From contig JANSXT010000028.1 of the NCBI GenBank assembly GCA_024742765.1, positions 1 through 32,348 of the forward strand: DNA of 32,348 bases, in the 5' to 3' direction. This document shows positions 1-32,348 of the stretch, one piece after another (the first letter of the stretch is position 1; each line of letters begins with the position of its first letter). Both the position numbers and the translations under genes were made by a program. The notes under the pieces were generated by a model. The model was given only the letters and a program-made list of their open reading frames with translations, was not told the origin of the DNA and did not search any database. The stretch comes from Phyllobacteriaceae bacterium. Lineage in GTDB: Bacteria > Pseudomonadota > Alphaproteobacteria > Rhizobiales > Rhizobiaceae.

Positions 1-446
1 GCTCGTCCGTTCCGCTGGTTCCGGCCGATCAGATCATCGATGCGCCGATGGATTTCGATTCGCTGCGTGGCCTGCAGTCGGGCCTTGGCACGGCGGCGGT
101 GATCGTCATGGACAAGTCGACCGACATCGTCAAAGCGATCGCGCGCCTTTCCTATTTCTACAAGCATGAGAGCTGCGGCCAGTGCACGCCCTGTCGCGAG
201 GGCACCGGCTGGATGTGGCGGGTGATGGAGCGCATGGTGGTCGGCAATGCCCACAAGCGCGAGATCGACATGCTGCTCGATGTCACCAAGCAGGTGGAAG
301 GCCACACGATCTGCGCGTTGGGCGATGCGGCGGCCTGGCCGATCCAGGGCCTGATCCGGCATTTCCGGCCCGAGATCGAACGGCGGATCGACGAGTTTTC
401 CCATAATGCCCACCAGACCAGCCCGGTTCTGGAGGCTGCGGAGTAG
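1..446 (+). CDS. nuoF: NADH-quinone oxidoreductase subunit F, 3' end (partial)
   Basis: Only the C-terminal part is present; the frame is open from base 3 and continues off the left edge. NuoF is the NADH- and FMN-binding subunit of the peripheral arm of complex I, and this end carries the ligands of its [4Fe-4S] cluster N3. The sequence shows the diagnostic [15 protein letters not shown] stretch (three of the cluster cysteines), followed by [17 protein letters not shown] with the fourth. The start is outside the window, so the first internal ATG (48) is not the real start. The gene opens the nuo series read in the same direction. About 190 bp without a terminator-like T-run separate it from the next gene, so read-through is plausible. 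Confidence 0.97.
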
Positions 447-463
447 CTTTTTTCCGCAAATTA

Positions 464-478
464 TGCTGCAATGCAGCA
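464..478. promoter_or_regulatory. PhaR-box-like palindrome (CTGC-N3-GCAG)
   Basis: A perfect inverted repeat TGCTGC-AAT-GCAGCA sits in the gap between nuoF and the next gene, 161 bp before the chosen ATG. PhaR, the polyhydroxyalkanoate (PHA)-responsive repressor of Paracoccus and Rhodobacter, is described as binding TGC-rich sites of the form CTGC-N3/4-GCAG; this site fits that form. A terminator is unlikely because no T-run follows on either strand. The regulator assignment is inference. Confidence 0.45.
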
Positions 479-638
479 AATGATGCCGGACACGCGCCTA
501 ATGTCGTGCTGACAGGGTCGCGGATTTCGGCATAGAAGACGCCAAAGAGACCGGAACCGGTCCAGCCGCACAATGATCGATGCGGCAAGAGGAAACACCA
601 CGGAACGGCGGACGCAAGCGACCTTGAGGAGAAAACCG

Positions 639-1757
639 ATGTCGATGTTTCCGTTCGCAGAGAACATGATCAGCCCGCAGGCCAAGGAAAACCCGTTTCT
701 GGCGCTGATGCCGGGCATGGAACCGCTGCAGAAGACCACCGAGAGCTTCATGAAGGGCATGGGTGTGCCCGACATTCCCAAACTGCCCGCCATGCCGTTC
801 GCGCCGATGGCGACCGATGCTGGCGCGATCGAGGCCAATATCGAGACCATGATGAAAGCGGTGCCCGGCTTTGAAGGCATGCCCAATCTTGCCAGCCATC
901 CGATGGCGGCCATGGCGGCCGGTGCGGCCGTCTCGATGGGCGCGACCAGCCAGATGATGGGCGCCATGTTCGGCACGATGACCGGCATGATGGACAATGC
1001 CGTGCGCATGCAGAAGGCAACGCGCGACATCTCGCCCTTTGCGCCGCCGGCGCTCGACGGCGTCAATCCGCTGAAATTCGAATGGGCTTTCGGCATGGGC
1101 GAACCAACCGCAGAAGCCCCGGCGCCGGCTGCCAAGACCGCCTCCAAGCCTGCACCAAAAGCAAAGGCCGAAGCCACCGCCAAAACGGCGGTTACCGCCA
1201 AGGCAAAACCCGCTGCCAAGACAGCACCGAAGCCCGAGGTGAAGGCCGAAGCAACGGTCGCCGCCAAGCCGGCCAAGGCTGCAAAGGCGGAAGCCGCGCC
1301 GGCGCCGGCCACCGAGCCCAAGGCGCCGACCAGGAAGGTGAACGGCACCGCCAAGGCCAAGGCCGGGACAAAGGCGTCCGAGACATCGGTCGTCCGGCTG
1401 GTGCCGAAGGCCGAGCCGGTGGCGGCCGTGCCCGCGCGCCCGGGTGGCCCGGCATCGGCGGCAGACATCATGCCCGAGGACTTCAAACAGCCCGTCAAGG
1501 CGGAAAAGCCGGCCAAACCGGACGATCTGAAGATGATCGCCGGCGTCGGCCCCAAGCTTGAGCAGGTGCTCAACGGCCTTGGCATCTGGACTTTCGCGCA
1601 GATCGCCGACTGGACCGCCAACGAAGTGGCCTGGGTCGACGACTATTTGCAGTTCAAGGGCCGCATCGAACGCGACGACTGGATCGCCCAGGCTGCCGCG
1701 CTCGCCAAGGGTGGCCGTGACGAATATGTCAAACAGTTCGGCAAGGAGCCGCGCTGA
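639..1757 (+). CDS. Met-rich, Ala/Lys/Pro-rich protein with C-terminal helix-hairpin-helix domain
   Basis: 372 residues of unknown function. Three regions are visible. Residues 1-155 are unusually rich in Met, Ala and Pro, with a run at 89-127 holding many Met residues (for example TSQMMGAMFGTMTGMMDNA). Residues 156-250 are a low-complexity Ala/Lys/Pro segment like the histone-H1-like tails of some phasins. Residues 294-358 form a helix-hairpin-helix module (DDLKMIAGVGPKLEQVL, then AWVDDYLQFKGRIERDDW). From memory, the same module is fused to the C-terminus of NuoE in many Hyphomicrobiales, which would explain why it lies in this operon. The start at 639 has GAGGAG at 626-631; an in-frame ATG at 573 lacks a good ribosome site. 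A PhaR-box-like palindrome lies upstream. Possible roles, both unproven: complex I accessory protein, or phasin-like granule protein. Confidence 0.85.
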   Translation: MSMFPFAENMISPQAKENPFLALMPGMEPLQKTTESFMKGMGVPDIPKLPAMPFAPMATDAGAIEANIETMMKAVPGFEGMPNLASHPMAAMAAGAAVSMGATSQMMGAMFGTMTGMMDNAVRMQKATRDISPFAPPALDGVNPLKFEWAFGMGEPTAEAPAPAAKTASKPAPKAKAEATAKTAVTAKAKPAAKTAPKPEVKAEATVAAKPAKAAKAEAAPAPATEPKAPTRKVNGTAKAKAGTKASETSVVRLVPKAEPVAAVPARPGGPASAADIMPEDFKQPVKAEKPAKPDDLKMIAGVGPKLEQVLNGLGIWTFAQIADWTANEVAWVDDYLQFKGRIERDDWIAQAAALAKGGRDEYVKQFGKEPR

Positions 1758-1847
1758 GACGGACCCATCGGCCCGGGCGCTGGCGCCTCCGGGCCGGCCC
1801 ATTGACCGGCCCGCGAAAGAAGGCCGGCAGAACACGGAGGAAGGCTC

Positions 1848-2309
1848 GTGCTGCTGGCTCAGGCCAATATTGCCCGCGCGAAACATCCGCTTGACGATCC
1901 GGCCATGGCCGGCTTCGTGCAGCGCCTCGATGCGGTCAATGCGGTTGCCGACCGCTCGCCGGGTTTCGTCTGGCGCTTTGAAGGCGCCGACCTGGCCACG
2001 CTCGGCCGGCGCCTGTTCGGCAGTCCCCGCGTCATTTTGAACCTGAGCGTCTGGCAAACGCCGGCCGACCTCGAACATTATGTGTGGAACACTGTCCTCA
2101 AGCAGGTCTATCGCCGCAAGGCCGAGTGGTTCGACGCGATCGCATCCCACCACTTTGCGATGTGGTGGGTCGAGGATGGGCATCGACCTTCGCCCATAGA
2201 AGCGCGCGAACGGCTTGACCATTTGGACCGGCGCGGCAATACGGACCATGCGTTCGACTGGGCGCATCTGCCGCATGTCAAACTGTGGCAAAGCCAGCGC
2301 TGCGCGTGA
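1848..2309 (+). CDS. DUF3291 family protein
   Basis: 153 residues recognised as DUF3291, a family related to the dimeric alpha/beta-barrel (antibiotic-biosynthesis-monooxygenase-like) fold. Its catalytic role, if any, is not established. Typical family stretches are LAQANIARAKHPLDDPAMAG near the N-terminus, DRSPGFVWRFEG, the NLSVWQTPADLEHYVW segment and MWWVEDGHRPSPIEARERL near the end. A GTG start at 1848 is chosen because GGAGGAA (1836-1842) lies 5 nt upstream and the N-terminal motif begins immediately after it. The gene sits between the HhH protein and nuoG with only 30 bp before nuoG, so it is transcribed as part of the complex I operon. Whether it contributes to complex I is unknown. 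Confidence 0.85.
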   Translation: MLLAQANIARAKHPLDDPAMAGFVQRLDAVNAVADRSPGFVWRFEGADLATLGRRLFGSPRVILNLSVWQTPADLEHYVWNTVLKQVYRRKAEWFDAIASHHFAMWWVEDGHRPSPIEARERLDHLDRRGNTDHAFDWAHLPHVKLWQSQRCA

Positions 2310-2339
2310 GACAAACGACGGATATGACGGAAGGCTTCC

Positions 2340-4427
2340 ATGGCCCTGATCAAGGTTGACGGCAAGGAAATCGAGGTCCCCGACCACTACACGCTGTTGC
2401 AGGCGTGCGAGGAGGCCGGAGCCGAGATTCCGCGCTTTTGCTACCATGAGCGCCTTTCGATCGCCGGCAATTGCCGCATGTGCCTGGTCGAGGTAAAGGG
2501 CGGCCCGCCCAAGCCGGCCGCTTCCTGCGCCATGGGCGTGCGCGACCTGCGGCCCGGACCGGAAGGCCAGCCGCCCGAAGTCTTCACCAACACGCCGATG
2601 GTCAAGAAGGCCCGCGAAGGCGTGATGGAGTTCCTGCTGATCAACCATCCGCTGGACTGCCCGATCTGCGATCAGGGCGGCGAATGCGACCTGCAGGACC
2701 AGGCGATGGCCTATGGCATCGACTCCTCGCGCTTTCAGGAAAACAAGCGCGCCGTCGAGGACAAATATATCGGCCCGCTGGTCAAGACGATCATGACGCG
2801 CTGCATCCACTGCACGCGCTGCGTCCGCTTTACGACCGAAGTGGCCGGCATTTCCGAACTGGGTCTGATCGGCCGCGGCGAGGATGCCGAAATCACCACC
2901 TATCTCGAACAGGCCATGACCAGCGAGTTGCAGGGCAATGTGATCGATCTGTGCCCGGTCGGCGCGTTGACCTCGCGGCCCTACGCGTTCCAGGCCCGGC
3001 CGTGGGAACTGACCAAGACCGAATCGATCGATGTGATGGACGCTGTCGGTTCGGCCATCCGGGTTGATACGCGCGGCAAGGAAGTCAAGCGCATCATGCC
3101 GCGCGTCAACGAGGCGGTGAACGAGGAGTGGATTTCCGACAAGACCCGCTTCATCTGGGACGGGCTGCGCACCCAGCGTCTCGACCGGCCCTATGTGCGG
3201 GGCGGCGACGGCAAGCTCAAGCCGGCCTCGTGGGGTGAGGCGTTCGGCGCGGTCAAGGCGGCGCTCGACGGCAAACCGGGCGAGGCGGTCGGCGCCATTG
3301 CCGGCGATCTGGCCGGCGTCGAGGAGATGTTCGCCCTCAAGACGCTGATGGAGAGCCTTGGTTCGGCCAACATCGATTGCCGCCAGGATGGCGCTGCGCT
3401 CGATCCCGCGCGCGGCCGCGCTTCTTATATCTTCAACGCGACCATCGACGGCATCGAGGATGCCGACGCGATCCTGATCGTCGGTGCCAATCCGCGCTTT
3501 GAGGCCTCGGTCCTGAACGCCCGCATCCGCAAGGCCTGGCGCGCCGCGCCGCTGCCGATCGGCGTGATCGGCGACATGGGCGATCTGCGTTACGATTACG
3601 AGGCGCTCGGCGCCGGCCCAGAAACGCTGAAGGATCTGGTCGACGGCAACCACAATTTCGCAGCCAAGCTGAAAAAGGCCAAGCGCCCGCTGATCATCGT
3701 CGGGCAGGGCGCGATCGCGCGCGGTGACGGTGCGGCGGTGCTCGGCCTTGCAGCGAAGCTGGCCGATCAGGTGGGCGCGGTGTCGGACGACTGGAACGGC
3801 TTTTCCGTGCTCCACACTGCTGCCGCGCGCGTCGGTGGGCTCGATCTGGGCTTCGTGCCGGGCGAGGGCGGTCTGAATTCGGCCAAGATGGTCTCCGACG
3901 CCGATGTCCTGTTCCTGCTGGGTGCGGACGAACTCGACCTGCGCAAGCGAAAAGAGGGCGCGACCACAGTCTATATCGGCACCCATGGCGATATCGGCGC
4001 GCACCATGCCGACATCATCCTGCCGGCTGCCGCCTACACCGAAAAGTCGGCCATCTATGTGAACACGGAAGGCCGTGTTCAAGTCACCAACCGTGCGGGT
4101 TTCGCGCCGGGCGACGCGCGTGAGGACTGGGCCATCCTGCGCGCCCTGTCCGATGTGCTTGGCCACAAGCTGCCGTTCGATTCGCTCGGCCAGTTGCGGA
4201 CCAAACTGTTTGAGACGCATCCACATTTCGCCAATGTCGGCGCCATCGAGCCGGGCCTTGCATCCGACATTGAGGCATTGGCCAAAAAGGGTGGGCGTCT
4301 GGGCAAATCGGCGTTTGCATCGCCGGTCAAAGACTTCTATCTGACCAACCCGATAGCGCGCGCATCGGCCGTCATGGCCGAGTGTTCGTCTCTGGCGCGC
4401 AAGGGCTTTGCGGAAGCAGCGGAATGA
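2340..4427 (+). CDS. nuoG: NADH-quinone oxidoreductase subunit G
   Basis: 695 residues; the large iron-sulfur subunit of the complex I peripheral arm, which passes electrons from NuoF towards NuoI. The [2Fe-2S] ligands are C34, C45, C48 and C63. The His-ligated cluster N5 has H103, C107, C110 and C116 ([15 protein letters not shown]). Cluster N4 has C155, C158, C161 and C205. The remainder is a molybdopterin-oxidoreductase-like domain without cofactor function in this family. No cysteine set for the extra N7 cluster of E. coli NuoG is present, and the protein is about 200 residues shorter than that version, as usual in alphaproteobacteria and mitochondria. ATG at 2340 follows GGAAGG. Confidence 0.98.
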
Positions 4428-4463
4428 GCGGTGTGACAGCCATGATGGAACGGACCACCGGCC

Positions 4464-5498
4464 ATGTTTGAGACCTACGTGCTTCCCGGCATCCTGATCC
4501 TTGCCCATTCGCTGGCGCTGCTGGTGGTGCTTCTCGTCTTCACCGCTTTCATTCTCTATGCCGACCGGAAGATCTGGGCCGCCGTGATGTCGCGCAAGGG
4601 CCCCAATGTGGTCGGCCCGTTCGGTCTTTTGCAGTCATTCGCCGACCTGTTGAAATTCGTCATCAAGGAACCGATCATTCCGTCGGGCGCCAACAAGGGC
4701 ATCTTCCTGCTCGCGCCGTTGGTGTCGGCGGTTCTGGCGCTCGCCGCATGGGCGGTCATCCCGGTTCAGCAGGGCTGGGCCGTCGCCAATATCAATGTCG
4801 GCATCCTGTTCGTCTTCGCCGTCTCAGCGCTTGAAGTCTATGGCGTGATCATGGCCGGCTGGGCCTCGAACTCGAAATATCCGTTCCTGGGCGCGCTGCG
4901 CTCCGCCGCACAGATGGTCTCCTACGAGGTCTCCATTGGCTTCGTCATTGTCACCGTTCTTCTGCTGGTCGGCTCGCTCAACCTGACCGACATCGTCCTG
5001 TCGCAGCAGGATGGGCTCGGCACGCGTCTGGGCCTGCCCAACACGCTTCTGGACTGGCATTGGCTGGGCCTGTTCCCGATGTTCGTCATCTTCTTCATTT
5101 CGGCGCTGGCCGAAACGAACCGCCCGCCCTTCGATTTGGTCGAGGCCGAGTCCGAACTCGTTGCCGGCCACATGATCGAATATTCCTCGACGCCCTACAT
5201 GCTGTTCATGCTCGGCGAATATATCGCCATCCTCCTGATGTGCGCGCTGACCGTGATCCTGTTCATGGGCGGATGGCTGCCGCCGTTCGATTTCGCACCG
5301 TTCACCTGGCTGCCGGGCGTCTTCTGGTTCATGTTCAAGCTATGCCTGGTCTTCTTCATGTTCGCCATGGTGAAGACCATCGTGCCGCGCTATCGCTACG
5401 ACCAGCTCATGCGCCTTGGCTGGAAGGTGTTCCTGCCCATTTCGCTGTTCATGGTGGTGGCCACCGCCGCCTTCCTCAAGCTGACCGGCTGGGCATAA
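4464..5498 (+). CDS. nuoH: NADH-quinone oxidoreductase subunit H
   Basis: 344 residues, about eight membrane spans. This is the membrane subunit at the junction with the peripheral arm that forms much of the quinone-binding chamber. Family hallmarks are [23 protein letters not shown] after the first span, the acidic loop [21 protein letters not shown] facing the quinone site, and [16 protein letters not shown] near the C-terminus. It follows nuoG by 36 bp. Only 10 bp separate its stop from nuoI, with AAGGAGG lying just past the stop and serving nuoI. Confidence 0.98.
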
Positions 5499-5508
5499 GG
5501 AGGAACCG

Positions 5509-6000
5509 ATGAGCACATTCGCACAAGCCGCCAAATCGCTGCTTCTGGCCGAGTTCGTTAGTGCCTTTTTCCTGGCGATGCGCCGGTTCGTCGCCCCCAA
5601 GGCGACGATCAACTACCCGCACGAAAAGGGAAAGCTGAGCCCGCGCTTCCGCGGCGAGCATGCGCTGCGCCGCTATCCCAATGGCGAGGAGCGCTGCATC
5701 GCCTGCAAATTGTGCGAGGCGATCTGCCCGGCGCAGGCCATCACGATCGAAGCCGGCCCGCGCCGCAATGACGGCACGCGGCGCACGGTGCGCTACGACA
5801 TTGACATGGTCAAATGCATCTATTGCGGCTTCTGTCAGGAAGCCTGCCCGGTCGACGCCATCGTCGAGGGACCCAATTTCGAGTTCGCCACGGAAACCCG
5901 TGAGGAACTCTATTACGACAAGGAAAAACTGCTGGCCAACGGGGACCGGTGGGAACGCGAGATCGCCCGTAACATGGCGCTCGACGCACCCTACCGCTAA
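5509..6000 (+). CDS. nuoI: NADH-quinone oxidoreductase subunit I
   Basis: 163 residues; a ferredoxin-like subunit carrying clusters N6a and N6b, the last relays before the cluster that reduces quinone. Two CxxCxxCxxxCP motifs are present: C63/C66/C69/C73 ([12 protein letters not shown]) and C103/C106/C109/C113 ([12 protein letters not shown]). In this fold the last cysteine of each motif completes the other cluster. The N-terminal amphipathic segment (residues 10-28) fits membrane association. AGGAGG lies 6 nt before the ATG. Length is normal for alphaproteobacteria. Confidence 0.98.
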
Positions 6001-6053
6001 CCGGCCGGCACAAGGACAACAACAGGGCCAACGCGTTCAACCAAATGCGTCTG

Positions 6054-6071
6054 GTCCCGAAAAGCCGGGAC
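6054..6071. other. Small inverted repeat in the nuoI-nuoJ gap
   Basis: GTCCCG and CGGGAC, separated by six bases, form a 6-bp stem in the 111-bp gap between nuoI and nuoJ, the widest spacing between any two nuoG-nuoN genes. No T-run follows, so it is not a standard terminator. It could be an mRNA processing or stability hairpin, or part of a dispersed intergenic element. The rest of the gap holds nothing recognisable except GGGGGA (6102-6107) before nuoJ. Confidence 0.35.
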
Positions 6072-6111
6072 TGCTAGAGGGCAGCCGGCGGATCATCGAT
6101 CGGGGGAACAC

Positions 6112-6738
6112 ATGCTGTTGACCGGCCTCGCAGCGGCGTTCTTTTACATGTTTGCATTCATTGCGGTCGCCAGCTCCGTCATGGTGGTGGTGGCGCGCAA
6201 TCCCGTGCATTCGGTGCTCTATCTGATCCTGACCTTCTTCAACGCCTCGGCCCTGTTCGTGCTGACGGGCGCCGAGTTCCTTGGCATGATCCTCCTGGCC
6301 GTCTATGTCGGCGCAGTCGCGGTCCTGTTCCTGTTCGTCGTCATGATGCTCGAGGTGAACCGCGTGTCGTTCGCCAAGGGCGTTGCCCAATATGCGCCGA
6401 TCGGCGTTCTGGTCGGCGTGGTCATCGCCGCCCAGCTTCTGATCGTCGTTGTCGGCCAGTCGCTGGCGATCGAACCGTCCGGCGCGCCCGCCCTGCCGAC
6501 GCCCGATCCGGCGGCGCGGCCCAACACGGCCGCGCTCGGCGACGTGCTCTACACGGACTATGTCTATTTCTTCCAGATCGCCGGCCTGGTGCTTCTGGTC
6601 GCCATGATCGGCGCGATCGTTTTGACGCTGCGCGATCCGCGCCCGCACATCAAACGTCAGAACATTGGCGAGCAGGTTGCCCGCGACCCCGAAAAGGCGG
6701 TCGAGCTTGTCGACGTCGAAAGCGGCAAGGGACTTTGA
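6112..6738 (+). CDS. nuoJ: NADH-quinone oxidoreductase subunit J
   Basis: 208 residues with five predicted membrane spans; a small core membrane subunit that helps couple quinone reduction to proton translocation. Family features are [24 protein letters not shown] and [26 protein letters not shown], the latter containing the conserved distorted third helix. A periplasmic Pro/Ala-rich loop (about residues 120-145) and a hydrophilic C-terminal tail follow. GGGGGA precedes the ATG by a few bases. The gap to nuoK is 10 bp. Confidence 0.97.
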
Positions 6739-6748
6739 GACCGATCAT

Positions 6749-7057
6749 ATGACCATCACCATTGCCCATTATTTGACCGTTTCCGCGCTGATGTTCGTCA
6801 TCGGCATCTTCGGCATCTTTCTGAACCGCAAGTCCGTCATCGTCATCCTGATGAGCGTCGAACTGATCCTTCTGGCGGTGAACATCAACTTCGTCGCCTT
6901 CTCGGCGCACCTGCAGGATCTGGTCGGCCAGGTCTTTGCGCTGTTCGTCCTGACCGTCGCCGCTGCCGAGGCGGCCATCGGTCTTGCCATTCTCGTCGTC
7001 TTCTTCCGCAATCGCGGCTCGATCGCCGTCGAAGACGTCAACATGATGAAGGGCTGA
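6749..7057 (+). CDS. nuoK: NADH-quinone oxidoreductase subunit K
   Basis: 102 residues, three membrane spans; the MnhC/MrpC-like subunit of the proton channel chain. Two buried glutamates typical of the family are visible: E38 in [10 protein letters not shown] and E74 in [10 protein letters not shown]. The start is set at the ATG at 6749 because the family begins with a short tail and first span ([16 protein letters not shown]); the frame is open for 28 codons upstream, but that part overlaps nuoJ and has no family resemblance. No strong Shine-Dalgarno site is seen, which suggests translational coupling to nuoJ. Confidence 0.97.
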
Positions 7058-7065
7058 TCGCACCC

Positions 7066-9075
7066 ATGTATCACGCCATCGTCTTCCTGCCGCTTCTGGG
7101 CGCGCTGATTGCCGGTTTCGGCGGCCGCGCGCTGGGTGCCAAGGCCTGCGAATACATCACCTCGGGCTTCCTGGTGATCGCCGCCATCCTGTCCTGGATC
7201 GCGCTGATCACCGTCGGCTTCTCGGACGCCGAGCCGCGCACCGTTCAGATCATGCGCTTCATCGGATCGGGCAATCTCGATGTCGACTGGGCGTTCCGCA
7301 TCGACACGTTGACGGTCGTGATGCTGGTCGTCGTCAACACGGTCTCGTCCTTGGTGCACATCTATTCGATCGGCTACATGCACCACGACCCGCACCGGCC
7401 GCGCTTTTTTGCCTATCTGTCGCTGTTCACCTTCGCCATGCTGATGCTGGTGACCGCCGACAATCTGGTCCAGATGTTCTTCGGCTGGGAGGGTGTCGGT
7501 CTCGCCTCCTATCTGCTGATCGGTTTCTGGTACAAGAAGGCGTCGGCCAACAACGCCGCCATGAAGGCCTTCATCGTCAACAGGGTGGGGGATTTCGGCT
7601 TCATCCTGGGCATTTTTGGCGTGTTCGTGCTGTTCGGTTCGGTCAATTTCGACACGATCTTCGCCAATGCAGCCGCCTTCGCAACCGTCGACGGCGAAGC
7701 GTCGGAAGCTGCGCGCGAAGTGCTGTTCACCTTCCTGTGGATGGACCTGACGGCTGGCGAAGCGCTCACGGTCGTCTGCTTGCTGCTGTTCCTGGGCGCG
7801 ATGGGCAAGTCGGCGCAGTTCCTGCTCCACACCTGGCTGCCCGACGCGATGGAAGGCCCGACGCCGGTCTCCGCGCTGATCCACGCCGCGACGATGGTCA
7901 CCGCCGGCGTCTTCATGGTCGCGCGCCTGTCGCCGATCTTCGAATTCTCGCCCGACGCGCTGACCGTCGTCACCATTGTCGGCGCGATCACGGCCTTCTT
8001 TGCGGCAACGGTGGGCCTCGTTCAGAACGACATCAAGCGCGTCATCGCCTATTCGACCTGTTCGCAGCTTGGCTACATGTTCGTCGCGCTGGGCGTCGGC
8101 GCCTATGGCGCGGCGATGTTCCACCTGTTCACCCATGCCTTCTTCAAGGCACTCCTGTTCCTGGGCGCCGGCTCGGTCATCCACGCGGTCTCCGACGAGC
8201 AGGACATGCGCAAGATGGGTGGCTTGCGCAAGCACATCCCGATGACCTACTGGATGATGATAATCGGCACGATAGCGCTGACCGGCGTCGGCATTCCCGG
8301 CACCTATATCGGCACGGCCGGCTTCTTCTCCAAGGACGCCATCATCGAGAGCGCCTTTGTCGGCCACAACGCCGCCGCCGGCTTTGCCTTCGGCATGCTG
8401 CTGATCGCCGCCGTCTTCACCTCCTTTTACTCCTGGCGGCTGATCTTCATGACCTTCCACGGCAAGCCGCGCGCCACCGCCGATGTCATGCACCATGTCC
8501 ATGAATCGCCGCCGGTCATGCTCGTGCCGCTCTACATTCTCGCCGTCGGAGCGCTGCTGTCGGGCTTTTTCTTCTACTCGGCCTTTGTCGGCCACGGCCA
8601 TCATGAGGGCTGGTACAATGACTTCTTCCGTACCGCTTTGTTCGCCGGTCCGGACAATCACATTCTCGAAGAGTTCCACGAGGTGGCCTTCTGGGTGAAG
8701 GCGAGCCCGGCGGTCGCGATGTTGCTGGGGCTTGTCACGGCCTGGTACATGTACATCCGCTCGCCGCAGACGCCGGTGGAACTGGCCCGCCAGCATCGGG
8801 GCCTCTATCAGTTCCTGCTCAACAAATGGTACTTTGACGAACTGTACGACTTCCTGTTCGTCAATCCCGCCAAGCGCCTGGGCACCTTCCTTTGGAAGCG
8901 CGGCGATGGCTGGCTGATCGACGGGTTCGGGCCGAACGGCGTCGCCAAGCGGGTCACCGACGTGACCGGCCGCATGGTCCGCCTGCAGACCGGCTATCTC
9001 TATCACTATGCCTTTGCGATGATGATCGGGCTTGCCGCGCTCATCACATGGATGATGCTTGGAGGAGCACTGTGA
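7066..9075 (+). CDS. nuoL: NADH-quinone oxidoreductase subunit L
   Basis: 669 residues; the most distal antiporter-like subunit of the membrane arm, with a long lateral helix near the C-terminus. Recognisable blocks are [19 protein letters not shown] with the conserved glutamate, [24 protein letters not shown] with the pumping lysine, [16 protein letters not shown] with the conserved histidine, and [19 protein letters not shown]. The stop overlaps the nuoM start by one base. The ten bases directly before the ATG (GATCGCACCC) recur before nuoN and contain no purine-rich ribosome site. Confidence 0.98.
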
Positions 9076-10595
9076 TGGCTGGCATGCCGCTGCTTTCGCT
9101 CGTCACCTTCCTGCCGCTGGTCGGTGTCCTCGTCATCTTCTTCATCTCCGACGAGACGGAGCTCGGCCTGCGCAACATCCGCATGGTCGCGCTGCTGACG
9201 ACGGTCTTCACCTTCCTGGTCTCGCTTCTGATCTGGACCGGCTTCGACACCTCCAACCCCGGTTTCCAGTTCGTCGAGGAGGCCGCCTGGCTCGGCGGCG
9301 GACTGACCTACCGGATGGGCGTCGACGGCATTTCCATGCTGTTCGTCATCCTGACGACCTTCCTGATGCCGATCTGCATCCTGGCGAGCTGGGATGCGAT
9401 CAGGGACCGGGTGAAGGCCTATATGCTGGCCTTCCTGATCCTCGAAACGCTGATGATCGGCGTCTTCTGCGCACTCGATATCGTCCTGTTCTACGTCTTC
9501 TTCGAAGGCGGCCTGATCCCGATGTTCATCATCATCGGCGTATGGGGCGGCAAGCGGCGGGTCTACGCCTCGTTCAAGTTCTTCCTCTACACGCTGCTCG
9601 GCTCGGTGCTGATGCTGCTCGCCATCATGGCTATGTATTGGGAAGCCGGAACCACTTCGATCCCCGAACTTCTGGCCCATGATTTCCCGCCGCAGATGCA
9701 GTTCTGGCTGTGGCTGGCCTTCTTTGCCTCGTTCGCGGTCAAGATGCCCATGTGGCCCGTGCACACCTGGCTGCCCGATGCTCACGTCGAGGCGCCGACA
9801 GCCGGTTCCGTCATCCTTGCCGGCGTCCTTTTGAAGCTCGGCGGCTACGGGTTCATCCGGTTCTCGCTGGCCATGTTCCCGCTCGCCTCGGCCGATCTGG
9901 CCTGGCTCGTCTTCACGCTTTCGGTCATCGCCATCATCTACACCTCGCTGGTCGCCATGATGCAGCAGGACATGAAGAAACTGATCGCCTATTCGTCGGT
10001 CGCCCATATGGGTTTCGTGACGATGGGCATCTTCGCCGCCAATGTGCAGGGCGTTGAAGGCGCGATCTTCCAAATGCTCAGCCACGGCCTTGTCTCCGGC
10101 GCGCTCTTTTTGTGCGTTGGCATCGTCTATGACCGGCTGCACACGCGCGAAATCGCCGCCTATGGCGGGCTGGTGCACAACATGCCGGCCTATGCGGTGG
10201 TGTTCATGGTGTTCACCATGGCCAATGTCGGCCTGCCGGGCACGTCGGGCTTTGTCGGCGAATTCCTGACGCTGATGGGCCTGTTCCGGGTCAACACATG
10301 GTTTGCCCTGTTTGCGGCGACCGGCGTCATCCTGTCGGCGGGCTATGCGCTGTGGCTCTATCGACGCGTCATTTTCGGCGCGCTGGAAAAGGAAACGCTC
10401 AAATCGCTGCTCGACCTGACGACGCGCGAAAAGGTGCTGCTCTATCCGCTCGTCGTCCTGACCATCTTCTTCGGCGTCTATCCCGCGCCCGTTCTTGATG
10501 TGATCGGACCGTCGGTCGAGGCGCTTCTTGTCGATTACAATGCGGCGCTCCAGGCGGCAGCCGCGGCCGGCGATGTCGCCGCGCAGATGAACTGA
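9075..10595 (+). CDS. nuoM: NADH-quinone oxidoreductase subunit M
   Basis: 506 residues, about 14 membrane spans; a central antiporter-like proton-pumping subunit. Conserved blocks include [17 protein letters not shown] (key glutamate), [22 protein letters not shown] (key lysine), [18 protein letters not shown] (second lysine) and [11 protein letters not shown]. The ATG at 9075 shares its first base with the nuoL stop, and GGAGGA at 9061-9066 gives an 8-nt spacing. The frame is open further upstream but overlaps nuoL and lacks family sequence. nuoN follows after 14 bp. Confidence 0.98.
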
Positions 10596-10609
10596 ACGGA
10601 TCGCACCCG

Positions 10610-12055
10610 ATGACCGCACAAGAACTCGCTCAAAGCCTTGTGATCGCAGCGCCCGAACTCCTGATCGCGGTCGGCGCGATGGCGCTTTTGATGGTCGGTG
10701 TCTTCGTCCGCAAGGAAAGCGCCAATGCGATCGTCACCTCGCTGACCGTCGCGCTTCTGGTCGCAGCCCTTGGCTGGATGGTCTTCTTTGCGCCCATGGG
10801 GTCGGGCTTCGGCGGCGCTTATGTGCACGACGCCTTCACCTTCTTCATGAAGATGTTGGTGCTGATCGGCTCGATCGTCGCGCTGGTCATGTCGGTCGGC
10901 TTTGCCCGCGAGGAGAAGTTCGACCGGTTCGAATTCCCGATCCTGATCGCGCTCGCCACGCTCGGCATGATGCTGATGGTGTCAGCCGACAATCTCCTGT
11001 CGCTCTATATGGCGCTCGAACTGCAGTCGCTTGCGCTTTACGTGATCGCCGCCATCAACCGCGACAGCGTCCGCTCGACCGAAGCGGGCCTGAAATATTT
11101 CATCCTCGGCGCGCTGTCGTCCGGCATGATGCTCTACGGCATCTCGCTGATCTACGGCTTCACCGGCCATGTCGGCTTCACCGAGATCGCCGCCGCCGTC
11201 TCCGGCGGGGAACGCTCGATCGGCGTGCTGTTCGGCCTTGTCTTCCTGCTGACCGGGCTCGCTTTCAAGATTTCCGCCGTGCCGTTCCACATGTGGACGC
11301 CCGACGTCTATGAGGGCGCACCGACCCCCGTCACTGCCTTCTTCGCCGCCGCGCCCAAGATGGCCGCCATGGCCATGCTGGTGCGCGTCGTCATGGATGC
11401 CTTCCAGCCGGTCACCTCGGACTGGCAGCAGATCATCGTCTTCATCTCGATCGCGTCCATGGTGCTTGGCGCCTTCGCCGCCATCGGCCAGCGCAACATC
11501 AAGCGCCTGATGGCCTATTCGTCGATCGGCCATATGGGCTATGCGCTCGTCGGTCTTGCCGCCGGCACCGTCGCCGGCGTTCAGGGCGTCATGCTCTATA
11601 TGGCCATCTATCTGGCGATGACGCTCGGCACGTTCGCCTTCATTCTCGCCATGCGCCGCAAGGACGAGGGCAATGTCGAGCAGATCACCGATCTGGCCGG
11701 CTATGCGTCCAACAATCCGTTGATGGCCGCGATCCTGACCGCGCTGATGTTCTCGCTCGCCGGCATCCCGCCGCTCGCCGGCTTCTGGGGCAAATGGTAC
11801 GTCTTCCTCGCCGCCGTCGAAGCGGGCCTTTGGCCGCTCGCCATCATCGGCGTCCTCGCCTCGGTGGTTGGCGCCTATTACTATCTGCGCATCGTCAAGA
11901 TCATGTGGTTCGACGAGGCCGAAGGCCGGTTCGTCGCGCCCGCCGGCGAGTTGCGGCTGGTCATGGGTGCCAGCGGCGTGTTCGTCCTGGCCTACATCGT
12001 CTTTGGCGGGCCCATCGCCGCCTATGCCGAAGCGGCCGCGCGCACCTTCTTCTGA
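10610..12055 (+). CDS. nuoN: NADH-quinone oxidoreductase subunit N
   Basis: 481 residues; the third antiporter-like subunit, next to the NuoJ/NuoK part of the membrane arm. Family blocks are [17 protein letters not shown] (glutamate), [45 protein letters not shown] (lysine), AAPKMAAMA and [12 protein letters not shown]. It closes the nuo series, and birA starts 4 bp after its stop, so transcription probably continues into the next genes. The decamer GATCGCACCC before the ATG is the same as before nuoL. Confidence 0.98.
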
Positions 12056-12058
12056 CGC

Positions 12059-12886
12059 ATGTCGCAACCGCTCGTCTTCGAGCCGATCCCCGGACTGCCG
12101 GACTGGCGCGCCGCCCATGTGGCGACCACCGGTTCGACCAATGCCGATCTTGCCGCGCTGGTGCGCGAAGGGTCGGCGGGCGAGGGGCGTCTGTGGCTGA
12201 CGGCCGGCGAACAGATACAAGGGCGCGGCCGGCGCGGCCGGCCCTGGTCGTCGCCGCCCGGCAATCTCTTCGGTTCGCTGGCGCTGGTCGATCCCGCACC
12301 GGTCGATCGGATCGGCTTTCTGCCGCTTGTGGCCGCGCTGGCCGTGCGCGATGCGGTGGCGGACGAACTGGGCGAGGGCGGACCGTCGATCGAGCTCAAA
12401 TGGCCCAACGACGTCCTGATCGAGGGCGCCAAATGCTGCGGCATTCTGCTGGAAAGCCTCTCGGCGCCGGACGGCGCGAACGCCGTCATCATCGGCTGCG
12501 GCATCAATGTGACATCCCACCCCCTTGATACGCCCTATCCGGCAGCCCATCTGTGCACCCATCGGCCCGCCGCAACGGCGCGGTCGCTGTTTCACCATCT
12601 GGCCAGCGCGTTTGCCGCCATCCTCGGCGACTGGAACCGCGGCCGGAACACCGCCGCGATCCGTGAGCGCTGGCTCGACCATGCGCGCGGCCGCGGACAA
12701 TCCCTGACCGTCACGCTCGACAATGCGACCCATCAGGGCATCTTCGAGGATATCGATGCGGACGGATATCTGATCTTGCGCCTGCCCGACGGCACGTCCA
12801 CAAAGTTTGCGGCGGGCGATGTCTTCTTCAAACCACAAGGGCGGCAACCGCCGCCCGCGCCGCTTGGCGGCAAAGGAAACCCATGA
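12059..12886 (+). CDS. birA: Biotin--[acetyl-CoA-carboxylase] ligase
   Basis: 275 residues. It activates biotin as biotinyl-AMP and transfers it to the lysine of biotin carboxyl carrier proteins. Visible motifs are TTGSTNADL near the N-terminus, the biotin/AMP-binding loop GRGRRGRPWSSPPGNLFGSL, KWPNDV with the catalytic lysine, and GCGINV. There is no N-terminal helix-turn-helix, so this is a single-function ligase and not a biotin-operon repressor. Its stop overlaps the rnj start in an ATGA arrangement. The nuo-birA-rnj order is typical of Hyphomicrobiales. Confidence 0.96.
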   Translation: MSQPLVFEPIPGLPDWRAAHVATTGSTNADLAALVREGSAGEGRLWLTAGEQIQGRGRRGRPWSSPPGNLFGSLALVDPAPVDRIGFLPLVAALAVRDAVADELGEGGPSIELKWPNDVLIEGAKCCGILLESLSAPDGANAVIIGCGINVTSHPLDTPYPAAHLCTHRPAATARSLFHHLASAFAAILGDWNRGRNTAAIRERWLDHARGRGQSLTVTLDNATHQGIFEDIDADGYLILRLPDGTSTKFAAGDVFFKPQGRQPPPAPLGGKGNP

Positions 12887-14553
12887 CTGAATTGGTATTT
12901 GTACCCCTGGGCGGTGTCGGCGAGATCGGCATGAACTTCGCCCTTTACGGCTTCGGGCCGAAGGAACGCCGGCAATGGCTGGTCGTCGATTGCGGCGTCA
13001 CCTTTCCGGGGCCAGACCTGCCGGGCGTTGATCTCGTCCTGCCGGACATCCGCTTCATCGAAGCCGAGCACAAGAACCTTGCCGGCATCGTCATCACCCA
13101 TGCCCATGAGGACCATTACGGCGCCTTGCTGGCGCTCTATCAAAAACTGTCGCCGGATGGCGCCATGTCCGTGCACATGACGCCGTTCGGCGCCGGCATG
13201 CTGGAAGCCAAGGCGCAGGGCGAGAGCGATGCGCCGAAAATCCCCATCGAGACCTATGATGGCGGCGAGCGCTTCACGATCGGCCCGTTTGACATTGAGG
13301 CGATCGCGGTCACCCATTCGATCCCCGAGCCGGTTTCGCTCGCCATCCGCACGCCGGCCGGCATGGTGCTGCACACTGGCGACTGGAAGAACGACACGGA
13401 CCCGGCGTTGGGACCGCTCACCGACGAGGCGCGGTTCCGCGCGCTAGGCGACGAGGGCGTTCTGGCACTGATCTGCGATTCCACCAACGCCATGCGTGAG
13501 GGGGAATCCCCATCTGAGCGGCAGGTCTCGGAAGGGCTTGCGGAGGTCATCGCCAAAGCTTCCGGACGCGTCGCGGTGACGACCTTTTCGTCCAATGTCG
13601 GCCGCATCAAGTCGATCGCCGAAGCGGCGCAGACCGCCGGACGCCGCGTTCTGCTGATGGGCCGGTCGATGAAACGCGTCGTCGATGTCGCCACCGACCT
13701 TGGCTACATGGAAGGGCTCGATCCGTTCCTCAGCGAGGACGAGTTCGGCTATCTGCCGCGCAACGAGGTGGTGATCATCCTGACCGGTTCGCAGGGCGAG
13801 CCGCGCGCTGCGCTGGCCAAGCTCGGCCGCGACGAGATGCGCGACGTCAAGCTGACCGCCGGCGATACGGTCGTCTATTCCTCGCGCACGATCCCCGGCA
13901 ACGAAAAGGCGATCCTGGAAACCAAGAACCGCCTGATCGACATGGGCATCGAGGTGATCGAGGACACGGACGCGCTGGTGCACGTCTCCGGCCACCCGCG
14001 CCGCAACGAGTTGCGCCAGATGTACAAATGGACCCGGCCCAAGATCGGCGTTCCCGTCCATGGCGAGGCGGCTCACCTGTCGGCTCATGCGAAGCTGATG
14101 CGTGACGAAGGCATTGCCGACGTCATGGATGCCCGCAATGGCGACATGGTCAAGCTCGCGCCCGGCGCACCGGAGATCATCGATGACGTGCCGCACGGCC
14201 AGATATTCAAGGATGGCAAGATCATCGGCGACGATGATGCGGTCGGTGTGGCCGACCGGCGGCGCCTGTCCTTTGCCGGTCACGTCTCCGTCTCAGTGAT
14301 CCTCGACCGCAAACATGAGATCGCCACCGAACCGCAGCTCGTCGCCATCGGCCTGCCGCGCGCCGATGCCCATGGCGAGGATCTCGAAGACATCCTGTTC
14401 GAGGCGGTGGTCGGTGCCGTCGAAAGCATGCCGCGCGGGCGCCGCAAGGACCTCGATGCCGTCGAGGATGCGGTGGGCCGTGCGGTACGCGCTGCCGCCG
14501 GAAACGCCTGGGGCAAAAAGCCGCTCGTGACGGTTCTGGTCGACCGGGTGTAG
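12883..14553 (+). CDS. rnj: Ribonuclease J
   Basis: 556 residues; a metallo-beta-lactamase/beta-CASP ribonuclease with 5'-to-3' exonuclease and endonuclease activity in RNA maturation and decay. The zinc-binding motif HAHEDH covers H73, H75, D77 and H78. Other blocks are HTGDWKND, the beta-CASP segment VAVTTFSSNVGRIKSI, GSQGEPRAAL, SRTIPGNEKAI and HVSGHPRRNEL, with the C-terminal domain after about residue 450. The start overlaps birA by four bases, indicating translational coupling. Together with rnr at the far end, the window encodes two exoribonucleases of opposite polarity. Confidence 0.97.
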   Translation: MTELVFVPLGGVGEIGMNFALYGFGPKERRQWLVVDCGVTFPGPDLPGVDLVLPDIRFIEAEHKNLAGIVITHAHEDHYGALLALYQKLSPDGAMSVHMTPFGAGMLEAKAQGESDAPKIPIETYDGGERFTIGPFDIEAIAVTHSIPEPVSLAIRTPAGMVLHTGDWKNDTDPALGPLTDEARFRALGDEGVLALICDSTNAMREGESPSERQVSEGLAEVIAKASGRVAVTTFSSNVGRIKSIAEAAQTAGRRVLLMGRSMKRVVDVATDLGYMEGLDPFLSEDEFGYLPRNEVVIILTGSQGEPRAALAKLGRDEMRDVKLTAGDTVVYSSRTIPGNEKAILETKNRLIDMGIEVIEDTDALVHVSGHPRRNELRQMYKWTRPKIGVPVHGEAAHLSAHAKLMRDEGIADVMDARNGDMVKLAPGAPEIIDDVPHGQIFKDGKIIGDDDAVGVADRRRLSFAGHVSVSVILDRKHEIATEPQLVAIGLPRADAHGEDLEDILFEAVVGAVESMPRGRRKDLDAVEDAVGRAVRAAAGNAWGKKPLVTVLVDRV

Positions 14554-14562
14554 GGAAGGGTC

Positions 14563-14973
14563 ATGATTGGACGTTTGAACCATGTCGCCATCGCCGTGCC
14601 GAATCTGGCCGCCGCGGTGGCGAAATACCGCGACACGCTGGGCGCCACCGTGTCCGAGCCGCAGGCGCTGCCCGAGCACGGCGTAACCGTCGTCTTTGTC
14701 GAACTCGACAACACCAAGACCGAGCTTCTCGAGCCCTTGGGCGAGGGCTCGCCGGTGGCCGCGTTCATCGAACGCAATCCCGCCGGCGGCATCCATCACA
14801 TGTGCTATGAGGTCACCGACATCATCGCCGCACGCGACCGGCTCTCTGCCAAAGGCGTGCGGGTGCTGGGCGACGGCGAGCCGAAGATCGGCGCACACGG
14901 CAACCCGGTCCTGTTCCTGCACCCCAAGGATTTCGACGGCACGCTGATCGAACTTGAAGAGGTGCCGGGCTGA
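14563..14973 (+). CDS. mce: Methylmalonyl-CoA epimerase
   Basis: 136 residues of the VOC (glyoxalase/bleomycin-resistance) fold. It interconverts the R and S forms of methylmalonyl-CoA in propionate, odd-chain fatty acid and branched amino acid breakdown. The sequence starts with IGRLNHVAIAVPNLAAAV (metal-binding His) and continues with ELLEPLGEGSPVAAFIE, GGIHHMCYEVTD and GTLIELEEV (C-terminal metal-binding Glu), the usual ligands of this family. It is 9 bp from rnj, and its stop overlaps the next gene by one base. No mutase gene lies nearby. Confidence 0.94.
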   Translation: MIGRLNHVAIAVPNLAAAVAKYRDTLGATVSEPQALPEHGVTVVFVELDNTKTELLEPLGEGSPVAAFIERNPAGGIHHMCYEVTDIIAARDRLSAKGVRVLGDGEPKIGAHGNPVLFLHPKDFDGTLIELEEVPG

Positions 14974-15251
14974 TGGGTTGGCTGTCGGCGGTGGCCGTTT
15001 TCTTCATCATCTGGTGGGTGACGCTGTTCGCGGTGCTGCCCATCGGCGTCCGCTCGCAGGCGGAAACCGGCCATGTCGAGCCGGGAACCGAAGCCGGTGC
15101 GCCCGTCGCGCCGCGCATCGGCTACAAGCTCCTGCTGACGACCGGCATTTCCATCGCGGTCTTCGCCGTCTTCTATTTTCTGACGGTCATCATGGGCTGG
15201 GGCGTCGACGATCTGCCGCGCATCGTGCCCGACTTCAGTTCAAGAGACTGA
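14973..15251 (+). CDS. DUF1467 family small membrane protein
   Basis: 92 residues recognised as DUF1467, a family of unknown function found beside mce in many Hyphomicrobiales. Two hydrophobic spans are visible: residues about 3-25 (LSAVAVFFIIWWVTLFAVLPIG) and about 48-70 (KLLLTTGISIAVFAVFYFLTV). An acidic/proline-containing loop between them includes GVRSQAETGHVEPGTEAGAP, and a short hydrophilic tail follows. The ATG shares a base with the mce stop, so the two are co-translated. Its job is not known. Confidence 0.88.
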   Translation: MGWLSAVAVFFIIWWVTLFAVLPIGVRSQAETGHVEPGTEAGAPVAPRIGYKLLLTTGISIAVFAVFYFLTVIMGWGVDDLPRIVPDFSSRD

Positions 15252-15274
15252 CAACCTCGATTTTTTGCCGCGCC

Positions 15275-15309
15275 GAAAGCAAAATGGCAGGACCGAAGTC
15301 CTGCCATTT
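15275..15309 (-). terminator. Intrinsic terminator of the small RNA
   Basis: A perfect 12-bp stem (AAATGGCAGGAC paired with GTCCTGCCATTT, 15282-15309) has, read on the - strand, a C(UUCG)G tetraloop and the tail UUUUGCUUU. On the + strand the loop is CGAA and the stem is followed by CAAAAACG, so termination in the - direction is favoured. It could still weakly end the mce-DUF1467 transcript. Confidence 0.75.
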
Positions 15310-15434
15310 CAAAAACGGGTGATTTTCGTCCTCTTCCCTAGGGGAAGCGGCAGCTCCAAGAGCGCCAGAAAATCGGTTCCTCCCAAGACCTTGACCCGTT
15401 TTCGACGGCGAACGGCAAGCCGTTTCGCTGTCGA
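15275..15434 (-). ncRNA. Putative structured small RNA upstream of proS
   Basis: The 407-bp gap between DUF1467 and proS contains a run of nested complementary segments that reads best as a - strand RNA of about 160 nt. In RNA order it has: a 5' hairpin (15434-15402) closed by UCGAC/GUCGA with a CUUG loop; a long stem pairing 15394-15402 with 15312-15320; a bulge (15375-15393) exposing UUGGGAGGAACC; a second stem pairing 15368-15374 with 15321-15327; an apical hairpin at 15333-15347; and a 12-bp terminator hairpin with a UUCG loop and a U-rich tail. A sigma70-like promoter lies upstream. From memory, a Hyphomicrobiales sRNA family of 144-158 nt (alpha-r9) is found beside proS; this may be a member, unverified. 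Confidence 0.65.
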
Positions 15435-15440
15435 GGCCGG

Positions 15441-15469
15441 AAGCTAACAACACAACTGACGCTTGTCAC
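15441..15469 (-). promoter_or_regulatory. Candidate promoter of the small RNA
   Basis: On the - strand GTGACA (15464-15469) and TAGCTT (15441-15446) are separated by 17 bp, a sigma70-like arrangement. The start point it predicts, near 15434, coincides with the first base of the 5' hairpin of the RNA. The -10 element is weak. Confidence 0.4.
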
Positions 15470-15490
15470 CCGTAAATTCGGACTAACTTT

Positions 15491-15504
15491 TGACCCAATG
15501 GTCA
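15491..15504. promoter_or_regulatory. Operator-like palindrome TGACC-N4-GGTCA
   Basis: A perfect 5-bp inverted repeat with a 4-bp spacer, flanked by TTT and TAAAT, lies between the small RNA promoter and proS. Its centre is about 63 bp upstream of the predicted small RNA start. The form suits a dimeric regulator, but which one cannot be told from the sequence. The gap from here to 15560 shows nothing else. Confidence 0.35.
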
Positions 15505-15560
15505 TAAATCGCCCCGTTTGCTTCCGCGGCAGACACATTCGGCCGTGATCCTTTCCGCCT

Positions 15561-15588
15561 TTGCATTCGGCAGCACGCGGTCTAGAAG
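15561..15588 (+). promoter_or_regulatory. Candidate proS promoter
   Basis: TTGCAT (15561-15566) and TAGAAG (15583-15588) with a 16-bp spacer make a weak sigma70-like match about 70 bp before the proS ATG. A CTTGAC near 15609 has no partner -10. Offered as a tentative site only. Confidence 0.3.
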
Positions 15589-15658
15589 GTCCGCATGCGG
15601 GCCATATGCTTGACTGATTCCGCGGCTCACATGCCGCCTGCCTGAAGCCGGAATTTCC

Positions 15659-16984
15659 ATGCGCCTTTCGAGATATTTTCTGCCGATCCTCAAGGAAAAC
15701 CCCAAGGAAGCCGAGATCGTCTCGCACCGGCTGATGCTGCGCGCCGGCATGATCCGCCAGCAGGCCGCCGGCATATATTCCTGGCTGCCGCTCGGCAAGA
15801 AGGTGCTCGAGCGCATCAACGACATCGTGCGCGAGGAGCAGAACCGTGCTGGCGCCGTCGAGATATTGATGCCGACCATCCAGCCCGCTGATCTCTGGCG
15901 CGAGAGCGGCCGCTACGACGATTACGGCCAGGAGATGCTGCGCATCACCGACCGGCACGAGCGCGACATGCTGTACGGGCCGACCAATGAAGAGATGGTC
16001 ACCGACATCTTCCGGTCCTATGTGCGGTCCTACAAGGATCTGCCGCTGAACCTCTACCACATCCAGTGGAAGTTCCGCGACGAGGTGCGCCCCCGCTTCG
16101 GCGTCATGCGCGGCCGCGAGTTCCTGATGAAGGACGCCTATTCCTTCGATCTCGACTATGAGGGCGCAAAGGCGTCCTACAACCGCATGTTCGTCGCCTA
16201 TTTGCGCACGTTCGAGCGGCTCGGGCTCAAATCGATCCCGATGCGCGCCGACACGGGCCCCATCGGCGGCGATCTGAGCCATGAATTCATCATCCTCGCC
16301 GAGACCGGCGAATCGGAAGTCTTCTGCCAGAAGGCCTTCATGGACATGGACGTGCCCGGAGAGGATGTCGATTTCGCCGATGACGGCGCCATCGCGGCAA
16401 TCGTCGATCAATGGACGACGCCCTATGCCGCCACCGATGAGATGCATGACGAGGCCGCCTGGGCTGGCATTTCCGACGGTGACAAGGTCTCGGCGCGCGG
16501 CATCGAAGTCGGCCACATCTTCCATTTCGGCACCAAATATTCCGAGCCCCTGGGCGCGACGGTCGCCGGTCCCGACGGCAAGGACGTGCCAGTCTCGATG
16601 GGCTCCTACGGCATCGGTCCCTCGCGCCTGATCGGCGCGATCATCGAGGCCTCCCATGACAATGATGGCATCATCTGGCCGAAAAGCGTTGCGCCCTTCG
16701 GCGCGGTGATCGTCAACATGAAGCCCGGCGATGCGGACTGCGACGACTGGTCGGAACGTGCCTATGGCGCCCTTGCCAAGGCCGGGGTCGACCCGCTTCT
16801 GGACGACACGGACCAGCGGCCAGGCGCAAAGTTCGCCACCGCCGATCTGATCGGCATGCCCTGGCAGATCGTCATCGGTCCGCGCGGCGTCAAATCCGGT
16901 CTCGTCGAACTCAAGGACCGCGCGACCGGCGAAAAACACGAACTCGATCTCGACGCCGCCATCGCGCGGGTTGCGGAGGCCTGA
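15659..16984 (+). CDS. proS: Prolyl-tRNA synthetase (short, without editing insertion)
   Basis: 441 residues; a class II aminoacyl-tRNA synthetase that charges tRNA-Pro. Motif 2 is visible in [26 protein letters not shown] and motif 3 in [16 protein letters not shown], followed by the anticodon-binding domain. E. coli ProRS has about 570 residues with an inserted editing domain between motifs 2 and 3; here that region is far shorter (about 90 residues). This is the known alphaproteobacterial form that leaves clearance of Ala-tRNA-Pro to separate proteins. The upstream gap carries the small RNA on the other strand. lolC follows after 5 bp. Confidence 0.97.
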
Positions 16985-16989
16985 TCGCG

Positions 16990-18309
16990 GTGAGCGCCGA
17001 AACGCAGGAAGCGATGGACGCAGCGACGGTCGGCAACGGCCGCACGGACGGGTCCGCCGGCCCGTTCTCCGCCTTCGAGCGCATGATCGCCTGGCGCTAT
17101 CTGCGGCCCCGCAAGAAAGAGGCGGCGGTCTCGATCGTCACCATCATCTCGCTGGTCGGCGTGACGCTCGGCGTTGCCGCTTTGATCATCGTCATGGCGG
17201 TGATGAACGGCTTCCGCGCCGAACTGCTGGACCGCATTCTGGGGCTGAACGGCCATGTCATCGTCCAGCCGATCGAACGCCCGCTGGACGATTATGACGC
17301 TGTCGCCGAACGCATCACTGCCGTCGACGGCGTCACGCTGGCGGTGCCGTTGATCGAAGGGCAGACGCTGGCATCGGGCAATGTCGGCGCCGGCACGGGC
17401 GCTCTGGTGCGCGGCGTGCGCGCCGAAGACTTTTCGCGCCTTGAATCCATTTCAGGCAATCTGACCGAAGGATCGCTGGTGCCGTTCGCCGCCGGCGAGG
17501 GCGTCGTCATCGGCATTCGCATGGCGCGCAATCTTGGCCTGATCGCCGGCGATCGGATCACGCTCGTCTCGCCCGAAGGCGATGTCACGCCCTTTGGCAC
17601 CACGCCGCGCGTCAAATCCTATCCGGTCGCGGCCATCTTCGAGATGGGCATGAGCGAATATGACGGGTCGATCATCTTCATGCCGTTCGAGGAAGCCCAG
17701 CTCTATTTCAATTCCGAGGGCGTGGCGCAGCTGATCGAAGTGTTCATCGACGATCCTGACGCGGTCGATGTCTATCGCCAACAGATCGAGGAGGCCGGCA
17801 ACCGGCCGATGTTCCTGGTCGATTGGCGCCAGCGCAATTCGGCCTTCTTCTCGGCGCTGGTGATCGAGCGCAACGCCATGTTCCTCATCCTGTCGATCGT
17901 CGTCCTGGTCGCTTCGCTCAACATCATCTCGAGCCTCATCATGCTGGTGAAGGAAAAGGGCAGGGGCATCGCCATCCTGCGCACCATGGGCGCCAGCCAG
18001 TCATCGATCCTGCGCATCTTCATCATGGCCGGCACCGGCGTCGGCGTTGTTGGCACCGCCGCGGGCGTGCTTCTCGGCGTCATCCTGTGCTGGAACATCC
18101 AGGGCATCCAGCGCTTCATGAACTGGGTATCGGGCGCCGAAGTGTGGGACCCGACCATACGGTTCCTCAGCGAGATACCGGCGCGCATGAACCCCGGCGA
18201 GACGCTCGCCGTCATTCTACTGTCGCTGGCTCTTTCCTTCCTCGCCGCGATCATCCCGGCACGCCGCGCCGCCAAGCTCGATCCTGTCGAAGCGCTGAGG
18301 TATGAATGA
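16990..18309 (+). CDS. lolC: Lipoprotein-releasing ABC transporter permease, LolC/LolE (LolF) family
   Basis: 439 residues; an inner-membrane permease that extracts outer-membrane lipoproteins and hands them to LolA. The layout is an N-terminal cytoplasmic tail with the family segment [21 protein letters not shown], one membrane span, a large periplasmic domain (about 70-290), then three C-terminal spans with the FtsX-like coupling region [26 protein letters not shown]. Only one permease gene accompanies lolD, so the protein probably acts as a homodimer, as proposed for LolF in species lacking separate LolC and LolE. The GTG start has GGAGG at 16975-16979. Its stop overlaps the lolD start. 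Confidence 0.93.
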
Positions 18310-18998
18310 TGGCCGATCCGGTGCTGAAGCTGGAGGCCGTTGAACGCGCCTATGAGGAGGCTGGTCATACGCTGGAAGTGCTGCGCGGCGCCGACCTTGC
18401 GCTCAAGCCCGGAGAGATGATCGCCCTGGTCGCGCCGTCCGGCGCCGGCAAGTCGACGCTTCTGCACACGGCCGGCCTGCTCGAACGCCCCGATGGCGGC
18501 GAAGTCTATCTGTCCGGACAGCCCTGCGGCTCGCTCAGCGACCGGGAACGCACCGCCCGCCGGCGGAACGATATCGGCTATGTCTACCAGTTCCATCACC
18601 TGCTGCCGGAGTTCTCGGCGCTCGAAAACGTGATGATCCCGCAGATGATCCGCGGCCTTGCGCGCCACGAAGCCGAAACGCGGGCGCGCGAATTGCTCGA
18701 CTATATGCGCATCGGCCCGCGCGCCGCGCACCGGCCCGCCGAACTGTCGGGCGGCGAGCAGCAGCGCGTCGCCATTGCCCGCGCCGTCGCCAACGCACCG
18801 CTCGTCCTTCTGGCCGATGAGCCGACCGGCAATCTCGATCCCGAGACCTCTTCCTATGTGTTCGAGGCGCTGGAAGCATTGGTCCGCCAGTCCGGACTGG
18901 CCGCCCTTTTTGCGACGCACAACCATGACCTGGCGCGCCGCATGGACCGGATCGTCACCATGGATGAGGGCCGGATCGTGCCCTTCGTCGCCGCCTGA
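18306..18998 (+). CDS. lolD: Lipoprotein-releasing ABC transporter ATPase LolD
   Basis: 230 residues. The ATPase powers lipoprotein release by the adjacent permease. Walker A is APSGAGKST (43-51), the signature is [14 protein letters not shown], Walker B is [12 protein letters not shown], and the switch histidine lies in [13 protein letters not shown]. Two tandem in-frame ATGs (18306 and 18309) overlap the lolC stop; either may be used. A small hairpin GCGCC-TTCG-GGCGC (19038-19051) follows the gene but has no T-run. Confidence 0.96.
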
Positions 18999-19067
18999 CC
19001 TCCACAGGTCCCTTCACCTTTCGATAACCATCGGACCGCGCCTTCGGGCGCCAGCCAAATTGGGTGC

Positions 19068-19096
19068 TTTACAAACGACAGAAAAGGGAACATGGT
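19068..19096 (+). promoter_or_regulatory. Candidate promoter overlapped by the LexA box
   Basis: TTTACA (19068-19073) and CATGGT (19091-19096) are 17 bp apart and fit a weak sigma70-like promoter. The -10 lies inside the LexA-type repeat, so a bound repressor would block it. The predicted start near 19103 leaves a short leader with AGGAG before the 28-codon gene. Confidence 0.4.
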
Positions 19097-19102
19097 AAGA
19101 AC
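19088..19102. promoter_or_regulatory. LexA box (GAAC-N7-GAAC)
   Basis: The direct repeat GAAC-ATGGTAA-GAAC is an exact match to the alphaproteobacterial LexA operator (GTTC-N7-GTTC on the other strand). It ends 22 bp before the ATG of the 28-codon gene. A second exact copy precedes dinB in this window, which strengthens the reading. Confidence 0.8.
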
Positions 19103-19124
19103 ATAAAGGGAATAGGAGTGGATA

Positions 19125-19211
19125 ATGCCGGAACTTGCACGCGACTTCGCCGCCTTCTTCTCGATCGCATCCTTCGTGGCAACACTCGCCCTGATGATCG
19201 GCTATCTGTGA
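19125..19211 (+). CDS. 28-residue single-span membrane peptide, SidA-like SOS candidate
   Basis: The frame starts MPELARDFAAFF and ends ALMIGYL-stop. Residues about 8-28 form one hydrophobic segment; charged residues (E3, R6, D7) are only at the N-terminus. AGGAG at 19114-19118 lies 6 nt upstream of the ATG and a LexA box precedes it. Caulobacter SidA is a LexA-controlled inner-membrane peptide of 29 residues that blocks division through the late divisome (FtsW/FtsN). Size, membrane span and SOS operator match, but sequence homology cannot be judged at this length. The gene lies between lolD and dnaE. I infer an SOS-induced membrane peptide, possibly a division inhibitor. Confidence 0.7.
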   Translation: MPELARDFAAFFSIASFVATLALMIGYL

Positions 19212-19340
19212 GCGGAAACCGCCGAAGATCGGGGATTTCGACCCTGCTCTCTGGACTCTCGCCAGCCCGCCAATGACGATGGATCGTCCGCCTCGTGAAG
19301 GCACGCGATTCCGCGTGGGGCGCGGCAAGGAGAAGACGGT

Positions 19341-22300
19341 TTGACACTTCAGGACCCGGCGGGCGGCACCCCGCTCATCGATCCCGGCTTCGTTCACTTA
19401 CGCGTTCATTCGGCCTATTCGCTGCTCGAAGGCGCACTCAAGCTGCCGCGGATCATCGACTGGGCGAGAGACAATGGCGCACCGGCCATCGCAGTCACCG
19501 ACACGGCCAATCTGTTCGGCGCGCTGGAATTTGCCCAAAAGGCGTCGGGCGCCGGCGTCCAGCCGATCATCGGCTGCCAATTGCCGATCCGGTTCAACGG
19601 CGAGGGTGACGATGAGCGCGGACAGGGCCGGGGCGGCAAGAGCGCCATGGGCGATGCGTCCATCGTGCTGCTGGCGGCCAATGAGACCGGTTATCGCAAT
19701 CTCGTCGAACTGGTCAGCCGCGCCTATCTCGACCAGGACGATCTCGATTGCGTGCGCATCCATGATGGCTGGCTGACCGAACGGGCCGACGGCATCATCT
19801 GCCTGACCGGCGGACCGGCAGGTCCGGTCGGTGCCGCGCTTGCCGACGGGCACGGCAAGCTGGCCGAGCAGCGTCTTGGCACGCTGAAGACACTGCTTGG
19901 CGACCGGCTCTATGTGGAACTGCAGCGGCACGGGGACTGGGACCGAACGGTCGAGGCCGGCACGGTCAATCTGGCCTACAGGCACCACCTGCCGCTGGTT
20001 GCCACCAATGAGGCGTTCTTCTGGGGGCGCGATGATTTCGATGCCCATGACGCGCTGATCGCCATTGCCGACGGCGCGCTCCTGTCGATGGACGACCGGC
20101 GCCGGCTCACACCGGACCATTGGCTCAGGCCCGCCGCCGACATGATCCGGCTTTTTTCCGATCTGCCCGAGGCGACCGCCAACACGGTCGAGATCGCCAA
20201 GCGCTGTTCTTGGTTCCCGCGCAAGATCGACCCCATCCTGCCGCGCTTTGCCGCCGTGCCGGACGGTGCGACCGCCGCCGAAGCGGAAAAGGCCGAAGCG
20301 GACGAATTGCGCCGCCAGGCGCTTGAAGGGCTGAACGCGCGCCTTGAGCATCAGGGCATGGCCGAGGGTTACAGCCGCGAAGACTATGACGAACGGCTCG
20401 ACCGCGAACTGTCGATCATCGAGGGGATGAAGTTCCCCGGCTACTTCCTGATCGTCGCCGACTTCATCAAATGGGCGAAAGCCAGGGACATTCCGGTCGG
20501 GCCCGGGCGCGGCTCGGGCGCCGGCTCGCTGGTTGCGTGGGCGCTGACGATCACCGACATCGATCCCTTGCGCTTTTCGCTCCTGTTTGAGCGCTTTCTC
20601 AACCCCGACCGCGTGTCGATGCCGGACTTCGACATCGACTTCTGCCAGGAACGGCGCGACGAGGTGATCCGCTACGTCCAGGACAAATATGGCCGCGATC
20701 AGGTCGCCCAGATCATCACCTTCGGAACGCTGCAGGCGCGCGCGGTCCTGCGCGATGTCGGCCGCGTGCTGGAAATGCCCTATGGCCAGGTGGATCGCCT
20801 CTGCAAACTGGTGCCCAACAATCCGGCCAATCCCACAACGCTCGCCAAGGCGATTGAGGGCGAGGCGAAGTTCGCCGAGGAGCGCGAGCGCGAGCCGATC
20901 GTCGGCCAGTTGCTCGACATGTCGCTGAAGCTCGAAGGGCTCTATCGGCACGCCTCGACCCATGCGGCGGGCATCGTCATCGGCGACCGGCCCCTGTCGC
21001 AGCTTGTCCCGCTTTATCGCGATCCGCGCTCGGACATGCCCGTCACCCAGTTCAACATGAAGTGGGTCGAAGATGCGGGGCTTGTGAAGTTCGACTTCCT
21101 CGGCCTGAAGACGCTGACCGTGCTGGAAACAGCGGTCAAGCTGCTCGCCCGACGCGGCGTGACGATCGATTTGTCAGCGCTGCCGCTCGACGACCGGCCA
21201 AGCTATGAGATGATGGCGCGCGGCGAAACGGTCGGCGTGTTCCAGGTGGAAAGTCCGGGCATGCGCAAGGCGCTGGTCGGCATGAAACCCGACCGGATCG
21301 AGGACATCATCGCGCTGGTCGCGCTCTACCGGCCCGGCCCGATGGACAACATCCCGACCTACAATGCCCGCAAGCATGGCGACGAGGACATCGCCTCGAT
21401 CCACGAGAAGATCGATCATCTGGTCGAGGAGACGCAAGGGGTCATCGTCTATCAGGAACAGGTGATGGAGATCGCCCAGGTCCTGGCCGGCTATTCGCTC
21501 GGTGAAGCCGATCTCTTGCGCCGCGCCATGGGCAAGAAGATCCGCGCCGAGATGGACAAGCAGCGCGTGCGCTTTGTCGATGGCGCGGTCGAGCGCGGCG
21601 TCTCCAAGCCGCAGGCCGATTTCATCTTCGATCTGCTGGCCAAGTTCGCCGATTACGGTTTCAACAAGTCGCATGCCGCCGCCTACGCGATGGTCGCCTA
21701 CCAGACCGCCTATCTGAAGGCCCATTATCCGGTCGAGTTCCTCGCCGCGTCGATGACCTACGACATGGCCAACACCGAAAAGCTCAACGACTTCCGGCGC
21801 GACGCGCTGCGGCTCGGCATCGAGGTGACGCCGCCTTCGGTGCAGACGTCGCATCGGCCGTTCGAAGTGGGCGAGAACCGCATCTTCTGGGCGTTGGCCG
21901 CCATCAAGGGCGTTGGCGAAGCAGCGGTCGACCACATCGTCGCCGTGCGTCCCGAGGGCGGTTTCGACAGCCTTGAGGATTTCGCCCGCCACGTCGATCC
22001 AAGGATCGTCGGCAAGCGCGTCTTCGAAGCGCTGATCGATGCCGGTGCGCTCGACTGTTTCGGCCATGATCGTGCCGCGCTGGCGGCCGGGCTCGAACGG
22101 ATCATCGGCCTGTCGCAGCGTGTCGCCGAAGAAGCCGCAAGCGGGCAGGGCGATATTTTCGGCGCGATGGAGGCGGTGCAGCCCGAGCGGCTGGCGCTGC
22201 CAACGGACGCGCAATGGTCCGACGCTGAAAAGCTGATGCGCGAACTGCGCGCCATCGGCTTTTACTTCTCCGCCCATCCGCTGGACGCCTATCAGCCGAT

Positions 22301-22847
22301 CCTCGAAAAGGGCCGCGTCCAGAGCTACGCGGATTTCGCCATCGCCATCAAGCGCGGGGCGGAAGCGGGCCGCCTGGCGGGCACGGTCGCCGCCCGGCAG
22401 GTGCGCCGCACGCGCACCGGCAACAAGATGGGCATCATCACCCTGTCGGACGCCACCGGCCAATATGAGGTGGTGATGTTCTCGGAGATGCTCGACCAGT
22501 ATGGCGATATGGCCGAAGTGGGAAAGAGCTTCATCCTGACGGTGACGGTGCGCGAACGCGAGGACGGATCGGTCTCGCTGATGCTGACGTCGATGAGCAC
22601 GCTCGACGAGCAGGCCGGCGCCGATGCGGCCCATGTGCTGCGCGTCTTCATGCGCGATGCGGAGCCGGCAAAGTCCGTGGCGCGCCATCTGCGCCAGAAG
22701 GGGCCAAGCCCGGTCTCCCTGATTCTCATCAAGCCCGATGGTGCCGGGGAGGTGGAGATCGAACTGCCGGACCAGTATGCGGTCTCGGGGCCCGTTGCTA
22801 GCGCGATCAAGTCGGTGCCGGGCGTGGTCGACGTCGAACTTGTCTGA
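19341..22847 (+). CDS. dnaE: DNA polymerase III subunit alpha (replicative, DnaE1)
   Basis: 1168 residues; the replicative polymerase. The N-terminal PHP domain begins FVHLRVHSAYSLLEG. The palm shows GPGRGSGAGSLVAWAL and the catalytic PDFDIDF (D429, D431), with the third aspartate D585 in KFDFLGLKTLTVL. Next come FNKSHAAAYAMVAYQTAYLKAHYP, a helix-hairpin-helix (VGKRVFEALIDAGALD) and an OB domain (AGTVAARQVRRTRTGNKMGIITL). The complete PHP histidine set and the length point to DnaE1, not the error-prone DnaE2. The TTG start is chosen because GGAG (19329-19332) is 8 nt upstream and no ATG precedes the PHP motif at a sensible distance. A LexA-box promoter lies 240 bp upstream with no clear terminator in between. 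Confidence 0.97.
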   Translation: MTLQDPAGGTPLIDPGFVHLRVHSAYSLLEGALKLPRIIDWARDNGAPAIAVTDTANLFGALEFAQKASGAGVQPIIGCQLPIRFNGEGDDERGQGRGGKSAMGDASIVLLAANETGYRNLVELVSRAYLDQDDLDCVRIHDGWLTERADGIICLTGGPAGPVGAALADGHGKLAEQRLGTLKTLLGDRLYVELQRHGDWDRTVEAGTVNLAYRHHLPLVATNEAFFWGRDDFDAHDALIAIADGALLSMDDRRRLTPDHWLRPAADMIRLFSDLPEATANTVEIAKRCSWFPRKIDPILPRFAAVPDGATAAEAEKAEADELRRQALEGLNARLEHQGMAEGYSREDYDERLDRELSIIEGMKFPGYFLIVADFIKWAKARDIPVGPGRGSGAGSLVAWALTITDIDPLRFSLLFERFLNPDRVSMPDFDIDFCQERRDEVIRYVQDKYGRDQVAQIITFGTLQARAVLRDVGRVLEMPYGQVDRLCKLVPNNPANPTTLAKAIEGEAKFAEEREREPIVGQLLDMSLKLEGLYRHASTHAAGIVIGDRPLSQLVPLYRDPRSDMPVTQFNMKWVEDAGLVKFDFLGLKTLTVLETAVKLLARRGVTIDLSALPLDDRPSYEMMARGETVGVFQVESPGMRKALVGMKPDRIEDIIALVALYRPGPMDNIPTYNARKHGDEDIASIHEKIDHLVEETQGVIVYQEQVMEIAQVLAGYSLGEADLLRRAMGKKIRAEMDKQRVRFVDGAVERGVSKPQADFIFDLLAKFADYGFNKSHAAAYAMVAYQTAYLKAHYPVEFLAASMTYDMANTEKLNDFRRDALRLGIEVTPPSVQTSHRPFEVGENRIFWALAAIKGVGEAAVDHIVAVRPEGGFDSLEDFARHVDPRIVGKRVFEALIDAGALDCFGHDRAALAAGLERIIGLSQRVAEEAASGQGDIFGAMEAVQPERLALPTDAQWSDAEKLMRELRAIGFYFSAHPLDAYQPILEKGRVQSYADFAIAIKRGAEAGRLAGTVAARQVRRTRTGNKMGIITLSDATGQYEVVMFSEMLDQYGDMAEVGKSFILTVTVREREDGSVSLMLTSMSTLDEQAGADAAHVLRVFMRDAEPAKSVARHLRQKGPSPVSLILIKPDGAGEVEIELPDQYAVSGPVASAIKSVPGVVDVELV

Positions 22848-22854
22848 GCCGTCC

Positions 22855-23382
22855 ATGACCGGGCCGATCCGGTTCGTCACCGAGCGGCTCGACGTGTCGC
22901 CGTGGGAGACGCGCCTGGACGATCCCGAGGCGCGACCCGGTTTCGTGGCCGCGCTGGCCGGTCTGCTGACGCCTGATGTCACCCGCCATTTGCCGCCGGT
23001 CTGGCAGATCGCATCCGGGTCCGATGATCTCGATGGCTGGATCGCCGCACGGCGTGCCGAAAGCGCGATTGCCGCGGTGCATGAACGCCAGGGCGGCGCG
23101 CTGTCCGGCCTTCTGGTGGCGCGGCCGGGTGCCAGCGACGATGCGCTCACGGTCGGCTATCTGTTCGGCACGCGGCATTGGGGACGCGGCTACGCCACCG
23201 AACTCGTGCGCGGCCTCATCAGCTGGGCGACCTGCAACGGCTATTCCGTTCTGGAAGCGGGCGTCGTTTCCGAAAACGCGGCGTCGGCGGCTGTGTTGAC
23301 GAAGACAGGTTTTAAACGGGCCGGCGTCACCGGCGACGGCGTCGATGCCTATCGCCTCGAAATCCCTGCGGCCCGGGACTGA
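22855..23382 (+). CDS. GNAT-family N-acetyltransferase
   Basis: 175 residues of the Acetyltransf_3 (RimJ/RimL-like) type. The acetyl-CoA-binding region is GYLFGTRHWGRGYATELVRG (101-120), followed by EAGVVSENAASAAVLTKTGF with the family Asn (N141). The substrate cannot be predicted. The start at 22855, 7 bp after dnaE, is preferred over upstream in-frame codons inside dnaE because the typical RFVTERL start of the family follows it. Its ribosome site is weak, suggesting coupling to dnaE. Confidence 0.9.
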   Translation: MTGPIRFVTERLDVSPWETRLDDPEARPGFVAALAGLLTPDVTRHLPPVWQIASGSDDLDGWIAARRAESAIAAVHERQGGALSGLLVARPGASDDALTVGYLFGTRHWGRGYATELVRGLISWATCNGYSVLEAGVVSENAASAAVLTKTGFKRAGVTGDGVDAYRLEIPAARD

Positions 23383-23451
23383 CGGCGCCGGTTGGCCTTC
23401 CCGATCCGTCGCGCATGTGCCACAGACGGATGATCGAAAAGGAGAGGGCAC

Positions 23452-24219
<768 letters not shown>

Positions 24220-24230
24220 GGCAGTTGCCG

Positions 24231-24710
24231 TTATCGTGGTCTCAGAAGGCGCCGGGTCGCCGCATCCATCGCCTGCAGAAAACGCGACCGGTCGGCACGG
24301 GTGAACGGCGCCGGCCCGCCGATCTGCTCGCCGCCGGCCGTGAGGTCCACCATGATCGCCCGTGTCGCCACCGCCCCGCCGATGGAGTTTTCAGTAAAGG
24401 CCGTACCCTTGGGCGACAGGACGGCAGCGCCCGCCTCAAGGCATCGCTCCGCCAGAAGGATATCGGCGGTGATAACCAAAGCCCGCTCGTGCGCCTGCTC
24501 TGCGATCCAGTCATCGGCGGCGTCGAACCCGTCCGAGACGATGACGCGGCTGATCAGCGGGTCGTCCGGGATGCGGATGAAGCTGTTGGCGACGATGGTC
24601 ACAGCCACGCCATAGCGTTCTGCGACGCGGTAAACCTCGTCCTTGACCGGACAGGCATCGGCATCGACCAGAATGGCGGGCGCGGACGGCTCGGGTTGGG
24701 CGGGGCTCAT
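24231..24710 (-). CDS. YaiI/YqxD family (DUF188) protein
   Basis: 159 residues of the DUF188 family, which has a PIN-like fold and no assigned activity. Family features are ILVDADACPVKDEVYRVAER, VANSFIRIP, VIVSDGFDAADDWIAE, VITADILLAERCLEAGA and SPKGTAFTENSIGGAVATR. The conserved aspartates in the first and fourth motifs resemble a metal site. The frame is open upstream into the PAS gene, but the family N-terminus sets the start at 24710. It lies 50 bp after the PAS gene on the same strand and may be co-transcribed. Confidence 0.92.
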   Translation of the reverse strand: MSPAQPEPSAPAILVDADACPVKDEVYRVAERYGVAVTIVANSFIRIPDDPLISRVIVSDGFDAADDWIAEQAHERALVITADILLAERCLEAGAAVLSPKGTAFTENSIGGAVATRAIMVDLTAGGEQIGGPAPFTRADRSRFLQAMDAATRRLLRPR

Positions 24711-24760
24711 ATGCGTCTTGTCGCGCGCCAGCCGCACCGACGCAACAACGCCGATACGGA

Positions 24761-25840
24761 TCAATCGGTTGTTTCGATAAAGCCGCGCAGGCTGAAGCCG
24801 ATGCCCGTGACCGCTGCGCCATTGCTGGTTTCGACCCAGATCGTGCCGCCGCGCGCCACCAGCAATTGCCGCAAGCCGGTGATCACCGCTGCGAACCGCC
24901 CGGTTGCCGGGCGTTGTGCATCGGCCGCCGCGTCCGGACCATGGCCGAGCACCATGATGCGCAGGGTCGCCGGATCGGATTGCTCCATCGAAATGTCGAT
25001 CCGGGCCGGCTGTTCGGCACCATCGGAAAGGTGGGCCATCAGCGCCGCGCGCAGGACGATGTTCAGCACCGCCCCATCGGCGCGCACATAACCGGTCGGG
25101 TAGCGCACATCGCATTCGCCCAGCGGATCGAGAATGGACAGAAGGTCGCCGCAAAGCCGATCGATCTGCGAACTTGTCATCGACCAGGCATCGTCATGGG
25201 CGCCAAGGCAGCGTTCGACCACCGTGTCGATTTCCGCGATCGAGCGGGCAACGACACCTTCCAGCCGGTCGATCAGTGCCAGCTTGCCGTCTCCGAGATC
25301 GGAAAAGCCATCCTTGAGCTGCTGCGTGATCGACTGGAGTTCGCGCAAGGGCAGACCCATATCCTGTGCGGTGGTCGATGACAGGAAACGGATTTCGGCA
25401 ATGCGGTCAATGATTTCGCCATGCCGCTGGGCGAGCGAGATCTGGCTCGATTTTTGGTTGGTGATGTCGGCGGCGATGCCGACGATCATGTAGACCTTGC
25501 CGTCTGCGTCGAGCATTGGCGTCAGCGTCGTCTGCCACCAGCGTTCGCCGGTGCCCAGATTGAGGAATTCCTCATAGGTGTGGTCCGCCTTGGTGTCGAC
25601 GCAGTACTGGTAGTTGGCGGCGATCTGGCTGGCCATGCGCGGCGGCAGCAACTCCTCCAGCGTCTTGCCCTTGACCGCATCGGACGACATGCCGGTCGCC
25701 TGCTCATGGGCCCTGTTCAGTTTGAGCAGGCGGAACGTTGCCTCCTCCTCGACGCCGACGAGGAAGACGGGTGAGCCGACGGCATCGATCAGCGAGAGCA
25801 ATGCCGGCGAGCCGGTCATTGCCATAAGTTGTTCGGTCAT
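24761..25840 (-). CDS. PAS-domain protein with degenerate histidine-kinase core (pseudokinase)
   Basis: 359 residues, no signal peptide or membrane span. A PAS domain occupies about 12-128 (NRAHEQATGMSSDAVKGKTLEELLPP, then ERWWQTTLTPMLDADGKVYMIVGIAADIT). It is followed by a helical HisKA-like region and an ATPase-like domain ending RQLLVARGGTIWVETSNG. The H-box position reads TAQDMGLPLREL, with Q159 where SHDLRxPLR-type kinases have the phospho-accepting His. The N-box reads VLNIVLRAA with R264 in place of the usual Asn, and the G1 box reads VLGHGPD without its Asp. A catalytically dead kinase is inferred. The ATG at 25840 has AGGGGG upstream; a GTG eight codons earlier is possible. A CtrA box precedes it. 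Confidence 0.85.
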   Translation of the reverse strand: MTEQLMAMTGSPALLSLIDAVGSPVFLVGVEEEATFRLLKLNRAHEQATGMSSDAVKGKTLEELLPPRMASQIAANYQYCVDTKADHTYEEFLNLGTGERWWQTTLTPMLDADGKVYMIVGIAADITNQKSSQISLAQRHGEIIDRIAEIRFLSSTTAQDMGLPLRELQSITQQLKDGFSDLGDGKLALIDRLEGVVARSIAEIDTVVERCLGAHDDAWSMTSSQIDRLCGDLLSILDPLGECDVRYPTGYVRADGAVLNIVLRAALMAHLSDGAEQPARIDISMEQSDPATLRIMVLGHGPDAAADAQRPATGRFAAVITGLRQLLVARGGTIWVETSNGAAVTGIGFSLRGFIETTD

Positions 25841-25901
25841 GGGTGTGCCCCCTGAAATGCACACGTTTGCAGATATGCTCTTTCAACGTTCGCGCGACGG
25901 G

Positions 25902-25916
25902 TTAACAAATGGTTAA
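25902..25916. promoter_or_regulatory. CtrA-binding site (TTAA-N7-TTAA)
   Basis: On the - strand the site reads TTAACCATTTGTTAA, a full match to the CtrA consensus and containing the extended half-site TTAACCAT. It lies 62-76 bp upstream of the PAS pseudokinase ATG, in the 254-bp gap to dinB. TTAA is rare in this GC-rich window. The rest of that gap is somewhat AT-rich (25950-26025) and shows no gene or clear terminator. Confidence 0.7.
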
Positions 25917-26094
25917 TGCGAGCCATGCGGCGGTCGAATTCGGACATTTGGCGCTCACAATGCGGTGAAAAGCGCAAATATCTGGAATTGTTTGATTTTT
26001 CTGCGCCCAAAATGCACTTTTTCTGACCTTGGGGAAGCCGGCCGCCGGACCGCCGATTCCTCGGGGCCGATTTGGCGACAAAGCGATGCCGTGA

Positions 26095-27399
26095 TCAGCC
26101 GTCGCGCTGCGGACGGCCGCGATGACCGGTGCCGAACGTGTAGCCGGTTTCCACGGCACGATCGCCGAACTTGCCGCGCAGCGTGTCGATCGCCCGCTCG
26201 GCCTTGGCGCGCCGCGTCGCGTCCACGTCGACCAGATCGTCCGGATCGGCCAGCGCCGGATGGGCAAAGTCCGCCACGCCGACGCCCAAAAGCCGGTACT
26301 GGGTGCCGTCCAGTTCCTTTTCCAGAAGCGGCAGCGCTGCGCGGAAGATGCGGTCGGCGAGCTGCGTCGGATCGGCAAGCTGCCGGTTGCGCGTCTTGGA
26401 CCGGAAATCGCGATCCTTGAGCTTCAGCGTCACCGTCTTGCCGGCAAGCCCCTTGGCCTTGAGGCGCGCCGAGACCTTTTCGGTGAGCGACCGCAAAACG
26501 GGGACCAGCGTCGCCGCGTCCCCATGATCGTCATTGAATGTCGTCTCGTGGCTGATCGACTTGGCGCCGCCGCGCGGCTCCACATGGCGTGTATCCTGGC
26601 CACGCGACAGGTGATAGAGCCGCCGGCCCATCACGCCGTAGCGTTTCATCAGCGCGGTCTCGTCCATCGACTGCAACTGGCCGATCCGGGTAATGCCGTC
26701 CTTTTCCAGCGTCGCGGCGAAGGCCTTGCCGACGCCCCAGATCAGTGTCACCTTCTGGCGGGCAAGAAATTCGAGCGCCTCGGCCTCGCCGATCACCGAA
26801 AAGCCGCGCGGTTTTTCAAGGTCCGAGGCGACCTTGGCGAGGAACTTGCAATAGGAAAGGCCGACCGACACCGAGATGCCGATCTCTTTCTCGACCCGTT
26901 TGGCGAACCGGGCCAGCGTGCGTGCCGGCGTGTCCCTGTGCAGCCGCTCCGTACCGGTCAGGTCGAGAAACGCCTCGTCGATCGAGAGCGGTTCAACCAG
27001 CGGCGTCAGTTCCTCCATCATCGCCCGCACCTGCCGGCCGACGGCGGCATATTTTTTCATGTCCGGCTTGATCACCACAGCGTCGGGACACGCTTTGAGC
27101 GCCTTGAACATCGGCATGGCGGACCTCACGCCATGGATGCGGGCAATGTAGCAGGCCGTTGAAACGACTCCTCTTTTGCCGCCGCCGATGATGACCGGCT
27201 GGTCGCGCAGTTCCGGCCGGTCGCGCTTCTCAACGGCTGCGTAGAAGGCGTCGCAATCCACATGGGCGATCGACAGGCCGGCAAGCTCGTCATGGCGCGC
27301 CATGCGTGGACTGCCGCATGCCAGACAGCGGCGCTCCGCGCCGGTCGCCGGCGTGAGGCAATCGCGACAGAACGCGCCTGACAGGTCCGCTTCATTCAT
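26095..27399 (-). CDS. dinB: DNA polymerase IV with N-terminal zinc ribbon
   Basis: 434 residues; a Y-family translesion polymerase. The catalytic residues are D48 ([16 protein letters not shown]) and D141-E142 ([10 protein letters not shown]). Other blocks are [16 protein letters not shown], a helix-hairpin-helix region near [16 protein letters not shown], and a little-finger domain with KSISHETTF. Residues 1-35 are an extension not present in E. coli DinB, with C11, C14, C25 and C28 (CRDC...CLACG), probably binding zinc. A LexA box ends 6 bp before the ATG, and no Shine-Dalgarno site is present. DUF3572 lies 49 bp upstream on the same strand. The C-terminus is Arg/Gly-rich and lacks an obvious clamp-binding tail. 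Confidence 0.96.
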
Positions 27400-27404
27400 G
27401 GTTC

Positions 27405-27419
27405 GAACATAGCACGAAC
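27405..27419. promoter_or_regulatory. LexA box of dinB (GAAC-N7-GAAC)
   Basis: GAAC-ATAGCAC-GAAC is an exact direct repeat of the alphaproteobacterial LexA type, ending 6 bp before the dinB ATG. A -10-like TATGTT (- strand, 27411-27406) lies inside the box, which would place the transcription start at about the A of the ATG. Confidence 0.85.
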
Positions 27420-27448
27420 GCCAGTTTTGGGCGAAGGCCCGTCCGCGA

Positions 27449-27775
27449 TCAGACGAAATCGCCGGGGCCGGGCACCGCGCCGCCCGAAAGCCGTTGGCCG
27501 GCGGCCTGAACGTGCGCCGGCTCCAGCCCGTTATCGTCGCAAAAGCGCATCAGCGTCGGCTCGTGGGCGAGGATGAAATCGAGAACGCCGGTCAGAAAAC
27601 CCGGTTCGGTCGCCGCCTGCCGGATCTGCGCCGGCTCGATGCCGCTGAGCGCGCAGAACCGGCTCATCATTTCGCCATCGGCGGCAATCCAGGACAGGGC
27701 CGCGATGGCGACCGATTGCGCGTCCGCATTCATCGGGTCTGAGCGTTCGGTTGCCGCACCCTGCCGTTTTGTCAT
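27449..27775 (-). CDS. DUF3572 family protein
   Basis: 108 residues recognised as DUF3572, a short alphaproteobacterial family without known function, usually found beside divK. Typical segments are [59 protein letters not shown] and a Pro/Gly-rich end. It is probably all-helical and soluble. The ATG at 27775 has AAGG a few bases upstream; a second ATG at 27733 would remove a poorly conserved tail. It is divergent from divK, with a 115-bp shared upstream region, and lies upstream of dinB in the same direction. Confidence 0.85.
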
Positions 27776-27890
27776 CGCCGCCTTCGCTCTTTTTCAATCA
27801 TCTGGCGCTATAGCCAAACGCGGACAAGCCCGGGCACAATGACGCAGCAAGGCGATTCTCGCGCCGCCCGGCCGCCGAGTGGGGATGGAC

Positions 27891-28262
27891 ATGGCCAAGA
27901 CCGTCATGATCGTAGAAGACAATGAGCTCAATATGAAGCTCTTCCGCGACATCATCGAGGCCAGCGGCTACGAGACCGTGCGCACGCGCAACGGCCTTGA
28001 GGCGCTCGATCTGGCGCGGGCCCATCGGCCCGACCTGATCCTGATGGACATCCAGTTGCCCGAAGTGTCGGGTCTCGAGGTCACCAAATGGCTGAAGGCC
28101 GATGACGATTTGCACATCATTCCTGTGATCGCGGTGACTGCATTCGCCATGAAGGGCGACGAGGAACGCATCCGCCAGGGCGGCTGCGAGGGCTATATGT
28201 CCAAACCCATTTCGGTTCCTAAGTTTATCGAAACGATTAAGTCCTATCTTGGCGAGGCTTGA
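27891..28262 (+). CDS. divK: Single-domain response regulator DivK
   Basis: 123 residues, a lone receiver domain. DivK is the phospho-switch that, through DivL/CckA-type kinases, controls CtrA activity and polarity in alphaproteobacteria. The acidic pocket is E9-D10, the phospho-acceptor is D53 (LILMDIQLP), with the conserved Thr in AVTAFAMKG and Lys in MSKPI. The start at 27891 gives the usual [21 protein letters not shown]-terminus with GGGG at 27881-27884; GTG 27879 and ATG 27885 are also in frame. pleD follows after 35 bp. No full CtrA box is seen in the 115-bp region upstream. Confidence 0.97.
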
Positions 28263-28297
28263 GCGCGCCGCGCTCGCCCGTTCGGGATGGATGACAC

Positions 28298-29674
28298 ATG
28301 ACCGCACGCATTCTCGTCGTCGACGACAACCAGCTCAATCTGGACCTTCTGAACGCGCGCCTGACGATGGAATATTACGAGGTGCTGACGGCGATGAACG
28401 GCGCCGAGGCGCTGGACACGCTCGAGCGCGAGAACATCGACATCGTCCTCCTGGACGTCATGATGCCCGGCATTGACGGGTTCGAGGTCTGCCAGCGGAT
28501 CAAGGCCAATCCGGCGACGATGGACATTCCGGTCGTCATGGTCACCGCGCTCGACCAGATGGAAGACCGGGTGCGCGGCCTTCAGGCTGGCGCCGACGAT
28601 TTTCTGACCAAGCCGGTCAACGAGATGCAGCTTCTGGCTCGCGTCAAGAGCCTGGTGCGCCTGAAGATGCTGACCGACGAGCTGCGCCTGCGCGCGCACA
28701 CAACGCGCGACATCGCGATCGAGGAACTGCTGCGCAATCAGGGCAAGGCCGGCCACGAGCCTGCCGAGGTGCTGCTGATTGACGAGCGCATCTCGGTCTT
28801 CGAGCGGTTTTCCGGAATCATGCGCGGTGCGGCCCGGCTGCACCATGTCAACGACCCCAAGGCGGGTGTTCAGGCGGCCGCCGAAGGCCGGTTCGACTGC
28901 GCAATCATATCCGCCGACTTTTCCGATTTCGATCCGCTGCGCGTCATTTCCCAGCTTCGCTCGCTTGACCGGACACGCTTCCTGCCGATCATCCTGTCCA
29001 GCGATATAGAGAACGACACGCTGATTGCCCGCGCGCTCGAACTGGGCGTCAACGATTATGTGGTCCGGCCGGTCGATCCCAACGAGTTCGTCGCGCGCCT
29101 GAAGACGCAGGTGCGCCGCAAGGCCTATCATGACGGGCTGCGGTCCAACGTTGCCGAATCGATTGAACTGGCGGTCACCGACGGTCTGACCGGCCTGCAC
29201 AATCGCCGCTATCTGGACACCCACCTGGAAACGCTCGTGGAACGGGCGCACAAGCGCGGCCGCGCTTTGTCGCTTCTGATCACCGACATCGACCATTTCA
29301 AGGCGGTCAACGACACCCATGGCCATGACGGGGGCGATGAGGTGCTGCGCGAGTTCGCGCGCCGGCTGCGCAACCAGGTGCGCGGCATGGACCTGGTGTG
29401 CCGCTATGGCGGCGAGGAGTTCGTCATCGTCATGCCGGACACGCCGGCGCTGATGGCCGCCGAGATCGCCGAGCGGCTGCGGTTCGACATCGCGGATACG
29501 CCATTCGGGCTGGGCGAGGGCGGCATGGAAATCGCGGTGACGGCATCGCTCGGGGTCGCGACGCTCGACAGCGATGCCGGCGAAACCGCGGCGAACCTGA
29601 TCAAGAAGGCCGACACCGCGCTCTACGAGGCCAAGGCCGGCGGCCGCAACCGGGTCGTGGCCAAGGCCGCCTGA
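28298..29674 (+). CDS. pleD: Diguanylate cyclase response regulator PleD
   Basis: 458 residues: receiver, degenerate receiver-like adaptor, GGDEF. The first receiver has D9-D10 and phospho-acceptor D53 (IVLLDVMMP). The second (about 150-275) lacks a clear acceptor Asp and serves dimerisation in the family. The cyclase motif is GGEEF at 371-375, and the product-inhibition I-site RGMD at 362-365 is intact, so it should make cyclic di-GMP under feedback control. PleD controls pole development and the motile-to-sessile change in Caulobacter. It is in an operon with divK. The gene converges on rpmG, and the terminator between them may serve both. Confidence 0.97.
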   Translation: MTARILVVDDNQLNLDLLNARLTMEYYEVLTAMNGAEALDTLERENIDIVLLDVMMPGIDGFEVCQRIKANPATMDIPVVMVTALDQMEDRVRGLQAGADDFLTKPVNEMQLLARVKSLVRLKMLTDELRLRAHTTRDIAIEELLRNQGKAGHEPAEVLLIDERISVFERFSGIMRGAARLHHVNDPKAGVQAAAEGRFDCAIISADFSDFDPLRVISQLRSLDRTRFLPIILSSDIENDTLIARALELGVNDYVVRPVDPNEFVARLKTQVRRKAYHDGLRSNVAESIELAVTDGLTGLHNRRYLDTHLETLVERAHKRGRALSLLITDIDHFKAVNDTHGHDGGDEVLREFARRLRNQVRGMDLVCRYGGEEFVIVMPDTPALMAAEIAERLRFDIADTPFGLGEGGMEIAVTASLGVATLDSDAGETAANLIKKADTALYEAKAGGRNRVVAKAA

Positions 29675-29705
29675 CGCGCACGGGGTTTTCCATCATGGCC
29701 CAAGC

Positions 29706-29735
29706 AAAACCGCCGGGGCAGCGCCGCCGGCGGTT
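29706..29735 (-). terminator. Intrinsic terminator of rpmG (possibly shared with pleD)
   Basis: A 9-bp stem AACCGCCGG / CCGGCGGTT (29708-29735) with a 10-base loop is followed on the - strand by TTTTGCTT, counted from the last stem bases, and lies 40 bp after the rpmG stop. On the + strand only TT follows, so it should work mainly for rpmG. Confidence 0.7.
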
Positions 29736-29775
29736 CGCGTGATGCCGCAAGGGCCGATCGGTGAAGGCGGGCGCC

Positions 29776-29943
29776 TTACTTGATCTTGGCTTCCTTGAAC
29801 TCGACGTGCTTTTTGGCGACCGGGTCGTACTTCCGCTTGACCATCTTCTCGGTCATGGTGCGGCTGTTCTTCTTGGTCACGTAGTAAAAGCCCGTATCGG
29901 CTGTCGATTGCAGCTTGATCTTGATGGTTGTGGCCTTGGCCAT
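29776..29943 (-). CDS. rpmG: Large ribosomal subunit protein bL33
   Basis: 55 residues starting [21 protein letters not shown] and ending FKEAKIK, the full length of the family. It sits near the E-site of the 50S subunit. No cysteines are present, so this is the zinc-independent (C-minus) form. The frame is open for 20 codons upstream, but the family start fixes the ATG at 29943. It stands alone with its own promoter and terminator. Confidence 0.97.
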
Positions 29944-29981
29944 GGTCGATGCGCCTTGTGATCGGTACGGTACGGTCGGAC

Positions 29982-30017
29982 AAAAAATAGCCGGCGCGCG
30001 CAAAGGGCCGCTCCGGC
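29982..30017 (-). promoter_or_regulatory. Hairpin plus T-run in the rpmG leader
   Basis: Read on the - strand, GCCGG (30017-30013) pairs with CCGGC (29994-29990), with an inner GCG/CGC pair. TA and six Ts (29987-29982) follow. This resembles an intrinsic terminator and lies between the predicted rpmG promoter and its ATG. It could end transcripts arriving from the NUDIX gene or act as an attenuator of rpmG. Confidence 0.5.
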
Positions 30018-30027
30018 GTTGCGATGC

Positions 30028-30056
30028 AGATGACCCATCGGGCCCGGAAAGTCAAG
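30028..30056 (-). promoter_or_regulatory. Candidate rpmG promoter
   Basis: CTTGAC (- strand, 30056-30051), the preferred alphaproteobacterial -35 form, is 17 bp from TCATCT (30033-30028). The predicted start near 30021 gives a leader of about 78 nt. The -35 lies just past the NUDIX stop codon (30069). Confidence 0.5.
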
Positions 30057-30068
30057 CGCTTGTCCCGG

Positions 30069-30716
30069 TCAGGGGAACCAGCCGGTCGCCGGATATTCGA
30101 TGATGCGCCGGCCGTTGCGCACCCGGTAACACGGCACCGGCGGATCGGTTGCGAGCGGCGGATCGTCGGCCAGCCGCGCGGTCGCGATGCGCATCACTTC
30201 GGCTGTGATCGCATGCAGCCGTTCACCGTGATCCGTGTCGGCGCGGTACCAGCCGATCGCCGACAGTTCGCCGTCTGTTCCTTCGAACCGCACCTGGCCG
30301 CGGTCGACGACGGCGAGGAAGAAGCGGGTGTCGTAGCGGCGCACCTGGCCGGGCGGCGTGATCGCCCGCGCAATGTAGCGCAGCGGCGTCAAAAGGGCCC
30401 TGCTTTCAAGAACAAGACCGGTTTCCTCCCCGGTCTCGCGCATCGCGCAGGCGGCAAAGGCGGTGGCGCGGCTGTCGCTCGCGCCGGTGCCCAGTTCGTT
30501 GCGAAGCCAGGCCATGTCGGCATCGGGGACGACCGGCGGAACGGGTAAATGGCTGTCGGCCTTTTCCACCCGTCCGCCCGGAAAGACACGGTTGTGCGCC
30601 ATGAAGACGTGTCCGCCCGATCGCTCGCCCATCAAGAACGCCGGTGCGCCATCCGAAAGGTCCGCCAGAAGCAGCGAAGCGGCGTTGCGCGGACGAAGAT
30701 GGGGACGGCCGGACAT
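30069..30716 (-). CDS. NUDIX hydrolase with split Nudix box (NUDT19-like)
   Basis: 215 residues. The Nudix box is interrupted: FPGGRV is at 45-50, but the catalytic RETGEETG follows only at 93-100, after an insertion of roughly 30 residues (DSHLPVPPVVPDADMAWLRN region). NUDT19/RP2-type coenzyme A diphosphatases carry a similar insertion, so a CoA- or acyl-CoA-type substrate is plausible but unproven. The remainder (RYDTRFFLAVVDRGQV) fits the fold. The start at 30716 has AAGG 6-7 nt upstream. The DUF983 stop is 8 bp upstream, so the two are co-transcribed. Confidence 0.9.
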   Translation of the reverse strand: MSGRPHLRPRNAASLLLADLSDGAPAFLMGERSGGHVFMAHNRVFPGGRVEKADSHLPVPPVVPDADMAWLRNELGTGASDSRATAFAACAMRETGEETGLVLESRALLTPLRYIARAITPPGQVRRYDTRFFLAVVDRGQVRFEGTDGELSAIGWYRADTDHGERLHAITAEVMRIATARLADDPPLATDPPVPCYRVRNGRRIIEYPATGWFP

Positions 30717-30724
30717 GCGTGCCT

Positions 30725-31180
30725 TCAGCCGTGCTGTGCCGGATCGATGTCGGGATCGGCGACACCGTCCTCGGTGCCGCCGAATCCGTGCATCCGGTTG
30801 GCCCATTGGAGGCCGATCACCGCACCCTTGATCGGCGGGATCAGCGCGAACGCCAGGATCAGGGTGAGGGGAATCCAGACCGCAAAATGCAGCCAGGAAG
30901 GCCAGTCGGTGACCCGTTCGACCATCAGAAAGCCCGCAACGACGACATGGCCGACGATGAAGACGTTCAGATAGGCGGGCAGATCGTCGGCGCGATGATG
31001 ATGCATGGCCTCGCCGCAGGTCGAACACGCATCGACGGATTTGGCATAGGAAGCAAACAGCGCGCCCTCGCCGCATTGCGGGCAGCGGGATTTGAGGCCG
31101 CGCCCGATGGCGCGCCACAGCGGCCGCCGCGGCTCGTGTCCGGTGCCGCCGAAAATGTGCGTGTCCATCGTCTGGCTCAT
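30725..31180 (-). CDS. DUF983 family membrane protein
   Basis: 151 residues of the DUF983 family (function unknown, common in alphaproteobacteria). A zinc-ribbon-like pair CPQCGEG and CSTCGEA lies at about residues 33-57. Two membrane spans follow: about 70-88 (LNVFIVGHVVVAGFLMV) and about 95-118 (WLHFAVWIPLTLILAFALIPP). The family segment PPIKGAVIGLQWANRMHGFG comes near the end. It lies 16 bp after rnr and 8 bp before the NUDIX gene, so the three form one unit. Confidence 0.92.
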   Translation of the reverse strand: MSQTMDTHIFGGTGHEPRRPLWRAIGRGLKSRCPQCGEGALFASYAKSVDACSTCGEAMHHHRADDLPAYLNVFIVGHVVVAGFLMVERVTDWPSWLHFAVWIPLTLILAFALIPPIKGAVIGLQWANRMHGFGGTEDGVADPDIDPAQHG

Positions 31181-31196
31181 CTGGTGTCCGAAGCTC

Positions 31197-32348
31197 CTAT
31201 CGGCGTCTGCGGCCCCGGTTGCCGGCCTTGCGCGCCATCTGCTTGCCGCGTCCCTTGTGGCGCGATGTCATCGACATGCCCAGATCGCGCGGTTCGCTCT
31301 CCATGTCAAAGCGGATCGCGCCCGCCATCGCCTGCACTTCGGCCAGCCGCACCTCGACGGGATCGCCCAACCGGTAGCCGGCGCCGGTGCGTTCGCCGAC
31401 CATGGCGTGCAGCGCCTCGTCATGGCGATAATAGTCCTCGCCCAGTTTCGAGGCGGGAATGAACCCGTCCGCGCCGAGCCCGTCAAGGGTGACGAAGAGG
31501 CCCGCGCCCGCCATGCCGGAGACGCGCGCATCGAACGTGTCGCCGACACGGTCGGCCAGATGTTCGGCGATCAGCCGGTCGACCGTGTCGCGCTCCGCAC
31601 TGACCGCGCGGCGCTCGGCCGACGAGATAAGGCCGGCGATCTCGCGCAGCCGGTCGATCTCCATTTCGGGCAGTTCGTCGCCGCCATCGCCAAGGCCCAA
31701 CGCCCCGATCAGCGCGCGGTGCACGATCAGGTCCGCATAGCGCCGGATTGGTGAGGTGAAATGGGCATAGCGTTTCAGGTTCAGGCCGAAATGGCCGATA
31801 TTGTCTGGCGAATATTCCGCCTGGCTCTGCGAGCGCAGCACCACGCCATGCACCAGCGGCGAATGATCGGTGTCCTCGACCCGCGAAAGGATCGCGTTGA
31901 AGGCGGACGGCCGCAATTGCGCGCCGCGGGCCAGCGGAATGTCGAGCGTCTTGAGGAACTCGCGCAGCGCCTCCTGCTTGGCGAGCGCAGGCGCGTCATG
32001 GATGCGGAAGACCAGCGCCTGCTTCTTCTTTTCCAGCGTTTCTGCGGCCGCGACATTGGCCTGGATCATGCACTCTTCGATCAGCTTGTGCGCATCGAGC
32101 CGGGGCGGGACCACCACCTTGTCGACCGTGCCGTCCTCAGCCAAAAGGATCTTGCGTTCGGGAATGTCCAGTTCGAGCGGCTCGCGGTTTCGCCTGCCTT
32201 TCAGCAGGCACGCATAGGCGGCCCAGAGCGGTTTGAGGATCGTGTCCAGGACCGGTTTGGCGATGGCGTCCGGCGCGCCGTCGATGGCCTGCTGCGCCTG
32301 TTCGTAGGAGAGTTTGGCGTGGCTCCGCATCATGATGCGGTGGAAGGA
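31197..32348 (-). CDS. rnr: Ribonuclease R, C-terminal part (partial)
   Basis: 383 residues are visible; the N-terminus and start lie beyond the right edge, since the frame stays open to the last base. RNase R is a processive 3'-to-5' exoribonuclease that degrades structured RNA. Visible parts are the end of the RNB catalytic domain (MRSHAKLSYEQAQQAIDG, VAAAETLEKKKQALVFRIHD, HFGLNLKRYAHFTSPIRRYADLIVHRAL), then the S1 domain (VSGMAGAGLFVTLDGLGADGFIPASKL), and a basic RHKGRGKQMARKAGNRGRR tail. The internal ATG at 32333 is not the start. Confidence 0.97.
   Translation of the reverse strand, partial: SFHRIMMRSHAKLSYEQAQQAIDGAPDAIAKPVLDTILKPLWAAYACLLKGRRNREPLELDIPERKILLAEDGTVDKVVVPPRLDAHKLIEECMIQANVAAAETLEKKKQALVFRIHDAPALAKQEALREFLKTLDIPLARGAQLRPSAFNAILSRVEDTDHSPLVHGVVLRSQSQAEYSPDNIGHFGLNLKRYAHFTSPIRRYADLIVHRALIGALGLGDGGDELPEMEIDRLREIAGLISSAERRAVSAERDTVDRLIAEHLADRVGDTFDARVSGMAGAGLFVTLDGLGADGFIPASKLGEDYYRHDEALHAMVGERTGAGYRLGDPVEVRLAEVQAMAGAIRFDMESEPRDLGMSMTSRHKGRGKQMARKAGNRGRRRR

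What the first reader, a model, noticed from the sequence alone, without database searches (positions are those of the whole stretch)
19088..19211. LexA-boxed 28-residue membrane peptide: candidate SidA-type SOS division inhibitor
An exact GAAC-N7-GAAC operator over a plausible promoter, a well-spaced AGGAG, and a tiny frame encoding one membrane span form a complete SOS gene. It is short enough to be missed by ordinary annotation. Caulobacter SidA has the same size, topology and regulation and stops division via the late divisome. The peptide here may define a rhizobial counterpart.
Basis: partly seen in the sequence, partly recalled or inferred. Interest (0 to 1): 0.8.

Follow-up and report, generated by a model that had tools for sequence, protein, structure and literature searches.

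The report
Rhizobial SidA-like SOS division-stop peptide
A 28-residue membrane peptide gene that looks switched on by DNA damage sits just before dnaE, the place where Caulobacter and its kin keep the cell-division inhibitor SidA, and it recurs across the rhizobia, which suggests a shared way of pausing division during DNA repair.

Summary
In detail: exact GAAC-N7-GAAC at 19088-19102, AGGAG at 19114-19118, a 28-aa ORF at 19125-19211, between lolD and dnaE. A profile of the peptide matches 165 of 199 genomes of the window's family. In a dnaE-anchored survey that ignores peptide sequence, 50 of 99 genomes of the order have a LexA-type box plus a short membrane ORF upstream of dnaE; with stretches cut at 600 nt it is 48, against 0.02 in shuffles. 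The telling result is positional: genuine SidA (NCBIfam NF033228) also stands directly before dnaE, at 30 of 30 best-scoring loci of its family, and shares R6, D/E7, A10, S13 and F17 in register from the start codon. In 1476 short hydrophobic ORFs the SidAs score highest, then 69 of these gap peptides, then the first unrelated ORF. Against: the NF033228 cut-off is not met (14.5 of 35 bits), and a SidA profile does not find the peptides genome-wide. Division inhibition is inferred, not tested. A translated S. meliloti sORF in the dnaE1 5'-UTR, proposed in print as a uORF, is probably this gene.

The parts
19068..19073 (+). TTTACA, probable -35 hexamer (inferred)
   Evidence: Sequence. Many relatives have TTGACA-like hexamers a few bases upstream of the box (read by eye); in the window the hexamer ends 14 nt before the exact box. 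The consensus scan finds no promoter in the window itself.
19088..19102 (+). LexA operator GAAC-N7-GAAC; a further degenerate half-site GAAT follows in 11-nt register at 19110
   Evidence: exact match; half-site register; operator upstream of the ORF in relatives; same form at lexA and ssb of this genome. Binding not tested.
19114..19118 (+). Shine-Dalgarno AGGAG, 6 nt before the ATG
   Evidence: Sequence; a GGAG/AGGA-type site precedes most boxed ORFs of the survey.
19125..19211 (+). 28-aa single-span membrane peptide, SidA-like
   Evidence: family; SidA relation.
18306..18998 (+). lolD (lipoprotein-release ABC ATPase), conserved upstream neighbour
   Evidence: Pfam ABC_tran; found upstream within range in 68 of 80 named loci.
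19341..22847 (+). dnaE, replicative DNA polymerase III alpha, conserved downstream neighbour, TTG start with AAGGAG
   Evidence: Pfam DNA_pol3_alpha; downstream in 80 of 80 named loci.

Best explanation
19088-19211 is a LexA-repressed gene for a 28-residue inner-membrane peptide, the positional ortholog of Caulobacter SidA. Proposed working: DNA damage activates RecA, LexA is cleaved, the operator over the promoter is freed, the peptide is made from a short leader with a strong ribosome site, inserts as one helix, and holds the late divisome (FtsW, with FtsI and FtsN) in its inactive state until repair is done. Shown here: the operator-like box and ORF, their conservation as a unit, selection on the reading frame, the place shared with SidA, and shared in-register residues. 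Inferred: LexA control in this strain, membrane insertion, FtsW/FtsN as target, and division arrest (transferred from C. crescentus SidA).
For: Place: lolC-lolD-box-SidA-dnaE in G597 (over the NF033228 cut-off) and box-peptide-dnaE with lolD about 0.9 kb upstream in G527 (below the cut-off); dnaE directly downstream of SidA in 30 of 30 best-scoring loci fetched, from 81 genomes with a match of 99. NCBIfam: SidA is the only family hit by the window peptide, in register 4-18 on 4-18, E 0.026; 2 of 16 A1 members hit it and no other family is hit. Profile-profile: columns 1-22 on 1-22, probability 84%, P 7e-6. Start-anchored score to 15 SidAs 31.9; p 5e-5 (the floor of 20000 shuffles), class-preserving shuffles p 2e-4. 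In 1476 short hydrophobic ORFs, 27 SidAs lead, 69 gap peptides follow, the first unrelated ORF scores 15.7. Survey: box+ORF in 50 of 99 order genomes and 11 of 60 genomes of other orders; shuffles 0.02 and 0.01. Prevalence 165 of 199 in the family. pN/pS 0.18 in frame against 1.11 and 10.2 out of frame over 37 independent pairs, 0.22 outside the searched motif. FtsW positions F145 and A246, whose change overcomes SidA in C. crescentus, are conserved in this genome.
Against: NF033228 cut-off not met (14.5 of 35 bits); an E of 0.01-0.03 in that scan can be chance, since another gap peptide hit a sortase-signal model at 0.011 and 8 of the 10 hit nothing. Against the SidA profile only 16 of 50 survey peptides reach p<0.05 (13 with class-preserving shuffles), and 2 and 3 of 11 from other orders. 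The other-order peptides match the D/E-xx-A-x5-7-F motif in only 2 of 11. 49 of 99 order genomes lack box+ORF upstream of dnaE. 7 of 28 readable Caulobacteraceae SidA upstream regions have no exact box. FtsW position 31, another suppressor site, is S, not A. No expression, binding or phenotype data for this organism.
Confidence: 0.77

Rival explanations
1. The ORF is an upstream ORF or leader peptide that tunes translation of dnaE1, and the LexA box serves dnaE1.
For: It lies 129 nt upstream of dnaE on the same strand. In S. meliloti a translated sORF25 in the dnaE1 5'-UTR was proposed as a possible uORF (PMC10117765, passages). No terminator-like site separates them, so dnaE may be co-transcribed.
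Against: Box and peptide persist without dnaE beside them: G164 keeps lolC-lolD-boxes-peptide with no dnaE in the 1.5 kb downstream; in G128, G195, G036 and G022 the fetched loci hold the boxed peptide and no dnaE. The dnaE genes of G128 and G164 lie on other contigs and have no box in the 600 nt upstream. Selection is on the amino acids.
Confidence: 0.07
2. It is a TisB/DinQ-type SOS peptide that depolarises the membrane rather than a divisome ligand.
For: Small single-span peptides under LexA control, as DinQ (PMC3567139, start of abstract in the listing) and TisB (PMC8145889, start of abstract in the listing); their similar length is recalled.
Against: No Rfam family reaches its threshold at 18900-19500; a short leader with an open ribosome site rather than a long structured leader (recalled for TisB); in-register residues and place shared with SidA.
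Confidence: 0.07
3. It is an SOS-induced membrane peptide of common descent with SidA that has taken another target (another divisome or envelope protein).
For: Similarity is confined to about the first 20 residues, and the invariant W19 of SidA is A19 in the Rhizobiaceae set; weak genome-wide score; FtsW position 31 differs.
Against: FtsW F145 and A246 are conserved; size, place and box are conserved over great divergence.
Confidence: 0.08
4. Chance ORF next to a chance or dnaE-directed LexA box.
For: The box alone is within chance in this window.
Confidence: 0.01

Closest known systems
SidA of Caulobacter crescentus (29 aa, SOS-induced, interacts with FtsW and FtsN; PMC4211646, passages; NCBIfam NF033228)
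   Same: Size, one membrane span, LexA box, place directly before dnaE and downstream of lolD (shown for its family), in-register R6, D/E7, A10, S13, F17 and, in the window, V18.
   Different: The window peptide is below the NF033228 cut-off; no W19; a different C-terminal third; function untested.
sORF25 of Sinorhizobium meliloti 2011 (translated sORF in the dnaE1 5'-UTR; PMC10117765, abstract and passages)
   Same: Same place; an S. meliloti record encodes MADFVRDLAAFASMSLFIVSISVIALGL there, under two overlapping boxes.
   Different: The paper proposes a possible uORF; its length and sequence were not seen here, so identity is inferred from position.
DidA of C. crescentus (SOS-independent division inhibitor, binds FtsN; PMC4211646, passages)
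   Same: Small membrane inhibitor acting on FtsW/I/N.
   Different: Not SOS-controlled; no sequence comparison made here.
YneA (Bacillus), SosA (Staphylococcus)
   Same: SOS-induced division inhibitors; YneA also reported to act on FtsW (PMC13396833, title and start of abstract in listing; SosA PMC6851548, listing).
   Different: Other phylum; yneA and sidA are called unrelated genes (PMC4211646, passage); no sequence relation tested here.

Membership tests
SidA (NCBIfam NF033228) | Score over the curated cut-off of 35 bits | tested here: not met
   14.5 bits, E 0.026, in register 4-18. Within f115 (taken as Caulobacteraceae) 59 of 99 genomes pass and 22 more match at E<=0.05 below it.
SidA (functional and positional sense) | About 29 residues with one membrane span | tested here: met
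   28 aa, best 17-residue hydropathy mean 2.2; the span is inferred from hydropathy.
SidA (functional and positional sense) | LexA operator over the promoter | tested here: met
   Exact box ending 22 nt before the ATG, conserved in relatives; binding itself not tested.
SidA (functional and positional sense) | Position between lolD and dnaE, directly before dnaE | tested here: met
   for the window. For SidA: dnaE downstream in 30 of 30 loci, lolD within the 1.5 kb upstream in 18 of 30, in 11 of these with about 1.1-1.3 kb between lolD and SidA.
SidA (functional and positional sense) | Sequence similarity beyond hydrophobicity | tested here: inconclusive
   For. Against: and 34 of 50 survey peptides with p of 0.05 or more.
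SidA (functional and positional sense) | Induced by DNA damage through LexA | not testable with these tools
   Needs RNA-seq in lexA and recA mutants.
SidA (functional and positional sense) | Blocks division by binding FtsW/FtsN | not testable with these tools
   FtsW is present and two of three suppressor positions looked at are conserved; interaction not tested.
dnaE leader peptide / uORF | Always coupled to dnaE | tested here: not met
   Boxed peptide with no dnaE in the fetched locus in G164, G128, G195, G036, G022.
Type I toxin (TisB/DinQ-like) | Antisense RNA and structured leader (recalled) | tested here: inconclusive
   No Rfam match reaches its threshold; antisense transcription itself not tested.

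The most novel reading that the evidence does not exclude
The SOS division checkpoint of Alphaproteobacteria is ancestral: one LexA operator-sidA unit in front of dnaE1, inherited across orders, whose transcript may also run into dnaE1 and so couples arrest of division to supply of the replicative polymerase. The peptide has diverged almost beyond recognition except for a start-anchored [RK][DE]..A..S...F register, perhaps tracking FtsW.
Probability: 0.45. Interest if true: 0.78.

Novelty: new member of a known kind. Interest (0 to 1): 0.63.

Why it matters
SOS division inhibitors of different bacteria are described as unrelated genes (PMC4211646, passage), and none of the ten library searches made here turned up, in its listing, a gene named for this task in rhizobia. 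This names a candidate gene, gives its sequence in S. meliloti and dozens of other named genomes, offers an explanation for a translated but unexplained sORF, and makes the question directly testable with a deletion and a Caulobacter complementation.

Tried and rejected

The peptide profile over 190 genomes of the class gave no clear hit outside the order (best besides own E 0.014). The wider distribution comes from the dnaE-anchored survey instead, which read 60 of the 105 other-order genomes with a dnaE match; the 45 others, mostly weaker-scoring, were not fetched.

Phage origin: two stretches matched the motif in viral contigs, none confirmed; no match of a second-copy peptide in phage records; no PHROG matches the peptides.

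RNA element: no Rfam family at its threshold. Promoter and terminator consensus scan: none.

The pN/pS pairs come from loci found through a 9-residue motif, which lowers pN; leaving those codons out gives 0.22 instead of 0.18. The ORF pool is drawn from the fetched loci, so it is rich in gap peptides.

The 20 own-genome sites read were picked by eye from the 100 listed of 131, favouring A-rich spacers; 15 of 20 were flagged as inside a long frame on one strand or the other, a crude flag that also caught the lexA and ssb sites.

In one search two of the 30 peptides (L148, L150) were misread and one (L152) cut because the flank was short; dnaE was found in all 30.

Full report
WHAT IS THERE. The window is contig C23 of an unnamed 3.95-Mb genome. 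The order is proS (15659-16984), lolC/E (16990-18309), lolD (18306-18998), a 342-nt gap, then dnaE from a TTG at 19341 (proS by its Pfam domains and the annotated S. meliloti order). In the gap lie TTTACA (19068-19073), GAACATGGTAAGAAC (19088-19102), AGGAG (19114-19118) and an ATG-started 28-aa ORF, MPELARDFAAFFSIASFVATLALMIGYL, ending at 19211. Pfam has no family for it. Half-sites stand in 11-nt register at 19088, 19099 and, degenerate, 19110.

IS IT MORE THAN CHANCE. The box alone is not (3 sites, 0.86 expected, 6 of 100 shuffles as many). Genome-wide the pattern occurs 131 times against 67 for the reversed pattern. At the genome's rate, a site in either orientation among the 132 positions upstream of a given start has an expectation of 0.004. 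In the same genome a box of the same form stands upstream of lexA (Pfam LexA_DNA_bind) and of ssb.

THE PEPTIDE IS A FAMILY. A tblastn of the 28 residues over 101 genomes gave matches at E<=1 in 23. Of the 24 loci, 15, from 11 genera, have dnaE next to the match, and 14 of these 15 have an exact box upstream. An alignment of 16 (A1) has M1, D7 and F17 invariant. With A1, 165 of 199 genomes of the family (90 of 106 genera) match at E<=0.001; most of the 1-2 Mb genomes listed do not. In the order, 59 of 199 match at E<=0.1, and 24 of the 29 newly fetched loci hold dnaE. A motif scan of the named genome collection found 212 stretches, 195 confirmed, 80 kept: Rhizobium, Sinorhizobium/Ensifer, Neorhizobium, Shinella, Pararhizobium, Agrobacterium cavarae and others. 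All 80 have a 28-aa ATG-started ORF and dnaE downstream; 68 show lolD upstream; 63 have an exact box within 150 nt, and the 17 without show similar sequence with an altered half-site, as far as read by eye.

A SURVEY THAT DOES NOT USE THE PEPTIDE. dnaE was located in 101 order genomes (99 found) and 114 class genomes (107 found). All 99 order stretches and 60 of the 105 other-order ones were read (loci, stretches). Box plus short membrane ORF stands upstream of dnaE in 50 of 99 and 11 of 60. With stretches cut at 600 nt the order count is 48; shuffles give 0.02 (maximum 1) and the opposite strand 3; for the other orders 11, 0.01 and 0. The promoter layout often repeats: TTGAC, about four bases, a GAACAAAACATGAAC-like operator, then a GGAG-type site. 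D/E-xx-A-x5-7-F occurs in 35 of 50 order peptides against 2.7 in shuffles, but in only 2 of 11 other-order peptides against 0.3. The other 49 order genomes lack the pair at this place; at least some have the peptide elsewhere (G128, G164) or beside an inexact box.

SELECTION. Over 37 independent pairs, pN/pS is 0.18 in frame, 1.11 in +1 and 10.2 in +2; leaving out the codons of the search motif it is 0.22. G000, G001 and G002 have identical peptides with 1-7 synonymous differences, while the 100 nt upstream are 74-78% identical.

THE LINK TO SIDA. In a scan of NCBIfam the only hit of the window peptide is NF033228, cell division inhibitor SidA, residues 4-18 on 4-18, 14.5 bits against a cut-off of 35. 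Of the other nine gap peptides in that call eight hit nothing and one hit an unrelated sortase-signal model at E 0.011. 2 of the 16 A1 members hit SidA and no other family is hit. NF033228 over 386 class genomes passes its cut-off in one (G597), and among 14 named control genomes rings only in Caulobacter vibrioides; I therefore take f115 as Caulobacteraceae (inference). In 99 genomes of f115, 81 match at E<=0.05 and 59 pass. G597 has lolC-lolD-box-SidA-dnaE. Of the 30 best-scoring loci, dnaE follows in 30; lolD is in the 1.5 kb upstream in 18, in 11 of which about 1.1-1.3 kb, room for another gene, separates it from SidA; of the 28 readable upstream regions 21 have an exact box. SidA conserves R6, S13, F17, V18 and W19, with E/D7, A10 and V14 nearly so; the Rhizobiaceae set conserves R6, D7, A9, A10, F11, S13 and F17. 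hhalign joins the two from column 1, single-pair P-values that hydrophobic composition may flatter. Start-anchored against 15 SidAs the window peptide scores 31.9; none of 20000 shuffles reaches this, and shuffles that keep the hydrophobic pattern do with p 2e-4. In 1476 short hydrophobic ORFs from all loci, 27 SidAs lead, 69 gap peptides follow, and the first unrelated ORF scores 15.7. Against this, a SidA profile does not retrieve the peptides genome-wide, and only 16 of 50 order peptides and 2 of 11 others are individually significant. Size, place, operator and register together make common descent the best reading (about 0.85, my estimate).

NOT A dnaE LEADER. In G164 the boxed peptide follows lolC-lolD but dnaE is on another contig; in G128, G195, G036 and G022 the fetched locus holds the boxed peptide and no dnaE. 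The dnaE genes of G128 and G164 have no box in 600 nt. dnaE may still be co-transcribed where adjacent.

HOW IT PROBABLY WORKS. By transfer from C. crescentus, where SidA is a 29-aa inner-membrane protein that interacts with FtsW and FtsN and is thought to hold FtsW/I/N inactive (PMC4211646, passages), and where sidA is an early SOS gene whose removal relieves the filamentation of a lexA-null (PMC12700426, passages). This genome's FtsW (45% identical to that of G747) keeps F145 and A246, two positions whose change suppresses SidA, while A31 is S (the numbering was set by finding a start in G747 and G752 that puts A, F and A at 31, 145 and 246).

LITERATURE. In S. meliloti 2011 a non-annotated translated sORF25 lies in the 5'-UTR of dnaE1 and was suggested as a possible uORF (PMC10117765; abstract and passages; tables not seen). 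An S. meliloti record (CP090106.1, 3.7 Mb, labelled pSymB) has proS, lipoprotein-release permease, ABC ATPase and dnaE with no feature in the gap (that collection's gene table is incomplete), where MADFVRDLAAFASMSLFIVSISVIALGL is encoded under two overlapping boxes. No paper in the ten search listings was seen to link a rhizobial peptide to SidA; the original 2011 SidA paper is not held, so whether it mentions wider conservation was not checked.

Noticed in passing
window 27405-27419 and 26095-27399 (-): A second GAAC-N7-GAAC site lies 5 nt before the first ATG of a Y-family DNA polymerase ORF (DinB type; Pfam IMS), which lies 3.2 kb past the end of dnaE on the other strand: perhaps another SOS gene, maybe with a later true start.
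   Followed up: partly
L014 (genome G020): A second copy of the peptide (32 aa, no exact LexA box near it) lies about 0.7 kb from an exonuclease VIII-like phage gene, a possible prophage-borne version.
   Followed up: partly
L055 (genome G143): A peptide of this family with no exact box in the 120 nt upstream lies about 0.7 kb before a gene that reads like ssb (ssb by eye only).
   Followed up: no
rows such as G054, G837, G878, G817, G779, G778: Some Rhizobiaceae genomes carry two or three matches to the peptide profile.
   Followed up: no
Caulobacteraceae genomes; L123, L394: The NCBIfam SidA cut-off seems narrow: 22 of 81 matching genomes fall below it; two of them (G527, G320) have the match just upstream of dnaE.
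   Followed up: partly
L424, L425, L426 (plasmid collection): Records labelled as plasmids (3.5-4.6 Mb) carry this locus, with dnaE annotated in L424, and are probably mislabelled chromosomes.
   Followed up: no
window 30266-30280 (-): A third GAAC-N7-GAAC site lies inside the NUDIX-domain ORF 30069-31118 and is probably chance.
   Followed up: no
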